Source of the DNA: Phascolarctobacterium sp. ET69
Lineage (GTDB): Bacteria > Bacillota > Negativicutes > Acidaminococcales > Acidaminococcaceae
DNA length: 64,000 nucleotides
Direction of reading: 5' to 3'
Assembly (NCBI RefSeq): GCF_023336935.1
Contig: NZ_JAMBLR010000003.1
Location: 186,001-250,000 of the forward strand
A model generated the notes under the pieces. It was not told where the DNA came from. It worked only from the letters and a program-made list of their open reading frames with translations, and did no database searches. Shown here piece after piece: positions 1 through 64,000 of this stretch; the stretch's first letter is position 1; each line of letters begins with the position of its first letter. The translations under genes were made by a program, and so were the position numbers.

Positions 1-561
1 TTGGCAATCGGCCCTGGGCTTGGCACCAGCGAAGCAACCGGCGAGGTAATTTTAAACATTCTGGAAAATTACGAAGGCACGGCGGTTATCGACGCCGACG
101 CACTGACGGCGTTAAGCCGCAAAACCGAAATTCTGCCGCAGCTTAAATGTACCAAAATACTTACGCCGCACCCGGGCGAAATGGCGCGTTTGTGCGGTTT
201 AAGTGCCGCCGAAGTTGATGCGCGCCGCATTGAACTTGCGGAAAAATACGCCGCAGAATGGAACTGCGTGCTGGTGCTGAAGGGCGCACCGACGGTTATC
301 GGCTGCCCGGACGGCACGGTGTATGTTAACACCACGGGTACGCCTGCCATGGCAACTGGCGGCTGCGGTGATGTGCTTACGGGCATTATTGCCGGGCTGT
401 GCGCGCAGGGCATAGAAGCGGAAGCTGCTGCCGCGTGCGGTGTGTACCTGCACGGGCTGGCGGGTGAGCTTGCAGCAGACGGCTGCATAGGCCTTGCTGC
501 CGGTGAACTGGCGGCCTTTGTGCCGGAAGCACGCCGTATGGCGGAAAACGGCGAAATTTAA
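1..561 (+). CDS. nnrD: ADP-dependent NAD(P)H-hydrate dehydratase, 3' part (NnrD domain, partial)
   Basis: This is the C-terminal carbohydrate-kinase-like domain that repairs hydrated NAD(P)H by ATP/ADP-dependent dehydration. Visible family motifs are GPGLG close to the window edge, the LTPHPGEMARL stretch and the nucleotide-binding NTTGTPAMATGGCGDVLTG region, which carries the catalytic Asp of GCGD. The frame is open to the first base, so the TTG at position 1 is probably an internal Leu codon and the gene begins outside the window. Full NnrD-type domains are about 270-280 residues; only 186 are visible. In many bacteria it is fused to an N-terminal epimerase (NnrE), which cannot be judged here. 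It ends 96 bp before the amidase gene. Confidence 0.9.
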   Translation: MAIGPGLGTSEATGEVILNILENYEGTAVIDADALTALSRKTEILPQLKCTKILTPHPGEMARLCGLSAAEVDARRIELAEKYAAEWNCVLVLKGAPTVIGCPDGTVYVNTTGTPAMATGGCGDVLTGIIAGLCAQGIEAEAAAACGVYLHGLAGELAADGCIGLAAGELAAFVPEARRMAENGEI

Positions 562-592
562 GTGAAATTTGCCTTGGCAAACTGCGCTTTTG

Positions 593-621
593 TTTACAGA
601 ACTTTATAAAAATGATAAAAT
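593..621 (+). promoter_or_regulatory. Putative sigma-A promoter of the amidase gene
   Basis: A -35-like TTTACA (593-598) is separated by 17 bp from a -10-like TAAAAT (616-621), in an AT-rich gap upstream of the TTG-initiated amidase gene. Only the sequence match and spacing support it. Confidence 0.45.
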
Positions 622-657
622 TATTTAGTTAAACTTTGCAAAAAGGAGTGACGGGGC

Positions 658-1812
658 TTGCATAAAAAAATCATCTGCTGCCTTTTGTTTATAATAAGTA
701 TTTTTGCCTGTGTTTCCGCCTACGCCGCAGAAGTAACGGATGTGCGCTGGGGTCTGGACAGGTTCAATGTGCTTCGCCTCGTTGTGGATTTGGATTCGCC
801 GCCCGGCTACAATATCAGCTTTCAGGGGCAGACCATGCTGGTAACGGTTAACGCCAAACTTGATGAAAAAGTAACACGCAGCTTTAAAATGCGCAGCACG
901 CTTGCACCAACCATGACCGTTGAAGAAAGCGGCGGCAATACGGTGCTGAAGCTGCCTCTTGCGCGCACTATCGGCACGCAGGATTACAACGCGTTTACCT
1001 TAAAGAACGACCCTGTAACAAAACGCCCCAACCGCCTGGTTGTGGATATTACCGCTGATAAAACGGCAACGCCGAGCGTGGTTATTCCCAAAGCAAATAC
1101 ATCTGCCGAAAAGGCCAAAGCGCCTGTAACGGTGCCTAAAACAACAACTCCCAAAACTACGGCTAAAGTAACCGTGCCTAAAAAAACGGCTGTTAAAACT
1201 GAAGAAAAGAAAACCACCAAAAGCAGTTTTAAAACTGACGGCGGCCTGAAAGGCAAAAAGATTACGCTTGATGCCGGGCACGGCGGCAGCGACCCGGGGG
1301 CAATCGGCTCTAACGGCACGCGCGAAAAAGACGTAACGCTTAAAATTACCAAAAAAGTGCAGGAGCTGCTGAAGAAAAAAGGCGCCAAAGTGAGCATGAC
1401 TCGCACCGGCGATACCGATGTTTACGGCCCTAACGCCAGCGATTCGCAGGAACTGCAGGCCCGCGTTGATGTGGCGGAAGACAACGACGCCGATGCTTTC
1501 ATAAGCATTCACATCAATTCTTCCACCAATAAAAGCGTAGGCGGCTTCTCGTCCTACTATTATCCCAAAACAAATAACGACGCCCGTCTGGCACAGGCCG
1601 TGCAGGACAGGCTTGTTAAAAACTTCGGGCTGGATGACCTTGGCATACGCAAGGCAAACTTCTATGTAAACAAGCGCTGCAGCATGCCGTCAACCCTGCT
1701 GGAGCTGGCATTTATTTCCAACCCCAAAGAAGAAAAACTGATGAACAGCAACTGGTATATCAACAAACTGGCAAAATCCATTGCTGATGGCATTGAAGAT
1801 TATTTTAAATAA
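658..1812 (+). CDS. N-acetylmuramoyl-L-alanine amidase with AMIN domain
   Basis: Exported zinc amidase that cuts the MurNAc-L-Ala bond of peptidoglycan. A signal peptide (residues 1-24, ending AYA) is followed by an AMIN domain (about 27-135), a Lys/Thr/Pro/Val-rich linker (about 140-190), and an Amidase_3 catalytic domain (about 200-384). The catalytic domain shows DAGHGG (first Zn His), the REKDVTL Glu ligand, SIHINS (second His) and LLELAFISN (catalytic Glu). The start is TTG at 658, chosen because an AAGGAG ribosome-binding site lies 8-14 bp upstream and the signal peptide begins directly after it. AMIN domains direct such enzymes to septal or polar wall. A second AMIN protein is encoded at 33031-34431. 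The exact paralogue (AmiC/CwlD-like) is not assigned. Confidence 0.93.
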   Translation: MHKKIICCLLFIISIFACVSAYAAEVTDVRWGLDRFNVLRLVVDLDSPPGYNISFQGQTMLVTVNAKLDEKVTRSFKMRSTLAPTMTVEESGGNTVLKLPLARTIGTQDYNAFTLKNDPVTKRPNRLVVDITADKTATPSVVIPKANTSAEKAKAPVTVPKTTTPKTTAKVTVPKKTAVKTEEKKTTKSSFKTDGGLKGKKITLDAGHGGSDPGAIGSNGTREKDVTLKITKKVQELLKKKGAKVSMTRTGDTDVYGPNASDSQELQARVDVAEDNDADAFISIHINSSTNKSVGGFSSYYYPKTNNDARLAQAVQDRLVKNFGLDDLGIRKANFYVNKRCSMPSTLLELAFISNPKEEKLMNSNWYINKLAKSIADGIEDYFK

Positions 1813-1827
1813 CGGAGGGTACTTAAA

Positions 1828-2361
1828 ATGATGAAAAAATTTTTAACAGTACTCTGCGTGGTACTGATGACTTTGTTTGCCGCGGCCTGCACGCAGGAAA
1901 ACAACGCCGTGCTGCCGGACGCCAATGCTGTTGCAGACAGCCGTGAACATACGGTAACAATTTATCGCGTACCTGCTGACGGCACCGAAAAACTGTATGC
2001 CGAAAAGGTAACCGTTAAGGGTGATAAGGAAGAACTGCCGCTTTTGGCACTGGAAGCGCTGATAAACACCAAACCGCAGAGCGATAAGCTTATTAACGCT
2101 TTTCCAAAAGGTTTAAAAATAATCAGCCTTACGGTTGACAAAGGCGTGGCCGTTGTAAATTTAAGCAAGGAAATTTACAATATTGAAGCAGGTTCTTACA
2201 CCGAAATGATGCTGACTTCGGCCATAACCAATACGCTGACGGAGTTTCCGGAAATTAAAAAGGTAAACTTTTTAATAGAAGGCGAGAAAAAAGCCAGCAT
2301 TAAAGGGCATATTGATTTGATGGACGCCTTTGAGCGCGATACGGATATTATAGCAAAATAA
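1828..2361 (+). CDS. GerMN-domain lipoprotein
   Basis: A 177-residue lipoprotein. A hydrophobic signal with lipobox LFAAAC gives a predicted lipidated Cys at about residue 21. It is followed by one GerMN domain (about 40-170), recognisable from the VTIYR start, the LLALEALI helix and the GVAVVNLSKEI strand pattern. GerM domains occur in spore germination and sporulation proteins and in unrelated cell-envelope lipoproteins such as LpqB. The gene lies 15 bp behind the AMIN amidase and before a strong terminator, so the two probably form an operon. I infer a wall-related role at the membrane; the ligand is unknown. Confidence 0.85.
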   Translation: MMKKFLTVLCVVLMTLFAAACTQENNAVLPDANAVADSREHTVTIYRVPADGTEKLYAEKVTVKGDKEELPLLALEALINTKPQSDKLINAFPKGLKIISLTVDKGVAVVNLSKEIYNIEAGSYTEMMLTSAITNTLTEFPEIKKVNFLIEGEKKASIKGHIDLMDAFERDTDIIAK

Positions 2362-2366
2362 CAAAG

Positions 2367-2397
2367 GCAGTACCGGCAGGTTCCGGTACTGCTTTTT
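2367..2397 (+). terminator. Rho-independent terminator after the GerMN lipoprotein gene
   Basis: Perfect 10-bp stem (2367-2376 with 2383-2392, GCAGTACCGG/CCGGTACTGC), 6-nt loop, then five T residues. It ends the amidase-lipoprotein transcript. Confidence 0.92.
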
Positions 2398-2432
2398 GGC
2401 ATTACAACGAACTTAGCGAAAGGATATGAAAC

Positions 2433-2903
2433 ATGGAAATTTACTGCAAAGACAGTGCGGCAACGGAAGCGCTTGGCAGGCTGCTCGGCACACTGGCGCA
2501 GGACGGCGACGTATACTGCCTCACCGGCACGCTTGGCGCGGGCAAAACGCTGTTAAGCCGCGGCATGGCAGCCGGGCTTGGCGCCGATATAAACGAAGTG
2601 AACAGCCCAACCTTTGCCATAATGAATGTATACAGTGGCAGGCTGGAAATGCGCCATTTTGATTTGTACCGCATAAAGGACAGCGATGAACTTTATAACA
2701 CCGGCTTTGGCGAATACTGCGGCGGTGATGGGCTGACGGTAATAGAATGGGGCGAACTGTTTATTGACGAGCTGCCCGAAGAATATCTGCATATTAAGAT
2801 AGAGCTGGAGGGCGCAGGGCGCAGGTTCGTTTTTGAGCCGCACGGCGCGCGCTACGAAAAACTTTGCGGGGAAGTGGAAAAAAATGCTGGTACTGTCAAT
2901 TGA
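2433..2903 (+). CDS. tsaE: tRNA t6A biosynthesis ATPase TsaE
   Basis: P-loop ATPase that works with TsaB and TsaD in making N6-threonylcarbamoyladenosine at position 37 of ANN-decoding tRNAs. The Walker A motif GTLGAGKT is at residues 30-37, followed by the typical NSPTFAIMNVY switch segment and the HFDLYR and VIEWGE motifs. At 156 residues it has family length. It is the first gene of a tight cluster; tsaB starts inside its last codons (20-nt overlap), indicating translational coupling. The start at 2433 follows a GAAAGGA site. Confidence 0.95.
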   Translation: MEIYCKDSAATEALGRLLGTLAQDGDVYCLTGTLGAGKTLLSRGMAAGLGADINEVNSPTFAIMNVYSGRLEMRHFDLYRIKDSDELYNTGFGEYCGGDGLTVIEWGELFIDELPEEYLHIKIELEGAGRRFVFEPHGARYEKLCGEVEKNAGTVN

Positions 2904-3579
2904 TACGGCAACCAAAGCCTGCGCCGTCGGCTTATGCCGTGACGGCAAAATTTTGGCCGAATATAAAATAAATATGGGCATGACCCACTCCGAAGGGCTG
3001 ATGCCTCAGTTGGAACAGCTTTTGGAGCGCACCGGCGTGCAGAAGGCAGACATTGATTTAATTGCTGTAAGCATGGGGCCGGGTTCTTTTACAGGGCTGC
3101 GCATTGGCCTTGCAACGGCAGAAGCGCTGGCCTACGCATGGAAAAAGCCTTTGCAGGGAGTGGCAACGCCGCTGGCACTGACCTATAACCTGCCGGTAAG
3201 CGGCATAGTGCTTTCGCCCGTTCTGGATGCGCAAAAGGGCAACTATTACCAGGCGCTGTATGAATGGCAGGACGGCGAAGTTGCTGAACTGCAAAGCGTG
3301 CAGGTAGTAAATAAACAGCAGCTTTTGGAAAACCTTGCCTTGCAGGGCAAACCTGCCGTTATTTTGGGCGAATGTGCAAAGCTTGAAAGCATGGAGCTGC
3401 CCGGGTGGTGCAGCCTTGCACCAGAATACCTGCGCCTGCCGCAGGCAGCAGGTACGGCACTGGCCGCGCTTAAAGCCTATAACCCCGAAGTGCAGAGCGG
3501 CATTTTCGGGCTTGAACCTTACTATATCAGAAAATCGGAGGCAGAAGAGCTATGGGAACAGAAGCACGGGAAACAGTAA
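2884..3579 (+). CDS. tsaB: tRNA threonylcarbamoyladenosine biosynthesis protein TsaB
   Basis: Inactive ASKHA-fold partner of TsaD that scaffolds the t6A complex. Begins with the family signature VLSIDTATKACAV; a second conserved element is SMGPGSFTGLRIGLATA at about residue 65. I chose ATG 2884 rather than the upstream in-frame ATG 2833 because homologues start with M-x-hydrophobic-SIDT and GGGGAAGTGG lies about 6-15 bp upstream. It overlaps tsaE by 20 nt at its start and rimI by 28 nt at its end. 231 residues, normal for Firmicutes. Confidence 0.94.
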   Translation: MLVLSIDTATKACAVGLCRDGKILAEYKINMGMTHSEGLMPQLEQLLERTGVQKADIDLIAVSMGPGSFTGLRIGLATAEALAYAWKKPLQGVATPLALTYNLPVSGIVLSPVLDAQKGNYYQALYEWQDGEVAELQSVQVVNKQQLLENLALQGKPAVILGECAKLESMELPGWCSLAPEYLRLPQAAGTALAALKAYNPEVQSGIFGLEPYYIRKSEAEELWEQKHGKQ

Positions 3580-4025
3580 TCCGCCAGTTTTCTGCCGGCG
3601 ATATTACAGAGGTTAGCAAAATAGAAAACAGCACGTTTTTTGACGCCTGGAACGAAAGCATGTGGCTGGACGAACTTAACAACAGCCTTACAACATACAT
3701 TGTTATGGAAGAAAACGGCAAAGTTACAGGCTATGCCGGGTACTGGCTGGTGGCAGGCGAAGCGCAGATTACGCGCGTAGCCGTTGTCGCAGGAGAGCGC
3801 GAGCGCGGGCTGGGCACCAGGCTTACGGCGGCGCTGATTAACCTTGCGTGGAATGAAGGCGCCGACGCCATAACGCTGGAGGTGCGCCAGAGCAACACAG
3901 CCGCACAGAAAATGTACTTAACCTGCGGCTTCCGCGCCGAAGGCGTGCGCCCCGGCTATTATGCCGATAACCACGAAGACGCCGTAATTATGTGGCTGTA
4001 CAGGGAGGCTGAAACCAATGAGTGA
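3552..4025 (+). CDS. rimI: Ribosomal protein S18-alanine N-acetyltransferase RimI
   Basis: GNAT-family N-acetyltransferase, 157 residues. Acetyl-CoA binding motif A is seen at ITRVAVVAGERERGLGTRLT, and the C-terminal NTAAQKMYLTCGF segment is the motif B Tyr loop. RimI acetylates the N-terminal Ala of S18; in many bacteria it lies between tsaB and tsaD, exactly as here, so the specific name rests on motif plus context. It overlaps both neighbours (28 nt with tsaB, 8 nt with tsaD), indicating one translationally coupled unit. Confidence 0.9.
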   Translation: MGTEARETVIRQFSAGDITEVSKIENSTFFDAWNESMWLDELNNSLTTYIVMEENGKVTGYAGYWLVAGEAQITRVAVVAGERERGLGTRLTAALINLAWNEGADAITLEVRQSNTAAQKMYLTCGFRAEGVRPGYYADNHEDAVIMWLYREAETNE

Positions 4026-5031
4026 AGACATTTATATACTCGGCATTGAATCGAGCTGTGACGAAACTGCCGCTGCCGTTGTAAAAAACGGGCGCGAGGT
4101 TTTAAGCAACATCATTGCCTCGCAGGTGCCCATTCACCGCAAATACGGCGGCGTAGTGCCGGAAATTGCCTCGCGCAACCATATACGCAATGTACTGCCG
4201 GTAATAGATGAAGCGCTTGCCAAAGCACAGGTGCCGCTGGAGAAAATAAACGCCGTTGCCGTAACTTACGGACCGGGGCTTGTAGGCGCGCTGCTGGTGG
4301 GCCTTTCGGCAGGCAAAGCGCTGGCCTGGGCGGCAGACAAGCCGCTGATAGGCGTAAACCATCTGGAAGGGCATGTTTTTGCCAATTTTTTAAACGATAA
4401 AGACCTCAAGCCGCCGTTTCTCGCACTGGTTGTAAGCGGCGGGCATACGGCGCTGCTGGTTGTAAAGGATTACAACAGTTTTGAACTTCTGGGCCAGACC
4501 CGCGACGATGCCGCCGGTGAAGCCTTCGATAAAGTGGCGCGTGTTTTGGGGCTGCCTTATCCCGGCGGGCCGGAGGTGGAAAAACTGGCGCTGGACGGCA
4601 ACCCGCTGGCGATAGATTTTCCGCGTGCCAAGCTGGGCAACAATTTTGAATTCAGCTTCAGCGGCTTAAAATCGGCGGTTATCAACTACCTGCACAATAA
4701 ACAGCAGGCGGGCGAAGAAGTAAACCGCGCCGATGTTGCAGCGTCGTTTCAATATGCCATTGTGGACGCACTGGTGCAGAAAAGCGTGCACGCCCTTAAA
4801 GAAACTGGCTTGAAAGAAATTGTCCTTGCAGGCGGCGTATCGGCCAACAAAACCTTGCAGAATACACTGGCAAAGGCGGCAGAACGCGCCGGAGCGCGCC
4901 TGGTTCACCCGACTCCGATACTCTGCACGGATAATGCCGTGATGATTGCCTGCCGCGGTTATTTTATGTATATCAACGGGGAGAAAAGTCCCCTTGGTTT
5001 GAACGCTGTTCCATCGTTAAAATTGGGATAA
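4018..5031 (+). CDS. tsaD: tRNA N6-adenosine threonylcarbamoyltransferase TsaD
   Basis: Catalytic ASKHA ATPase that transfers threonylcarbamoyl from TC-AMP to tRNA A37. Seen: GIESSCDETAAAVV at the N-terminus, metal-binding His pair in NHLEGH (about residues 115-120), VSGGHT phosphate loop, and AGGVSAN and CTDNAVMIA near the C-terminus. 337 residues, full length. Last gene of the tsaE-tsaB-rimI-tsaD cluster, overlapping rimI by 8 nt. Its stop codon borders the DnaA-box-rich spacer. Confidence 0.97.
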   Translation: MSEDIYILGIESSCDETAAAVVKNGREVLSNIIASQVPIHRKYGGVVPEIASRNHIRNVLPVIDEALAKAQVPLEKINAVAVTYGPGLVGALLVGLSAGKALAWAADKPLIGVNHLEGHVFANFLNDKDLKPPFLALVVSGGHTALLVVKDYNSFELLGQTRDDAAGEAFDKVARVLGLPYPGGPEVEKLALDGNPLAIDFPRAKLGNNFEFSFSGLKSAVINYLHNKQQAGEEVNRADVAASFQYAIVDALVQKSVHALKETGLKEIVLAGGVSANKTLQNTLAKAAERAGARLVHPTPILCTDNAVMIACRGYFMYINGEKSPLGLNAVPSLKLG

Positions 5032-5203
5032 ACACTGTCTATAATGTGAACTACAAACTGTGGAAAACGTGCAAAACTCTGTGAAAAAGCATAGAATTGC
5101 ACCCAATGATTGCGGAAAACTCTGTGCATAATGTGGATAACACTGTGAATTACGGTGTAAAACACTAATGTTGTAAATTTTTTGAAAACTTGGGATTAAC
5201 ACT
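5032..5203. promoter_or_regulatory. Spacer with a cluster of DnaA-box-like 9-mers
   Basis: Reading for TGTGNATAA (complement of the DnaA box TTATNCACA), two perfect copies stand head to tail at 5123-5131 (TGTGCATAA) and 5132-5140 (TGTGGATAA). Copies with one mismatch are at 5036-5044, 5059-5067, 5080-5088 and 5144-5152, and one with two mismatches at 5045-5053. All point the same way. An AT-rich stretch (5165-5200) follows, just before the kinase gene. No dnaA or other origin gene is visible nearby, so I call it a DnaA-binding or regulatory locus rather than oriC. Confidence 0.5.
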
Positions 5204-6577
5204 ATGTTAAAAAATCTTAACAGTGAACAGAAAAATATACTGGCTTCTATCAGGCAGGGCATGGATTTTGCAGCCGATATTGCCCACGCCTGCATTACAG
5301 TGTACCTTGCGTCGGATGACAAACGTTTTTTGCGTGTTTACCATCAGTCCATGCCAAAAACGCAGTTTTTGCAGCAGCCGGAACTGGCGCCCGGGCGTGA
5401 GGTACGCATCAGCGAAGAACCGCTGATTGCCCGCTGTCTGCAGCGCAATGTTCCGCTTGAAGGCAAGCGCGAGCTGAGCCTCGGGCAGTTTGCCGGCGTG
5501 CGCGTGTACCCCGTGCAGGACAGGCGCGGCAAATGCTTTGCCGCCGTGGTGTTTGATTTAAGCGGCGTTGACGATATTTTTATTAACGTGGCGTTTGAAT
5601 TTTTAAAAACACCGGCACGCCCCGAGCAGGACAGCGAGTTTTACCGCCGCCTTGCCCCGGGTGATGCGCTGATGGTGGTTGACGCGGAGAAAAAAATAAT
5701 CGCGGCCAATTCCACCGCCCGGCATATTTTTCAGGTGGTGGGCATTACAACGCCAATCGGCCTGCGTACCAACAGCGTGCAGATTAACTGGCCGCTGGTA
5801 GGCATGGTGCTTAAAACCGGCACGGCCGAAGGCAAGGAAATCCGCCTGCGCGGCATGCTTTTGGCCATGCGCGTGGTGCCTGTCGGCGGCACGGCGGAAG
5901 CAAGCTATGCCATTGTAATTTTGCGCGATATTACCGAACTGAAAAAGCGTGACGAAGAACTGCTTGTTAAAGCAGCGGTAATTAAAGAGATACACCACCG
6001 CGTAAAAAACAACCTGCAAACCATTGCCAGCCTGCTGCGCCTGCAAATGCGCCGCGCCAAAGCGGACGAAACCAAAAGCGTGCTGCGTGACTGCATCAGC
6101 CGCGTAAACAGCATTGCCGTTGTGCACGAATTTTTGGCGCAGCAGGGCAGCGGCACGGTGGATATGGCAGCGGTGGCGCAGGGAATTTACAAAGCGGTGC
6201 TCAGCGGCATGGCTGCGCCGGAACTGCGCCTTACAACCGGATTCAGCGCCGATAACGTTGTTATTCCTTCGGAAAAAGCAACCAGCATGGCGCTGGTATT
6301 AAACGAAATGCTCCAAAACTGCTTTGACCATGCCTTTACAGGGCGCACGCAGGGCGCCATCAGCGTGGAGCTGAAAAAAACAGAAAGCGGCTGCCGCCTT
6401 ACCGTATGCGACGACGGCAACGGCCTGCCGCCGGGATTTAACGGCGTGCCGCATAGCAGCTTGGGCCTGCGCATTATTAAAACCATGGCCGAAGCCGATT
6501 TACACGGAACTTTTAAAATAGAAAACAGGCCGCAGGGAGGAACCTGCGCCGAAGTAGCAATACCTTTGGGGGGATAA
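5204..6577 (+). CDS. Sensor histidine kinase, HisKA_2 type (PdtaS/EutW-like)
   Basis: A 457-residue kinase without transmembrane segments, so probably cytosolic. An N-terminal sensor region (about 1-130, resembling the H_kinase_N/GAF type) is followed by a PAS-like domain (about 145-250), and a HisKA_2 dimerisation domain with the phospho-accepting EIHHRVKNNLQT motif (His264). A HATPase domain follows with LNEMLQNCFDHA (N box), CDDGNGLPPG and SLGLRII (G boxes). This kinase subclass pairs with ANTAR-output regulators, and the next gene, 2 bp downstream, is one. No clear Shine-Dalgarno precedes ATG 5204, which fits weak or regulated translation. The signal is unknown; ethanolamine (EutW), nitrogen and redox cues are known in relatives. 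Confidence 0.88.
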   Translation: MLKNLNSEQKNILASIRQGMDFAADIAHACITVYLASDDKRFLRVYHQSMPKTQFLQQPELAPGREVRISEEPLIARCLQRNVPLEGKRELSLGQFAGVRVYPVQDRRGKCFAAVVFDLSGVDDIFINVAFEFLKTPARPEQDSEFYRRLAPGDALMVVDAEKKIIAANSTARHIFQVVGITTPIGLRTNSVQINWPLVGMVLKTGTAEGKEIRLRGMLLAMRVVPVGGTAEASYAIVILRDITELKKRDEELLVKAAVIKEIHHRVKNNLQTIASLLRLQMRRAKADETKSVLRDCISRVNSIAVVHEFLAQQGSGTVDMAAVAQGIYKAVLSGMAAPELRLTTGFSADNVVIPSEKATSMALVLNEMLQNCFDHAFTGRTQGAISVELKKTESGCRLTVCDDGNGLPPGFNGVPHSSLGLRIIKTMAEADLHGTFKIENRPQGGTCAEVAIPLGG

Positions 6578-6579
6578 AA

Positions 6580-7161
6580 ATGGAAGGGTTAAAAATTATT
6601 ATTGCCGATGACGAAGCGTTAATCCGCCTGGATTTGCGCGAAATGCTGACAGAAGCGGGGCATACGGTGCTTGGCGAAGCATCTGACGGCGAAGAAGCCG
6701 TGGAGCTTGCCCGGCGCTTAAAGCCTGATTTGGTTATTATGGACGTGAAAATGCCGAAGATGGACGGCATTACGGCAGCCGGAATTATTACCGGCCAGCA
6801 TATTGCGCCTGTGCTTCTTTTAACTGCTTACAGCCAGCAGGATGTGGTTGAGCGCGCCAACAGCAGCGGCGTAATGGCATATCTGGTTAAGCCGGTGCGC
6901 GAAGAACAGCTTTTTGCCACCATGCAGGTAGCCATTGCCCGCTTTAAGGAATATCAGAAGATGGACAGCGAACTTGCTGGTTTGCGCGAAAGCCTTGAAA
7001 CACGCAAACTGCTTGACCGCGCCAAAGGCATACTAATGGCGGCACACGGCTTTACGGAGGACGAAGCATACAGCAAAATGCGCCAGTACAGCATGAACCG
7101 CCGCATAACCCTTAAAGAGCTTGCCGAGGCCGTTATTGCCTCGGCAGAAAAGAAAAAATAA
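6580..7161 (+). CDS. ANTAR-domain response regulator (transcription antiterminator)
   Basis: Receiver domain (1-120) with acidic pocket Asp10/Asp11, phospho-acceptor Asp55 (VIMDVKMP) and Lys104 (LVKPV), joined by a short coiled coil to a C-terminal ANTAR domain (about 128-190; LDRAKGILMAAHGFTEDEAY). ANTAR proteins bind twin hexanucleotide-loop hairpins in leader RNA and prevent terminator formation. Cognate to the kinase directly upstream. No convincing twin-hairpin target was found elsewhere in this window, so its regulon probably lies outside. Confidence 0.93.
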   Translation: MEGLKIIIADDEALIRLDLREMLTEAGHTVLGEASDGEEAVELARRLKPDLVIMDVKMPKMDGITAAGIITGQHIAPVLLLTAYSQQDVVERANSSGVMAYLVKPVREEQLFATMQVAIARFKEYQKMDSELAGLRESLETRKLLDRAKGILMAAHGFTEDEAYSKMRQYSMNRRITLKELAEAVIASAEKKK

Positions 7162-7178
7162 AATTATAAAAGCAAATA

Positions 7179-7211
7179 AAAAACGGTACCAGTAAAAAGG
7201 TACCGTTTTTT
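7179..7211. terminator. Bidirectional terminator between convergent genes
   Basis: AAAACGGTACC and GGTACCGTTTT arms (7179-7190, 7199-7210) around an 8-nt loop, with A-run before and T-run after. It serves the ANTAR regulator on + and the CNNM gene on -. Confidence 0.9.
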
Positions 7212-7223
7212 GGTTATAAACTG

Positions 7224-8603
7224 TTAATCCTTATTCAAATGTTCGTCCAGCATGCCCTGGTTAACGCTGCTGAGCGCGCTTAAGAGTTTTATTTTCAGGC
7301 GGGTAATGCGCAGGGCTTCCACTTCTTCCACGGTAATTTCCGCTTTGGGCAGTTTTACGGTCTGGCCTATCTGCGGCTGTGTGTTAAGCTGCGTGTAAAC
7401 CCAGCCGCCAATGGTGTCGCACTGGCTGTCGTCAAGTTCAAGCCCGAACAGGTCGTTAACGTCCTCCAAAAGCATTTTGCCGTCAACGGAATAGCTTTTA
7501 TCGGTTTCTTCTTCCACTTCGGGGCGTTCTTCGTCAAATTCGTCCTGTATTTCACCGACGATTTCTTCAAGAATGTCCTCGATAGTTACCATACCGGCGG
7601 TTCCGCCGTATTCGTCAATCAAAATGGCAAGCTGTTTGCGTTCCTTCTGCAAAAGGCGCAGCAGGTTGCTGATAGGCATGGAAACAGGCACTTCCAGCAC
7701 GTCGCGGGCCAGTGTGCTTAAGTCGGGCTTTTGGCCGTCGTTAAGGGCGCGCAGCAAATCTTTAATGTGCAGAAAGCCGATGATATGGTCTTTATCCTCG
7801 TTGCAGATTGGATAACGCGTCATGCGTTCCGTCAGCGCGGTTTTGATGTTTTTATCGAAGCTGTCTTCAAGGTACAGGCAGATCATGTCGGTGCGGGGCA
7901 CCATGATTTCGCCGGCACTGCGTTCGGAAAAATCAAAAACGTTATCGAGATAGGTAAGCTCGCTTTTGTCGATATAGCCGTATTTATAGCTTTCTTCCAT
8001 CAAAATGCGGATTTCTTCTTCGTTGTGCGCTTCTTCCGCTTCGCTGGCGGCGCTGATGCCCATGCGGCGCAGTGTCCAGTTGGCAACATGGTTTAAAAAC
8101 CATACGGCCGGGTACATCAGCTTGTCGAACATAATCAGCGGGCGCGCTACAAATAAAACAATGGCTTCCGTTTTTTGTATGGAAAGCGATTTCGGCACCA
8201 GTTCGCCAAGTACAATGTGCAGGGCGGTAATTACGGAAAAGCCTACCACAAAGGCCAGTGTGTGCTCAAGCTGCGGCGGCAGTTTAAGCAGGGCAAATAC
8301 CGGCGCCAGCATTTTGGCAACGGCAGGTTCGCCAATCCAGCCAAGGCCGAGCGAGGCAAGGGTAATGCCAAGCTGCGTTACGGAAAGGTAGGCGTCAAGG
8401 TGTTCCGTTACCTGTCGTGCGTAAACCGCGCTTTTGCTGCCTTCTTTAATTAAAGTGTCGAGCCTTGAAGGGCGCACTTTAACGATAGAAAATTCTGATG
8501 CCACGAAAAAGCCGTTAAGCGCTACCAGAAATAAAATTACAATAATGTTTAAAATTATCACGAAATAATCCAAATAATGTGTTTCCGCTTGGGAAACAGT
8601 CAC
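7224..8603 (-). CDS. CNNM/HlyC-CorC family membrane protein with CBS domains
   Basis: Integral membrane protein of the CNNM/CorC (hemolysin-like) family, linked to Mg2+ or other divalent cation homeostasis. An N-terminal DUF21 module with 3-4 hydrophobic segments (about 10-190) is followed by a CBS pair (about 215-345; VPRTDMICL and ILIDEYGGTAGMVTIEDILEEIVGEI are typical) and a CorC/HlyC C-terminal domain (about 370-450). The start is uncertain. GTG at 8603 overlaps the only good GGAGGTGA site, and later in-frame GTG/TTG codons would leave a more usual signal-anchor start. Family assignment is not affected. Transcribed from its own promoter at 8631-8658. Confidence 0.88.
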   Translation of the reverse strand: MTVSQAETHYLDYFVIILNIIVILFLVALNGFFVASEFSIVKVRPSRLDTLIKEGSKSAVYARQVTEHLDAYLSVTQLGITLASLGLGWIGEPAVAKMLAPVFALLKLPPQLEHTLAFVVGFSVITALHIVLGELVPKSLSIQKTEAIVLFVARPLIMFDKLMYPAVWFLNHVANWTLRRMGISAASEAEEAHNEEEIRILMEESYKYGYIDKSELTYLDNVFDFSERSAGEIMVPRTDMICLYLEDSFDKNIKTALTERMTRYPICNEDKDHIIGFLHIKDLLRALNDGQKPDLSTLARDVLEVPVSMPISNLLRLLQKERKQLAILIDEYGGTAGMVTIEDILEEIVGEIQDEFDEERPEVEEETDKSYSVDGKMLLEDVNDLFGLELDDSQCDTIGGWVYTQLNTQPQIGQTVKLPKAEITVEEVEALRITRLKIKLLSALSSVNQGMLDEHLNKD

Positions 8604-8630
8604 CTCCGCTCTAATAGCAATATTTTTTTA

Positions 8631-8658
8631 ATTGTATCATATATTCGGGCGCGTTCAA
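8631..8658 (-). promoter_or_regulatory. Putative promoter of the CNNM gene
   Basis: On the minus strand TTGAAC (8658-8653) and TACAAT (8636-8631) are spaced by 16 bp, about 30 bp upstream of the start. The rest of the 245-bp gap (8660-8784) shows no gene or clear structure. Confidence 0.45.
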
Positions 8659-8784
8659 AAGGTTAAATCGGCATAAATTGGCGTTTGTGGGGTAATTTTG
8701 GGCTTTGGTTTGCCAATGCTTCCGCACTGACCACTGTAAAGGGGCGTAACTTGTTTTTTAGCCGTTTTTCGCGGTATTAAAGGC

Positions 8785-8823
8785 AAAAAATACCCGGCAG
8801 GCGTTAAAACATGCCAGGTATTT
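8785..8823 (-). terminator. Terminator after the nitroreductase gene
   Basis: On the minus strand a 12-bp stem (8823-8812 with 8799-8788, one G-U pair), 12-nt loop, and a run of six U (complement of 8785-8790). Confidence 0.85.
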
Positions 8824-8848
8824 GTAAATTCTGGGTAAATTGCAAAGG

Positions 8849-9373
8849 TTATTTAATGTAATAAATGCGGTTTTCCTTGCGCGGTGCAGCTTGCGGTTCG
8901 GGAGAGTCGGCATAGCCTAAAATGCAGTGGCCTATGCCTTCGTAATCGCCTTCAATGCCGAGCTGTTTTAAAATTTCCCTGCCTTCGGGCAGTTCAAATT
9001 CTTCTTTTGCGCGGTGAATCCAGCAGCTGGCAACGCCGAGCGCGTGGGCGGCAAGCATTAAATTGCCCATGGCAAGGCTGCCGTCGTAAACGTAAGTGGG
9101 ATATTTTTTATCGGCCAGTACAATAACAACAACCGGTGCGCCGTAAAATGGGTCAATATCGGGCTTGCCAAAAATTTTGGCGTTTAATTTGCTTAATTTA
9201 TCGCGCATTTCTTTATCGGTAACGGCAATCATAATGGGGTTTTGCGTGCCGTGCCCGCTGGCGGCGTAGGTGCCTGCCCTTAAAATTTCGTCAAGCACTT
9301 CCTGCGGCAGCATATCGGGTTTATATTTGCGGCAGCTTCTTCTGGTTAAAAGGTTGTTCATTGCTTCGTTCAT
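8849..9373 (-). CDS. Nitroreductase family flavoprotein
   Basis: A 174-residue FMN-dependent oxidoreductase of the nitroreductase fold. N-terminal TRRSCRKYKPD is the conserved FMN-phosphate Arg segment; GTYAASGHGTQNP and the LGVASCWIHRA segment also contact flavin in the family, and the C-terminal GYADSP-PR-N segment is typical of the small nitroreductase subgroup. The start is supported by AAAGGAGG about 8 bp upstream. It is flanked by its own promoter and terminator, so it is monocistronic. The natural electron acceptor cannot be told from sequence. Confidence 0.9.
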   Translation of the reverse strand: MNEAMNNLLTRRSCRKYKPDMLPQEVLDEILRAGTYAASGHGTQNPIMIAVTDKEMRDKLSKLNAKIFGKPDIDPFYGAPVVVIVLADKKYPTYVYDGSLAMGNLMLAAHALGVASCWIHRAKEEFELPEGREILKQLGIEGDYEGIGHCILGYADSPEPQAAPRKENRIYYIK

Positions 9374-9413
9374 ATTTAAAACCTCCTTTGGGGGCGTATG
9401 CCCTTACAAATTT

Positions 9414-9442
9414 AATATAGCACCGCGGCGGCGCTTCGTCAA
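9414..9442 (-). promoter_or_regulatory. Putative promoter of the nitroreductase gene
   Basis: TTGACG (9442-9437) and TATATT (9419-9414) with a 17-bp spacer on the minus strand, about 40 bp before the start codon. Confidence 0.55.
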
Positions 9443-9506
9443 ATATCCGCAGGGGCGGATGTGCCTGCCAAATTAAAATGTTTTATGCAAAAAATGCATT
9501 AAGATA

Positions 9507-9515
9507 TGGTATAAT
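9507..9515 (+). promoter_or_regulatory. Putative extended -10 promoter of trmB-ftsW-pbp
   Basis: TGG-TATAAT (9507-9515) is an extended -10 element 35 bp before trmB; no clear -35 box is seen. Confidence 0.45.
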
Positions 9516-9549
9516 TAATAGATGTAAATTTTTATAAAGGACGGTAGTT

Positions 9550-10191
9550 ATGCGTTTAAGAAAAAAGCCATGGATTGAAACTGCAATGGAAGAATTAAAG
9601 GATAAATATGTGCTGATGCACAATCTGAAGGATTATAAAGGGCACTGGCAGGAGCGTTTCCCCGGAAAGCGCCTGTGCCTTGAAATAGGCTGCGGCAAGG
9701 GGCGATTTTTAACCGGCATGGCGGAACTGCACCCGGAAAAGGCTTTTATAGGCGTGGAAACGCAGCACGATATTTCGTATTACCCGGGCAAGTACATTAT
9801 GGATAACAAACTGGAAAACGCCGTTGTTATCTGCGCAAACGCAGAGCAGCTGGAGGACTGGTTCGAGCCGGGCGAAATAAAGGAACTGTATTTGAATTTC
9901 AGCGACCCGTGGCCGAAGGCGCGCCACGCCAAACGCCGCCTTACGCACAGAAATTTTCTGGCAAAATACCAGAGACTTTTGGGCAGCGGCGGGCACCTGC
10001 GTTTTAAAACGGACAACAGGGCTCTGTTTGATTTTTCGGTAGAGGAGTTTAAGGAGTTTGGGCTGGAGATTATTGCCCTGAGCTATGATTTGCATCATTC
10101 GGAGTACGAGAACGAAGTGCAGACGGAGTATGAGCAGAAGTTCAGCGCTTTGGGCACGCCCATTAATTTTTGCGAAGTTGTGTTTAAGTAG
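9550..10191 (+). CDS. trmB: tRNA (guanine-N7-)-methyltransferase TrmB
   Basis: SAM-dependent methyltransferase that makes m7G46 in the tRNA variable loop. The SAM-binding motif LEIGCGKGRFLTGMA is at about residues 43-57; the family signature NFSDPWPKARHAKRRLT is at about 117-133, and FKTDN follows. 213 residues, full length. ATG 9550 follows AAAGGACGG. It is the first gene of a run with ftsW and a PBP gene, separated from ftsW by 8 bp. Confidence 0.96.
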   Translation: MRLRKKPWIETAMEELKDKYVLMHNLKDYKGHWQERFPGKRLCLEIGCGKGRFLTGMAELHPEKAFIGVETQHDISYYPGKYIMDNKLENAVVICANAEQLEDWFEPGEIKELYLNFSDPWPKARHAKRRLTHRNFLAKYQRLLGSGGHLRFKTDNRALFDFSVEEFKEFGLEIIALSYDLHHSEYENEVQTEYEQKFSALGTPINFCEVVFK

Positions 10192-10199
10192 AGGCATTT

Positions 10200-11411
10200 A
10201 TGCAGAAACACTTTTTTATCTGGGACAATCCGCGTGACGCAGTAATATGGATTACGCTGATGCTTTTGGCGATAGGCTGCATTAATGTTTTCAGCGCCAG
10301 TTTTGTTGAAGCGACGGATATGTTCGGCGACGGCTATTTTTATTTAAAACGCTACGTTGCGTTTGCGGCGGTTGGCTTTGCCGTAATGCTGTATTTGGGG
10401 CTGCGCGGCCCTGATTACCATTTATGGCTGAGCAAGCACTGGCTGAATGTTATTTATTTTTCGGTACTGTTGTTGCTGATTGCCGTTGATACGGTTGGCG
10501 TTACAACCAAGGGTGCGCAGCGCTGGCTGTATATAGGTCCGTTCAGCTTGCAGCCTTCGGAGCTGGCAAAGCTGGCAGTGATTATGGTGTGCGCCGGTGA
10601 GCTGGGCAAGCGGCTGAAAAAACATCTGCGCCCGGCATTGTTTGATTACCCGGGCAACAAAACGATGGTAATGGCGCTGATATACGGAGCCTTGGTTTTG
10701 AAACAGCCGGACATGGGCACGGCGGCGATTGTTGTTGCGCTTTCCGTGGGCATGTATATTCTGGCAGGGCTTCCGCTGCGTATGCTGCTGCTTTTAATGG
10801 CGGGCGGCTTTGTGGGCGTTGTGGGGCTTATTGCCATTGCGCCGTACCGCCTGCAAAGGGTTCTGGTGTGGTATGACCCGTGGAGCGACCCTTCCAACGC
10901 GGGCTACCAGATGGTGCAGTCGTTAATTTCCATCGGCAGCGGCGGTGTTTTGGGCGTGCCCTGGGGGCAGGGCAGCGGCAAATTCTTTTATCTGCCGGAG
11001 GCGCATACCGACTTTGCCTTCGCCATTTACTGCCAGGAATGGGGCTTTGGCGGCGCCGTATTTTTAATTTTTCTGTTTGCGCTTTTGGGCATTGCGCTGT
11101 TCCGCATGGCGGCTGCCTGCCGTGATGAGGAGGGCTTTATGCTCATCAGCGGCGTAACGCTTCTGGTTGTGGGGCAGGCTGCTGCCAATATGCTGATGGT
11201 ATGCGGCTGCCTGCCGGTTATCGGCGTGCCGCTTTCGTTTATAAGTTACGGCGGTACTTCCATGGTGGTATCGCTTACGGCGCTGGGGCTGGCGCTTTCG
11301 GTTTACAAGGCGGAGGTTAAGCGCGAAAAGCGCGAAGAACTGCTGCGTGATGCCGGTATGCCGCCCATTATGCCAACCTCTGATTTAAGGCGCAGGGGGT
11401 GGCGTAAATGA
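10200..11411 (+). CDS. ftsW: SEDS-family peptidoglycan polymerase FtsW/SpoVE type
   Basis: Polytopic membrane glycosyltransferase of the FtsW/RodA/SpoVE family, with about 10 hydrophobic segments over 403 residues. Signatures: NVFSAS near the N-terminus, GAQRWLYIGPFSLQPSELAKLA (catalytic-loop start, with W and PSE), KQPDMGTA (Asp implicated in catalysis), AHTDFAFA and GVPLSFISYGGTS. The following gene, overlapping by 4 nt, encodes a class B PBP with PASTA domain, the usual cognate transpeptidase of FtsW/SpoVE. This favours a division (or sporulation-derived) role over RodA, but the subfamily name is inferred. Confidence 0.88.
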   Translation: MQKHFFIWDNPRDAVIWITLMLLAIGCINVFSASFVEATDMFGDGYFYLKRYVAFAAVGFAVMLYLGLRGPDYHLWLSKHWLNVIYFSVLLLLIAVDTVGVTTKGAQRWLYIGPFSLQPSELAKLAVIMVCAGELGKRLKKHLRPALFDYPGNKTMVMALIYGALVLKQPDMGTAAIVVALSVGMYILAGLPLRMLLLLMAGGFVGVVGLIAIAPYRLQRVLVWYDPWSDPSNAGYQMVQSLISIGSGGVLGVPWGQGSGKFFYLPEAHTDFAFAIYCQEWGFGGAVFLIFLFALLGIALFRMAAACRDEEGFMLISGVTLLVVGQAAANMLMVCGCLPVIGVPLSFISYGGTSMVVSLTALGLALSVYKAEVKREKREELLRDAGMPPIMPTSDLRRRGWRK

Positions 11412-13411
11412 GAAAAGAATTTAAGTTTTACAGCAGCAAAAAACGCTTTTTTGGGCTGTTTGCATTAATTTTTACCGTTTTTGCCATAGTTATCGGCCGC
11501 CTGGTGTGGCTGCAAATTGTACGCGGCGACGCAATGGCGCGGCAGTCGATGGCACAGGCCATGGGCACTGACGTAATGTATTCGCCGCGCGGGGCGATTG
11601 TGGACTGCAATGGCGAAGAACTTGCCGTAAGCATTATGGCAAAATCGCTGTATGTTGACCCTGTTGAAATGGAGGACCGCCCGGACAGTGCGGCTGCCAA
11701 AAGCGGGCGCAATGTTAAGCGCCTGGCGGCAGATTTACTGGCAGGGCCGCTCGGCATAAGTGCCGAAAGCCTGTACAGCGATTTTACTACGGAAGCACGT
11801 TTTATATGGATTAAGCGTACCCTGACGCCGAAAGAGGCGGACGAGGTAACGCGCATAGTTAAGGAAAACAAGCTGCCGGGCCTGCACTTTTTGGAAGAAA
11901 GCAAGCGTTATTACACCAAAAAGAGCATGGCCGCGCAGATTCTGGGTTTTGTAGGCACGGATGACAAGGGGCTCGCCGGTATTGAGCTGGCGCTGGATTC
12001 CGTAATTAAAGGCGCCAAAACCGAGCAGGAAGAAATGGTGGACGCACTGGGACGCCCGATGGGCGAAGCGGGCATGAACCATTCGCGCCCGCAGAATATG
12101 CCGACGGTGTACCTTACAATCGACAGCAAAATTCAGTTTGTGCTGGAGGACGCGCTTGACCGCGCCATGAAGGAAACCAAATCGCGCGCGGCGGCAGCCA
12201 TTTTGATGGACCCGCATACCGGCGCGGTACTTGGCATGGCTTCGCGCCCGACCTTTGACCCTAACGATTTTGGCGAATACCCCGTTTCAACGTGGACTAA
12301 CAGGGCAATTTCCATTATTTACGAGCCGGGTTCTGTTTTTAAACCGATTGTAGGCTGCATGGGGCTGAGTGAAAACATCATAACGCCGCAGACCGTGTTT
12401 GAGGACAAGGGCAGCATTAAAATTGCCGACCGCGTTATCCGCAACTGGGACGGAGAAGGGCGCGGGCAGGTGCCCTTTGAGGATATTATTAAATACTCCA
12501 TCAACACCGGTATGGTGCAGCTGGGCATGCAGCTCGGCGCAAACCAGATGATTGATTACAGCAAAAAGTTCGGTTTCGGCCAGCCGACGGGCATTGAACT
12601 GCCAGGCGAGGAAAGCGGCATTTTGTACAGGCCGGAAGATATGTATGAGCCTGATATTGCCACCATGGCCATCGGGCAGGGCATTGCCGTAACGCCGCTG
12701 CAAATGCTGCGCGCCATTTGCGCCATTGCCAACGGCGGCGAACTTCTGGAGCCTTACATTATTGATAAAATTGTAATGCCTGACGGGCGCGTGCTGCGCC
12801 AGGGGCAGAAGAAGGTTGTGCGCCGCGTTATTACCGAAGATGTTGCCGGGCAGATGCGCATGATGATGGAAAAAGTAGTCAGCGAGGGCGGCGGCAAACC
12901 GGCGCATATTGCAGGCTATCAGATTGCGGGCAAAACCGGTACGGCAGAAAAACTTGCCGAGCAGGGGGGCTATGCCCCGGGCGAATACATAGCGTCTTTT
13001 GTGGGCTTTGTTCCGGCAGCCAATCCGCAGTATGCGATGCTGGTAATGCTTGATACGCCGCAGGGCGCGTTTTACGGTTCGCAGGTATCGGCGCCGGTAT
13101 TTAAGGATACTTTGCAGCAGATACTTGTTGCCAAAGGCATTCAGCCAAGCACGCACGAAGGGCTGCCTTCTTTTGAGGAAGACGCCAAAGACAAGGCCAA
13201 AGCCGTTAAAGTGCCGGTAATGGAATTTTTGCCGGACAACAAAGTAAAGATACCGGATTTTACCGGGCTTGACATGCGCCAGACGGCAGAACTGGTGCAG
13301 CGCGGGCATCTGGTGCTGGTGCCTTACGGCAGCGGCAGGGCGAAGAAGCAGTCGCTGCCGCCGGGAACTGTTGCCGCGGAAGGCACAAAACTGGAAATAT
13401 GGTTTGAATAA
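11408..13411 (+). CDS. Class B penicillin-binding protein with PASTA domain (FtsI/SpoVD type)
   Basis: Bitopic DD-transpeptidase that cross-links septal peptidoglycan. One N-terminal transmembrane segment (about 14-36) precedes a PBP dimer domain with the RG-I-D segment YSPRGAIVDCNGEELA, and a transpeptidase domain. Catalytic motifs are PGSVFKP (Ser309, Lys312), YSINTG (SxN) and GKTGTAEK (about residue 508). A single C-terminal PASTA domain (about 612-667) starts at IPDFTGLDM. The ATG overlaps the ftsW stop (ATGA), so the SEDS polymerase and PBP are co-translated. Equivalent to SpoVD/FtsI; paralogue identity depends on whether the dcw cluster elsewhere carries another copy. Confidence 0.93.
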   Translation: MRKEFKFYSSKKRFFGLFALIFTVFAIVIGRLVWLQIVRGDAMARQSMAQAMGTDVMYSPRGAIVDCNGEELAVSIMAKSLYVDPVEMEDRPDSAAAKSGRNVKRLAADLLAGPLGISAESLYSDFTTEARFIWIKRTLTPKEADEVTRIVKENKLPGLHFLEESKRYYTKKSMAAQILGFVGTDDKGLAGIELALDSVIKGAKTEQEEMVDALGRPMGEAGMNHSRPQNMPTVYLTIDSKIQFVLEDALDRAMKETKSRAAAAILMDPHTGAVLGMASRPTFDPNDFGEYPVSTWTNRAISIIYEPGSVFKPIVGCMGLSENIITPQTVFEDKGSIKIADRVIRNWDGEGRGQVPFEDIIKYSINTGMVQLGMQLGANQMIDYSKKFGFGQPTGIELPGEESGILYRPEDMYEPDIATMAIGQGIAVTPLQMLRAICAIANGGELLEPYIIDKIVMPDGRVLRQGQKKVVRRVITEDVAGQMRMMMEKVVSEGGGKPAHIAGYQIAGKTGTAEKLAEQGGYAPGEYIASFVGFVPAANPQYAMLVMLDTPQGAFYGSQVSAPVFKDTLQQILVAKGIQPSTHEGLPSFEEDAKDKAKAVKVPVMEFLPDNKVKIPDFTGLDMRQTAELVQRGHLVLVPYGSGRAKKQSLPPGTVAAEGTKLEIWFE

Positions 13412-13498
13412 TTTATCTCTACCGGAAGGAAAAAGGAACTCCGGCAGAGAATAAAACAAAGATATAGTTATTTAAGTGCAGAAAAGGGAGGTACCAAG

Positions 13499-15169
13499 AT
13501 GTTATCGGATATTGAAATTGCTCAAAAGGCGCATATGCTGCCCATTACTGAAGTTGCCGGAAAACTCGGCATCGGTGAGGAAGATATTGAGTTATACGGA
13601 CGCTACAAGGCAAAACTTTCCATGGATTTAATTAAAAGAGTGCAGGATAAGCCTGACGGCAAACTTATTCTGGTTACGGCCATTACCCCGACCCCTGCCG
13701 GTGAAGGTAAATCCACCACTACGGTAGGCCTGGCACAGGGGCTTGCCAAAATCGGGCAAAAAGTTATTGTGGCCCTGCGCGAACCTTCGCTCGGCCCCTG
13801 CATGGGCATTAAGGGCGGCGCAGCAGGCGGCGGCTATTCTCAGGTTGTGCCTATGGAGGACATTAACCTGCATTTTACCGGCGATTTCCATGCCATAACA
13901 TCTGCCCATATGCTTCTGGCAGCCATGCTTGACAACCATATTCAGCAGGGCAATGCGCTTAATATCGACCCGCGCCGCATTGTGTGGAAACGTGTTGTCG
14001 ATATGAATGACCGCGAGCTGCGCAACATAGTTGTCGGCCTCGGCGGCAAAGCGCACGGCGTACCGCGCCAGGACGGCTTTGATATTACCGTAGCTTCGGA
14101 GGTTATGGCTATTTTGTGCCTGGCAACCGGCCTGCACGATTTAAAAGAACGCCTGAGCAAAATTATTGTAGCTTACGATTACAGCGGCAACCCCATTACC
14201 GCAGGTATGCTTAAAGCACAGGGCGCAATGGCGGCACTGTTAAAAGACGCTGTAAAACCGAACCTTGTACAGACTCTGGAAAATGTGCCTGCCATTATTC
14301 ACGGCGGCCCGTTTGCCAATATTGCCCACGGCTGCAACAGCGTAATGGCAACCAAAACGGCGCTCAAACTTGCCGATTACACTATTACGGAAGCAGGCTT
14401 TGGCGCAGACCTTGGCGCAGAAAAATTCTTTGACATTAAATGTCGTTATGCTTGTTTAAAACCGGATGCAGTTGTGCTGGTTGCAACCGTACGCGCGCTT
14501 AAAATGCACGGCGGCGTGCCGAAAACAGACCTTGCAACTCCGGATGTGGAAGCTGTAAAACGCGGCATTGTCAACCTTGAAAAGCATATCGAAAACATTA
14601 AGCAGTACGGTTTGCCTCTGGTTGTTGCCATTAACGCCTTTGAACAGGATACCCCGGAAGAACTGGAAGCCATCCGCAGCCACTGCGCCGCACACGGTGT
14701 AAACGTTGCGCTTTCGGAAGTATTTGCCAAAGGCGGCGAAGGCGGCATTGAACTGGCGAAAGAAGTTGTGGCGCTGGCAACAAGCGGCAAAGCCGATTTT
14801 AAACTTCTGTACGGCGAAGAACTGAGCCTGAAAGAAAAAATTGAAACCATTGCCAAAAAGATTTACGGTGCAGTGGGCGTAAACTACACCAAAGAAGCAA
14901 ACAATGCTTTGAAGGACTTTGAAAAAATGGGCTATGGGCATTTGCCTGTCTGCATGGCCAAAACCCAGTATTCCTTCTCGGATGACCCGGCACTTCTGGG
15001 CCGCCCGGAAGGCTTTGAAATTACTATTAAAAACTGCCGTATCGCAGCCGGCGCAGGCTTTGTGGTAGTATTAACCGGCGATATTATGACCATGCCGGGC
15101 CTGCCGAAAGTTCCTGCGGCCGAAAAAATTGACGTAAGCGACGACGGCGTAATAAGCGGACTGTTTTAA
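13499..15169 (+). CDS. fhs: Formate-tetrahydrofolate ligase
   Basis: Makes 10-formyl-THF from formate, THF and ATP. 556 residues, full length. ATP-binding [16 protein letters not shown] is at about residues 64-79, with further family blocks [21 protein letters not shown] and the [12 protein letters not shown] segment. Start ATG 13499 follows GGGAGGTACC. folD follows after 11 bp, so the two form the C1-folate pair that interconverts formate and methylene-THF. Confidence 0.98.
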
Positions 15170-15180
15170 GGAGAACTGTT

Positions 15181-16011
15181 ATGGAAACTTTGATTATGAG
15201 GGGAAAACCCGCTGCCGATGCTTACCGCGAAACCATTATGCAGCGTGTGGCCAATGCGCTTGGCAAAGGGCGTAAAGTAACGCTGGCAATTATTGTTGTC
15301 GGCGATGACCCGGCTTCGCACGTTTACAAAGACCGTTTAATGAAACTTGCTGAAAGCATGGGCATTTATGTTAAAGAACTTTTATATCCTGCCGATACCA
15401 AACAGGAGGATTTGCTGCGCGACATTGCCCGCATGAACCACAACCGTTACGTTACCGGTGTGCTGCCGATGATGCCGATGCCCAAACCGCTGGACAGCGA
15501 TACAATCGGCGCGGCAGTTACTGCCAGCAAGGATGTGGACTGCCTGAACGTGAAAAACGTGGGCGATATGTACCTTGGCTATGGCAAAATGTCACCCTGC
15601 ACGCCGCGTGCCTGCATGGCAACGCTTGAACATTACGGCATTGAACTGGAAGGCAAGCATGCCGTTGTAATCGGCCGCAGCAATGTTGTAGGCAAACCGG
15701 TTGCCAATTTGCTTTTAAACAAAAACGCCACCGTTACCATCTGCCACAGCAAAACCAAAAACATTGCCGAAATTACCCGCCAGGCGGATATTATCGTTGC
15801 GGCAGTAGGCAAGCCCTGCTTTGTAACGCCCGATATGATTAAAGAAGGCGCAGTTGTTGTGGACGTTGGCATTAACGCCGTTGACGGCAAACTGGTGGGC
15901 GACGTTGACCCTGCCGTTGTAGGCAAGGCCTCGGCTTACACTCCGGTGCCGGGCGGCATAGGCGTTGTAAGCAACATGATGGTAATGGATTTGCTTACAC
16001 GCAATCAGTAA
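15181..16011 (+). CDS. folD: Bifunctional methylenetetrahydrofolate dehydrogenase/cyclohydrolase FolD
   Basis: Catalyses NADP-dependent oxidation of 5,10-methylene-THF and hydrolysis of methenyl-THF. Seen: the VGDDPASHVYKDRLMKLAE active-site segment (Tyr and Lys), the CTPRACMATL loop, the VVIGRSNVVGKPVA nucleotide-binding motif and the terminal PVPGGIGVVSNMM motif. 276 residues, full length. Co-transcribed with fhs (11 bp upstream); together they supply formyl-THF for purines and formyl-Met-tRNA. Confidence 0.98.
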   Translation: METLIMRGKPAADAYRETIMQRVANALGKGRKVTLAIIVVGDDPASHVYKDRLMKLAESMGIYVKELLYPADTKQEDLLRDIARMNHNRYVTGVLPMMPMPKPLDSDTIGAAVTASKDVDCLNVKNVGDMYLGYGKMSPCTPRACMATLEHYGIELEGKHAVVIGRSNVVGKPVANLLLNKNATVTICHSKTKNIAEITRQADIIVAAVGKPCFVTPDMIKEGAVVVDVGINAVDGKLVGDVDPAVVGKASAYTPVPGGIGVVSNMMVMDLLTRNQ

Positions 16012-16028
16012 CAGGGCGGCGCGTATAA

Positions 16029-16460
16029 ATGAAAAAATTTTTATGGCTGCTGCTGTTAGTGCTGTTTGCAGGTTTTATCTTTTTTAATTCTTCGCTGCCT
16101 GCGGAAACCTCATACAAAGCAAGCGGGCTGCTGGCCCAGTGGCTTGACAGCCTGTATGCCGCTATCGGCGACCCGATGCCGGTAGACCGTCTGGAAGCAC
16201 GCCTGCGCAAGCTGGCACATTTTGTGGAATTTGCCGTTCTGGCAATGATTATGGTTAATACCTTTATCAGCTGGCGCGTGTCCAACCGTGTGGCATCCGG
16301 CTATATCCTGTTTTTGGGGCTGGCCGTTGCCGTAGCGGATGAGTACATTCAGCTTTCGGTGCCGGGGCGTACGGCGCAGGTTACCGATATTGTGCTTGAT
16401 TTCTGCGGCGTGTTCATTATCTGGCTGTGCCGCGAAATATGGCTGTGGAGCAAAAAGTAG
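16029..16460 (+). CDS. VanZ-family membrane protein
   Basis: A 143-residue protein with about four hydrophobic segments and the VanZ-like pattern RKLAHFVEFAVLAM in the middle and DEYIQLSVPGRTAQVTDIVLDFCG near the end. VanZ-like proteins include the teicoplanin-resistance factor and many small membrane proteins of unknown role; no resistance function should be inferred. It lies 17 bp behind folD and before a strong terminator, so it is probably the last gene of the fhs-folD transcript. Confidence 0.85.
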   Translation: MKKFLWLLLLVLFAGFIFFNSSLPAETSYKASGLLAQWLDSLYAAIGDPMPVDRLEARLRKLAHFVEFAVLAMIMVNTFISWRVSNRVASGYILFLGLAVAVADEYIQLSVPGRTAQVTDIVLDFCGVFIIWLCREIWLWSKK

Positions 16461-16495
16461 CGCAGCAAAATACAATAACAAAATACGTTGCAAAT

Positions 16496-16524
16496 AAAAA
16501 CACCGCTTTTACAGCGGTGTTTTT
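16496..16524 (+). terminator. Terminator of the fhs-folD-vanZ operon
   Basis: AAAAACACCGCT / AGCGGTGTTTTT 12-bp stem (16496-16507, 16513-16524), 5-nt loop. Confidence 0.92.
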
Positions 16525-16786
16525 GCGTATATGAGTATAATAGCAATACATTGTTGTTTTGTTCAAACAAAATATTTATCTTGATACGGCTCAGTAAAAA
16601 TGTTGCGGCTTCTCCGATTTCGTCCGGGCGCGGCACCGGACTCTCGTACTTTTAAGCCTTGATTTTATCCGCCGCAGTTTTTATCTGTCGCCTCACAATA
16701 TAAATATTTTATTTGAACTATTCTTACTTTTTCAGTAAATTGCAAAGGCTATATAAACCTTTTGCCGGAAAGTTATATTTACTTTC
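16525..16786. other. 262-bp gap between convergent genes, with a possible coding remnant
   Basis: No intact gene is seen. On the minus strand, about 16682-16588, a frame reads KTAADKIKA, a stop codon, then KYESPVPRPDEIGEAATFLLS before degenerating. The second part looks like real protein sequence (charged helix, Pro-rich turn) rather than random translation, but I do not recognise the family. A small hairpin, GTCCGG/CCGGAC (16622-16641), lies within it. On the minus strand a weak hairpin (GCAAAAGG/CCTTTGC, about 16741-16765) follows threonine aldolase and may end its transcript. Confidence 0.3.
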
Positions 16787-17821
16787 TTACAGCTCTTTAA
16801 TAAACTTGCACAGCTTGTCAACAGCATCCTGTGAGGTAGACCAGCTGGTGCAGATACGGGCGGCCACTCTGCCGTCAGGCAGGTTTTCATAAAGGCCGAG
16901 TTTAAAATGGCTGTTTATTTTTTCGTACATTTCTTTGGTAATGATGATGAACTGCTGATTGGTGGGTGAATCAGTCAAGAATTCAAAGCCGCATTCTTTA
17001 AGCACGGCTTTAATCTGCATGGCAGTATCAATACCCTGTTTGCAGATACGGTAGTATAAACCGTTGGTGAACATAGCTTCAAACTGAATGCCAAGCAGGC
17101 GGCCTTTGGCAAGTACGCTGCCGCACTGTTTCATCAGCGGAATAAAATCTTCTTTAATGGCAGGGTTTAAAACAACTGCCGCTTCGCCGAAAAGCATACC
17201 GCATTTGGTGCCGCCAATATAGAACACGTCGCAGTTATTGGCAATGTCCTGCATGGTAAAATCGCAGGCGGGAGAAGTAAGCCCGTAACCGAGGCGTGCA
17301 CCGTCAATAAACAGGTATAAATTATACTGCTTGCATACGGCGTATAAATCTTCCAGTTCTTTTTTGCTGTACAGCGTGCCGGTTTCCGTAGGCTGCGAAA
17401 TATAAACCATTTTAGGCATTACAATATGCTCGCGGCTGGGGTCGTGCAGGTATTTTTCCTGTTCGGCGACAATCTGGGCGGCGGTAATTTTGCCGTCCTC
17501 ATCGGGCACTACAAGCACCTTGTGGCCGCTGCGTTCAATGGCGCCGGCTTCGTGCGTGTTAATATGGCTGCGCGCAGTGCCGTAAACGCCGTGGAAGGGG
17601 CGCAGGGAGGCGGAGATAATAGTCAGGTTGGTCTGCGTGCCAGCCATCATAAAATAAACGTCCGCATCCGGGCGGCCGCATTCTTTCTGAATCAGCGCGC
17701 GGGCAGCTTCGCAGTATGCGTCCTCGCCGTAGCCTGATGTTTCTTCAAGATTGGTTGCTCCCAAAACTTCTAAAATTTCCGGCGTGCAGCCGGTAGTGTA
17801 GTCACTGGTAAAATAATACAT
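16787..17821 (-). CDS. Low-specificity L-threonine aldolase (beta-eliminating lyase family)
   Basis: PLP enzyme that cleaves L-threonine/allo-threonine to glycine and acetaldehyde. N-terminal FTSDYTTGCTPEIL, the YGEDAYCEAA motif, the MAGTQTNLT PLP-phosphate region, FIDGARLGYGL (PLP-ring Asp) and YIGGTKCG (Schiff-base Lys, about residue 207) all match the ltaE/beta_elim_lyase family. 344 residues, full length. An AGAAGG site precedes ATG 17821. It is followed upstream in transcription by the DedA gene, 17 bp away, so co-transcription is likely. Confidence 0.92.
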   Translation of the reverse strand: MYYFTSDYTTGCTPEILEVLGATNLEETSGYGEDAYCEAARALIQKECGRPDADVYFMMAGTQTNLTIISASLRPFHGVYGTARSHINTHEAGAIERSGHKVLVVPDEDGKITAAQIVAEQEKYLHDPSREHIVMPKMVYISQPTETGTLYSKKELEDLYAVCKQYNLYLFIDGARLGYGLTSPACDFTMQDIANNCDVFYIGGTKCGMLFGEAAVVLNPAIKEDFIPLMKQCGSVLAKGRLLGIQFEAMFTNGLYYRICKQGIDTAMQIKAVLKECGFEFLTDSPTNQQFIIITKEMYEKINSHFKLGLYENLPDGRVAARICTSWSTSQDAVDKLCKFIKEL

Positions 17822-17838
17822 CTTTCAGCCTTCTTTCG

Positions 17839-18480
17839 TTATTTGGCACGCCTGCTGCGGATAACCTCAAAAATAATCGGGGTAAGCGAAAACAGAATAA
17901 TGCCCATGGTTACATACGAAAAGTTTTGTTTGATAAACGGAATGTTTCCGAAAAAGTAGCCGCCGCCGAGGAATAAAAATACCCAGGTGCAGGCGCCGCT
18001 GACATTGTAAATGGCAAAGGTGCGGTAGTGCATGGTGCCGATGCCTGCTACAAAAGGCGCAAAGGTACGCACAATCGGGGCAAAACGGGCCAGGAAAATA
18101 GCTTTGTGGCCGTGCTTGGCATAAAAGTCTTCGGCTTTTTTTACGTACTCCGGCTTAATCAGCTTTGAATTGGCGGCAAGTATTTTATGCCCCAGGTGCT
18201 TGCCTATCTCGTAGTTGCAGGCATCGCCAGTGATTGAAGCCACAAGGAAAATAACGGCCAGAAGCGGCAGGCTGAGCCCTTCGGCAGATGCCGCCAGCGC
18301 GCCGCAGGCAAACAAAAGCGAATCGCCCGGCAGAAACGGCGTTACCACAAGCCCTGTTTCACAAAAAACAATAATGAACAAAAATGCGTAAATCCAGTGC
18401 CCGTAGGCTTCCATAACAACGGGCAGGTAACGGTCAAAATGCAGGATAAAATCGGCAATGTTGGAATAAATAGCTTCCAT
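17839..18480 (-). CDS. DedA-family membrane protein
   Basis: Polytopic membrane protein of the DedA/VTT family, members of which act as phospholipid (including undecaprenyl phosphate) transporters. Seen: ETGLVVTPFLPGDSLLFACG with the conserved acidic and Pro residues, GDACNYEIGKHLG, and FLARFAPIVRTFAPFVAG with the essential Arg residues. I place the start at 18480 (213 residues) because AAGGAGG lies 6 bp upstream; an in-frame ATG at 18498 lies ahead of that site. First gene of a probable two-gene unit with threonine aldolase. Confidence 0.92.
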   Translation of the reverse strand: MEAIYSNIADFILHFDRYLPVVMEAYGHWIYAFLFIIVFCETGLVVTPFLPGDSLLFACGALAASAEGLSLPLLAVIFLVASITGDACNYEIGKHLGHKILAANSKLIKPEYVKKAEDFYAKHGHKAIFLARFAPIVRTFAPFVAGIGTMHYRTFAIYNVSGACTWVFLFLGGGYFFGNIPFIKQNFSYVTMGIILFSLTPIIFEVIRSRRAK

Positions 18481-18590
18481 CGGCTCCTCCTTATACAAAA
18501 ACTAACAATATTTTAACATAAAGAAACAAAAAATAATAGAAAAATAATTTGTAAGCATAAGCTGACTTTGTGCTGTCACTTTATGTTATA

Positions 18591-18601
18591 TGTGTTATAA
18601 T
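18591..18601 (+). promoter_or_regulatory. Putative extended -10 promoter of map
   Basis: TGTGTTATAAT (18591-18601), with a weak -35 candidate TGTCAC 16 bp before the TATAAT, 38 bp upstream of map. Confidence 0.5.
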
Positions 18602-18639
18602 AGCACTATAAAATTAAATTTGTATTAAAGGAGATTTTT

Positions 18640-19452
18640 ATGGATATTGAAGTAATAAAAGCAAAAATAGCCGAATTCAAGGCCAAAGGCTGCGAAGTTC
18701 CCGATATGGATATGATAAAAACGCCGGAACAGATTGAAGGCATCCGTGCGGCAGCCAAGATTAACAATGCCTGCCTTGATTTGATTGCCCAAAAAATTAA
18801 AGCCGGCATGACGACGGAAGAAATTGACGCACTGGCGTATGATTTTATTACCAAAAGCGGCGGTATTCCGGCCTGCCTCGGTTTTTACGGCTTTCCTAAA
18901 AGCATCTGCACTTCGGTTAATGACCAGGTTTGCCACGGTATTCCCGATAAAACGGTGCTCAAAAGCGGCGACATTGTTAACGTTGACGTAACCACTATTT
19001 ACAACGGTTATTATGCCGATGCTTCGCGCATGTTTATGATTGGCAAGGTTTCCAAGCCGAATCAGGATTTGGTTGCCATTACCAAAGAATGTATGCGCCG
19101 CGGCGTGGAAGCCTGCAAACCGTGGGCCTTTATCGGCGATATCGGCGCTGCCATTGCCCCGTTTGCACGCAAGCATGGTTACAGCGTGGTAACGGAATTT
19201 GGCGGGCATGGCGTTGGTGTGGATTTCCACGAAGAACCTTTTGTGTGCCACGACAGCAAAAAAAATACCGGCATGCTGATGGTGCCGGGCATGGTATTTA
19301 CGGTTGAGCCGATGATTAACGCCGGCCGCCGCGATGTGTTTATCGACGCTTCAAACGACTGGACTGTTTATACGCAGGACGGCAGCATGTCGGCCCAGTG
19401 GGAAAACACGGTGCTTGTTACAGATACCGGCGTGGAAGTACTGGCCTGGTAA
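18640..19452 (+). CDS. map: Type I methionine aminopeptidase
   Basis: Removes N-terminal Met from nascent proteins; dinuclear metal enzyme. Metal ligands are visible in order: NVDVT (Asp), YADASR (Asp), FGGHGVG (His), TVEPMI (Glu) and QWENTV (Glu); PKSICTSVNDQVCHGIP carries the substrate-site His. 270 residues, with about 20 more at the N-terminus than the shortest E. coli-type enzymes. ATG 18640 follows AAAGGAG. Monocistronic, with own promoter and terminator. Confidence 0.97.
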   Translation: MDIEVIKAKIAEFKAKGCEVPDMDMIKTPEQIEGIRAAAKINNACLDLIAQKIKAGMTTEEIDALAYDFITKSGGIPACLGFYGFPKSICTSVNDQVCHGIPDKTVLKSGDIVNVDVTTIYNGYYADASRMFMIGKVSKPNQDLVAITKECMRRGVEACKPWAFIGDIGAAIAPFARKHGYSVVTEFGGHGVGVDFHEEPFVCHDSKKNTGMLMVPGMVFTVEPMINAGRRDVFIDASNDWTVYTQDGSMSAQWENTVLVTDTGVEVLAW

Positions 19453-19505
19453 GGCGCAGCAGCACCAAATTTATACTTTAGTTTAAAACAAAATACGCAT
19501 AAAAT

Positions 19506-19533
19506 AAAAATCCCGCTTTTGGCGGGATTTTTT
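19506..19533. terminator. Bidirectional terminator between map and the DUF805 gene
   Basis: AAAAATCCCGC / GCGGGATTTTT (19506-19516, 19522-19532) with a 5-nt loop; A- and T-runs on both flanks fit convergent genes. Confidence 0.92.
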
Positions 19534-19539
19534 GTACAA

Positions 19540-20223
19540 TTATTTGCTTTCTTTGTTTTCGGTGCCGTCTTTAACTTCTGCCGCTGCTTTTTCGGCTTCG
19601 CGTTTGGCTTTGGCGTCCTGCATGGCGTCATAGCGGTCGTATTCGTCCCAGTCGGGATGCGCTTCGGCAATTTCGCGTTCCAGTTCTTCGTCGGCACGTT
19701 TTTCTGCTTCGGCAGCTTCTTTGCGTGCCTTGGCTTCGGCGCGGCGTTCTTCTTTGGTTTTCTTCTTTTCTTTTACGGGCTGGGGTACGGGGTCTTCGCC
19801 GAAGCGGTTAGGCCCTTTGGTGCCGCGGAAGAAAATCAGGAACAGATTGAAAAGCTGGGCAATGTAAAATAAAATTGCTGCTGCAAGGTCAATGGCGGTG
19901 TTGCCGGTGTTTACGGTGCTTAAAAGCGCGCCGGAACCCAGAAGCATCCACCAGCCGCTTAAATTAAGGTCGTGCAGGCGGCGCACGCCGAGCGAAATGC
20001 TGGCAATAATCAGCGGAATATAATAAACCCAGAACACCAGCGATTTGCGCACGTTGGTGGCAAAATGCGCGGGGTCTTCCTTAAGGTGCGGTTCGGCGTT
20101 GATAACGATTAAAACAAAAAAGATACTGATGGCGCCAAGCATCATCAGGCGCATTAAAAAGGGCTTGCGGTTCAAACGCCCTTTAAAGCTGAAATAATCA
20201 TGTTTAAACTCTTTTACTGTCAT
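19540..20223 (-). CDS. DUF805 membrane protein with charged C-terminal tail
   Basis: N-terminal DUF805 domain (about 5-140): FSFKGRLNRKPF entry motif, hydrophobic segments, and ISLGVRRLHDLNLSGWW, the family signature. Residues about 150-227 form a hydrophilic Lys/Glu/Ala-rich tail, likely helical or coiled coil, not part of DUF805. Function of the family is unknown. GGAGG lies 7 bp before ATG. The TtcA-like gene is 54 bp upstream, so co-transcription is possible. Confidence 0.85.
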   Translation of the reverse strand: MTVKEFKHDYFSFKGRLNRKPFLMRLMMLGAISIFFVLIVINAEPHLKEDPAHFATNVRKSLVFWVYYIPLIIASISLGVRRLHDLNLSGWWMLLGSGALLSTVNTGNTAIDLAAAILFYIAQLFNLFLIFFRGTKGPNRFGEDPVPQPVKEKKKTKEERRAEAKARKEAAEAEKRADEELEREIAEAHPDWDEYDRYDAMQDAKAKREAEKAAAEVKDGTENKESK

Positions 20224-20277
20224 AAAAAACCTCCGGTCAAAATGTCATACAAAAACTTATATTCGCTGCGGGCGTCG

Positions 20278-21078
20278 TTATTCCTGCCTGTTTTTGCGCT
20301 TTTGCTGCCAAAATGCGTGGAATTTATCTGCCAGTTCCGTTTTGCCGCATTTGGCAGGCCAAAGTTCGGCATTGGCAAAACGCATGGCTGCCGCCAGATG
20401 GTCGTACGCTTCAGCGTTGAAGCCCTGCAGCGAGCGCAGCAGTTCTTTGGCTTCCTGGCGTTTGGTGTGGCCGTCGTAGGGGCAGGGGTTTTTCAGCGGG
20501 TGCAGGTTAAGCTCGTCAACCATACTGATGATTTCAGCTTCGCGGTAATATAAAAGCGGGCGTATTAAGGTAAGCCCCGTGCGTGAAAGCGGCGTTACCG
20601 GCAGAAAGGTTTTAAGCTGGCCGCTGGCAACAAGGTTTAAAAAGAAGGTTTCCACGGCGTCATCATGGTGGTGCGCCCAGGCAACTTTGTTAAAGCCCAG
20701 CTCCAGCGCCGTGCGGTTGGTGGCTGCGCGGCGGAAATAAGCGCAGGTAAAGCACGGCGTGTTGGTGCGGTGCTGCCATGCTTCGGTAACATCAACTTTG
20801 CTGCTGTAATGTTTAAGCCCGTACTGCGCGCAGAAGCTTTCCAAAGCAGCTTTGGGAAAATCGGTGCTGAACATGGTATCAACCGTGTAGCAGGCAAGGT
20901 CAAACTTAAAAGGCGCATACTGCTGCACTTCGGCCAGCGCGGCCGTTAAAAACATACTGTCTTTGCCGCCGCTTAAGCCAATCAGCACGCGGTCGCCTTC
21001 CTTCAGCATTTCAAATTCTATTATGCAGCGCCACAGTTTGCCCAAAAGGGCTGCGGGCACAAAAGGTTTACGGCTCAT
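20278..21078 (-). CDS. TtcA-like PP-loop ATPase (tRNA 2-thiolation family)
   Basis: N-type ATP pyrophosphatase with PP-loop LSGGKDS (about residues 34-40), a CFTC Cys pair at about 108-111 following a Pro-Cys turn, HHHDDAVETFFLNL, and NPCPYDG with a third Cys. The three-Cys pattern is that of TtcA-type iron-sulfur enzymes that make 2-thiocytidine 32 in tRNA, but related proteins (TtuA, TilS-like) share the fold, so the exact base is uncertain. 266 residues. Confidence 0.8.
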   Translation of the reverse strand: MSRKPFVPAALLGKLWRCIIEFEMLKEGDRVLIGLSGGKDSMFLTAALAEVQQYAPFKFDLACYTVDTMFSTDFPKAALESFCAQYGLKHYSSKVDVTEAWQHRTNTPCFTCAYFRRAATNRTALELGFNKVAWAHHHDDAVETFFLNLVASGQLKTFLPVTPLSRTGLTLIRPLLYYREAEIISMVDELNLHPLKNPCPYDGHTKRQEAKELLRSLQGFNAEAYDHLAAAMRFANAELWPAKCGKTELADKFHAFWQQKRKNRQE

Positions 21079-21149
21079 AGCTGCTCCTTAAAACATGGTA
21101 AAATTTATTAAGCGTTCCCATTATATCACAAAATTCTGCCAAAGCACAT

Positions 21150-21180
21150 AAAAAAGCACCCGTTTATAAAACGGATGCTT
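21150..21180 (-). terminator. Terminator upstream of the TtcA-like gene, end-side of no coding strand overlap
   Basis: On the minus strand AAGCATCCGTTT/AAACGGGTGCTT (21180-21169, 21165-21154; one G-U pair) followed by a U-run (complement of 21150-21155). It ends the aldo/keto reductase transcript, whose stop is at 21194. Confidence 0.88.
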
Positions 21181-21193
21181 CTGTTTTAACATA

Positions 21194-22312
21194 TCAGCCC
21201 AGGGTTTCAGTAACCTTTACCAGTTCTTCGCAGATTTTAATATGCTGCGGGCAGGCTTTTTCGCACGCGCCGCATTTAATACATTCGGCGGCCTTCTTTT
21301 TGCCGTGGCCAGTAACAAGCCAGTTTTCCTGGTGTTTGGCAGCGGCCAAATCCTTATACAGCGTGTAATAGTTCATTGCCGTAAAGCTGCCGCTTACGCC
21401 GATATTCATGGGGCAGACCTTGGCGCAGTAGTTGCAGGTAGTGCAGGGAATGAGCGGAATTTTTGCCAGCGCCTCCTGTGCCTGTTTCAGCGTTGCTTCT
21501 TCGGCGGCGGAAAGGCCTTTAAAATCCTTCATGTAAGAAAGGTTGTCCTGCATCTGCTCAACATTGCTCATGCCGCTGAGCACGGTAATAATGCCTTCCA
21601 GATGCGCAGCAAAGCGGATGGCCCAGCTTGCCACGGACATTTCCGGCTCGGCATCTTTTAAAATTTTCTGTACGCTTTCCGGCGGATTGGCGAGCATGCC
21701 GCCCTTAACCGGTTCCATAATGATAACGGGCTTGCCGTGTTTGCGTGCTACTTCGTAGCAGCGGCGGCTTTGCACGGCGGGGTAATCCCAGTCGGCATAG
21801 TTAATTTGCAGCTGCACAAATTCCATTTCGGGGTGCGCGTTTAAAATTTCGTCCAGTTCCTCCGGTGTGGAGTGGAAGGAAAAACCAACGTGCTTAATCA
21901 GCCCTTTGGCTTTTTGTTCCTGCACAAAGCTCCACATATCAAAGTCGTCAAAATATTTGGTGCGGCTTTCGCCGAGGTTGTGCAGAAGGTAAAAATCAAA
22001 ATAGCCTGCGCCGGTTTGGTTTAAACTGGTTTCAAACTGGTTAACTGCTTCTTCGCGCGTTTTGCAGTTAATCCAGGCGGCGTTTTTGGTTGCAAGCTGA
22101 AATTTTTCACGTGGGTAGCGTTCTACCAGCGCCTGGCGGATAGCGTCTTCGCTGCCGGGGTAAGCCCACGCCGTGTCAAAATAGGTAAAGCCTGCTTCCA
22201 AGAACATATCTACCATTTTTTTGGTTTGTTCAATGTCGATGGCCTCGCCGGTTTTCGGCAGGCGCATCAGCCCAAAACCGAGTTTTTTAATATCTTCGCC
22301 TAAATATGCCAT
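21194..22312 (-). CDS. Aldo/keto reductase with C-terminal ferredoxin domain
   Basis: N-terminal TIM-barrel aldo/keto reductase (about 1-290): GFGLMRLP start, FDTAWAYPGSEDAIRQAL with the catalytic Asp and Tyr, and the FQLATKNA Lys segment; the catalytic His region is LLHNLGE. The C-terminus (about 290-372) holds two Cys-rich clusters, CTTCNYCAKVCP and CIKCGACEKACP, predicted to bind [4Fe-4S]. This AKR-ferredoxin arrangement is common in anaerobes. Electron donor and substrate are unknown. Own start with a nearby GAAAGAAGGG site. Confidence 0.9.
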   Translation of the reverse strand: MAYLGEDIKKLGFGLMRLPKTGEAIDIEQTKKMVDMFLEAGFTYFDTAWAYPGSEDAIRQALVERYPREKFQLATKNAAWINCKTREEAVNQFETSLNQTGAGYFDFYLLHNLGESRTKYFDDFDMWSFVQEQKAKGLIKHVGFSFHSTPEELDEILNAHPEMEFVQLQINYADWDYPAVQSRRCYEVARKHGKPVIIMEPVKGGMLANPPESVQKILKDAEPEMSVASWAIRFAAHLEGIITVLSGMSNVEQMQDNLSYMKDFKGLSAAEEATLKQAQEALAKIPLIPCTTCNYCAKVCPMNIGVSGSFTAMNYYTLYKDLAAAKHQENWLVTGHGKKKAAECIKCGACEKACPQHIKICEELVKVTETLG

Positions 22313-22357
22313 AGTATCCCTTCTTTCAATTACTGCTTAGTATAATTATAAACTGCT

Positions 22358-23173
22358 TTATAAAAGTTTTAAAGTTCGAAGGCACTCCAGTGTTATACTT
22401 TCTCTTAACGGCAATTCTGCGGCGTCGGTTAAATCCATGTTCATGGCAAAAACATACAGGCCACCGTCTTTTTCAACCCAGCCGACAAACCAGCCCACCG
22501 GGGTTTTTATGTTGTCCGCTGCCCAGCCGGTTTTGCCGTGCAGCGTGTAAGCATCGGTTTGTTTTAGTACGGTAATGTCACAAACCTGCTGCTGCGCCTT
22601 TTGCGGATAGGGTAATTGCCTGCGGGCAAGAGCTGTAAGCAGCTTTACCTGCTCCAGCGCGCTGATTTTAAGCGGCCCTTCCAGCCAGAAACTGTCGATT
22701 TTACTGCCAATGCTTTCGTTGCCGTAGTGCAGCTTTTTAATGTTGGCCTGCATGCGTTCCGTACCGATGCGGCGCGCCAGTTCTTTATAGGCTGGCACCT
22801 GCGAAAGTTTTATGGCGCTGCGCAGGCTGGCGTCGGTTTTCCAACTTTCAAGGTACACCGGTTCGCCGCCATAACGGTAAAAAACTTCGTCCGCATCTTT
22901 AACAACGCCTTCGCTTAAACCGATAAGGCTGTTAAAAATTTTAAACGTGCTGGCGGGGTAAAAACGCTCTGCCGCACGCCCGGCGTTGTGCAGCCAGTAA
23001 CCGTTTTTCTGTACGTCATAAATTACAATGGTACCGTTTACGCCGCGGCTGGCAAATATATCGTCAAGGCTGCTGGTGTTCACGGGGCGGTCAACGGGGT
23101 TTTCCGCATAGGCGGCGGGCATAAAGCACAAAGCAATTATAAGCAAAACTAATAAATGCAAAATACGTTTCAT
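22358..23173 (-). CDS. Class D (OXA-type) beta-lactamase
   Basis: Exported serine beta-lactamase. Signal peptide 1-23 (ends AYA), then the class D set in order: STFK (Ser75-Lys78, nucleophile and the Lys that is carboxylated in the family), SQV (Ser124-Val126), YGN (150-152), FWLEG, and KTG (214-216), with WFVGW after it. 271 residues, normal length. The start has AGGTGAACC before ATG. No transposase, integron or resistance cassette surrounds it, so it looks chromosomal. Class D enzymes range from penicillin hydrolysis to wall-linked roles; the spectrum cannot be read from sequence. A BlaR-type sensor would have a membrane metalloprotease, absent here. Confidence 0.92.
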   Translation of the reverse strand: MKRILHLLVLLIIALCFMPAAYAENPVDRPVNTSSLDDIFASRGVNGTIVIYDVQKNGYWLHNAGRAAERFYPASTFKIFNSLIGLSEGVVKDADEVFYRYGGEPVYLESWKTDASLRSAIKLSQVPAYKELARRIGTERMQANIKKLHYGNESIGSKIDSFWLEGPLKISALEQVKLLTALARRQLPYPQKAQQQVCDITVLKQTDAYTLHGKTGWAADNIKTPVGWFVGWVEKDGGLYVFAMNMDLTDAAELPLRESITLECLRTLKLL

Positions 23174-23187
23174 GGTTCACCTCAAAC

Positions 23188-23213
23188 AAAAAGCGCCCGC
23201 AAGGGACGCTTTT
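23188..23213 (-). terminator. Terminator after metQ
   Basis: On the minus strand AAAGCGTCCC/GGGCGCTTT stem with one bulged base, TTGC loop and a T-run. It separates metQ from the beta-lactamase gene. Confidence 0.8.
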
Positions 23214-23225
23214 ATTTTTAATATT

Positions 23226-24044
23226 TTATTTCCAGCCGACAGTAACGGAGCCTTTAAAGTGGTCATTAATGAATTTTTCAACTTCGGCGGACTGATAGAT
23301 TTTTTGCAGCTGCTTAATGCGCGGGTCGGCGGCATTTTCCTTTTTGGTTACAAAAATGTTGATGTACGGGGAAGCCGCGCCTTCAACCATCAAGGAATCC
23401 GTCATGGGGTTCAGCCCTGCAGGCAGAGCGTAGTTGGCGTTAATAACGGCAACGGTTACGTCCGGCAGGCTGCGGGGAATGGTGGCAGCGTCAAGTTCAA
23501 GGAATTTATAGCCATGCGGGTTGCCGGTAATATCGGCAACGGAGGTGGTAACGTCATTAATATCCTTAACTTCAATTAATTTCTGCTCGGCAAGCAGCAA
23601 AAGCGCTCTGCCGCCGTTGGAAGGGTCATTCGGGATGCCGATGGTTGCGCCGTCGGGAATGGCTTCACCTTTTTTGATTTTATCGGAATAAACCGCCATG
23701 GGGAAGTTTACGGTTTTAAAAACTTCAACCAGTTCAAAGCCGGGTTCTTTTTTCAGCGTGGCGTCAAGGTAAGGCCTGTGCTGCATGCTGTTGGCAAAAA
23801 TTTCGCCCTGCTGCAAGGCAATGTTCGGCGTTACAAAGTCGTTAAATTCCACAACTTCTATGTTTAAGCCGTCTTTGGCAGCCAGTTTTTTAACTTCGTC
23901 CATAATTTCGGCATGGGGGCCTGCGGTAACGCCTACCTTAACGGGTGCGGAAGTATCCGCTGCTTTCTCGCTGCCGCCGCAGCCAAAAATGCCGAGTGCC
24001 AGAGTGCCAACCGCCAGTGCGGCCAAAATTCTTTTTAATTTCAT
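23226..24044 (-). CDS. metQ: Methionine ABC transporter substrate-binding lipoprotein MetQ
   Basis: NlpA-family lipoprotein that binds L- (and often D-) methionine for the MetNI transporter. Lipobox LGIFGCGG (Cys about 22), then the family segments VGVTAGPHAEIMD, NSMQHRPYLD and IGIPNDPSNGGRALLLL. 272 residues. Last gene of metN-metI-metQ, 45 bp after metI, and controlled by the SAM-I riboswitch upstream of metN. Confidence 0.95.
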   Translation of the reverse strand: MKLKRILAALAVGTLALGIFGCGGSEKAADTSAPVKVGVTAGPHAEIMDEVKKLAAKDGLNIEVVEFNDFVTPNIALQQGEIFANSMQHRPYLDATLKKEPGFELVEVFKTVNFPMAVYSDKIKKGEAIPDGATIGIPNDPSNGGRALLLLAEQKLIEVKDINDVTTSVADITGNPHGYKFLELDAATIPRSLPDVTVAVINANYALPAGLNPMTDSLMVEGAASPYINIFVTKKENAADPRIKQLQKIYQSAEVEKFINDHFKGSVTVGWK

Positions 24045-24089
24045 AGTAATCCTCCTCTAAAATATTAAAATTAAAATAAATTACTAACA

Positions 24090-24749
24090 TTATAATTTGG
24101 TTTTGTTAAGTTTTTTGCTGAGCGTGTCGCCGATAAACTGAATGAGCTGTACCATGAGAATCAGGATAACAACGGTAACAATCATTACATCCGGCTGGAA
24201 ACGCTGGTAGCCGTAGCGGATGGCAAGGTCGCCGAGGCCGCCGCCGCCGAGCACGCCAGCCATGGCGGAATAACCGATAAGGGCGATAACCGCAAGGGTA
24301 ATGCCGAGCACGATGGAGTGCAGTGCTTCCGGCAGCAGAACCTTGTAAATAATCTGCATCGGGCTTGCACCCATGCTTTGCGCGGCTTCGATAACGCCGT
24401 GGTCAATTTCAAGCAGCGAAGATTCGATAACGCGCGCAATAAACGGCGCTGCGGAAATGGTAAGCGGCACAATGGCGGCCGTAGTGCCGATGGAAGAACC
24501 AACCAGCATACGGGTAAGCGGAATAATGGCTACCATTAAAATAATAAACGGGGTGGAACGGGTGGCGTTAACAATAACGCCCAGCACGGAGTTGATAACG
24601 GTATTCGGCAGAATATGCCCATTGCGCGTTACCGTAAGGATAATGCCCAGCGGTATGCCGATAAGGCTTGCCAGCACGGTGGAAGCAACAACCATGTAGC
24701 CGGTTTCCCAAAAGGATTTTATTAAAAGTTCAATCATTTCATTTGACAT
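24090..24749 (-). CDS. metI: Methionine ABC transporter permease MetI
   Basis: Inner-membrane permease with five predicted hydrophobic segments; the EAA-type coupling motif is EAAQSMGASPMQIIYKVLLPEA. The start is placed at 24749 (219 residues) because GGAGGTAATTGGTT lies just upstream; it overlaps the metN 3' end by 11 bp. Partner of MetN and MetQ. Confidence 0.95.
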   Translation of the reverse strand: MSNEMIELLIKSFWETGYMVVASTVLASLIGIPLGIILTVTRNGHILPNTVINSVLGVIVNATRSTPFIILMVAIIPLTRMLVGSSIGTTAAIVPLTISAAPFIARVIESSLLEIDHGVIEAAQSMGASPMQIIYKVLLPEALHSIVLGITLAVIALIGYSAMAGVLGGGGLGDLAIRYGYQRFQPDVMIVTVVILILMVQLIQFIGDTLSKKLNKTKL

Positions 24750-25776
24750 AACCAATTACCTCCACTTGCAGATTTTGGCTGTTTAAATAATCCAGCGAGT
24801 CCTCGAGGGCTTTCTGCGGGCCTTCAATAACAATCAGCAGGTTGCCGTAAATGCGGTCTTTAAGCTGGTCGGTGTTGCCGGAAATAATGTTTGCGTCTAC
24901 GCCGAAGCGTTTAATCATGCCTGAAACAATGGGCTTGTCGGCGTTGCCGCTGAAGAAGGACAAGCGCACGGCGAGGTTTGCGCCTTCAAAGTATTCCCTG
25001 CTGACAGGCGTGCTTTTAAGTGATTCCGGAAGGGTGTTTTTATCGACGCTCTTAACAAATTCCTTGGTAGTCTGGTTCTGCGGGTTGGTAAATACATCCA
25101 CCATATTGCCTTCTTCTATAATGCTGCCGTTTTCAATAACGGCTACGCGGTCACAGATTTCCTTTACAACCTCCATCTGGTGCGTAATCATTACTATGGT
25201 AAGGTTTAAACGCTGGTTGATGTCGCGCAGCAGATTCAAAATGGATTTGGTGGTCTGCGGGTCAAGCGCGCTTGTTGCTTCGTCGCACAGCAGAACTTTC
25301 GGGTTGCTGGCAAGGGCGCGGGCAATGCCTACGCGCTGTTTCTGCCCGCCGGAAAGCTGGCTGGGGTAATGGTCGGCGCGGTCCTGAAGCTGTACAAGCT
25401 CCAGCAGCGGTTCCACGCGCTTTTTGATTTCATCTTTGCCAAGCCCCTGAATTTCCAGCGGAAAGGCAATGTTGTCAAAAACGGTGCGGCTGGCAAGCAG
25501 GTTAAAATGCTGAAAAATCATGCCGATATTCTGGCGTGCTTTGCGCAGCTGCGTTTCCGTCATGGCGGTAAGTTCTTCGCCGTCTACAAAAACCTGCCCG
25601 GCGGTCGGCACTTCCAGCATGTTAATGCAGCGGATAAGCGTGGATTTGCCTGCGCCTGAAAGGCCGATAATGCCAAAAATTTCGCCCTGGTTAATGGTAA
25701 GGCTGGTACGCTTTAAGGCGTGAATGTCACCCGAGGAGGTGTGGTAAGTTTTTTCTACATTTACTAATTCAATCAT
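24739..25776 (-). CDS. metN: Methionine ABC transporter ATP-binding protein MetN
   Basis: ATPase subunit with Walker A GLSGAGKST, signature LSGGQKQR, Walker B VLLCDEATSALD and switch His (MITHQM). The C-terminal ~90 residues form the NIL/ACT-like domain that in E. coli MetN binds methionine and inhibits transport. I placed the start at 25776 (345 residues): MIELVNVEKTYHT is the family start and AGAGGAACACC precedes it; the longer frame begins inside the riboswitch terminator leader. Confidence 0.96.
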   Translation of the reverse strand: MIELVNVEKTYHTSSGDIHALKRTSLTINQGEIFGIIGLSGAGKSTLIRCINMLEVPTAGQVFVDGEELTAMTETQLRKARQNIGMIFQHFNLLASRTVFDNIAFPLEIQGLGKDEIKKRVEPLLELVQLQDRADHYPSQLSGGQKQRVGIARALASNPKVLLCDEATSALDPQTTKSILNLLRDINQRLNLTIVMITHQMEVVKEICDRVAVIENGSIIEEGNMVDVFTNPQNQTTKEFVKSVDKNTLPESLKSTPVSREYFEGANLAVRLSFFSGNADKPIVSGMIKRFGVDANIISGNTDQLKDRIYGNLLIVIEGPQKALEDSLDYLNSQNLQVEVIGYVK

Positions 25777-25806
25777 GCGGTGTTCCTCTTTCTTTTCTAA
25801 GGTACT

Positions 25807-25955
25807 AAAAAACCCTTCACGAACAGGTGAAGGGTACAAGTTTTAAGACCTCTTTCATCTGCCGGAATGTTCCGTTGGATTTGGCACCGTTTCACTAAGG
25901 ATGGTTGCCGTAGCGTCATCGGGCCAGTCCCTCGGCTACTCTTGATGAATGTTTG
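25807..25955 (-). promoter_or_regulatory. SAM-I riboswitch (S-box) leader of metNIQ
   Basis: Read on the minus strand. The P1 arms TTCATC (25949-25944) and GATGAA (25859-25854) enclose the S-box core: AAGAG, GAGGGACTGGCCC, GATGA, GGCAACC and GGTGCCAAATCC, in the canonical order. A terminator follows (25835-25807): ACCCTTCAC/GTGAAGGGT with a U-run. High SAM should favour the terminator and stop metNIQ expression. This is the standard S-box OFF architecture, known from Bacillus met genes; the match here is by eye. Confidence 0.93.
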
Positions 25956-25973
25956 TATGAAGTTGATGTACCA

Positions 25974-26002
25974 ATCATACACGTTATTTACAAATCTGTC
26001 AA
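25974..26002 (-). promoter_or_regulatory. Promoter of the metNIQ riboswitch transcript
   Basis: Minus strand: consensus TTGACA (26002-25997), 17-bp spacer, TATGAT (25979-25974), just upstream of the S-box. Confidence 0.75.
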
Positions 26003-26033
26003 TAAAATTTTTCTTAAAATCCGTTAAAATTAC

Positions 26034-26060
26034 TTGACTTTTTATAAAATAAAGTATTAA
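26034..26060 (+). promoter_or_regulatory. Possible promoter of the TrpR-like regulator gene
   Basis: TTGACT (26034-26039) and TATTAA (26055-26060); the 15-bp spacer is short, so weak or regulated use is likely. Confidence 0.35.
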
Positions 26061-26123
26061 AGTAAGAAAGGATAGAAAATATCCAATTTAAAATTTTACG
26101 GGTGTTAACCAAGGAGGACAGCC

Positions 26124-26429
26124 ATGCCTGCAAAAACCAGGGATAAATTAACCGCGCAGCTGTTTAGGGCTGTTTTAAGTTTAAAAGATGAACAGCAATG
26201 CTCAAATTTTTTTGAAGATATTTGTACCATTACCGAATTAAAAGCAATGGCGCAGCGTCTGGAGGTTGCCAGAATGCTTGATGCCGGCTGCATTTATGAA
26301 GAAATCGTGGAGAAAACAGGCGCCAGCACGGCAACCATTTCGCGCGTAAAGCGCTGCCTGGTATACGGAGCGGACGGGTATAACTCCGTAATGCCCGTTT
26401 TAAGAGAAGGCGGAAAAGATGAAAATTGA
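26124..26429 (+). CDS. TrpR-like DNA-binding regulator, YerC/YecD family
   Basis: A 101-residue protein of the TrpR-related YerC/YecD family. The helix-turn-helix is in the second half: RLEVARMLDAGCIYEEIVEKTGASTATISRVKR, with typical spacing of TrpR-type recognition helix (about residues 52-80). ATG follows AAGGAGGACAGCC. Its 3' end overlaps the degenerate HisIE gene by 11 nt, so the two are translationally coupled. DNA target and ligand of YerC proteins are poorly known. Confidence 0.9.
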   Translation: MPAKTRDKLTAQLFRAVLSLKDEQQCSNFFEDICTITELKAMAQRLEVARMLDAGCIYEEIVEKTGASTATISRVKRCLVYGADGYNSVMPVLREGGKDEN

Positions 26430-27042
26430 TTTTGCAGCTTTAAAATTTAATGTTCACGGCTATATTAACGCCATAGTGCAGGATGCCGGTACGGACGAGG
26501 TGCTGGCGCTTGTTAAAATGGACGGCGAAGCACTGGCGCGCACGGCGGAAAACGGCAGCCTGTGGCTGTATGACCCGGAAACAAAAAAAGCCTATAACGC
26601 AGCGGAAGACGGCGCAGCTTTTTCGGTTACGGAAATTACTGCCGGCAAAAATGGTACGGTGCTTCTGGTAAAAGCACTGCCTGGGCGCAGCGGGCTGGGC
26701 GTATTTACGCAGCCGGTATGGAAAAGCGGCAGCCTGCCCGTGCCAGAGCCTGACGGCATTCACGGCGTACTTGCCGAAATTTACCGCTTAATCTGCTATA
26801 AACGCCGGTCCGGCGGCGATAATTCCGCTGCAAGGCATTTGGTTATGTCCGGACAGGATAAAATTTTAAAACAGCTTGGCGCAGATACTTCGAGCACCAT
26901 TATTGCCTCTAAAAATGACAGCAGGACGGAAGTGCTGGACGAAATGAGCGGCCTGTGGTATGACTGCCTTGTGCTTTTGGCCTACCATAACATTAACCCG
27001 GCGGAACTTTTGGCAACGCTGGGCGATAAACGCGCCAAATAA
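26419..27042 (+). CDS. Degenerate HisI-HisE fusion (probable pseudoenzyme)
   Basis: A 207-residue protein that aligns by eye to bifunctional HisIE. The N-terminal half keeps the HisI framework (VHGYINAIVQDA, DEVLALVKMDGEAL, then a strand VLLVKALPG), but the Mg-binding DCDxD motif reads AGKNG and the Zn-binding CHTGxxSC motif is absent (GRSGLGVF). The C-terminal half keeps HisE framework (LAEIYRLICYKRR, GQDKILKQLG, IIASKND, WYDCLVLLAYHN), but the acidic metal ligands of the EExxE and ExxD positions read ADTSS and EMSG. Catalysis of either histidine-pathway step is therefore unlikely. It overlaps the TrpR-like gene by 11 nt, suggesting a regulatory partner. What else: a divergent HisIE with changed chemistry. 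Confidence 0.75.
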   Translation: MKIDFAALKFNVHGYINAIVQDAGTDEVLALVKMDGEALARTAENGSLWLYDPETKKAYNAAEDGAAFSVTEITAGKNGTVLLVKALPGRSGLGVFTQPVWKSGSLPVPEPDGIHGVLAEIYRLICYKRRSGGDNSAARHLVMSGQDKILKQLGADTSSTIIASKNDSRTEVLDEMSGLWYDCLVLLAYHNINPAELLATLGDKRAK

Positions 27043-27074
27043 ACAAAATTTCAGCGGTAATTTAAAGTTTTTTA

Positions 27075-27083
27075 TGATATAAT
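27075..27083 (+). promoter_or_regulatory. Putative extended -10 promoter of the pyrophosphatase gene
   Basis: TGA-TATAAT (27075-27083) about 62 bp before the GTG start; no strong -35. Confidence 0.4.
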
Positions 27084-27144
27084 AATTATTACACTAAAAA
27101 TCATTACGGCAGCCAGGTCTGCCTGCAAAAAGGAAGTGCTGAAC

Positions 27145-28473
27145 GTGGATAAACCAGTATATGTCATCGGCCACCGCAACCCGGATACGGACTCTATCTG
27201 CTCCGCAGTTGCCTATGCGTGGTTAAAAAGGCAGCTTGGCGTTAATGCCGTTGCGGCTCGCGCAGGTGCGCTGAACCCTGAAACACAGTATGTTCTTAAT
27301 TATTTCGGCGTGGAAGAACCGGTTTTAATTGAGGATATGTACCCCCGTCTGAAAGATGTGGAACTGATTGCAGTGCCCATGCTTAACGGCGAAACCAAAC
27401 TGCGTGAGGTAAGCCATTTGTTTACCGACTACGGCGTGCGCTGCATGCCTGTAGGCACGCCGGAAAACATTGAAGGCGTTGTTACCGTAACCGACCTTGC
27501 CAAATGCTTCTATAAAGAACTTTGCGCACAGGAAAACGAAACCGGCGCTGTTGATTACAGCCAGCTGCTGGACGCACCGGTTAAAGACTTAATGACTACA
27601 AGCGTTGTTTCCTTCAACAACAACGAACTTCTGGACGATGTTAAAAATGCCATGCTCGATACCAATTTCCGCTCCTACCCGGTTGTGGAAGGCGGCCGCT
27701 ACATTGGCATGATTGACAAGGTACGCCTGCTGAAACCCGACAAAACCCAGCTTATTCTTGTTGACCATAACGAACGCGCACAGGCCGTTGAAGGCAGCGA
27801 AGAAGCTGAAATCATTGAGGTAATTGACCATCACCGCATGGGCGGCCTGCATACCGCGGCTCCTATTTATATCCGCGAAGAACCCGTAGGCTGCACGGCA
27901 ACCATTATTACCAGTATGGCAGAAGCACACAAAGTGGAACTGCCGAGCGAAATTGCAGGCCTGCTTTTATCGGCAATTATTTCCGATACCCTGTATTTCC
28001 GCAGCCCGACCACCACTCAGCAGGATAAGGACGCTGCGGCAAAACTGCAAAAAATTGCCGGGCTTGAGGATTTGGAAGCCTATGCCATGGAAGAACTGAA
28101 ACAGGGCTCCGTTATTGCCCGTTTAACCGCGGACGAACTGGTACGTACCGATTTGAAAGAATTTGATTTCGGCGAAACCAAAGCCAGCGTGGCACAGATT
28201 AACATTATGGGCCGCCAGCAGGGGCTGGATAAAATGCCGGAACTTTTAGCGGCACTGGAAGCCATGCGCGAAACCGAAGGCTTTGATTTGTCCTTCCTGA
28301 TGGTAACCGACATTCTTTCCGAAGCTACCGACCTTCTGGTTGCCGGTGTAAACCAGGCAAAAGTTACGGAAGCTTTCGGTAAACCGGAAGCAGAAGGCCA
28401 TTACTACCTGCCGGGCGTACTCTCCCGCAAAAAACAGATTGTTCCTCCGTTAACGGACGCTTTCAGCAAATAA
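27145..28473 (+). CDS. ppaC: CBS-regulated manganese-dependent inorganic pyrophosphatase (family II)
   Basis: Hydrolyses PPi, pulling biosynthetic reactions. DHH-type N-terminal catalytic core with GHRNPDTDSI (about residue 8), CBS pair inserted between catalytic DHH parts (about 70-190), then DHH motif VIDHHRM and C-terminal DHHA2 domain with SRKKQI/PPL. 442 residues, the CBS-PPase length without a DRTGG insert. CBS domains in this family bind adenine nucleotides (AMP/ADP inhibit, ATP or ApnA can activate). I chose GTG 27145 because AAAGGAAG lies 10-17 bp upstream; an in-frame GTG at 27136 would overlap that site. Confidence 0.95.
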   Translation: MDKPVYVIGHRNPDTDSICSAVAYAWLKRQLGVNAVAARAGALNPETQYVLNYFGVEEPVLIEDMYPRLKDVELIAVPMLNGETKLREVSHLFTDYGVRCMPVGTPENIEGVVTVTDLAKCFYKELCAQENETGAVDYSQLLDAPVKDLMTTSVVSFNNNELLDDVKNAMLDTNFRSYPVVEGGRYIGMIDKVRLLKPDKTQLILVDHNERAQAVEGSEEAEIIEVIDHHRMGGLHTAAPIYIREEPVGCTATIITSMAEAHKVELPSEIAGLLLSAIISDTLYFRSPTTTQQDKDAAAKLQKIAGLEDLEAYAMEELKQGSVIARLTADELVRTDLKEFDFGETKASVAQINIMGRQQGLDKMPELLAALEAMRETEGFDLSFLMVTDILSEATDLLVAGVNQAKVTEAFGKPEAEGHYYLPGVLSRKKQIVPPLTDAFSK

Positions 28474-28488
28474 TGTAAAATTATTTAC

Positions 28489-28522
28489 AAACAGGCAGCG
28501 CTTTATGTGCTGCCTGTTTTTC
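28489..28522 (+). terminator. Terminator after ppaC
   Basis: AAACAGGCAGC/GCTGCCTGTTT 11-bp stem (28489-28499, 28509-28519) followed by T residues. Confidence 0.92.
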
Positions 28523-28569
28523 TATGCAGAAAAAACTGATAAAAATTCACTAAAAATTGTAAAATGTTC

Positions 28570-28598
28570 TTGACGGCATTGTGAAATTATGGTAAAGT
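28570..28598 (+). promoter_or_regulatory. Promoter of the OmpM porin gene, with long leader
   Basis: TTGACG (28570-28575), 17-bp spacer, TAAAGT (28593-28598). The predicted transcript has a leader of about 150 nt before ATG 28755, unusually long for this window, with no recognised riboswitch. Confidence 0.6.
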
Positions 28599-28754
28599 GT
28601 ACACATCCTTTTAAAAACCGTTTGCAATTTGCGGACTGTATTGGTTGGATGCAGAGGAAACACGGCAACTCGCGCATAAAAAACCGAAACGGAAAGTTTT
28701 GCGCAAAAGGTTTCTGAAAGGGTAAAAAATTTATTTCCCTGGAGGAATGGCAAA

Positions 28755-29987
28755 ATGAAAAAATCTTTAGTTCTCGCAATGGCTATGGCTCTTGGCGTAA
28801 CTGCAAGCGCTTATGCCGCAAATCCGTTCTCCGATGTACCGGCAGGTCATTGGGCTTATGACGCAGTAAACAAACTGGCAGCTGCTGGTGTAGTTGACGG
28901 TTATCCCGACGGCACCTACGGCGGCGACAAACTGATGACCCGTTATGAAATGGCTCAGATTGTTGCTAAAGCAATGGCAAAAGGCGCTAACGTAGACAAA
29001 TTAGCCGCTGAATTTGCTGACGAACTCGACAGCCTCGGCGTTCGCGTTGCTAACCTTGAGAAAAAAGCTGACAACGTAAAAATCACCGGCCAGATTCGTT
29101 ATAACTATGTAAGCCGCGACAACGACGCTGACGAATCCAACCTTCGTACCCGTCTGTGGGTAACCGGCCAGGTTAACGAAGACTGGACCTATACCGGCAT
29201 GCTCCAGAACACTCAGGAATTCATGCACAGCGAAAGCGGTGAAGATGAAGTTAAACTGAACCGTGCTTATCTGAACGGCCGTGTTGGCGGCATTGATGTA
29301 CAGGCTGGCCGTTGGGACGAAGTAACCCATACCGGTAACGTACTTGATTCCTACATCGATGGCGTTAAAGCTTCCTATGGCGATAACGTAAAAGTATTCG
29401 GTATCGCTGCTAAAGGTCCTTCCGAAGAATATCTTGAAGCTTCTTCCGACCGTCTTTATGTAGCAGGCGTTGAAGCTGACCTTGGTGCAGTTAACGCATA
29501 TGTAACCTACTATAAAGCAAACGATGCTGGCTACTGGAATTATAAAAAGAATGGCGAGCATGATGGTGCTTTCAATGTAGTTGGCGATAAAGAAATCTGG
29601 AACATTGGTGCAAGCTATAACTTCGCTCCTGACTTCGTTCTTTCTGCTGAATATATGTGGGGCGATAAAGATCATGAATACAATGGCGAAAAACCGGGTA
29701 AAGACGGCTGGTATGCAGACCTCGCCTGGAAAGGCGCTTCCGCTGACGAACCGGGTTCCTATGGCCTGCATGTAAGCTACTTCGACCAGTCCGCTAACGC
29801 TTACATCAATCCGACCACCGATGCAACTACCTTTACTAAAGATGGCGGTTACAAAGGCTGGGCAGTTGGCGCAAGCTATGCATTCGCTAAAAACATCGTT
29901 GGCGTAGTTAACTACTATGACACCGAAGCTCAGACTGGCGATGCAGACGATCAGGTAATCTTCTCCGAACTGTACTTCACTTTCTAA
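28755..29987 (+). CDS. OmpM-type porin with SLH domain (outer-membrane tether)
   Basis: Major outer-membrane protein of Negativicutes. Signal peptide (1-21, SAYA), then one SLH domain (about 24-80: NPFSDVPAGHWAYDAVNKLAA, GYPDGTYGG, TRYEMAQIVAKAM), a short coiled coil (about 83-105), and a C-terminal beta-barrel (about 107-410) of alternating strands rich in Tyr/Asp/Gly and ending SELYFTF with terminal Phe. In Veillonella and Selenomonas, OmpM SLH domains bind polyaminated peptidoglycan and attach the outer membrane to the wall; the barrel forms a pore. Codon choice is more biased (GCT, GTT, AAC, frequent) than in neighbours, fitting very high expression. GGAGG lies 9 bp before ATG. Confidence 0.95.
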   Translation: MKKSLVLAMAMALGVTASAYAANPFSDVPAGHWAYDAVNKLAAAGVVDGYPDGTYGGDKLMTRYEMAQIVAKAMAKGANVDKLAAEFADELDSLGVRVANLEKKADNVKITGQIRYNYVSRDNDADESNLRTRLWVTGQVNEDWTYTGMLQNTQEFMHSESGEDEVKLNRAYLNGRVGGIDVQAGRWDEVTHTGNVLDSYIDGVKASYGDNVKVFGIAAKGPSEEYLEASSDRLYVAGVEADLGAVNAYVTYYKANDAGYWNYKKNGEHDGAFNVVGDKEIWNIGASYNFAPDFVLSAEYMWGDKDHEYNGEKPGKDGWYADLAWKGASADEPGSYGLHVSYFDQSANAYINPTTDATTFTKDGGYKGWAVGASYAFAKNIVGVVNYYDTEAQTGDADDQVIFSELYFTF

Positions 29988-30021
29988 TCTTAACCTTAAT
30001 AAGTTTAATACGGAAAGCTTT

Positions 30022-30053
30022 AAAAGCGGATGGCTTATGCCATCCGCTTTTTG
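30022..30053 (+). terminator. Terminator after the OmpM gene
   Basis: AAAGCGGATGGC/GCCATCCGCTTT 12-bp stem (30023-30034, 30039-30050), TTAT loop, T-run. Confidence 0.94.
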
Positions 30054-30241
30054 TATAAAAAACTACTTACAGCAGCTGTATAAAATGTTATGCCGTAAGC
30101 AGCAGGGTTTAAAATTTGCTGCGCGGCAAAAACAAATTTTAAGTTCAAATGAAAATTTTAAATATTTAAGCCGCATAAATCCTTCTTATGGGAATTTGTG
30201 AAATTATATTTAATTTTCATAAAAAACATTTGAATAAAACT
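30054..30241. other. AT-rich gap between OmpM terminator and the next promoter
   Basis: About 190 bp with no open gene. It holds a short GCAGCA/TGCTGC inverted repeat (about 30102-30123) and an A/T-rich tract (30140-30240). I see no recognised RNA or site. Confidence 0.5.
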
Positions 30242-30270
30242 TTGCTTACAGCCCCATATTTTGGTATAAT
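30242..30270 (+). promoter_or_regulatory. Promoter of the small coiled-coil protein gene
   Basis: TTGCTT (30242-30247), 17-bp spacer, TATAAT (30265-30270) with preceding TGG, 32 bp before the start. Confidence 0.65.
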
Positions 30271-30302
30271 AAAAATACAAAGAATGATGGGAGTTGATTA
30301 CT

Positions 30303-30497
30303 GTGGCTGATGTAATTAATGCTGTATCCGGAAATAAAATGTTTCAGTTGAAGCAGGGCATAAAAGAACTGCGCGAACGCCTGAAAGTTGAAGAAGACCC
30401 GGATGTAATCGCCGGTATTAAAAAAGAAATTATGGAAATGGAAACCCATTACAATATTTTGGCAGACCGTTTGAAAATGCAGGACCGCGGTATCTGA
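30303..30497 (+). CDS. Small conserved-looking coiled-coil protein (64 aa), unknown function
   Basis: A 64-residue protein, MADVINAVSGNKMFQLKQG start, then a charged helical region (about 20-62) with heptad-like Leu/Ile/Met spacing (LKQGIKELRERL; IKKEIMEMETHYNIL). No Cys, no membrane segment. I chose GTG 30303 because GATGGGAG ends 9 bp upstream; TTG 30294 would abut it. A consensus promoter and a strong terminator bracket it as an independent gene. I do not recognise the family. Confidence 0.75.
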   Translation: MADVINAVSGNKMFQLKQGIKELRERLKVEEDPDVIAGIKKEIMEMETHYNILADRLKMQDRGI

Positions 30498-30517
30498 TTG
30501 CCTGAAAATTTGTTTTG

Positions 30518-30557
30518 AAAAGCGCTTGCCGTTAAGAAAAACGGCAGGCGTTTTTTT
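30518..30557 (+). terminator. Terminator after the 64-aa protein gene
   Basis: CGCTTGCCGTT/AACGGCAGGCG 11-bp stem (one G-U pair; 30523-30533, 30540-30550), loop AAGAAA, seven T residues. Confidence 0.92.
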
Positions 30558-30569
30558 ATCCGGCAGAGA

Positions 30570-30598
30570 TTGCCAAGCTGTAAAAAAAGTGATAAACT
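30570..30598 (+). promoter_or_regulatory. Putative promoter of murA-mreB
   Basis: TTGCCA (30570-30575), 17-bp spacer, TAAACT (30593-30598), 74 bp upstream of murA. Confidence 0.5.
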
Positions 30599-30671
30599 AC
30601 TACAGAAAATATTTATTTTGAAAAGTATGCACTTTTGATAGAATGGATTTTAAGAACAGGAGAGTTTGCAG

Positions 30672-31937
30672 TTGGAAAGATTGATAGTTAAAGGCGGCAA
30701 CCGCCTTGTAGGCACAGTAAAAACAAGCGGCGCCAAAAATGCCGTGCTGCCTATTATTGCCGCTTCTATTCTTGGTACTTCGCCGAGCAGGCTGGATGAA
30801 ATTCCTGCGCTGGAGGATGTGCGCACAATTTGCGCGGTTTTGGAATGCCTTGGCATCAAGGTTGACGCTTCCGAGCCGCATACGCTGAAAATTGACAGCA
30901 GGGAAATTACCTCCTGCGAAGCGCCTTATGAACTTGTGCGTTCAATGCGCGCTTCGTTCCTTGTTATGGGGCCGCTTCTGGCACGCAAGGGTTATGCCCG
31001 TATTTCCCAGCCGGGTGGCTGCGCTATCGGCACAAGGCCGATTGATTTGCACTTAAAAGGCTTTGAAGCACTGGGGGTAAAAATTGAACAGGGGCATGGC
31101 TATATTGAAGCTTCTGCGCCAGAAGGCATGACCGGTGCCAATATTTATCTCGATTTTCCGAGTGTGGGCGCAACCGAAAATATTATGATGGCGGCAGCAA
31201 TGGCAAACGGTACTACGGTTTTGGAAAATCCGGCCGAAGAACCGGAAATTGTAGACCTTGCCAACTATCTTAACCAGATGGGTGCGCGTGTGCGCGGCGC
31301 CGGTACCAACGTTATTACCATTGAAGGCGTATCCGAGCTGCACGGCGTGCAGCATTCCGTTATTCCCGACCGCATTGAGGCAGGCACTTACATGATTGCG
31401 GCGGCAATGACCGGCGGCGATGTGATTATTGAAAATGTACTGCCGGAACATCAGAAGCCGCTGATTGCCAAACTGCGTGAGGCCGGTGCGCTGGTGGAAG
31501 AAGATATCGACCGTATTCACGTTGTCGGCAGCGGCAGGCTGAAGGCCGTTGATATTAAAACCCTGCCGTATCCGGGTTTTCCTACGGATATGCAGGCCCA
31601 GATGATGGCCATGCTTTCCGTTGCGGAAGGGCGCAGCAAAATTACCGAAACTGTTTTTGAAAACCGTTTTATGCATGTGGTTGAACTGAACCGCATGGGG
31701 GCAAATATTACAACAGAAGGGCGCAGCGCCGTTATTACCGGCCCGGCCCATTTAACAGGCTGCACCGTAAGGGCAACCGACCTGCGTGCCGGTGCGGCAA
31801 TGATACTTGCGGGGCTTGTAGCCGAAGGGGCAACGGAAATCTGCGATATTTACCATATCGACCGCGGCTACGAAGAAATTGCAGCTAAACTGACCAGGCT
31901 CGGCGCGGATATTAAGCGCGTTGGCACGAAAGATTAA
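30672..31937 (+). CDS. murA: UDP-N-acetylglucosamine 1-carboxyvinyltransferase MurA
   Basis: First committed step of peptidoglycan synthesis: adds enolpyruvate from PEP to UDP-GlcNAc. Seen: [16 protein letters not shown] (Lys22-Asn23 active site), the fosfomycin-sensitive Cys loop in [16 protein letters not shown], and [11 protein letters not shown]. 421 residues. Start TTG 30672 ([12 protein letters not shown]) fits the family N-terminus and lies 9 bp after AGGAG; TTG 30666 is too close to that site. Linked to mreB as in many Firmicutes (murA-mbl). Confidence 0.96.
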
Positions 31938-31951
31938 AAGTAGGTGAAAGT

Positions 31952-32968
31952 ATGTTTTTTAACAGTGTAGATATAGGCATTGACCTTGGTACAGCCAATC
32001 TTCTGGTGTACATCAAGGGCAAGGGCATCGTGTTTAACGAGCCTTCCGTTGTGGCAATTAACAGAAGCAAAAATAAAATTCTGGCTGTGGGCAACGAAGC
32101 CCGCGATATGATTGGCAAGGTTCCGGAAAGCATTTCCGTTATCCGTCCGCTTAAAGAGGGCGTAATTGCCAATTATACCGTAACGCAGAAAATGCTGGAA
32201 TTTGTGGTGGAACGTGTGGCCGGCAAGAGCTTTTTCAGCAAGCCGCGCATTATGGTGTGCATTCCGACAGGCATTACTTCGGTAGAAAAACGTGCCGTGC
32301 TGGAAGCTGCTATGCAGGCAGGCGCATCCAAAACTTATTTAATAGAAGAACCGCTTGCAGCGGCGCTTGGCGCAGGGCTTGACATCAGCGTGCCGAGCGG
32401 CAGCATGGTAATTGATATCGGCGGCGGCACAACGGATATTGCCATTTTAAGCCTCGGCGGCGTGGTTGTTGATTCTTCCATCCGCGTTGGCGGCGATGCT
32501 TTTGACGAAGCGATTGTGCGCTATGTAAAAAAAGTTTACAACGTGCTGATTGGCGAACCAACGGCAGAAAAAATAAAAATGAACGTGGCTACCGTGCTTT
32601 CCAACGGCAAATGCACGGATATGGAAGTGCAGGGGCGTGACCTTATTGCAGGCAGGCCTACTACCATTAAGGTAACTTCGGCAGATGCACGCGCAGCGCT
32701 GCGCGAACCTGTTTATTCCATTATCGGCACCATCCGCGGCGTACTGGAAAAATGCCCGCCGGAGCTTTCGGCAGATATTGTCGATAAGGGCATGGTGCTT
32801 ACCGGCGGCGGCGCGCTGGTTGACGGACTGGCACAGCTGCTGACTGAGGAAACCGGTATTAAAACAACGGTTGCGGAAAACCCGCTGGACTGCGTGGCTT
32901 TGGGCACCGGCAAGGCGCTCAGCGAGCTGAACAATCTGCGCCCGGGTTCTGTTGTCGGCAACGACTGA
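31952..32968 (+). CDS. mreB: MreB/Mbl rod-shape actin homologue
   Basis: Actin-like filament protein that guides lateral wall synthesis. Phosphate 1 DIGIDLGTANLLVY, phosphate 2 VIDIGGGTTDIA and adenosine motif LTGGGALVDGL are present, as are the EEPLAAALGAGLDI and RVGGDAFDEAI segments. 338 residues. Located 14 bp after murA; the murA-mbl pairing in Bacillus suggests an Mbl-like paralogue, but MreB and Mbl are not safely separable here. A terminator follows at 32984-33016. Confidence 0.94.
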   Translation: MFFNSVDIGIDLGTANLLVYIKGKGIVFNEPSVVAINRSKNKILAVGNEARDMIGKVPESISVIRPLKEGVIANYTVTQKMLEFVVERVAGKSFFSKPRIMVCIPTGITSVEKRAVLEAAMQAGASKTYLIEEPLAAALGAGLDISVPSGSMVIDIGGGTTDIAILSLGGVVVDSSIRVGGDAFDEAIVRYVKKVYNVLIGEPTAEKIKMNVATVLSNGKCTDMEVQGRDLIAGRPTTIKVTSADARAALREPVYSIIGTIRGVLEKCPPELSADIVDKGMVLTGGGALVDGLAQLLTEETGIKTTVAENPLDCVALGTGKALSELNNLRPGSVVGND

Positions 32969-32983
32969 TTAGTTAGGTTTTAT

Positions 32984-33016
32984 AATACACAGCTTACGGG
33001 CTGTGTATTGTTTTTT
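32984..33016 (+). terminator. Terminator of the murA-mreB operon
   Basis: AATACACAGC/GCTGTGTATT perfect 10-bp stem (32984-32993, 33000-33009), TTACGG loop, G then six T. It is only 14 bp before the next start, so readthrough could translate the next gene. Confidence 0.9.
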
Positions 33017-33030
33017 CACGGAGGTAGGTT

Positions 33031-34431
33031 ATGTTAAAAACATTCGGCAGGCTGCTTGCCGCGGCGCTGCTTGTTGTTATGGTGCCGCTTTCCGCAATGG
33101 CGGCGGAGGTTGAAAATTTCCGCTTCAGCAGCAGCCCCAGCAAAATACGTTTTGTTGTGGATTTGGACGGCAAGGTTGAATATGAAGAAGTTAAGAACAC
33201 CAAAAAACAGCTTGTGCTGGAATTTGATGCAAAAGTAGACGACGATATTGTTTCCAGGGTTAAAGACCCGATTATTAAAAAGGCCCGCTTGCAGGAAAAG
33301 GGCGATAAAACACGCCTGATTGTTGATTTAAACAGCGAAGCGCAGCACAAGGTGTTTGTGCTGAAGCAGCCCAACCGTCTGGTGCTGGATATTTTCCGCA
33401 TCCGCGTGGAATCTACCAGCAGCGATATGGGCAAAGGCCTGACGCATATTTACCGCCGCGAGGACATGAACGGTTTGCCGGTGGAAGTAAATATTTTGGA
33501 AATCGCCCCGAAAAACCGCTATATTTTAAAACCGTTCAGCGGCGCGGTTAACAAAAACGGCCGCGGAACTTTGCTTAAGGCAGCCAAAGCCGTCGGTGCA
33601 CGTGCGGCAGTTAACGCTTCGTATTTTGATTCGGACGGCTGGATTATCGGCAACTTAAAGCTCGACGGCGAATGGCTCGGCATGGAAAGCCAGCCGCGCA
33701 GCGCACTGGTTGTTGCAGGCGGCAAGCCGATGGTAATGCAGGATTTGGCTTATGAAGGGCGTGCGTTTTTCCCGAAACTGGGTACGTTTTTGGATGTGAA
33801 GGGTATTAACCGCAGCCGCATTGCCGATGACGTAGTGATGTACACGCATTATTACGGGCCAAGCACAAAAACCAACCGGTACGGCTATGAGGTACGCATT
33901 GCCGCTAACGGGCGTGTTACGGAAGTAAGCAGCGCAGGCAACATGAAGCTTGATAAGGACAGCGTTGTGCTTTCGGGGCACGGCATGGCCGCAAAAGTGC
34001 TGGAGCGCGTACAGGTGGGCGACCGCGTGCGCCTGCGTGAAACGCTTGGCAATGAAACCGCGGATGAAGCGGAACTTGTTGTGGGCGCAGGGCCTTCGCT
34101 GGTAGCGGAGGGCAGGGCTGACGTGCGCAGCGCGGAAGAAAACATTGCCTACGATATTGCCCGCGGGCGTGCGCCCCGCACTGCTGCAGGCGTAAAAAAA
34201 GACGGCACCGTTATTCTGCTGGTTGTGGACGGACGCAGCAGCAGTTCTGCCGGGATGACTTTGCAGGAGCTTGCTGCATACCTTGTAAAACTCGGCGCAT
34301 GGCAGGCCGTTAACTTTGACGGCGGCGGCAGCAGCGAAATGGTGCTGGACGGAAAAATTTTAAATACTCCTTCTGACGGAAGGGAAAGGCCTGTCAGCGT
34401 AGGCCTGGGCGTGTTTCCTACCAAAGGCTGA
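33031..34431 (+). CDS. AMIN-domain phosphodiester glycosidase (NAGPA-like) protein
   Basis: Exported 466-residue protein. Signal peptide (1-24, AMA), AMIN domain (about 26-120), and a NAGPA/DUF2233 phosphodiester glycosidase domain (about 160-466) with AAVNASYFD, VVGAGPSLV, RAPRTAAGV, LLVVDGRS and VNFDGGGSSEMVL, which match the uncovering-enzyme family. NAGPA-type enzymes cleave alpha-N-acetylglucosamine-1-phosphodiesters; bacterial substrates include wall or envelope glycopolymers. Together with the amidase at 658-1812 it shows the same AMIN targeting module. It follows mreB at 62 bp. Confidence 0.9.
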   Translation: MLKTFGRLLAAALLVVMVPLSAMAAEVENFRFSSSPSKIRFVVDLDGKVEYEEVKNTKKQLVLEFDAKVDDDIVSRVKDPIIKKARLQEKGDKTRLIVDLNSEAQHKVFVLKQPNRLVLDIFRIRVESTSSDMGKGLTHIYRREDMNGLPVEVNILEIAPKNRYILKPFSGAVNKNGRGTLLKAAKAVGARAAVNASYFDSDGWIIGNLKLDGEWLGMESQPRSALVVAGGKPMVMQDLAYEGRAFFPKLGTFLDVKGINRSRIADDVVMYTHYYGPSTKTNRYGYEVRIAANGRVTEVSSAGNMKLDKDSVVLSGHGMAAKVLERVQVGDRVRLRETLGNETADEAELVVGAGPSLVAEGRADVRSAEENIAYDIARGRAPRTAAGVKKDGTVILLVVDGRSSSSAGMTLQELAAYLVKLGAWQAVNFDGGGSSEMVLDGKILNTPSDGRERPVSVGLGVFPTKG

Positions 34432-34434
34432 CGC

Positions 34435-34463
34435 TTGCCAGAAAATTTTTAAAATAGTATAAT
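34435..34463 (+). promoter_or_regulatory. Promoter before the S55 protein gene
   Basis: TTGCCA (34435-34440), 17-bp spacer, TATAAT (34458-34463). Confidence 0.65.
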
Positions 34464-34513
34464 ATAGCCATGCATGCCAAGGCTGCGTGCGGCTGTTTTG
34501 CTTAAACGGAATT

Positions 34514-34547
34514 AAACCGGCGTGCGGCTTATGCCCAGGCCGGTTTT
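34514..34547 (+). terminator. Terminator-like hairpin in the S55 gene leader (possible attenuator)
   Basis: AAACCGGC/GCCGGTTT stem (34514-34521, 34539-34546) enclosing a second GGC-TTAT-GCC hairpin, then a short T-run. It lies between the promoter and the start at 34573, so it would either end an upstream transcript or attenuate this gene. Confidence 0.6.
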
Positions 34548-34572
34548 GCATTATTTGCGATGTGGGGACTTT

Positions 34573-36249
34573 ATGAACACAAAAAAATTATTGCTTTTTA
34601 TTTTTAGTATTTTGCTTATATTCAGTTTGCCTTTATTATGCGCTGCCAATGTGCCGCTGATGCCGGTGGAAGATATACGCCCGGGCATGCAGGGCATTGG
34701 CAAAACGGTTATTAACGGCGACAATATCGAAAACTTTAATGTTGAAGTTATCGGCGTTACCGGCAGCGAAGCCGGAGGGTACAGCATACTTGTGCGCACA
34801 AGCGGCGACGTTATCGAAAAAAGCGGCGGTGTTGCGCAGGGCATGAGCGGCAGTCCGGTTTATATTAACGGCAGGCTGGTTGGCGCCGTTGCTTTCGGCA
34901 AAGAGTTTAACGACCCTCATTACTGCTTTTTAACGCCTATCGGGCGGATGCTTGATTTACTGAACGAAACAAGCCCGCGCCCTTCCGAGCTTGTGCCCAA
35001 AAGCACAATGCTGATGGCGGGCGGTTTTACGCCCAAAGGGCTTGACTATTTAAACAGCAAACTTGCGCCTTTGGGGCTGGAGGCTACCGGAGCCGGCGGC
35101 AGCGGCGGTTTTAATTCCGACAAGCCCATTGAACCGGGCAGCGCTATCGGCGTTTCCTTAATCCGCGGCGATATCCGCCTTGGCGCACTGGGCACTGTAA
35201 CCTGGGTTGGCGATGACGGCAGCCTGCTTGCTTTCGGGCATCCCTTTATGCAGCGCGGCGACAGCAATTATTTTCTGGAGCGGGCCTGGATTCTGGCTTC
35301 GCTGCCTAATCTGCAAAGCGCTTATAAAGTTGGCAACCTCGGGGCAACCATAGGCACCGTAACGCAGGACCGCGGCGCTGGTATTGCGGCCCAAATAGGC
35401 GCTCCGCCGAAGGTAATACCTATGTATGTTTCCGTTACCGATTCTTCGCGCGGCGTTAACGGCAGTGCGCGCACGGAGCTTATTGACGACGACGCGCTTT
35501 TGCCTTCGATGGTTGACGCCGTAACCTACAACACCGTTACGCGCGTTGCTGACAGGGAAGGCGGCGGCACGGCACGTTTTAATTTCCGTATTGACGGGCG
35601 CAGCGCCGGCGGCGAACCAATTAAAATTCAGCGCGAAAATATGTATTATGCGGATGCCGGCATTTTAAAAATGATAAGCCAGGAACTGGTGCAGGCGGCA
35701 ACGCTTTTGGCGCAGAATAAGTTTGAAAAAATTGATGTTTATAACATAGAGGCAAATGTGGTGCTCGGCACCGAGCCGAAAGTTGCGGAAATAATTTCCG
35801 CGCGGCCGCAGAAGCTTAACGTGCGTGCAGGCGAAGAACTGGCCATTGATGTGGAACTGCAGCCTTACCGTGCGGAAAAATTTACAAGAACGGTTAAATT
35901 TACCGTGCCAAAACAGCAGCGCCCGGGCAAAATGGCGCTGAATGTGCGCGGGGGCAGCAGCCTGGCGTGGATGCAGGAACTGATGAAACGCCAGCAGGAA
36001 GAAGGCATACCGGCTGCCAAAAAGCCGCAGCGCCGCACTTTAAAAGACTTTATTGCCGATATTAACAATGCGGACCAGAATAACGAAATTATTGTGGACA
36101 TAGCGGCCCTGCTGGACCCGGATATGGCAGCGCAGCAGCAGGATACCGGCTTTGCAGCGGCTCTTGCGGGCACGCCTGCCAAGCAGAAAACAACCATGAA
36201 TTTTATCGTGGACGGCACGGCAGACATTATGGTTGAAGTTACCGGCTGA
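34573..36249 (+). CDS. SpoIVB-type peptidase S55 domain protein
   Basis: Exported 558-residue protein; signal peptide to about residue 25. The S55 domain begins with PVEDIRPGMQGIGKTV and IGVTGSEAGGYSILVR, carries QGMSGSPVYING (candidate nucleophile Ser92) and later LLAFGHPFMQRGD (His223). The C-terminal third (about 370-558) is beta-rich with LNVRAGEELAIDVEL, resembling an Ig-like or barrel-adjacent module. SpoIVB activates sigma-K processing in sporulation; long S55 proteins also occur in non-sporulating bacteria. Start ATG 34573 was chosen over an in-frame ATG at 34522, which lies inside the hairpin. It ends 108 bp before mlaE. Confidence 0.85.
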   Translation: MNTKKLLLFIFSILLIFSLPLLCAANVPLMPVEDIRPGMQGIGKTVINGDNIENFNVEVIGVTGSEAGGYSILVRTSGDVIEKSGGVAQGMSGSPVYINGRLVGAVAFGKEFNDPHYCFLTPIGRMLDLLNETSPRPSELVPKSTMLMAGGFTPKGLDYLNSKLAPLGLEATGAGGSGGFNSDKPIEPGSAIGVSLIRGDIRLGALGTVTWVGDDGSLLAFGHPFMQRGDSNYFLERAWILASLPNLQSAYKVGNLGATIGTVTQDRGAGIAAQIGAPPKVIPMYVSVTDSSRGVNGSARTELIDDDALLPSMVDAVTYNTVTRVADREGGGTARFNFRIDGRSAGGEPIKIQRENMYYADAGILKMISQELVQAATLLAQNKFEKIDVYNIEANVVLGTEPKVAEIISARPQKLNVRAGEELAIDVELQPYRAEKFTRTVKFTVPKQQRPGKMALNVRGGSSLAWMQELMKRQQEEGIPAAKKPQRRTLKDFIADINNADQNNEIIVDIAALLDPDMAAQQQDTGFAAALAGTPAKQKTTMNFIVDGTADIMVEVTG

Positions 36250-36357
36250 AAAATTTACAAAAACGTTAAAAAGCCCGGTTTAAAATAAGCAGGGAATTTT
36301 TGCTTTATCTTGAATTATATAAAAATAACTTAAATTTTTTGGGAAAGGAAGAGGCCG

Positions 36358-37128
36358 ATGCTGAAAAAAATATGTGCGGCCGTGGGCGGTTTTGTCATCA
36401 GGTCGTGCCACGATACAGGGCGCATAATGCAGCTGTTTCTGGATACGGCTGCGCGGCTGAAAAATGCAGATGCCAGGGAAACCATACGGCAGATGTCAAG
36501 GCTCGGTGCCGATTCTTTGCCCATTGTGCTGATGACGATACTTTTTACTGGCATGGTTTTTGCCCTGCAGACGGCAACGGAATTTGTGCGTTTCGGCGCA
36601 GCGTCCTCCGTTGGCGGCATAGTGGCAATCGCGCTTGGGCGCGAGCTTGTGCCCGTGCTTACCGGCGTGGTTGTTGCCGGGCGTATAGGCGCTGCCATAG
36701 CGGCAGAGCTTGGCACCATGAAGGTAACCGAACAGATTGACGCCTTAAAAGTAATGGCCACCAACCCGATAACATACCTTGTAGTACCGCGCTTTCTGTC
36801 GGCAGTGCTGATGATGCCCGTGCTTATTGTTTTTGCCAACGGCATCGGCAATATCGGCGGCTGGGTGGTTGCCCATTATTACGCAGGCATCAGTAATTTT
36901 ACATATGTTAATTCCATTAAAGTATTTGCCGATATTTTTGATGTTACCGGCGGTATGCTTAAAAGCATGGTTTTCGGCGGCATTATTGCCATCGTTGCAA
37001 GCCATAAGGGGCTGGGCGCCAAACAGGGTGCCGAAGGCGTAGGCCTTGCCACGACGGAATCCGTAGTGCTTTCGATAATTTTAATTTTTATTGCCAACTA
37101 CTTTTTATCGGCAGTGCTGTATGTATGA
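36358..37128 (+). CDS. mlaE: MlaE-type ABC transporter permease
   Basis: Inner-membrane permease of the MlaFEDB-type phospholipid importer/exporter. 256 residues with about five hydrophobic segments; the MlaE signature region GRIGAAIAAELGTMKVTEQIDALKVM is at about 105-130, and the FGGIIAIVASHKGL segment follows. AGGAAGAGGCC precedes the ATG. Forms an operon with mlaF (10 bp downstream) and mlaD. Confidence 0.94.
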   Translation: MLKKICAAVGGFVIRSCHDTGRIMQLFLDTAARLKNADARETIRQMSRLGADSLPIVLMTILFTGMVFALQTATEFVRFGAASSVGGIVAIALGRELVPVLTGVVVAGRIGAAIAAELGTMKVTEQIDALKVMATNPITYLVVPRFLSAVLMMPVLIVFANGIGNIGGWVVAHYYAGISNFTYVNSIKVFADIFDVTGGMLKSMVFGGIIAIVASHKGLGAKQGAEGVGLATTESVVLSIILIFIANYFLSAVLYV

Positions 37129-37138
37129 GGTAAATTAA

Positions 37139-37897
37139 ATGGCAGAAGCGGTTATCAGTTTGCGCCAATTGAATATCACCTTCGGCACGCATACGGTGCT
37201 GGACAATATTGACCTTGACGTTTACAAGGGCGAAACGCTGGCGGTGCTTGGCCCTTCCGGCACCGGCAAAAGTACGGTGCTGCGCTCGATGATAGGGCTT
37301 CTGGAGCCAAACGGAGGGCAGATTTTCATTCAGGGCGAAGATGTAAGCGGGCTTGATGAGGACGGCTGGAACCGCCTGCGCATGAAAATGGGCATGGTGT
37401 TTCAGTATTCGGCACTGTTTGACTTTTTAACGGTGGGTGAAAACGTCGCTTTCGGGCTGCGCCAGCATACTGATAAGAGCGATGAAGAAATACAGGGCAT
37501 TGTAACGCAGATGCTTGATTTGGTTGGCCTGCCCGGTACGCAGGATTTATACCCGGCGGAACTGAGCGGCGGCATGAAAAAGCGTGTGGGGCTTGCCCGC
37601 GCCATTGCCGTAAACCCGGAAATAGTTTTGTATGACGAACCGACGGCCGGGCTTGACCCGATTATGAGCCGCAATATCAGCAGGCTTATAAAAAAGACGC
37701 AGGAGCAGCTGCATGTAACTTCGGTGCTGGTAACGCATGACATGCAGTCGGCGTTTTACGCGGCTGACCGCGTGGCAATGCTTTATGAAGGGCATATCGT
37801 TGCCATAGGCACGGCGGAAGAAATGAAAAACAGCACCAACCCGATTGTGAAGGCCTTTATAGAAGGGCGCGAGATTAAAGAGCAGGTGATAAAATGA
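37139..37897 (+). CDS. mlaF: MlaF-type ABC transporter ATP-binding protein
   Basis: ATPase of the Mla lipid transporter: Walker A GPSGTGKST (about 36-44), signature LSGGMKKRVGLARAI, Walker B ILYDEPTAGLDP and switch His in VTHDMQSAF. 252 residues. GAGGTAAATTAA precedes the ATG. The stop overlaps the mlaD ATG by 4 nt (ATGA). Confidence 0.95.
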   Translation: MAEAVISLRQLNITFGTHTVLDNIDLDVYKGETLAVLGPSGTGKSTVLRSMIGLLEPNGGQIFIQGEDVSGLDEDGWNRLRMKMGMVFQYSALFDFLTVGENVAFGLRQHTDKSDEEIQGIVTQMLDLVGLPGTQDLYPAELSGGMKKRVGLARAIAVNPEIVLYDEPTAGLDPIMSRNISRLIKKTQEQLHVTSVLVTHDMQSAFYAADRVAMLYEGHIVAIGTAEEMKNSTNPIVKAFIEGREIKEQVIK

Positions 37898-39162
37898 GTT
37901 CCAGCGAAGTTAAAGTAGGCGCAATAACCCTGGGCGGAGCCGCAATTTTGGCAGCGATGATAACCTTTCTGGGAACATTCAGCTTTGGCAGTGACAAATA
38001 CGACATTACAATAGATTACCCGCAGGTTGCCGGGCTGATGGAGGGCAACATGGTGCGCTATGCCGGTGTGCAGGTAGGCACCGTTAAAGGCCTTGCCGTT
38101 AACGAGGACGGGATTGAAGTTACCGCCGAAATTAACGACAATGTGCGCATTCCGCAGGAATCGACGTTTTCCATTAATTCCGACGGCATTTTAGGAGAAA
38201 AATTTGTCGATATTCAGCCGCCGCCGCGTGCGGTAAGCGCTTTTCTGGAGGACGGCGACAGGGTTAAAGGCGTTCCCGGAGGCGGGTTTGACACCTTTAT
38301 GAGCGCGTCCAGCGATGCGCTTGAAAAACTGGAAAACATTGCCGATGCTCTTGACAATGTGTTTGGCGACCCGGAAGTGCAGCAGTCGCTGCGTGAGGGT
38401 TTCATCAATATGAAAGACATCAGCGCCAACATGAATACTTTTACCAAGGTAATGGCTGATGTGGCGGTTGACAACCAGCAGCAGATTAACAGCATGGTTA
38501 AGCAGTTGAGCGAAATGTCGGCGCGGATGAACGCAACGGCCGACAGTATGCAGAATATTATCGGCGAGGTTAATGCCGGGCATACCGGGCAGAATTTTGC
38601 CGTAATTGTAGAGAACATGGCAAAAACAAGTGCCAGAATTGAAGAAGCCAGCAAACTTTTGGAAAAAGTTGCCAGCGACCCGCAGACCGAAGACGATTTA
38701 AAAGCCACTTTGCATAATGCACGCGAGGCAAGCGAAAAAGCCAACCGCATGCTGGGCGTTCTTGAAACGGCAGAAATAAGCGCCGACGTTACACACAGCG
38801 CGGAAGGCGGCGACTGGCGCAGCAATCTGGGCGTAACCTTCCGCCCGCAGGACGACACTTTTTTTTACCTGGGCGGCTATGACCTTGGCGACAGCAACAA
38901 GCTGGATTTACAGTTTGGCAAGCAGTTTGACGCCGCCGATGTAAGCATGGGCAGCATGCAGGGCGAGTTCGGCGTGGGGCTTGGCTACAATATAGCCGAC
39001 CGTTTCCGCCTTTATACGCAGGTATATGATTTTGACGATACCAAAGTAAAACTTGGCGGCGAGCTTAAAATTAACGATAATTTCTCGCTTTTGGGCGAGC
39101 AGACCGATTTGCGCCACGGCAGCAAAAGTAACACCTATGTTGGTGTGCGTACCTATTTTTAA
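37894..39162 (+). CDS. mlaD: MCE-family MlaD fused to an outer-membrane beta-barrel
   Basis: 422 residues, far longer than E. coli MlaD (183). One transmembrane helix (about 11-30), one MCE domain (about 35-125; YPQVAGLMEGNMVRYAGVQVGTV and the ILGEKFVDI end), a long helical stretch (about 140-300) with methionine/asparagine-rich coiled-coil character, and a C-terminal beta-barrel (about 305-422) made of short amphipathic strands ending VGVRTYF with terminal Phe. Veillonella parvula has the same MlaD architecture, described as a single-protein bridge between membranes. The helical part would span the periplasm. 4-nt overlap with mlaF. Confidence 0.93.
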   Translation: MSSSEVKVGAITLGGAAILAAMITFLGTFSFGSDKYDITIDYPQVAGLMEGNMVRYAGVQVGTVKGLAVNEDGIEVTAEINDNVRIPQESTFSINSDGILGEKFVDIQPPPRAVSAFLEDGDRVKGVPGGGFDTFMSASSDALEKLENIADALDNVFGDPEVQQSLREGFINMKDISANMNTFTKVMADVAVDNQQQINSMVKQLSEMSARMNATADSMQNIIGEVNAGHTGQNFAVIVENMAKTSARIEEASKLLEKVASDPQTEDDLKATLHNAREASEKANRMLGVLETAEISADVTHSAEGGDWRSNLGVTFRPQDDTFFYLGGYDLGDSNKLDLQFGKQFDAADVSMGSMQGEFGVGLGYNIADRFRLYTQVYDFDDTKVKLGGELKINDNFSLLGEQTDLRHGSKSNTYVGVRTYF

Positions 39163-39188
39163 AAGTTTGTTAACTTTTGAAAAAACAG

Positions 39189-39239
39189 TTGACTTTTAGG
39201 GTTAAAAAATATAAAATTTAAGCACTGACTAATCAGTCA
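39189..39239 (+). promoter_or_regulatory. Promoter with TetR-like operator before tolC
   Basis: TTGACT (39189-39194), 15-bp spacer, TATAAA (39210-39215). Directly downstream lies an inverted repeat, TGACT-AATC-AGTCA (39226-39239), over the expected transcription start. It has the size and symmetry of operators of TetR/AcrR-type efflux regulators. No regulator gene of that family is in the window. Confidence 0.55.
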
Positions 39240-39258
39240 ATGATTGGAGGTAAATGAA

Positions 39259-40806
39259 ATGTTCAGTTATAAAAAAGCAAAAAACGTGCTGGCACTGACG
39301 GCTGCATTAAGCGTGCTGTGCTCCCAGTCCGTCTTTGCCGCTACTTTGGAACTGGATTTGGAAGAAACCATCCAGAGGGCGCTGCTTACCAATCCGAGTG
39401 TAAAAATTGCAGAATACAACAGAAAAGCTGCTAAAGCTGATTACAGTGCTGCTAAAGGGGCGCGCGGCATCAGCATCAGCCTGAGCCATGATTCCGGGCG
39501 CGGCGGTTATGCTGATTATGCTTGGCGCAATGTTGGAGGAGGAACAACCTGGACTAAAAGCATAGGCAACAGCCACAGCAACTCCATTACTGCCAGCCTG
39601 CCTATTTTTACGGGCGGAGAACTGCAGGGGCAGATTGGCCAGGCCAAGGCTAATTACCGCAGTATGCTTTCCGCTGAAGAACAGGCTTATAATGAAATGA
39701 AGGAAACCGCAACCACCGGTTATTTTAATATGCTTAACGCAACCAACATGAAAGCTCTGCGCCAGGAATCGGTTGACCGTTTGCAGGCACATCTGGATAA
39801 TGTTATTGCCCAGTACAATGTAGGCATTGTAGCGCGTGCAGACGTACTGCGCAGTGAAGTTGAGCTTGCTAATGCACAGCAGAACTATATTACCGCTTCC
39901 AACCAATATGATGTTGCTGAAGCTACTTTAAATAACATTATCGGCACACCGCTTGGCACTACTCTTTTGTTGAAGGACAGGCTGCAGTATGAGCCTTACG
40001 AAAACGATATGGCTTACTGCCTGGCTTACAGCGAACAGCACCGCCCTGAACTGAAACAGGCTGAATACGCCATAGATTCGGCAGAAGCGGCACTGGTAGT
40101 TGCACGCAGCGGGCATATGCCTAAGGTATACGCTAATGCCAGCAACAACTGGGGCGGCAACGGCAGCGACTGGCCGGGGGACGACGATGAAAACTGGAGC
40201 GTTGGCGTAACTGCAAGCATGAACGTGTTTGATAGCGGCGTAACGTGGTCTAAGATTCATGCAGCGCAGGAAAACCTTGCCAAAGCAAAGGAATCCCAGC
40301 GCCAGATAAAAGATAACGTTGAACTTGAAGTACGCACAGATTACCTTAACCTGCGCGAGGCTGAAAAACGCATTACTACTACGCAGGTTGCCGTAGCAAG
40401 TGCGGAAGAAGATTACCACATTGCAGTTGTACGTTATCAGGCGGGCGTTGGTACCAATATCGATGTTATGGATGCGCAGGAAGCCTTGACGCAGGCAAAA
40501 ACCAACTATTACCAGGCTCTCTATAACTACAACACTTCTAAAGCGGCACTCAATACTTCCATGGGCGTAGGTGTTCCCGTACCGGAACCGAGAACCTTCC
40601 CCGAACCGGTTGAAGATACTGCTGCACAAGCCGCTGATGCGCAGAGTGCAGGTACTGACGCAGCAGCTCAAACTGAAAGCGCTGCTAGTGACAGCGCACA
40701 AACACCGGCAAACACTGCTGACGCAGAACAGCCTGCTGCTGAAAATGCTGCAAGCACCGCTGCCGAAAACGGAAATACGGCAGCTGCTGAACAGACAGCA
40801 GAATAA
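39259..40806 (+). CDS. TolC-family outer-membrane efflux protein
   Basis: Trimeric channel of the TolC/OEP family. Signal peptide (1-27), two repeated OEP modules (about 30-240 and 250-445) with long helices; motifs include LDLEETIQRALLTNPSVK, LPIFTGGELQGQI and MNVFDSGVTWSKIHAAQ. The C-terminus (about 450-515) is an Ala/Glu/Gln/Thr-rich low-complexity tail not typical of TolC. Start ATG 39259 has GGAGGT 8-13 bp upstream; an in-frame TTG at 39244 lacks one. Position between mlaD and tamB suggests a role tied to envelope lipid or efflux traffic. Confidence 0.9.
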   Translation: MFSYKKAKNVLALTAALSVLCSQSVFAATLELDLEETIQRALLTNPSVKIAEYNRKAAKADYSAAKGARGISISLSHDSGRGGYADYAWRNVGGGTTWTKSIGNSHSNSITASLPIFTGGELQGQIGQAKANYRSMLSAEEQAYNEMKETATTGYFNMLNATNMKALRQESVDRLQAHLDNVIAQYNVGIVARADVLRSEVELANAQQNYITASNQYDVAEATLNNIIGTPLGTTLLLKDRLQYEPYENDMAYCLAYSEQHRPELKQAEYAIDSAEAALVVARSGHMPKVYANASNNWGGNGSDWPGDDDENWSVGVTASMNVFDSGVTWSKIHAAQENLAKAKESQRQIKDNVELEVRTDYLNLREAEKRITTTQVAVASAEEDYHIAVVRYQAGVGTNIDVMDAQEALTQAKTNYYQALYNYNTSKAALNTSMGVGVPVPEPRTFPEPVEDTAAQAADAQSAGTDAAAQTESAASDSAQTPANTADAEQPAAENAASTAAENGNTAAAEQTAE

Positions 40807-40826
40807 AATTAAACTAATTTGTATTG

Positions 40827-40868
40827 AAAAGCATTACATCTTGTAAAATTTAAGGTGTAATGCTTTTT
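40827..40868 (+). terminator. Terminator after tolC
   Basis: Long stem AAAAGCATTACATCTT/AAGGTGTAATGCTTTT (40827-40842, 40852-40867, one G-U pair), 9-nt loop. Confidence 0.88.
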
Positions 40869-40949
40869 CTGTTTTGAAACAGCAGGAAGATTATTTTTAA
40901 CGTAGAATACATAAACTGTCAAATTATAATTTTTTCTGCGGAGGCAGAT

Positions 40950-43900
40950 ATGAACAGATTTTGGAAAATATTCCTGCTGGTTTTGGCGGTGACGGCAGCG
41001 CTTTATGCGGCGGCAGTTAAATTTATTGCACCGCAGTATCTGGCGCAGGTACCGGAGCTTGTAAAAACCATGTCGCAAAATTATATAAACGGCACCGTTA
41101 CGGTAGAGCGTTTTGACTGGAACGGCCGCCTGCAATTTACTGCTTACGGTTTACAGGTAAGCAGCACGGACGGAGAGCGCATTGCGCAGGTGCCGGAGGC
41201 GAGATTTTCCGTTTCGCCTTTGCAGGTTCTTGCTGCGCCTGCACGCGCGCTGTCGGATATAGAGCTGGTGCGTCCGCAGCTGTATTTAAAAATGAACGCC
41301 AAAGATGAGTGGAACCTGCGTAACTTTTTAAAGCCTTCCGATTCTTCGGAAACGCCTTTTTACGGCTACCTTGCTATTGAAGATGGTAACGTATCGGTAG
41401 AAACTCCGCATGGGAGCTGGAATTTTGGCGTTAACGCTTCTCTTGACGGCAGCGGCAACCCGAATTTCGCCGTTGACGGCACTGTGGCTTACGGCGGCGA
41501 AGAATTAAAAATTGCCGGTGTGGTAGACAGCAATGCCCATGGGCGGCTGGCTTTAAAAACAGAAAAATTTACGTTAACGGACTTTGGCGGTTTTGCTGCC
41601 GCTTACGCACCTGTGCAGAAACTTGCCGGTGAAGTTGACGGCTTGAACCTCATATGGGAAAACGACGGCGAAAATACAAGTTTAAGCGGCAAGGGCAGCA
41701 TTCAGCTTGCGGCGGAAGCACTGCCTGGCGGCGAACAGCTGCCTGTTGAACTGGCCGGCAGCATTGAGGCTGACGGACGTGAGGTAAAGCTTGAAGATTT
41801 GGCGCTTACCGTTGACGGAAATACGGCGCAGATAAACTGCGATGTAGATTTTAACGACCTTGAAAGAATTCAGGGCAAGGGTGAAATTAAAGCGGCAAAA
41901 CTTGCTTTGCAGGGCGAAGAATTTACCAATCTGAATTTGCCCTTTACCATTGTGGACAGCCGCATAATGCTTGATGAAGCCGGTGTGGATGTGGCTCAGG
42001 GCCATCTGCGCCTTGACGGCGAATACAATATTAAAGACGGCGAAGTTTTTGCCGTTTTAAACGCTTCCGGCATTACGGATTTTGCTTTGGAAGGGTTTAA
42101 AGATGATACTGTTGATTTGGACGGTTTGCTTGCCATTCACGGGCAGACCGGCGTAAAAGGAGAAACAAATCTGACTGTTGCCGGTAATATGGAACGCCTT
42201 GGCTGGCGTGATTTGCAGATGAGCGATGTCGATTTTGAAGCGCTGGTTGGCAGTGAAAGCTGCGAAATTGAAAAGTTTGCGGCTTTTGCGGGCGACGGCG
42301 GCGCGCTGAACCTGACAGGCAGCGTTATGTTTGACGGGTCTTTCAGCGGCAGCGGCAAAATGGTTAATTTCCCATTGGACAGCTTCTTTACGGCAGTTGG
42401 GCAAAACGGCAGCGGCACGGCAACCGCCGGATTTAAGTTTGGCGGCGATTTGAACGGCATTAATTTTTACGCCAATACGCAGGTTAAAAACGTGCATATT
42501 GCGGGGCTGGTATTCCCCGAAGCACACGGTAAAATTGACATGTCCGGCAGTGTGCTGCACTTAACTGATTACCGCGTTGCCATGGAACAGGGGTATAACC
42601 TTATTAACGGCATGGTGGATATCGGCGGTGCAGAACCTGTGGTAAGCGTAACCATAAGCACCAAAGGCATCCGCGCTGAGCCATTAGTAGCAGCTGCAGC
42701 GCTTGGTGTTAAACTTACGGGCAATATTGATAACGAAGTAAGCGTTATGGGCCCGATATCTTCGCCGGAAATTGAAGGCAGCCTGCTTTTGACTGACGGC
42801 AGTGCTGAAGGCTTTTTGATAGACAAAATCAGCGGACGCTATTATTATGCGCCCGACGGCAGCCTGCGCCTTACCGAAGGCTATATTAAGGCGCTTTCCA
42901 CCGAGGCTTCGCTGAGCGGCACTATGGATGCGGCACAGAACCTTAATTTTACTCTTGATATAACCGATATGGATTTGGGCGCTTTGCCCATCAGCGACGA
43001 GACCGTAGCGCTTGACGGCTTTGTTAACGCCCAGGGCAGCCTTGCCGGCACGCTTACGCATCCGGAATTTAACGGCAGCATCAGCAGTGATGCGGTGTTT
43101 ATTAACGGCGAAGAACTTAAAAACATTCTTGGTACGCTTACTGCGGACGGCAGGCATAATAACCGCGTGGAGGCGTCGTTTGAACAGTCGCCCGACGGCA
43201 GGTTTGCAGCCGAGCTTTCTCTGGATGCCGTTGAACGCACATTAACAGGCAATGTCGATTTTATTTACGGCAATTTGCGCTCTATTTTAAAAATGGCACG
43301 CGTGGAACTTGATATTGACGGGTTGGCAGACGGTCACCTGAAGATTAACCCGCGCGGCAGGGGCAGCGGCATTTTTGCCGACATGCGTGTTTACGAGATA
43401 AAAGTTAAAGATTTGAGCTATGATTCCATGCGCTTTAAAGGACGCCTGCAAAACGGAATTTTAAGTTTTGACGAACTGAAACTTACCGAAAGCGCTCCGG
43501 AAACAAACGGCAAAGCGGTCGTGGAAGAAACTCCTGGTTCCGTAAATGCCGGCGGCTGGGTAAACCTGCATACGCATGAACTTAATATCAGCGCTTCGGC
43601 GCAGCATGCAAACCCGGCTATAATTACGGCTTTGATGGATGCCCCGGTAAAATTAAACGGCAAAGTTGATATGTCGCTTGCTTTGAACGGCAGTTTGGAA
43701 AATCCGCAGGGCAATGCGGATATAGACCTTGTTGACGGAGATGTTGAAGGCATCGGCTTTGATGCCCTGACGGCGAAACTGAGCCTTGCCAACGATACGC
43801 TGCGCCTTGAAAACGCCCAGCTGAACAAAGATATTTATAAATTAAGCGCCAGCGGCGATATACCGCTTGATTTGCTGCGCAGCACAGAGCAGCGCCGCAA

Positions 43901-45242
43901 TCCGGCAGCATCCATGAATATCAAGGTTAACCTTGATAATGCGCGCCTTGGGCTGCTGCACCTTTTAACCCCGATGGTTGAGTGGGGCGTTGGCGAAACC
44001 CTTGGGCAGATAACTCTGGCCGGTACGCTGGAAGAACCGCTTGTTTACGGCGAAGTAACTCTTCACGGCGGTTCAATGAAACTGAAGGATGCGTATACGG
44101 TATTTGACAATATTAATCTTGACGTTGACTTTACCGGCAACGACATTCAGCTGAATGAATTTTCGGTGCAGATGGGCAAAGGCACGGTAACAGCTTCCGG
44201 CAACTACGCCCTGCGCGCACAGGAAGATAAAACCTATATCATCAACGCCGTCTTTAAAGATGCGGAAATCGCTTCGGAAATTTTCTCGGGGCGTATTAAC
44301 GGCACGGCGGGTATTATTCCGCAGCGCTATTTTATCCGCACCGATACGGAAGAAGGCATCCGCCGCGGCGGCATTGGCTACCGCCCGCATATTCAGGCAG
44401 ATATCCGTCTGGACGACGTGCTTGTCAATATGCCTACGATACCGGAACTTTCAGAAGGCAGCAGCAACTACGGGCTGGATGTTAAGGTAACACTTGGACC
44501 GGATATTCACCTTTACAACAAATATTTGTACGATTTGTGGCTTTCCGGAGGATTGCATGTTACCGGCAGTACAGTGTATACTAATATAGACGGCAACGTT
44601 AAGGTGGATAAGGGAACCATAACCTATCTGCGCACGCCGTTTGAAATTCACAATGCTTCGGTGGCATGGCCGGTGCCCGGCGATGTGCTGCCGACAGTAA
44701 ATCTCGATGCTACTACGCGCTTCAGGCGCTATGATATTTTCCTGCGCGTTACGGGGCCGCTTGAGCAGATGGAAATGATTCTGCGCAGTGACCCGGCGCT
44801 GACCAAAGACCAGATTATAAAAATGCTGACTTTGCAGCGCGAAGTAACCGGCACAAACCAGGGCGTAACGCAGGATGACTTCCAGAACCTGATGACGGTA
44901 GGCCTGGAAATGACGGTGCTGGGCGACGTGGAAGAAATCTTTAAGGAAACGCTTGGGCTCAATGAATTTATGATTTATTCCGGACGCCTGCGCACGGGGC
45001 ACAGCCTTGGGCGTGAAGAAGGCGAGCTTACCGAGGATGAAAAAGACCAGTATAATATTCTGGTAAGCAAGTATCTGACGGATAATCTGCTTGTCGGCTA
45101 TACGGTAAGTTCCGACAGCGAACATGAAAGCATTTTTGCCCAGTATGATATTTCGCGCCATATGAGCATTAACTATGAACGCAACAAAGATTACGATACC
45201 ACCGAAGACTGGTATGGCGTTGAATATAAAGTTACTTTTTAA
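40950..45242 (+). CDS. tamB: TamB-like translocation/assembly and lipid-transfer protein
   Basis: 1430-residue AsmA/TamB superfamily protein. An N-terminal signal anchor (about 1-25) is followed by an AsmA-like region and a very long repeated beta-groove (alternating strands with many LDG/NG turns), and the C-terminal DUF490/TamB domain (about 1130-1430), with VDKGTITYLRTPFEIHN and GPLEQMEMILRSDPALTKDQIIKML typical near the end. In Proteobacteria TamB helps outer-membrane protein assembly with TamA and transfers phospholipid between membranes. Start ATG 40950 follows GCGGAGGCAG. No TamA gene is beside it; bamA lies two genes downstream. Confidence 0.92.
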   Translation: MNRFWKIFLLVLAVTAALYAAAVKFIAPQYLAQVPELVKTMSQNYINGTVTVERFDWNGRLQFTAYGLQVSSTDGERIAQVPEARFSVSPLQVLAAPARALSDIELVRPQLYLKMNAKDEWNLRNFLKPSDSSETPFYGYLAIEDGNVSVETPHGSWNFGVNASLDGSGNPNFAVDGTVAYGGEELKIAGVVDSNAHGRLALKTEKFTLTDFGGFAAAYAPVQKLAGEVDGLNLIWENDGENTSLSGKGSIQLAAEALPGGEQLPVELAGSIEADGREVKLEDLALTVDGNTAQINCDVDFNDLERIQGKGEIKAAKLALQGEEFTNLNLPFTIVDSRIMLDEAGVDVAQGHLRLDGEYNIKDGEVFAVLNASGITDFALEGFKDDTVDLDGLLAIHGQTGVKGETNLTVAGNMERLGWRDLQMSDVDFEALVGSESCEIEKFAAFAGDGGALNLTGSVMFDGSFSGSGKMVNFPLDSFFTAVGQNGSGTATAGFKFGGDLNGINFYANTQVKNVHIAGLVFPEAHGKIDMSGSVLHLTDYRVAMEQGYNLINGMVDIGGAEPVVSVTISTKGIRAEPLVAAAALGVKLTGNIDNEVSVMGPISSPEIEGSLLLTDGSAEGFLIDKISGRYYYAPDGSLRLTEGYIKALSTEASLSGTMDAAQNLNFTLDITDMDLGALPISDETVALDGFVNAQGSLAGTLTHPEFNGSISSDAVFINGEELKNILGTLTADGRHNNRVEASFEQSPDGRFAAELSLDAVERTLTGNVDFIYGNLRSILKMARVELDIDGLADGHLKINPRGRGSGIFADMRVYEIKVKDLSYDSMRFKGRLQNGILSFDELKLTESAPETNGKAVVEETPGSVNAGGWVNLHTHELNISASAQHANPAIITALMDAPVKLNGKVDMSLALNGSLENPQGNADIDLVDGDVEGIGFDALTAKLSLANDTLRLENAQLNKDIYKLSASGDIPLDLLRSTEQRRNPAASMNIKVNLDNARLGLLHLLTPMVEWGVGETLGQITLAGTLEEPLVYGEVTLHGGSMKLKDAYTVFDNINLDVDFTGNDIQLNEFSVQMGKGTVTASGNYALRAQEDKTYIINAVFKDAEIASEIFSGRINGTAGIIPQRYFIRTDTEEGIRRGGIGYRPHIQADIRLDDVLVNMPTIPELSEGSSNYGLDVKVTLGPDIHLYNKYLYDLWLSGGLHVTGSTVYTNIDGNVKVDKGTITYLRTPFEIHNASVAWPVPGDVLPTVNLDATTRFRRYDIFLRVTGPLEQMEMILRSDPALTKDQIIKMLTLQREVTGTNQGVTQDDFQNLMTVGLEMTVLGDVEEIFKETLGLNEFMIYSGRLRTGHSLGREEGELTEDEKDQYNILVSKYLTDNLLVGYTVSSDSEHESIFAQYDISRHMSINYERNKDYDTTEDWYGVEYKVTF

Positions 45243-45287
45243 GTAAATTTTAAGAATGTTTAATTAATATTTAAGGAAGGTATGCCC

Positions 45288-45923
45288 ATGCTGAAAGAAT
45301 ATCTGGCAGAGCTGCAGAAAACACCGCTGCTTTCCCGTGAGGAAGAAACGGAGCTTTGGCAGCTCTATGCCGGAGGTGACCAAGAGGCGTATAATAAATT
45401 GATGACGTCTTACCAGCCGCTGGTGTTTAAAACGGCGGCCGGGTTTAAGCTGCCCGAGCAGCAGACGATGGAGCTTGTGCAGGAGGGCATGCTTGGGCTT
45501 TTGGAGGCTGCGGAGCGCTATGATTATAAACGCGGCATTGCCTTCAGCGTATTTGCCGTGCACCGCATCCGTGGCAGAATGCTTGATTTTCTGCATGTGG
45601 AGGACGGCGCGAGAAGTTTTTCGCTGGACGATACCAATGCGGCAGGCATTGCCTGGGCTGATGTGCTGGCTGCTTCCGGCAGGACGCCGTTTGAAGAAGC
45701 CGAGCTGAATATGATTACAGACAGGGTGGCTCAGGCTTTGCAGCGTCTGCCCGCCAAGGAACAGCAGGTGCTGACGGGCATTTATCTGGAAGACCGCAGC
45801 GCTGCCGATATGGCAGACAGCATCCATGTAAGCCTCGGGCATATTTACCGTTTGCAGAAGCAGGGGGTAAAACGCATCCGCGGCATGCTGTCGCATTTTA
45901 TGGCCGATTTAAAAAGAAGCTAA
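45288..45923 (+). CDS. Sigma-70 family sigma factor, non-housekeeping
   Basis: 211-residue sigma factor. Region 2 lies at about 30-100: DQEAYNKLMTSYQPLV, MELVQEGMLGLLEAAERYDY and the -10 binding segment FSVFAVHRIRGRMLDFL, which resembles WhiG/FliA/SigB-type (group 3) factors. Region 4 lies at about 150-205: LQRLPAKEQQVLTGIYLEDRSAADMADSI then an HTH SLGHIYRLQKQGVKRIR. Region 1.1 is absent. Start 45288 is 7 bp after AAGGAAGG; ATG 45282 is in frame but too close. It is embedded between tamB and a single-pass membrane protein, in the same orientation, suggesting control of envelope genes. Confidence 0.88.
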   Translation: MLKEYLAELQKTPLLSREEETELWQLYAGGDQEAYNKLMTSYQPLVFKTAAGFKLPEQQTMELVQEGMLGLLEAAERYDYKRGIAFSVFAVHRIRGRMLDFLHVEDGARSFSLDDTNAAGIAWADVLAASGRTPFEEAELNMITDRVAQALQRLPAKEQQVLTGIYLEDRSAADMADSIHVSLGHIYRLQKQGVKRIRGMLSHFMADLKRS

Positions 45924-45970
45924 TTGGAGAAAACAGGTATTTTTGTGCTTTTTTTAGGTTATTATTGATT

Positions 45971-45998
45971 TTAACGGCGGAATATGGGAAAATATAAT
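45971..45998 (+). promoter_or_regulatory. Possible promoter of the single-pass membrane protein gene
   Basis: TTAACG (45971-45976), 16-bp spacer, TATAAT (45993-45998); the -35 match is weak. Confidence 0.3.
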
Positions 45999-46072
45999 AA
46001 ATTTTGCCCTGATAAAATTTCCTGAAAAAACAGATTATATATTTATCAGTCTGTGCAGAAAGGAGTTTAGCG

Positions 46073-46552
46073 GTGGGAAAAGATATTTACGAAAATATAG
46101 ATGATGTAAAATGCAGTCTGGACAATGCCCAGCGCAGCTTCCGCAAAAACAACGGCCTGCGCGGGGAACTTGATTTGATGCTGGCAGAGGCGTCCATCCG
46201 CTATCTGCGTGAAAAACGCGGCTTTGCCAGCGTATGGAACAGGCAGAAGCTGGCAGCGGCTTTGGCAGTGCTTTTGGTACTGGCAGGTTACGGCGGCTGG
46301 TGGTATGCAGGCATTACGCATGACGGAGAGGAAAAAACTCAGGTTATGCAGAGCGCTGCGGTGCAGCAGGCTGAACCGCAGATGCAGCAGACAGACAAGA
46401 CAGATAAAACCCGGCAGGAGGATGCTGTTAAGGCAGCGGAACCTGCTGAGTCAAATATAAAAAACAATACAAATTATAAAAATTATTTAGCTGAAACAGA
46501 TATGCAGCAGCTTGTCAGAACAGGCAGGCAGGTTCTGCAGGATGCTGATTAG
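46073..46552 (+). CDS. Single-pass membrane protein of unknown function behind a sigma factor
   Basis: 159 residues. A charged N-terminal region (about 1-57) with two helical stretches comes first, including LRGELDLMLAEASIRYLREK; one transmembrane segment (about 60-82, LAAALAVLLVLAGYGGWWYAG) follows; then a Gln/Glu/Thr/Lys-rich, low-complexity periplasmic tail. N-in topology, size and position right behind a sigma factor are those of an anti-sigma factor, but no ZAS motif (HxxxCxxC) or RsgI/FecR-type signature is seen. GTG start 46073 has AAGGAG 8 bp upstream. Family not recognised. Confidence 0.75.
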   Translation: MGKDIYENIDDVKCSLDNAQRSFRKNNGLRGELDLMLAEASIRYLREKRGFASVWNRQKLAAALAVLLVLAGYGGWWYAGITHDGEEKTQVMQSAAVQQAEPQMQQTDKTDKTRQEDAVKAAEPAESNIKNNTNYKNYLAETDMQQLVRTGRQVLQDAD

Positions 46553-46567
46553 TTAGGGAGGATTTGA

Positions 46568-49012
46568 ATGAACAAGAGAAAATATGCACAGTTGTCCTTG
46601 AGTCTGGCAGCCATGCTGATGGCTGCGCCTGTGTGGGCTACAGAACAGAATCAGTCCGCAGCGGATGTAGTTGCCAATCAGACTATGACCATTGGCGGCA
46701 AGGAGCAGATTGTCAGCCAGAAAGCGCTGGAACAGGCAAGAAAAGCACAGGAAGAATCAGGCAAATCTTTCCCTAAAAAGGGTAAGGACGGCAAATATAC
46801 TTATTATATGCATAACAATCCTTCGGAAGATATTTCTGACCCGAATTATAAAAGCGACGGTACTAAAAAATCCGGCGGCAGGATTGTAGAAATTGTTCCC
46901 GGCAAAGGCGTTGTACGTGAAGGCGGCAGCGGTATCGAAAAAGAAGATGCAGCAAAGGGCAGTGAAACTTCTGCGGCCGAGAATGCACAGAAGGGGGCAG
47001 CTTCCGAGCCTTATGAAAGCGGTGCCCAGGCAGTAACCGGTGAAACTGCTACAAGTAATGAAACTGACGGCCAGATTACCGCGGGAGAGAGCCAGCCCGC
47101 TGAAGTTAAGGAACCGATGGTGCGTGAAGCAGACGGCAGCCTGCGCCCAATGACAATGGAAGAACGCCAGAAATGGGAAGCCGAGCAGGAACAGCAGCGT
47201 ACGGCACAGGAGGCAATGCAGCAAAACGCACAGACCAATGCCATGGCGCAGGAACCTGTTTTGAATATGCCTGTTGCCCAGCAGAGACGTGCCAGTGAAC
47301 CGGCAGCGCCGTATATTGGACAGCTGGTAACGAAGATTTCTGTAAAAGGCAACAAAATTACCAAAGCTGAAGATATCGAAGCAGTTGTTACCACGAAGCC
47401 AGGGATGCAGTTAACTCAGGAAGGCCTTGCCAAAGATTTGCATGCAATTTACGGTTTGGGCTGGTATTATGATTTGCAGCCGGAATTTACCAAAGTTCCG
47501 GAAGGCGTTCAGCTTACCTACCATGTACTGGAAAACCCTGTTTATAAAAAGCTGGAAGTAGAAGGCAATACCAAAATTTCCACTTCCGAAATCGAAAAAA
47601 TTCTCGATTTGCCGAAAGACCAGATAATTAATATTAAAGACGTTAATGTCAAAGTGCAGCGCCTTGAAGCAGAATACAACAAGCAGGGCTATATTCTGGC
47701 GCGCGTGGCTGATATCCGCATGCTGCCTGACGGCACTTTGCTTTTGCTGGTAAATGAAGGCATTGTTGAAGACTTTAAGGTTAAGGGCAACGTAAAAACC
47801 AAAGATTACGTTATTACCCGTGAAATGAAGCTGAAAAAAGGCGAGCCGTTTAACGCCAAGGATGCCCGCCGCAGCATGCAGCGCATTTATAACCTTGGTT
47901 ATTTTGAAGACGTAAATATTAAACTTAACCCGGGCCAGGAACCTAACGCTGTGGAAATTGAAATTACCGTTGTGGAAATGAACACCGGTACTTTCGGTAT
48001 CGGCGCAGGCTACAGCAATGCTGACGGCTTTATCGGCATGGTTTCCGTCGGCGACAGAAACTTCCGCGGCACCGGCGACAGCGTTAATGTACGCTGGGAG
48101 TTCGGCGGCGTAGATAACAAGAACTACGAATTTACCTATGTAAAACCGTGGATTGACGATAAGGAAACCAAGGCAAGCATTGTATTGTATGATGTTACCA
48201 ACGAATATGCAGACTATGATATCGACGCCAACGAAATTGCGCGTTATGATAAAAAGCGCCGCGGCCAGGAACTTACTTTCAGCCGCAGAACTGATAATGA
48301 ATTCATCAGCAACTATGTAACACTGAAAAACCGCGATGATATTTATAAAGGAACGGCAGACGGTTACGAACATGACCGTGACCAGTATTATGAACCTTGG
48401 TTTGAAGACAGGACTCATCACTGGAAAGATTATTACCCTGAAGACTATAAAAAACGCCGTGAAGAAAACTTCGGCCTGACACGCAGTATTACCGTTGGAC
48501 GTGTATTCGATTCGCGTGATAACATTTATGACCCGCACGAAGGCAAACGTATCGGCTACAGCGTAGAATGGGCCGGCCTTGGCGGCGATTTTGACTTCAC
48601 TAAATTTACCGGCGACTGGCGTTATTACTACCGTGCCGGCGGTGAAAATGTCTGGGCACTGAACCTTGGTGCAGGCTGGGCTGACGGCGATATGCCTTTG
48701 AGCCAGCGCTTCTCGATGGGCGGCAATGACGGCCTGCGCGGTTACGAAGACGACCAGTTCCGCGGCAACAGTATGTTGAAGGCTACGCTGGAATACCGCT
48801 TCCCGATTATCAAAAAAGTACAGGGCGTACTCTTTACCGATAACGGTTATGCCTGGGATAAACGTTTTGAAGACGATTTTGACCTTGGCCTTATTAAAAA
48901 CAGTGTTGGTGTCGGCATGCGCATTAACTCCCCGCTGGGCCCTGTTAAGCTTGACTATGGCTGGGGCGATGACGGCGGCAGGTTCCACTTTAGCTTTGGC
49001 GGCCAGTTCTGA
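46568..49012 (+). CDS. bamA: BamA outer-membrane protein assembly factor with long N-terminal extension
   Basis: Omp85-family insertase for beta-barrel proteins. Signal peptide (1-25); a polar, low-complexity segment (about 26-245; rich in Ala, Glu, Gln, Lys) not typical of BamA; three POTRA domains (about 250-325, 326-400 and 401-475; the second and third start at KKLEVEGNTKI and EDFKVKGNVK); then the 16-strand barrel with SMGGNDGLRGYEDDQFRG, the L6 VRGF-like motif, ending FSFGGQF with terminal Phe. E. coli BamA has five POTRAs. 814 residues. The start follows AGGGAGG. The next gene starts 10 bp on. Confidence 0.95.
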   Translation: MNKRKYAQLSLSLAAMLMAAPVWATEQNQSAADVVANQTMTIGGKEQIVSQKALEQARKAQEESGKSFPKKGKDGKYTYYMHNNPSEDISDPNYKSDGTKKSGGRIVEIVPGKGVVREGGSGIEKEDAAKGSETSAAENAQKGAASEPYESGAQAVTGETATSNETDGQITAGESQPAEVKEPMVREADGSLRPMTMEERQKWEAEQEQQRTAQEAMQQNAQTNAMAQEPVLNMPVAQQRRASEPAAPYIGQLVTKISVKGNKITKAEDIEAVVTTKPGMQLTQEGLAKDLHAIYGLGWYYDLQPEFTKVPEGVQLTYHVLENPVYKKLEVEGNTKISTSEIEKILDLPKDQIINIKDVNVKVQRLEAEYNKQGYILARVADIRMLPDGTLLLLVNEGIVEDFKVKGNVKTKDYVITREMKLKKGEPFNAKDARRSMQRIYNLGYFEDVNIKLNPGQEPNAVEIEITVVEMNTGTFGIGAGYSNADGFIGMVSVGDRNFRGTGDSVNVRWEFGGVDNKNYEFTYVKPWIDDKETKASIVLYDVTNEYADYDIDANEIARYDKKRRGQELTFSRRTDNEFISNYVTLKNRDDIYKGTADGYEHDRDQYYEPWFEDRTHHWKDYYPEDYKKRREENFGLTRSITVGRVFDSRDNIYDPHEGKRIGYSVEWAGLGGDFDFTKFTGDWRYYYRAGGENVWALNLGAGWADGDMPLSQRFSMGGNDGLRGYEDDQFRGNSMLKATLEYRFPIIKKVQGVLFTDNGYAWDKRFEDDFDLGLIKNSVGVGMRINSPLGPVKLDYGWGDDGGRFHFSFGGQF

Positions 49013-49022
49013 TTAACAAGTT

Positions 49023-50282
49023 ATGTGGTTAATAAAGCTTTTGGTGTGCTACCTGTGTATGGCTGCACTGCCTGCCTTTGCTGAGCCGGTAGAGCATGTT
49101 GATGTGCAGATTACCGATAATGGGGCGACAAGCCGGGTACTGCTTGACAGAATGGGTAAAAGCATGCAGGTTGTGGCCGAGCAGCTTTTTGTTGATAAGG
49201 ACAGTGTTAATATTAATGCCGCGCGCGGCGATTATGAACGCCTGCTGGCGGAAGTAGGCGACAGAGTGCTGACAGGCTATCAGATGCAGAGCGTTTCCGT
49301 TAATGCCGGTGCCGTAACAAACATTAATATTCAGGTTGCGCCGTGGAGCGCGGCCGTGGATGATGTTTTTGTGGATCTGCAGTTTTCCGGCGTTGAGCCT
49401 GGAACAGCAGAGTGGCTGCAGCAGCGCCTGCCGCAGCTTAAAAGCAGAATTGAAAGCATATTAATGGGTTCTTCCGTTGATGCTTCGGACTGGGCGGGCG
49501 GCATTCTGCGCCGTATGGTGCGCAGCGAAGTGGAAAAAGAACTGCCGGAATTTAAGGCTGCCGTTGATGTGGTGCGTGAAGACAGCCGTACCGTTGTGCA
49601 GGTGGTAATTTATCCTGTCGGACAGCTGGTGCAGGACATAAATTATTCCATGGAATCGCAGTCAATACCCAATTTGCTGCTGCTTGATTTAAAGCAGCGT
49701 TATGCCCAGAAGGCCGAAGCGCTGCGCGGACTGCCTGTTGATTTTGTGAAAAAGCACCAGATGGAACTGGAAAATTTGCTGTTAACGGATTTGAAGAATG
49801 AAAAATCCGTGCAGAGGCATAATCTGGAGCCTTCGGTAAAACTTGTGCCTGCCAGTACGCTGGGCGTGGAAATCGGTATGGGCTCGGACAAATACAAAAT
49901 CTGGTTTGAAGGCTACGGCGATATCGGCCGTAATGACGACAATATTTCCGGGCGTGCGCATATCGGCAAGTTCATTTCCGAGCAGGATGAAATTTTTGGC
50001 GAAGCAGGCGTTACGCTTGACGAAGTGGACTGGGATTTTTCCGCAGGCTATGCGCGCCACTGGGGCAAGGCAACGCTGAGTTACATGCGGCGAGGGCCGG
50101 ACGGGCAGAATGTTTACCGCGGCGAGTACGATTTTACCAATAAGTGGCGGCTGCGCACGGAATATTTTTCCGGTACGGATACTATGGAAATAGCTGTCCG
50201 TTACAGAATTCACGAATTTTTGAGCGCCGAATACGTTTATTCCAACGACAAACCCTATTTCCGCATTGTGGGAAATTTATAG
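49023..50282 (+). CDS. Predicted outer-membrane protein next to BamA, family unknown
   Basis: 419 residues: signal peptide (1-20, AFA), a mixed alpha/beta N-terminal half (about 22-260) with a repeated pattern of VDVQITDNG, VQVAPW and DVVREDSRTVVQVVIYP that resembles POTRA-like units, then a C-terminal region (about 275-419) of alternating aromatic strands (KIWFEGYGDIG, AHIGKF, WDFSAGYARHWGK, RYRIHEFLSAEYVYS) ending FRIVGNL. Likely a beta-barrel of about 8-12 strands. Directly behind bamA (10 bp), so likely co-transcribed; a role in barrel assembly or envelope contact is inference. I do not recognise a named family. Confidence 0.75.
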   Translation: MWLIKLLVCYLCMAALPAFAEPVEHVDVQITDNGATSRVLLDRMGKSMQVVAEQLFVDKDSVNINAARGDYERLLAEVGDRVLTGYQMQSVSVNAGAVTNINIQVAPWSAAVDDVFVDLQFSGVEPGTAEWLQQRLPQLKSRIESILMGSSVDASDWAGGILRRMVRSEVEKELPEFKAAVDVVREDSRTVVQVVIYPVGQLVQDINYSMESQSIPNLLLLDLKQRYAQKAEALRGLPVDFVKKHQMELENLLLTDLKNEKSVQRHNLEPSVKLVPASTLGVEIGMGSDKYKIWFEGYGDIGRNDDNISGRAHIGKFISEQDEIFGEAGVTLDEVDWDFSAGYARHWGKATLSYMRRGPDGQNVYRGEYDFTNKWRLRTEYFSGTDTMEIAVRYRIHEFLSAEYVYSNDKPYFRIVGNL

Positions 50283-50289
50283 GCATTAG

Positions 50290-50318
50290 TTGAAAGATAA
50301 ACGCAGGGCTGATATAAT
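50290..50318 (+). promoter_or_regulatory. Promoter of the Skp-like gene
   Basis: TTGAAA (50290-50295), 17-bp spacer, TATAAT (50313-50318) with TGA in front, 38 bp before the gene. Confidence 0.65.
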
Positions 50319-50356
50319 TAAAAATATAATTAAATTTGAAAGCAGGGATATTTATT

Positions 50357-50842
50357 ATGATGCAGCAATTACGCAATCCTAAAAACGTAAAAATGATTTC
50401 CTTATTTGTTGCCGCAATCTTTGTTCTCAGCTGCTTTGCAGTAACATTGCAGCAGGGCGCTTTTACAAGCATTGCTTCTGCGGCGGCTTCCGAATCCGCA
50501 ATCGGTGTGGTTAACTACCAGATGCTTCTGGCACAGTCCCCGGATATTGCCGGTGTGCAGGATGCCATGAAACAGGAAGTTGCTGCCCAGCAGAAAAATT
50601 TTGATGAAAAAAGCAAGGATATGAACGATACCGAAAAGCAGCGTTATTACCAGCAGCTGCAGGAAGTAATCGCCAACAAGGAAAAAGAGCTGATGGAACC
50701 TGTGTTCCAGAAAATTGAAGCAGCCATTAAAAAAGTTGCCGATAAAAAAGGCCTGGCGGTTGTAGTTGAAAAAAATACCGTAGTTTATGGCGGTCTCGAT
50801 ATTACTGACGAAGTGGCAAAAACCTTGCAAAGCGGAAAATAA
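50357..50842 (+). CDS. Skp/OmpH-like periplasmic chaperone 1
   Basis: 161 residues with an N-terminal hydrophobic segment (about 15-33) acting as signal peptide or anchor; a candidate signal-peptidase site lies near ASA. The mature part (about 45-161) has the OmpH pattern: IGVVNYQMLLAQSPDIAG, a coiled-coil helix pair (KQEVAAQQKNFDEKSKDMND), and LAVVVEKNTVVYGGLDITDEV at the end. Skp holds unfolded outer-membrane proteins before BamA. ATG 50357 is immediately followed by another ATG; either may serve. First of three Skp-like genes. Confidence 0.88.
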   Translation: MMQQLRNPKNVKMISLFVAAIFVLSCFAVTLQQGAFTSIASAAASESAIGVVNYQMLLAQSPDIAGVQDAMKQEVAAQQKNFDEKSKDMNDTEKQRYYQQLQEVIANKEKELMEPVFQKIEAAIKKVADKKGLAVVVEKNTVVYGGLDITDEVAKTLQSGK

Positions 50843-50848
50843 TTTTAC

Positions 50849-50870
50849 GGGACCCGGCAGGGTCCTGTTT
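50849..50870 (+). terminator. Weak terminator-like hairpin between Skp-like genes
   Basis: GGGACCC/GGGTCC arms (50849-50855, 50860-50865) with GGCA loop but only a short T-run (TGTTT), so partial readthrough is likely. Confidence 0.4.
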
Positions 50871-50900
50871 GCTGTGGGGCTATGAAAGGAAGATAGTATT

Positions 50901-51815
50901 ATGCGCCAGCTGCAAATTTTATTACTGATATTCATAGCCGTTGTTTGCCTTAGTGCCTGCGGAAATATTCCCGGTTCCGGCGAAAAGATAGCCTATATTA
51001 ACTGGGAAGAAGCTGTTAAGGCGCATCCGCGCCACGAAGCGCTGAAGCAGGGGCAGGCCGAATATGACAAGCTGCTTGCTTACCGTGACCAGCAGGCCGA
51101 TATTGCCCATAAGCAAATAAGCGGGCTGGCTTTATTGCAGAAGATAAAACAGAACAGCAAAAGCAGTTATTATGAAGCAGATTACCGTACTTCGCTTTAT
51201 GCAAAGCAGGCCGAAGAACAGCATGCTTTTAAAGCCGTTCTGCAAAAAGCTGCTGACGAGGCGGATGAAATTCTTGCGTCTGAGCGTGAAAGTATTGAAA
51301 ACGATTATCAGCTGAGGCTGTTTAACCTGCGGCTGCGCCTTGATACCGTGCGGATGAAGCCGGAGGACCGCAAGCAGGTGGAAGCGGAGCTGAAAAGCGT
51401 ACGTACCGAAATGCTGGATAAGCTGGAAGAAGTAAACCGTAGGCGCAATGAAATTATTGCCGGAAAAACCGCGCCGGCGCGTGAAGCCATGCAGCAGCGC
51501 ATAGCGGAATATGCTTCCGGGCTGCGCAGTGAGCTGCACGGAAAGCTGCAGGACGACATTGCCAAAGACGATAAGGATTTGCAGCAGGGGCCGGAGGCTT
51601 TCAGCAAGGTGCTGGCTGTAATTGACGGCAGGCTTGATAAGATTAAAGAAGGCAATGATAAAATTGCCTCGGAAATAAGCCATGATATTGAAAGCAGGGT
51701 AACGCGCCTTGCCAAGGAACGCGGTTATACCATTGTTTTTAATAAAGTTAAAGTAAATGTAAAAGCAGACGATATTACCGCTGAGGTAATAAAAGAACTG
51801 AAGAAATCAAAATAA
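50901..51815 (+). CDS. Skp/OmpH-like lipoprotein 2 (long coiled coil)
   Basis: 304 residues. Lipobox LSACG gives a lipidated Cys near residue 20, then IAYINWEEAVKAHPRHEALKQ, the OmpH N-terminal strand and helix. A very long helical coiled coil (about 50-245; many Glu/Lys/Gln/Arg heptads) follows, and TIVFNKVKVNVKADDITAEVI matches the OmpH end. About twice the length of Skp (161). Lipidation would place it at the inner or outer membrane. Weak-hairpin spacing from gene 1; 16 bp from gene 3. Confidence 0.85.
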   Translation: MRQLQILLLIFIAVVCLSACGNIPGSGEKIAYINWEEAVKAHPRHEALKQGQAEYDKLLAYRDQQADIAHKQISGLALLQKIKQNSKSSYYEADYRTSLYAKQAEEQHAFKAVLQKAADEADEILASERESIENDYQLRLFNLRLRLDTVRMKPEDRKQVEAELKSVRTEMLDKLEEVNRRRNEIIAGKTAPAREAMQQRIAEYASGLRSELHGKLQDDIAKDDKDLQQGPEAFSKVLAVIDGRLDKIKEGNDKIASEISHDIESRVTRLAKERGYTIVFNKVKVNVKADDITAEVIKELKKSK

Positions 51816-51831
51816 CAGGAGCGGATAAAAG

Positions 51832-52242
51832 ATGAAAAAACAAATTATTGCCGGTTTACTGGCTGCAACAGCTTTGTTGTCTTTTGGCTGCAGCGGCCGT
51901 AATGCGGAATTCGGCGTTGTTGACATGCACGCCGTTGAAAGCAAGGCTGCGGTTGTAAAAACCGTGCAGGAAGAAGTAACTACCAAAGGCAAAGCACTGC
52001 AGGATGAAATGAACACTGCCCTGGAAGGCAAAACCGGGGACGAACGCAAAAAAGTGCTGGAGGATTATACTTCCAGAATGAATGTTATCCGTTCTGAAGC
52101 GCAGAATAAATTAAAAGCCAGCCTTGATACCGCATTAAACGAAGTTGCCAAAGAAAAGGGACTTGGCGCAGTACTGATTAAAGACGCAGTGCCGCAGGGC
52201 GGCGTTGATGTTACGGAAGACGTAATTGCCAAAATGAAATAA
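51832..52242 (+). CDS. Skp/OmpH-like lipoprotein 3
   Basis: 136 residues. Lipobox LSFGCS (Cys about 20), then FGVVDMHAVESKAAVVKTV and LGAVLIKDAVPQGGVDVTEDVI flanking a helical hairpin, the OmpH signature. Length is Skp-like. The start is preceded by AGGAGCGG. A terminator (52258-52283) separates it from lpxD. Confidence 0.87.
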   Translation: MKKQIIAGLLAATALLSFGCSGRNAEFGVVDMHAVESKAAVVKTVQEEVTTKGKALQDEMNTALEGKTGDERKKVLEDYTSRMNVIRSEAQNKLKASLDTALNEVAKEKGLGAVLIKDAVPQGGVDVTEDVIAKMK

Positions 52243-52257
52243 AAAATCTGTAACCTG

Positions 52258-52283
52258 GCGGGCGGCACGGCCGTCCGCTTTTT
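52258..52283 (+). terminator. Terminator between the Skp-like genes and lpxD
   Basis: GCGGGCGGC/GCCGTCCGC stem (one G-U pair; 52258-52266, 52270-52278), ACG loop, five T. Confidence 0.85.
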
Positions 52284-52313
52284 AAATAAGCTGGTTATAC
52301 AGGAGGCTGTATG

Positions 52314-53345
52314 ATGGAAAAAACTGTCCGTGAATTAGCAGAATTTTTGCATGGCAAACTGGAAAACGACGCACCTGAATTAAAGGTTACCGGTGTTAAC
52401 GGCCTTGTTGAAGCAGGTGCCAACGATATTTCCTTTGCCGTTCCGCCGCATGTGGAACATTGCCATTTAAGCAAGGCAGGTGTTATGGTGCTCGGGTTTG
52501 ATGACCCTGTGCTTCCCGATAACCGCCCGGTAATCAGGGTGGAAAATCCGCGTGCCGCTTTTGCCGCTCTTTTGGAATTGTTCCGCCACAGGGCTGAAGT
52601 AGAACGTGTTGTAAGCGACAAAGCATATATTGCCCCCGGCGCGAAAATAGGCAAAGATGTTGCGATTATGCCGTTTGCCTACATTGATGAGGGTGCTGAA
52701 ATCGGTGATGGCACCGTTATTTACCCGCATGTATATGTCGGCAGAAACGTAAAGGTCGGCGCAGGTTGCCTGTTCTATCCAAGCTCCACTATCCGCGAGG
52801 GCTGCGTGCTTGGCAATAAGGTTGTTTTGCAGTCCGGCGCTGTAATTGGCGGCGACGGCTTCGGCTATATTACCGATAAAAAGACCGGCAAACACAGCTT
52901 TGTTCTGCAGGCAGGCAATGTTGTGCTGGAGGACGAGGTTGAAATCGGCAGCAATTCCTGTATTGACAGGGCTACCGCAGGCAGCACGGTTGTAGGCGCC
53001 GGTACCAAAATTGATAACCTTGTACATCTTGGCCATAACGACGTATTGGGCAAAAACTGCCTCGTTGTTGCGCATGTCGGCATCAGCGGCAGCGTAACCG
53101 CCGGCGATAACTGCGTTTTTGCAGGTCAGGTAGGCACCGTAGGCCATATCACTATCGGCAACAACTGCCAGTTTGCAGGCAGAACGGGCATTACCCACAA
53201 CATTCCCGATAATTCCGTTTGTGCCGGTTTCCCGGCGCAGCCGTACAAAGAATGGCTGAAACAGGAAGCAAGCCTGCGCAAGGTTGGCGATTTGCTGAAA
53301 AAAGTAAAAGAGCTTGAAAAGGCTTTGGCAGAGTTAAAGAAATAA
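52314..53345 (+). CDS. lpxD: UDP-3-O-acylglucosamine N-acyltransferase LpxD
   Basis: Third step of lipid A synthesis, adding the N-linked hydroxyacyl chain. N-terminal uridine-binding domain (about 1-95), then left-handed beta-helix hexapeptide repeats (from about 100; IGKDVAIMPFAYIDEGAEIGDG), the catalytic His in LVHLGHND, and the C-terminal helix. 343 residues. AGGAGG is 7 bp before ATG 52314 and 4 bp before ATG 52311; the latter would add one Met. First gene of the lpx block. Confidence 0.96.
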   Translation: MEKTVRELAEFLHGKLENDAPELKVTGVNGLVEAGANDISFAVPPHVEHCHLSKAGVMVLGFDDPVLPDNRPVIRVENPRAAFAALLELFRHRAEVERVVSDKAYIAPGAKIGKDVAIMPFAYIDEGAEIGDGTVIYPHVYVGRNVKVGAGCLFYPSSTIREGCVLGNKVVLQSGAVIGGDGFGYITDKKTGKHSFVLQAGNVVLEDEVEIGSNSCIDRATAGSTVVGAGTKIDNLVHLGHNDVLGKNCLVVAHVGISGSVTAGDNCVFAGQVGTVGHITIGNNCQFAGRTGITHNIPDNSVCAGFPAQPYKEWLKQEASLRKVGDLLKKVKELEKALAELKK

Positions 53346-53367
53346 GATTTTGCAGGACGTGTTGTAA

Positions 53368-54258
53368 GTGATTGCTTATTATATAGTTAAATTTTTCAGC
53401 TGGCTGATGTGCGTATCGCCTAAATTTGTACGCAATGGCGTGGCGCATTTTCTGGGCAGCGTTGCGGTTATGGCAACGCCTGAATGGAGGCTTAAAATGG
53501 CCGCTGCCAACGTGCATGAATGTCTTGGCGTTGACGAAGCACGTGCCAGGCAGATTGCCGAGGACAGCCTGCACCGCTTCGGCAGGATGATTGTTGAGGT
53601 TATGCGGTTTCCGTTATTGAAGCCGGATAATATCGACAAGCTCGTAACCGTTGACGGGCTGGAATATCTTGAAAAAGCCTATAAAGAAGGCAAGGGCGTA
53701 ATCATGGCCACCGGGCATTTCGGCAACTGGGAGCTTTTGGGCGCGACGGTGGCACTGCACGGTTATCCGATGCTTTCCATCACTCGCAAGCAGAACAACA
53801 GCCAGATGGACCGTTTTATAAACGAATACCGAGAAATGGTTGGGCAGAAGGTGGCCTATAACCGCGGCAAAAGCGGGCTTTTGGCCATCAGCCGCATGCT
53901 GAAGGAAAAACATTTGCTCGGAGTGCTGTTTGATCAGGACACCAATGATGACGGCGTGGAAATAGAGCTTTTCGGCAAAAAATGCATTACTCCGTACGGC
54001 CCGGCGGCTTTGTCGCGTTTATACGGTTCGCCGATACTGCCGATTTTTATGCACAATAATCCGGATGGAACTTTGCGCGCCAAGATTTATCCGCCGCTTT
54101 ACACGCCGCGCACCAAAGATAAGGAAAAAGATTTTTACGATGTTACCAAAGAACTGATTACGGTGCTGGAACACGAAATAATAGAAAACCCGCCGATGTG
54201 GTTCTGGGTGCATGACCGTTGGAAAGACGGACGGCAGCGTTTTGCCGGTAAAAAATAA
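53368..54258 (+). CDS. LpxL/LpxM-type late lipid A acyltransferase
   Basis: Lauroyl/myristoyl acyltransferase family (Lip_A_acyltrans). 296 residues with an N-terminal hydrophobic anchor (about 1-20) and the H-x4-E catalytic motif in ATGHFGNWELLG, plus FDQDTNDDGVEIELFGK and the C-terminal WFWVHDRWKDGRQ. Adds secondary acyl chains to Kdo2-lipid IVA. Only one late acyltransferase lies in this cluster. GTG start 53368 has GCAGGACG upstream at about 9-16 bp; other GTG/TTG starts are possible. The LpxL versus LpxM choice is not safe. Confidence 0.9.
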   Translation: MIAYYIVKFFSWLMCVSPKFVRNGVAHFLGSVAVMATPEWRLKMAAANVHECLGVDEARARQIAEDSLHRFGRMIVEVMRFPLLKPDNIDKLVTVDGLEYLEKAYKEGKGVIMATGHFGNWELLGATVALHGYPMLSITRKQNNSQMDRFINEYREMVGQKVAYNRGKSGLLAISRMLKEKHLLGVLFDQDTNDDGVEIELFGKKCITPYGPAALSRLYGSPILPIFMHNNPDGTLRAKIYPPLYTPRTKDKEKDFYDVTKELITVLEHEIIENPPMWFWVHDRWKDGRQRFAGKK

Positions 54259-54279
54259 ACATCAGACAGGAGGAAAAGT

Positions 54280-55128
54280 ATGCCGAATCAGGAATATCAG
54301 CAGACTTTGGCCCAAAAAGTATCTTATACGGGCGTTGGGCTGCACTCCGGCAAGGAAGTGCTGATGACGCTCTGCCCGGCAGAAGTAAACACAGGCATCG
54401 TTTTTGTGAGGACGGATTTGCCGGAACGCCCGGAAATACCGGCAATGGCAGAAAACGTAACTTCTACTTTAAAGGCCACAACTTTAAGCGCCAACGGCGC
54501 GGAAGTTTTTACGGTTGAACATTTAATGGCGGCACTGGCTGCCATGCAGATTGACAACTGCCGCATTGAAATGAATTCGCCGGAGCCGCCGGTAACAGAC
54601 GGCAGCGCCGCAGTGTTCTGCGATTTGATTTTGCAGGCAGGGCGCGTTAAGCAGGATGCTGTGCGCAGGGTTTACGCCGTGCCTAAGTCTTTTGCCGTTT
54701 ACGAAGGCGATAAATATATTACCATACAGCCATATGACGGATACCGCATTTCCTTTGTTTCCATTAATCCGCATCCGAAGCTGGGAACTCAGTATTTTGA
54801 TATCGAGCTGACAGAGGAAAGCTTCTTGAAGGAAATTGCCCGTGCCCGTACAGTCGGCTTTATGCATGAAATCAAGCAGCTGCAGGCAATGGGGCTTGGC
54901 CTCGGCGGCAGCATTGAAAACGTAGTTATTTTTGATGAAGACAAGGTTTTGACGCCGATGCGTTTTGAGGACGAATTAATCCGCCATAAAATACTTGACG
55001 TTGTCGGTGATTTGTATTTGCTCGGCGCGCTGAAGGGGCATGTCATAGCCGTTAAGTCAGGGCATGCGTTTAATTCGGGGTTGGCAAAACAAATCAGGGC
55101 CTATCAGTTAAAGGAGGAAGAAAAATGA
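54280..55128 (+). CDS. lpxC: UDP-3-O-acyl-N-acetylglucosamine deacetylase LpxC
   Basis: Zn-dependent committed step of lipid A synthesis. Family blocks: VSYTGVGLHSGKEV; VEHLMAALAAM with the first Zn His; EPPVTDGSA; GLGLGGSIENVVIFDE; FEDELIRHKILDVVGDLYLLG with His and Asp ligands; and KSGHAFN with the general-acid His. 282 residues; no fused FabZ. The stop overlaps the fabZ ATG by 4 nt. Confidence 0.97.
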   Translation: MPNQEYQQTLAQKVSYTGVGLHSGKEVLMTLCPAEVNTGIVFVRTDLPERPEIPAMAENVTSTLKATTLSANGAEVFTVEHLMAALAAMQIDNCRIEMNSPEPPVTDGSAAVFCDLILQAGRVKQDAVRRVYAVPKSFAVYEGDKYITIQPYDGYRISFVSINPHPKLGTQYFDIELTEESFLKEIARARTVGFMHEIKQLQAMGLGLGGSIENVVIFDEDKVLTPMRFEDELIRHKILDVVGDLYLLGALKGHVIAVKSGHAFNSGLAKQIRAYQLKEEEK

Positions 55129-55565
55129 CCGTATTAGAAGCAAGCGAAATTCAGAAAATTATTCCCCACCGTTACCCCATGCTTTTGGTTGACCGCATTA
55201 TTGAACTGGAACCAATGAAACGTGCAGTGGGAATTAAGAATATTACCATGAATGAAATGCAGTTTCTTGGCCACTTCCCCGGCGATCCGATTATGCCCGG
55301 CGTTTTGATGATTGAAGCCATGGCCCAGGTTGGCGGCGTAGCACTGCTTTATCCTGAAGAAAACCGCGGCAAAATTGCCGTGTTCGGCAAAATTGACAAT
55401 GTGCGCTTCCGCAAACAGATTATTCCCGGCGACCAGGTAATTACCGAAGCGATTATTACCAAAATCCGCGGCAACATGGGCGTTTGCGAATGTAAGGGCA
55501 GGGTTGACGGCAAGGTTGCCTGCGAATGTGAATGTACCTTTGCGATTATGGACGCTAAAAAATAA
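55125..55565 (+). CDS. fabZ: 3-hydroxyacyl-ACP dehydratase FabZ
   Basis: Hot-dog-fold dehydratase of fatty acid elongation. Catalytic His is in IPHRYPMLLVDRI, and HFPGDPIMPGVLMIEAMAQ holds the active-site Glu. 146 residues. Lpx-cluster position (lpxC-fabZ-lpxA) as in many diderms; it competes for the hydroxyacyl-ACP used by LpxA and LpxD, so linkage balances phospholipid and LPS. AAAGGAGG precedes ATG; 4-nt overlap with lpxC. Confidence 0.97.
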   Translation: MTVLEASEIQKIIPHRYPMLLVDRIIELEPMKRAVGIKNITMNEMQFLGHFPGDPIMPGVLMIEAMAQVGGVALLYPEENRGKIAVFGKIDNVRFRKQIIPGDQVITEAIITKIRGNMGVCECKGRVDGKVACECECTFAIMDAKK

Positions 55566-55751
55566 TTTAATAAAATACGTTGTATTTGCTGAAAAATTAA
55601 AGAAAAACGGCGTATTTTGCAGTTAACCGCTTATAAAAGCTGATTTTGGAAAGTGAAAAAAAGATTTGATTTGCGAATATATAATAGTAAGTTGCAAATC
55701 GTTTATAAGAATTTGCAGATTAAAATGAGCGGTTAATTTTGAGGAGTGAAT
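55566..55751. other. Gap between fabZ and lpxA
   Basis: 186 AT-rich bp. AAAATACG (about 55571-55578) and CGTATTTT (about 55611-55618) are complementary across about 32 nt and may form a weak hairpin. TATAAT occurs at 55680-55685 without a clear -35. No open gene. Confidence 0.4.
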
Positions 55752-56561
55752 ATGATGAATTCGGTAATAATGCCTGTACATAAAATCCATCCGACGGCGA
55801 TTGTGCATCCGAACGCGGTAATAGGCAAAAACGTGGAAATCGGCGCTTATGCCATTGTCGGCGATGACGTTGTAATTGGCGACGGCTGCAAACTTTATCC
55901 GCATGCCGTTATCCATGAACATACTACGGTAGGCAAAAACTGTACCTTCTTCCCCGGCTGTTCCATCGGCGCAGTGCCGCAGGACCTGAAATTTGCCGGT
56001 GAACACAGCTCCACCATTATCGGTGACGGCTGCATTTTCCGTGAATGCACCACGGTAAACCGTGCAACCGGCGAAGGCAACAAAACAATTATCGGCAATA
56101 ATCTTTTAATGATGGCTTATACCCACGTTGCACATAACTGTATTGTAGGCAACAATGTTATTATGTCTAATGTTGCAACTCTGGCAGGGCATGTAACGGT
56201 TGAAGACCGTGCCGTTATCGGCGGTCTTGCTGCCGTGCATCAGTTCTGCAAAATCGGCCGCAGTGCTATGATTGGCGGGCAGGCACATGTAAATCAGGAC
56301 GTGCCGCCGTTTATGATTGTATCCGGCCAGCCGGCTTATGTATTCGGTCTGAACAGCGTTGGCCTGGCACGTGCCGGTATTCCGCAGGCTGAGCGCAGCC
56401 AGCTGAAAAAGGCCTTCCGCATTCTTTACCGCAGCGGGCTTTCTTTGCAGGAAGCAATCGCAACCATGGAACAGGAGCTTGACAGCTGCGAACCGGTTGA
56501 ACATTTAATGCGTTTCCTGCGTACGGCAGAGCGCGGTATTTTGAGAACCCCGAAAAATTAA
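55752..56561 (+). CDS. lpxA: Acyl-ACP--UDP-N-acetylglucosamine O-acyltransferase LpxA
   Basis: First step of lipid A synthesis. Hexapeptide beta-helix from about residue 10: IHPTAIVHPNAVIGKNVEIGA; catalytic His in the MMAYTHVAHNCIVG segment; C-terminal helical domain from about 190 (GLARAGIPQAERSQLKKAF). ATG 55752 and 55755 both follow GAGGAG; 269 residues from the first. Confidence 0.97.
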   Translation: MMNSVIMPVHKIHPTAIVHPNAVIGKNVEIGAYAIVGDDVVIGDGCKLYPHAVIHEHTTVGKNCTFFPGCSIGAVPQDLKFAGEHSSTIIGDGCIFRECTTVNRATGEGNKTIIGNNLLMMAYTHVAHNCIVGNNVIMSNVATLAGHVTVEDRAVIGGLAAVHQFCKIGRSAMIGGQAHVNQDVPPFMIVSGQPAYVFGLNSVGLARAGIPQAERSQLKKAFRILYRSGLSLQEAIATMEQELDSCEPVEHLMRFLRTAERGILRTPKN

Positions 56562-56573
56562 GGTGGTGGCTTG

Positions 56574-57383
56574 ATGGAAACTGAAACCCTGGGGCTGCTT
56601 TCCGGTATCGGGCATTTGCCTGTTGATGTTGCAAAATCTGCCAAAGAACGCGGCTGCCGTATAGTTGCTATCGGCGTTGTACCGGATATTGACCCGGAAC
56701 TGCCGGAGGTTGCCGATGTTTACTACGATATTCATATCGGAAAAATTGGCAAGATTATTTCTACTTTAAAAAAGAATAATGTTAAAATCGTAACCATGAT
56801 TGGCAAGGTTACAAAGGAAATTTTGTATAAAAAAGGCGCTATCATTCCGGATATGCGTGCTTTAAAAATACTTTCTTCCGTGCCCGACCGTAAGGACGAT
56901 ACCATAATGAACGCTATCGTGAAAGAACTGGAAAGCGAAGAAATTTTTGTTATGGACCAGACTTACCTGATTAAGCCGCTGATGCCCGGACCGGGAGTGC
57001 TGACCAAACGCCAGCCTACGCCGGAAGAACTGGCCGATATGGATTTTGGCTACAAAATGGCAAAAGAAATTGGCAGGCTTGATATTGGGCAGACGGTTGT
57101 TGTAAAAAACATGGCTGTTATGGCTGTGGAAGCAATAGAAGGCACTGATGCCTGCATTTTGCGCGGCGGCAAACTCGGCAAGGACGCCGTTGTTGCCAAA
57201 ACAGCCAAACCTGCGCAGGACGACCGCTTTGACGTGCCGGGCGTAGGCACCAAAACAATTCAGTCCATGATTGAATCGGGCTGCAAGGCTTTGGTTATTG
57301 AGGCAGGGCATACGCTTTTAACCGAGCGCGAAAAGGTAGTTGCCCTTGCTGATGAACATGGCATTACGATTGTTGCAAAATAA
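56574..57383 (+). CDS. lpxI: UDP-2,3-diacylglucosamine pyrophosphatase LpxI
   Basis: DUF1009/LpxI family, the analogue that replaces LpxH in many bacteria: makes lipid X by hydrolysing UDP-2,3-diacylglucosamine. Blocks: GLLSGIGHLPVDVA; TMIGKVTKE; KILSSVPDRKDDTIMNAI; and FDVPGVGTKTIQSMIESG with conserved Gly/Asp. 269 residues. No LpxH-type metallophosphatase is in the cluster. A start at ATG 56574 fits GGTGGC upstream; a TTG precedes it in frame. Confidence 0.94.
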   Translation: METETLGLLSGIGHLPVDVAKSAKERGCRIVAIGVVPDIDPELPEVADVYYDIHIGKIGKIISTLKKNNVKIVTMIGKVTKEILYKKGAIIPDMRALKILSSVPDRKDDTIMNAIVKELESEEIFVMDQTYLIKPLMPGPGVLTKRQPTPEELADMDFGYKMAKEIGRLDIGQTVVVKNMAVMAVEAIEGTDACILRGGKLGKDAVVAKTAKPAQDDRFDVPGVGTKTIQSMIESGCKALVIEAGHTLLTEREKVVALADEHGITIVAK

Positions 57384-57407
57384 TTGAAAAATTATTGAGA
57401 AAAACGC

Positions 57408-57435
57408 AAGGCTGGACTTAAAGTCCGGCCTTTTT
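57408..57435 (+). terminator. Terminator after lpxI
   Basis: AAGGCTGGAC/GTCCGGCCTT stem (one G-U pair; 57408-57417, 57423-57432), TTAAA loop, T-run. Confidence 0.9.
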
Positions 57436-57436
57436 G

Positions 57437-57445
57437 TGTTATAAT
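57437..57445 (+). promoter_or_regulatory. Putative extended -10 promoter of lpxB
   Basis: TGT-TATAAT (57437-57445), right behind the lpxI terminator and 54 bp before lpxB. Confidence 0.4.
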
Positions 57446-57498
57446 ATATAATGAATTGGTATGCAATAAAGTAAAACAGATAGAAGAAAGGAACCGTT

Positions 57499-58635
57499 AT
57501 GGCCAAGATACTTATTTCTGCCGGTGAGGCTTCCGGCGATGTGCACGCTGCTGCCGTAACAAAGGCACTGAAAAAAATAGACCCTTCCTGCGAAGTGTTC
57601 GGCATGGGCGGCGACTGCCTGCGTGAAGCCGGCGGCGAGGTTTTGTTTGATATAAAAGAACATGGCGTAATGGGTTTTATAGAAGTTGTGAAAAAACTGC
57701 CGGCACTTTTCAAGCTGCGCAGTGATTTTGGCAGGGTAATGGATGAACGCAGGCCGGACTGCCTGGTTACGGTTGATTACCCTGGGTTTAACATGAAGCT
57801 TGCAAAGCTTGCAAAAGACAAGGGTATTCCCGTTGTTTCGTATATACCGCCTTCTGCGTGGGCCTGGAACAAAGGGCGCGCGCCAAAAGTGGCAAAGCTG
57901 GTTACCAAAATAGCTTCTATTTTTCCGTTTGAGTACGATGTTTATAAAGAAGCAGGGGCCGATGTGGAATTTGTCGGCCATCCGCTGATAGATATAGTAA
58001 AGCCGGAACTTGACAGAAAGCAGGCTCTGGATTTTGCTGGCAAACAAAGCGGCCGCAGGCTTATTTTGCTTCTGCCGGGCAGCCGTTTAATGGAAATACA
58101 GAAAATGCTGCCGACGCTTCTTGACGCGGCAAAGTTAATTTCTGAAAAAGAGCCCGATATTGATTTTGCCATGCCGAGAGCTTCTACAATACCTAAAGAA
58201 ATGCTGGAGGGCATGATTGAAAAAAGCGGCCTGAAAGTAAAAATTGTGGAAGGGCATATTTACGATGTAATGAGTGTTGCAGACTTGGCGCTCGCCACCA
58301 GCGGAACGGTAACTCTTGAGGCTGCGCTGTGCGGGCTGGGCTGCGTTATTGTGTATAAAACTTCTCCCATATCGGCATTTATTGCCCGCAGGGTTATTAA
58401 CATACCTGATATCGGACTGCCGAACATTGTGGCAGGCAGGCATATTTTGCCGGAGTTATTACAGGAGGACTTTACGCCTGAAAAAACGGCGCAGGAAGCA
58501 CTGCATCTTTTGGAACCTGAACGCAATGCGCAGATGAAACAGGATTTAGAGTACGTAAGAGAAAGATTGGGCGCCCCCGGTGCGGTAAACCGAGTTGCGG
58601 AACTTGTGCTCCGCGTAGCCAAGGAGAAAAAATGA
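57499..58635 (+). CDS. lpxB: Lipid-A-disaccharide synthase LpxB
   Basis: GT19 glycosyltransferase that joins lipid X and UDP-diacylglucosamine. N-terminal ISAGEASGDVHAA; DYPGFNMKLAKLA; PSAWAWNKGRAPKVAKL; and the GT-B C-terminal ATSGTVTLEAALCG. 378 residues. The stop overlaps the msbA ATG by 4 nt. AAAGGAACC precedes ATG. Confidence 0.97.
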   Translation: MAKILISAGEASGDVHAAAVTKALKKIDPSCEVFGMGGDCLREAGGEVLFDIKEHGVMGFIEVVKKLPALFKLRSDFGRVMDERRPDCLVTVDYPGFNMKLAKLAKDKGIPVVSYIPPSAWAWNKGRAPKVAKLVTKIASIFPFEYDVYKEAGADVEFVGHPLIDIVKPELDRKQALDFAGKQSGRRLILLLPGSRLMEIQKMLPTLLDAAKLISEKEPDIDFAMPRASTIPKEMLEGMIEKSGLKVKIVEGHIYDVMSVADLALATSGTVTLEAALCGLGCVIVYKTSPISAFIARRVINIPDIGLPNIVAGRHILPELLQEDFTPEKTAQEALHLLEPERNAQMKQDLEYVRERLGAPGAVNRVAELVLRVAKEKK

Positions 58636-60365
58636 ATTTATATTTAAGGCTTTTAAAATACATACGCCCGTACATGCACCGCCTGATGATGGCTATTTTG
58701 TGCACTGTAATGGCATCGGCTTGCAATTTGTACCTGCCGTGGATTATTAAAGATGTGGTAGATAAGGTTCTGGTGCAGAAAGATACTTTTATGCTGTACG
58801 TAATAGCTATCAGTATAGTAGTAATCTTCATTATCCGCGGATTGTTCTTTTATGGGCAAAGCTATTTGATGAGTTGGGTAGGACAGAAGGTTGTTATTGA
58901 TATACGTGGTGAAATTTTCCGCAAATTACAGCGTTTGAGCCTGGCTTTTTATGATAAAAATAAAACCGGAACTATTATGAGTTATGTTACCAACGACGTT
59001 GCCGCTTTGCAGACGGCAATGGTAGAAAAAGCTGTAGAGCTTGTAACGGAAGGGCTGGTGCTTATCGGCAGTATCGTAGCTATGCTGTGGCTGGACTGGA
59101 AACTGACGCTGTTTACCTTCTGTACATTCCCGGTTGTTTTGTGGTTTATGGATTATTTTGGCAAGAAAATCCGTAAAAACGGCGGTGAAATTCAGGAGTG
59201 CACGGCAGAACTGACTTCCGTTTTGCAGGAAACCGTATCTTCGGCGCGGGTTATTAAATCTTTTGTGCGCGAAGACTACGAAATTGACAGATTTGATAAC
59301 CAAAATAAAGAAAACTTTTATGCCAATATGAAAAATATCAAGCTGAACGCTTTGCTTACACCGACAGTTGAATTTGTTGCTGCCGTTGGAGTAACCATTG
59401 TTATGTGGTACGGCGGGCGCAGCGTTATTGACGGCGATATTACGGCAGGTGCATTGGTAGCGTTTTTGGTTTATGCAGTTAATATTGCCAACCCTATCAA
59501 GCGCCTTACAAAAGTAGCGGCAAGTATTCAAAAAGCACTTGCTGCCGGCGACCGTGTTTTTGGCATACTTGATTTGCCGGAAGCTATTAAGGAAATACCC
59601 AATGCCAAAGTTCTGCCGCCTGTTAATGGCAAGGTTGAGTTTGATAATGTAAAATTCTCCTACAATCCGCAGGAAGAAGTGCTGGACGGTTTGTCCTTTA
59701 CCGTTAACCCCGGTGAGGTAATTGCGATAGTCGGTCCTTCCGGCGCAGGCAAATCTACCATTGCCAGCCTGCTGCCCCGTTTTTATGATGTTACCGGCGG
59801 CGATATCCGCATAGACGGATACAGCATTAAAGATGTAACGCTTGATTCCCTGCGCGGGCAGGTTGGCATAGTGCCGCAGGAAACCATGCTTTTTAACGGC
59901 AGCGTTTATGATAACATTTTGTACGGGCGGCTTGATGCAACGCCCGACGAGGTAAAAGCCGCTGCCAAAGCGGCTAATGCCGATGAATTTATCAGCCAGC
60001 TGCCGCAGGGTTATGCAACCATGCTCGGCGACCGCGGCGTGAATATTTCCGGCGGCCAGCGCCAGCGCATTTCTATTGCCCGGGCAATACTTAAAAATCC
60101 GCGCATTTTAATTCTGGATGAAGCGACATCCGCACTTGATACGGAAAGCGAACGCGTTGTACAGGATGCCCTTGACCGTTTGATGATAGGGCGTACCTCC
60201 TTTGTAATTGCACACCGCCTTTCGACTATTAAAAATGCCGATAAGATTCTGGTGCTTGAACATGGCGCGCTTGTGGAAGCAGGCACGCATGATGAACTGA
60301 TTGCCAAAAACGGGCTGTATGCCCATCTTTATCAAATCCAGTACCGCAGCAAGGAAACGAAATGA
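58632..60365 (+). CDS. msbA: Lipid A flippase/ABC exporter MsbA
   Basis: Half-size ABC exporter: six transmembrane segments (about 1-320), and nucleotide-binding domain with Walker A GPSGAGKST, signature ISGGQRQRIS, Walker B ILILDEATSALD and switch IAHRLSTI. 577 residues, MsbA length. The lpxB overlap and the waaA gene 9 bp downstream support the lipid A flippase name over a general multidrug exporter. Confidence 0.93.
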   Translation: MNLYLRLLKYIRPYMHRLMMAILCTVMASACNLYLPWIIKDVVDKVLVQKDTFMLYVIAISIVVIFIIRGLFFYGQSYLMSWVGQKVVIDIRGEIFRKLQRLSLAFYDKNKTGTIMSYVTNDVAALQTAMVEKAVELVTEGLVLIGSIVAMLWLDWKLTLFTFCTFPVVLWFMDYFGKKIRKNGGEIQECTAELTSVLQETVSSARVIKSFVREDYEIDRFDNQNKENFYANMKNIKLNALLTPTVEFVAAVGVTIVMWYGGRSVIDGDITAGALVAFLVYAVNIANPIKRLTKVAASIQKALAAGDRVFGILDLPEAIKEIPNAKVLPPVNGKVEFDNVKFSYNPQEEVLDGLSFTVNPGEVIAIVGPSGAGKSTIASLLPRFYDVTGGDIRIDGYSIKDVTLDSLRGQVGIVPQETMLFNGSVYDNILYGRLDATPDEVKAAAKAANADEFISQLPQGYATMLGDRGVNISGGQRQRISIARAILKNPRILILDEATSALDTESERVVQDALDRLMIGRTSFVIAHRLSTIKNADKILVLEHGALVEAGTHDELIAKNGLYAHLYQIQYRSKETK

Positions 60366-60374
60366 GGGTAGCCG

Positions 60375-62900
60375 ATGTATATAATTTATAACTTACTGAT
60401 GATTGGCGCATTTTTCCTCGTAATGCCGTATTTTATCTACCGTTCGATATGTGAAAAAGGCTTTACACGCAGGATGCGCCAGAGCCTTGGCGGTATCCGC
60501 GATGAAGAAATTGAAGCCGTTGCGCTTAAGGGCTGTATTTGGATTCACGGTGCGTCCGTTGGCGAAATTGTAGCAACCAGCCCGCTGGTAAAGGAAATCC
60601 GCAAGGCAATGCCGGAAATTCCGATTCTGGTTTCGGCAGTTACGGTTGGCGGTTATGATATGGCACGCCAGATTATTCCGGAAGCAGATGCCATTATTTA
60701 TTTCCCGCTGGATTTGCCTTTTGTGTCTGAATCCGTTGTAAAACGAATCCGCCCGCGCATTTTTATGCCGGTAGAAACAGAACTGTGGCCTAATCTTCTG
60801 CGCGCACTGCGTGAACGCAATATTCCGGTAATGATGGTTAACGGCCGTATTTCCGAAAAATCGGTAAAAACCTACCGCTATTTGTACGGCATTTGGGATG
60901 ATATGCTGAATACTGTAAGCCGCTTCTGCATGCAGTCCAGTATTGACGCCGATTATATCCGCCATTTGGGCGCAGACCCCAGCAAAATTTATGTAACTGG
61001 CAACACCAAGTTTGACCAGACCTATGCGGAAGTTACGCAGCAGGATTTGGATAATTATAAAAAAGAACTGGGCATCGAAGGGGCGTATCCGGTTATTGTG
61101 GCCGGTTCTACGCATCCTACCGAAGAAAAAGCCATGCTGGAGGCTTTTAAAACCATTAAGGAAACTTATCCCGAGGCGCGTCTTGTTATTGCTCCGCGCA
61201 AGCCGGAACGCACTAACGAAATTGTGCGCCTGGTTGGGCATTTCGGTTATGAAGTTGGGCTCCGTTCCAAGCTTTTGAAAATTGATGGCGTACGTCCGCA
61301 GTACCCGGTACTTTTGATTGATACCATCGGTGAACTGGGACGCATTTATTCCGTCGGCGATGTGGTATTTGTGGGCGGTTCTTTAATTAACCACGGCGGC
61401 CATAACGTACTTGAGCCTGCCGCTCATGCCAAACCTATTCTGGTTGGCCCGAGTATGCAGAACTTTAAAGATTCCTATTCGCTTTTGAGCAAGGTTGGCG
61501 CCTGCAAAATGGTGAGCGGTATACCCGAGCTTACCAAAGAACTGCTGGATATTATAAACGATGATAAACGCCGTGCCAAAATGGGCGCAGCGTCTTTGCA
61601 GGTTATTAAGGAAAACCGCGGTGCTGCCGTGCGCAGTATTGAATATCTTGAAGATTTGCTGCGCATTACTACTGTTCCGGCAACTATTATGTCGCGTTAC
61701 CCGACCAATATCCGCAATCTTAATGATGAGGGCGGCATCAGCATGAGCCACTCCGATTATATCATCCAGTATGTGTACCAGATGGCGCACGGCACGGAAA
61801 CGCCTTTTATGGGCAGCGTGCTTTTAGTGGTGCTGCGTTTCTTCTCTTATTTGTACGAATTTGGCGTTTGCAGCAAATTGTGGCTATATAACGTGGGCTT
61901 TTTTAAACAGACAAAACTTGATTGCTGCGTAATTTCCATCGGCAATATTACCGTTGGCGGCACGGGCAAAACCCCTACCGCGCAGAAAGTTGCGGCAATG
62001 ATTAAAAGCATGGGCTATAATGTTGTTATCTTAAACCGTGGCTACCGCTCTCACTGGGATAAAGAGCTGGGCGTGGTAAGTGACGGCAAGAAGATTTTCA
62101 TGACGGCTTATGAGGCAGGCGATGAAGCTTACCTGATGGCGAAAACCCTGCCCGGCATTCCCGTTATTATCGGTAAAAACCGTGCCGTTACCGGCCAGTT
62201 TGCCGTAGATAAAATGAAGGCCGAAGTAATTATCATGGACGACGGCTATCAGCACTGGCATTTGTACCGCGACCTTGATGTAGTGCTGGTAGATACTTAC
62301 AATATGTTTGGCAACGGCTGCCTGCTGCCGCGCGGCACACTGCGCGAACCGCTGAAGCATCTGGACAGGGCAGGGCTCTTTTTGCTCACCAAAACCGACC
62401 AGAGCTCGCAGTTCAGCCGTATTAACCTCCGCAAAAACCTTGCAAAATATAACGACCGTGCCCCGGTTATCGAAAGTATCCATCACCCGAAAAACTTTGT
62501 CGAAATTGCCGACTGGTACAAGGGCATTCATGAAAATACGCTGGAACTTTCCGAACTGGAGGGCAAAAAAGTTATGGTCTTTTCCGCTATCGGCAACCCG
62601 TCCTCTTTCGAGCAGACCCTTGCCGGCATTGGCTTGGAAATCCTCGAAGCCATCCGTTACCCGGACCATCACGATTACGGTATGCTGGAAATGCAGTACA
62701 TCAGCGAGCGCGCGGCCAGCAAAGAAGCGGTGGCGCTTATTACAACCGGTAAAGACGCGGTTAAAATTCCGACCGAATTTATTTATTTCAACAGGGATTT
62801 GCCGCTGTACATATTAAACATGGATATTATGATTACCGAAGGGCAGGACTTGTTTGAAAAAGCAATTGTCAATGCCATTAAAAAGGAGACGAAGAAGTAA
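60375..62900 (+). CDS. WaaA (KdtA)-LpxK fusion: Kdo transferase and lipid A 4'-kinase
   Basis: One 841-residue protein with two enzymes that are usually separate. Residues 1 to about 425 are Kdo transferase (WaaA, GT30): N-terminal anchor, IWIHGASVGEI with the catalytic Glu, PVETELWPNLLRA, GSTHPTEEKAML and GGSLINHGGHNVLEPAA. Residues about 460-841 are LpxK: N-terminal amphipathic helix, IGNITVGGTGKTPTAQK (P-loop), LNRGYRSHWDKE and DDGYQHWHLYRD. An internal Met457 after GAGGG could also start a free LpxK. No separate waaA or lpxK lies in the window. The order msbA-waaA-lpxK fits Kdo2-lipid A assembly. Confidence 0.94.
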   Translation: MYIIYNLLMIGAFFLVMPYFIYRSICEKGFTRRMRQSLGGIRDEEIEAVALKGCIWIHGASVGEIVATSPLVKEIRKAMPEIPILVSAVTVGGYDMARQIIPEADAIIYFPLDLPFVSESVVKRIRPRIFMPVETELWPNLLRALRERNIPVMMVNGRISEKSVKTYRYLYGIWDDMLNTVSRFCMQSSIDADYIRHLGADPSKIYVTGNTKFDQTYAEVTQQDLDNYKKELGIEGAYPVIVAGSTHPTEEKAMLEAFKTIKETYPEARLVIAPRKPERTNEIVRLVGHFGYEVGLRSKLLKIDGVRPQYPVLLIDTIGELGRIYSVGDVVFVGGSLINHGGHNVLEPAAHAKPILVGPSMQNFKDSYSLLSKVGACKMVSGIPELTKELLDIINDDKRRAKMGAASLQVIKENRGAAVRSIEYLEDLLRITTVPATIMSRYPTNIRNLNDEGGISMSHSDYIIQYVYQMAHGTETPFMGSVLLVVLRFFSYLYEFGVCSKLWLYNVGFFKQTKLDCCVISIGNITVGGTGKTPTAQKVAAMIKSMGYNVVILNRGYRSHWDKELGVVSDGKKIFMTAYEAGDEAYLMAKTLPGIPVIIGKNRAVTGQFAVDKMKAEVIIMDDGYQHWHLYRDLDVVLVDTYNMFGNGCLLPRGTLREPLKHLDRAGLFLLTKTDQSSQFSRINLRKNLAKYNDRAPVIESIHHPKNFVEIADWYKGIHENTLELSELEGKKVMVFSAIGNPSSFEQTLAGIGLEILEAIRYPDHHDYGMLEMQYISERAASKEAVALITTGKDAVKIPTEFIYFNRDLPLYILNMDIMITEGQDLFEKAIVNAIKKETKK

Positions 62901-63637
62901 TGAAGGTTTTATGTGTAATTCCGGCCCGCTATGCTTCCACCAGGCTGCCGGGCAAGCCGCTTGCGTTGATTGCCGGTAAGCCGATGATTCAGCATACTTA
63001 TATGCGCGCCTGCGAAGCGGAAGAACCGGATGATGTAATTGTAGCAACGGATAACGAAAAAGTTTATGATACCGTTACAGGCTTCGGCGGCAAGGCCGTA
63101 ATGACTTCGCCGGACCATCCGAGCGGAACTGACCGCCTGGCGGAAGTTGCCATGCAGTATCCTGATGTTGATGTAATTATTAACGTGCAGGGCGATGAGC
63201 CGATGATTGACCCGGATATTATTGACCGTCTGGCCAAAGCCTTTGAAGGCAATGACGATTTAAAAATGGCAACCATGAAGGTGCCGATGAAGGAAAGCGA
63301 ATACAACGACCCGGCTGCCGTAAAAGTTGTAACGGATGACAACGGTTATGCGCTGTATTTTTCGCGCAGCCTGATTCCTTATCCGCGCAACGATATTGAA
63401 GGCATGCGCGTTTATAAACATGTTGGCGTTTATGCTTACCGCCGTGACTTTTTACTGCAGTACGCAGCGCTTGAACCTACCATGCTTGAAAAGGTGGAAG
63501 GGCTTGAACAGCTGCGCGCGCTGGAAAACGGCTATAAAATAAAAGTGCTTGAAAGCGATTTTCAGGGTATCGGCATTGATACTCCCGAAGATTTGGAAGC
63601 AATCAACAAGCTCTTTGCGGCAAAAAACAATAAATAA
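62900..63637 (+). CDS. kdsB: 3-deoxy-manno-octulosonate cytidylyltransferase KdsB
   Basis: CMP-Kdo synthetase. VIPARYASTRLPGKPLALIAGKPMI (nucleotide-binding start), QGDEPMIDPDI and YKHVGVYAYRRDFL match the family. 245 residues. ATG 62900 overlaps the preceding stop by 1 nt; AAAGGAGACG precedes it. Supplies the donor for WaaA. Confidence 0.97.
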   Translation: MKVLCVIPARYASTRLPGKPLALIAGKPMIQHTYMRACEAEEPDDVIVATDNEKVYDTVTGFGGKAVMTSPDHPSGTDRLAEVAMQYPDVDVIINVQGDEPMIDPDIIDRLAKAFEGNDDLKMATMKVPMKESEYNDPAAVKVVTDDNGYALYFSRSLIPYPRNDIEGMRVYKHVGVYAYRRDFLLQYAALEPTMLEKVEGLEQLRALENGYKIKVLESDFQGIGIDTPEDLEAINKLFAAKNNK

Positions 63638-63673
63638 CTAAAAAATAACTATCAGTAAATAAAGGAGGCAGAC

Positions 63674-64000
63674 ATGAATATAGTAACAGTTGGCAATTAT
63701 AAAGTTGGGCAGGGCTGCCCCATGCTGCTTATGGCAGGTCCCTGCGTACTGGAAGGCTATGAACGCAGCCTGATGATTGGCCAGCGTGCCAAAGCAATTG
63801 CAGATAAACTCGGCATGCCCTATGTTTTTAAGGCATCTTTCGATAAAGCAAACCGTTCTTCCTATAATTCTTTCCGCGGGCCGGGATTAAAAGAAGGTTT
63901 GGCCATTCTGGCCCAGATTAAAAAAGATTTGGGTGTACCCATTGTAACGGATATTCACGAACCTGCGCAGGCAGAACCCGTTGCGGAAGTTGCTGATATT
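63674..64000 (+). CDS. kdsA: 3-deoxy-8-phosphooctulonate synthase KdsA (5' part, cut by window end)
   Basis: N-terminal 109 residues of Kdo-8-phosphate synthase, which condenses PEP and arabinose-5-phosphate. The AGPCVLE start (PEP site), FKASFDKANRSSYNSFRGPG and PIVTDIHEP are diagnostic. ATG 63674 has AAAGGAGG 6-13 bp upstream. The frame is open to base 64000; full enzymes are about 270-280 residues. Confidence 0.97.
   Translation, partial: MNIVTVGNYKVGQGCPMLLMAGPCVLEGYERSLMIGQRAKAIADKLGMPYVFKASFDKANRSSYNSFRGPGLKEGLAILAQIKKDLGVPIVTDIHEPAQAEPVAEVADI

Follow-up and report, generated by a model that had tools for sequence, protein, structure and literature searches.

The spacer behind tsaD in the window (the whole 64,000-nucleotide stretch of Phascolarctobacterium sp. 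ET69 DNA that was analysed) holds two same-strand arrays of DnaA boxes. These probably form an extra-origin DnaA-box cluster that would titrate ATP-DnaA and would be the counterpart, by position, of the Bacillus subtilis gcp/ydiF cluster; following established gene naming, we take gcp to be tsaD. What is known of extra-origin DnaA clusters in Bacillota comes mainly from B. subtilis, and their importance there is disputed. A cluster that stays at a single gene phylum-wide, with strand and spacing unchanged, next to a neighbour that changes, argues for selection on the cluster itself. Since the array provides a simple search motif and is a single deletable locus in many species, the titration idea is directly testable.

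All boxes in the spacer between tsaD and the kinase gene that follows it are of the TGTGNATAA type. The initial annotation had described two perfect 9-mers head to tail and four one-mismatch copies, in one orientation within 117 bp, and these were recovered as described: the perfect boxes (5123-5131 and 5132-5140) abut with no gap, and the one-mismatch boxes start at 5036, 5059, 5080 and 5144. It had also listed one two-mismatch copy, which is present, but more than one can be read (TGTGAACTA at 5045, CGTGCAAAA at 5068 and TGCGGAAAA at 5111). Absent from that annotation was the geometry. The boxes fall into two arrays, A and B, exactly 64 bp apart, with steps of 9 and 12 bp in the pattern box-0-box-3-box (Table 1). 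The AT content of the spacer is 65%, against 54% for the genome.

Table 1. Features in and around the tsaD/kinase spacer (window coordinates)
Feature	Position	Strand	Basis and remarks
tsaD (gcp); array tied to its 3' end	4018..5031	+	TIGR03723 and PF00814; ORF
Promoter-like match TTAAAA-17-TATAAT	5017..5045	+	10/12; could serve the kinase; weak
DnaA-box cluster, every box TGTGNATAA-type; two perfect and four one-mismatch boxes	5036..5152	+	Box scan
Outlying one-mismatch box TGTCTATAA, overlapping the -10 of the promoter-like match	5036..5044	+	
Array A, TGTGGAAAA-CGTGCAAAA-3 bp-TGTGAAAAA (5059, 5068, 5080)	5059..5088	+	Box and triplet scan; triplet score 20/24
Array B, TGTGCATAA-TGTGGATAA-3 bp-TGTGAATTA (5123, 5132, 5144), with a degenerate two-mismatch box 12 bp ahead (5111)	5111..5152	+	Triplet score 23/24, the best triplet of the genome
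AT-rich stretch, array B to kinase start	5153..5203	.	Sequence itself
Sensor histidine kinase, PdtaS-like; not tied to the array	5204..6577	+	HisKA_2, HATPase_c; GAF_PdtaS slightly below cut-off
Response regulator with ANTAR domain, PdtaR-like; neighbour	6580..7161	+	Domain search

Is such a cluster exceptional in its own genome? A scan that covered about 98% of the 1.88-Mb, 11-contig assembly found 56 perfect DnaA boxes, and the tsaD site is the sole place where two of them lie within 200 bp, in agreement with the initial judgement that the density is above chance. The genome-wide box count that had been proposed as a check revealed only two comparable clusters, one at oriC in the dnaA-dnaN spacer (C2:16035-16194) and the other at C3:2495-2715. 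When triplets were ranked over the whole assembly, array B headed the list (23/24), ahead of the dnaA-dnaN spacer (22/24) and, in third place, the C3 cluster at 2.5 kb (21/24); array A was next, its 20/24 tied with two C2 sites. The tsaD site is thus made up of several boxes clustered outside oriC beyond chance, as expected of an extra-origin cluster. It shares the box-0-box-3-box triplet with the genome's own oriC (C2:16165-16194), and differs in having a second same-strand array 64 bp off. That the tsaD array is built like the organism's own origin array is the best evidence here for DnaA as its binding protein.

The C3:2495-2715 locus is a second extra-origin cluster of about ten boxes, with steps of 9 and 12 bp like those of the tsaD site; it lies upstream of a PF16257 (tagaturonate epimerase-like) gene, some 1.6 kb ahead of rpsF-ssb-rpsR. 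On contig C2, at 25170 and thus about 8 kb away from dnaA, a perfect DnaA box just past a noc/parB-like gene starts a weaker triplet-like match (20/24).

To survey the region beyond this genome, stretches downstream of tsaD were sampled from 30 genomes of the family, 40 of the class and 62 Bacillota-wide (132 in all), with the tsaD stop placed approximately for L137-L176. Boxes with at most one mismatch numbered 389 on the tsaD strand against 46 on the opposite strand and 44 in a Markov control (maximum over 50 runs, 61). Three or more boxes were present in 67 of the 132 spacers where 0.66 would be expected, and the commonest inter-box distances were 9 bp (81), 21 bp (73), 12 bp (61) and 64 bp (44), these totals counting related genomes more than once. 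In the Bacillota-wide subset, a non-random set made up of the two ends of a similarity list plus two genomes, 35 of the 62 had at least three boxes.

An evenly drawn set of 101 Bacillota genomes was searched in full for the triplet, with at most two mismatches. This gave 74 matches, whereas the reversed pattern gave none. A total of 35, from as many genomes, sit 16-3180 bp downstream of tsaD, every one of them on the tsaD strand. At two mismatches, none of the 101 genomes showed a triplet closer than 2 kb to dnaA; the oriC of the Phascolarctobacterium genome reaches its 22/24 when a T in the third box is accepted. Among Negativicutes, 39 of 120 genomes had a match, and the sole match in the Phascolarctobacterium genome is the tsaD site. 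The array is missing in about half of the genomes sampled (those with groES or groEL adjacent, those of high GC and several Negativicutes families) and is therefore dispensable. Mapped onto a quick 90-row TsaD tree with some long branches, the array-presence label needs 17 changes, as against 29.1 when shuffled, and 0 of 500 shuffles were as low. The simplest reading of these sequences would be one old site that was passed down together with tsaD and disappeared on several occasions, though it may instead have been gained repeatedly.

Comparison of the spacer in close relatives, another check suggested at the outset, showed the boxes to be conserved. Neither of the two outcomes that had been named as refuting the initial reading was therefore seen, since an equal density elsewhere in the genome was confined to oriC and one further cluster. 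Five congeners (TsaD identity 95%) keep the arrays while individual boxes gain or lose matches; array A starts with TGTGGATAA-CGTGCATAA in three of them and with TGTGAATAA-TGTGCATAA in a fourth, which are better than the window's. In P. faecium DSM 14760 (84% TsaD identity) the spacer is largely different and the boxes are present nonetheless, and other genera of the family have two arrays with steps of 12 and 9 bp. The inter-box sequence turns over and the box pattern persists. One genus, with a CIRCE-like groES leader behind tsaD, lacks the array. In genus g2 of the family (G001, G004, G005, G009) several perfect box pairs occur within about 12 kb of one region; where examined, none lies behind tsaD, and the cluster layout seems different.

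The B. subtilis gcp/ydiF locus is said to be one of six extra-origin clusters described by Okumura et al. in 2012. Like the window's site, it lies directly 3' of tsaD, has several DnaA boxes, is outside oriC and is origin-proximal (0.15 of the genome there), and intermediate genomes carry the array at this same chromosomal position. The likeness is one of position; the next gene, ydiF, is convergent in B. subtilis, whereas in the window the kinase follows on the same strand. Of the two loci, DnaA binding and physiology are demonstrated only for that of B. subtilis. In vitro, one of the eight regions that B. subtilis DnaA binds most strongly is annotated 'downstream of gcp; downstream of ydiF'; it has 10 sites, and at 55 nM ATP-DnaA is preferred 16-fold (PMC4447404). 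Joint deletion of six extra-origin clusters leads to early initiation (PMC5295017; PMC13220808), a single cluster having no strong effect and the effect appearing only when all six are deleted. The role of the clusters is played down in PMC5295017.

By extension, DnaA would bind the near-consensus boxes of both same-strand arrays at the tsaD site, and the contiguous head-to-tail spacing of 9 and 12 bp would let ATP-DnaA oligomerise. Judging from B. subtilis and from E. coli, in which DnaA boxes concentrated near oriC titrate DnaA (PMC12371093), the array would withhold a block of ATP-DnaA from oriC; passage of the fork would double the site, the free DnaA pool would fall, and re-initiation would be delayed or prevented. 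The E. coli locus datA is similar in being a DnaA-box cluster outside oriC that lowers initiation. It differs in acting with IHF to drive ATP hydrolysis and in adjoining another gene; B. subtilis has neither IHF nor datA (PMC13220808).

Does the array belong to tsaD or to the gene behind it? In Negativicutes the usual gene after tsaD encodes a PdtaS-like kinase, followed in the window by an ANTAR regulator, and the cluster lies between tsaD and this kinase gene, its first box overlapping the -10 of a promoter-like match (Table 1). In B. subtilis, DnaA is known to act as a transcription factor, for example at sda (PMC4447404). Bound to arrays just downstream of such a promoter, it could repress or tune the PdtaS/PdtaR-type system according to replication status. 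We nevertheless consider transcription control an unlikely explanation of the array. The promoter match is near chance level (2 of this grade observed against 1.2 expected), and the array is retained where tsaD is followed by lgt, a radical-SAM/PDZ gene, a gene for 5-formyltetrahydrofolate cyclo-ligase or a Mur ligase, or others, while several Negativicutes (L137, L142, L145, L151) have the kinase behind tsaD without the array. Because the next gene changes freely and the array stays, the array follows tsaD and not the kinase, and a tie to the kinase as the cause of conservation was rejected. The initial annotation had offered a datA/DARS-like locus or DnaA control of the two-component system; a titration-type cluster survives from this as the best reading, whereas kinase control cannot explain the conservation and is possible as a secondary role. 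Also compatible with a changing neighbour is that array-bound DnaA acts as a roadblock ending transcription of the tsa operon, or as an insulator of the next gene, given that the arrays lie behind tsaD on its own strand (35/35) regardless of what follows. Strand cannot separate a roadblock from titration, since tsaD is co-directional with the replication fork in most of the closed genomes looked at. The B. subtilis cluster, however, sits between two convergent 3' ends and yet ranks with oriC in DnaA affinity, and we regard a roadblock or insulator as decidedly improbable.

If bound DnaA is the point, the site could instead be DARS-like, helping ADP-DnaA to release its nucleotide and so promoting initiation. 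E. coli DARS1 and DARS2 are also short DnaA-box clusters outside oriC, and sequence alone cannot tell a sink from a reactivation site. They reactivate DnaA, however, and nothing at the tsaD site points to that; moreover the long same-strand array differs from the short DARS core, and removing the B. subtilis clusters (this locus presumably included) gives early, not late, initiation. A DARS-like function is accordingly improbable. A secondary or former replication origin would account for the triplet shared with the dnaA-dnaN spacer and for the AT-rich stretch after it. The GC skew, put forward earlier as a way to exclude oriC, is positive on both flanks of the tsaD site (C3); the sign changes at dnaA, where C2 begins, and reverts in C1. 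The dnaA gene stands on that different contig amid the canonical rpmH-rnpA-yidC-jag-mnmE-mnmG-rsmG-noc genes, and, as had been pointed out, neither dnaA, dnaN nor gidA is near the tsaD site, which coincides with no skew switch or origin genes. Since the skew switches at dnaA and not here, the tsaD site is no origin, and we hold such a history to be extremely improbable. Chance, base composition or a simple tandem repeat can be dismissed for practical purposes: the boxes are AT-rich and AT-rich spacers do yield some one-mismatch matches, but the counts far exceed those of the shuffled, reversed and opposite-strand controls, the genome scan also rules against chance, and no tandem repeat was found at the site. 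An RNA element was rejected as well, no Rfam family coming near its gathering score and the two weak matches being to animal microRNA models.

In a separate line of analysis, the distance from dnaA to tsaD was 0.09-0.36 of genome length (median 0.18) in 18 closed or nearly closed chromosomes, some with sizes rounded to 0.1 Mb. This is closer to the origin than a uniform expectation (KS p 0.003), and no fixed distance from oriC was found in these 18. An origin-proximal position would suit early doubling of the site, although the figures describe tsaD with or without the array.

Arrays at the same place and on the same strand in about half of the sampled Bacillota, together with a DnaA-binding cluster there in B. 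subtilis, suggest that the tsaD array probably serves, and has long served, to restrain DnaA. A bolder proposal, which we advance tentatively and with some doubt, is that it may be an ancestral Bacillota DnaA-regulating site: a fixed two-array scaffold, built on the oriC triplet, that would assemble a defined ATP-DnaA oligomer and set the timing of initiation. It would have stayed at one gene ever since Negativicutes and the other Bacillota lineages last shared an ancestor, and would be a separately arisen functional counterpart of datA. The cluster type is already known; its phylum-wide conservation and its geometry appear to be unreported. In the literature searched, which did not extend to the primary B. 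subtilis papers (Okumura 2012, Ishikawa 2007), no paper has both tsaD and DnaA boxes.

Two neighbourhoods deserve mention in their own right. In most of the Negativicutes families sampled, tsaD is followed directly by the PdtaS/PdtaR-like kinase and ANTAR regulator, an arrangement that is conserved; two genomes with groEL next to tsaD lack the array. Twenty of the other triplet matches were inspected. About half of them have a comFC-like gene on one side and, on the other, the gene for the ribosome hibernation factor (hpf) beside secA, a setting seen in many Bacillota genomes, so a second conserved site may exist. In some further genomes a triplet is near hpf and fliS/flagellar genes (the stretches concerned in the two settings are L240, L242, L243, L245, L246, L248, L251, L255 and L256).
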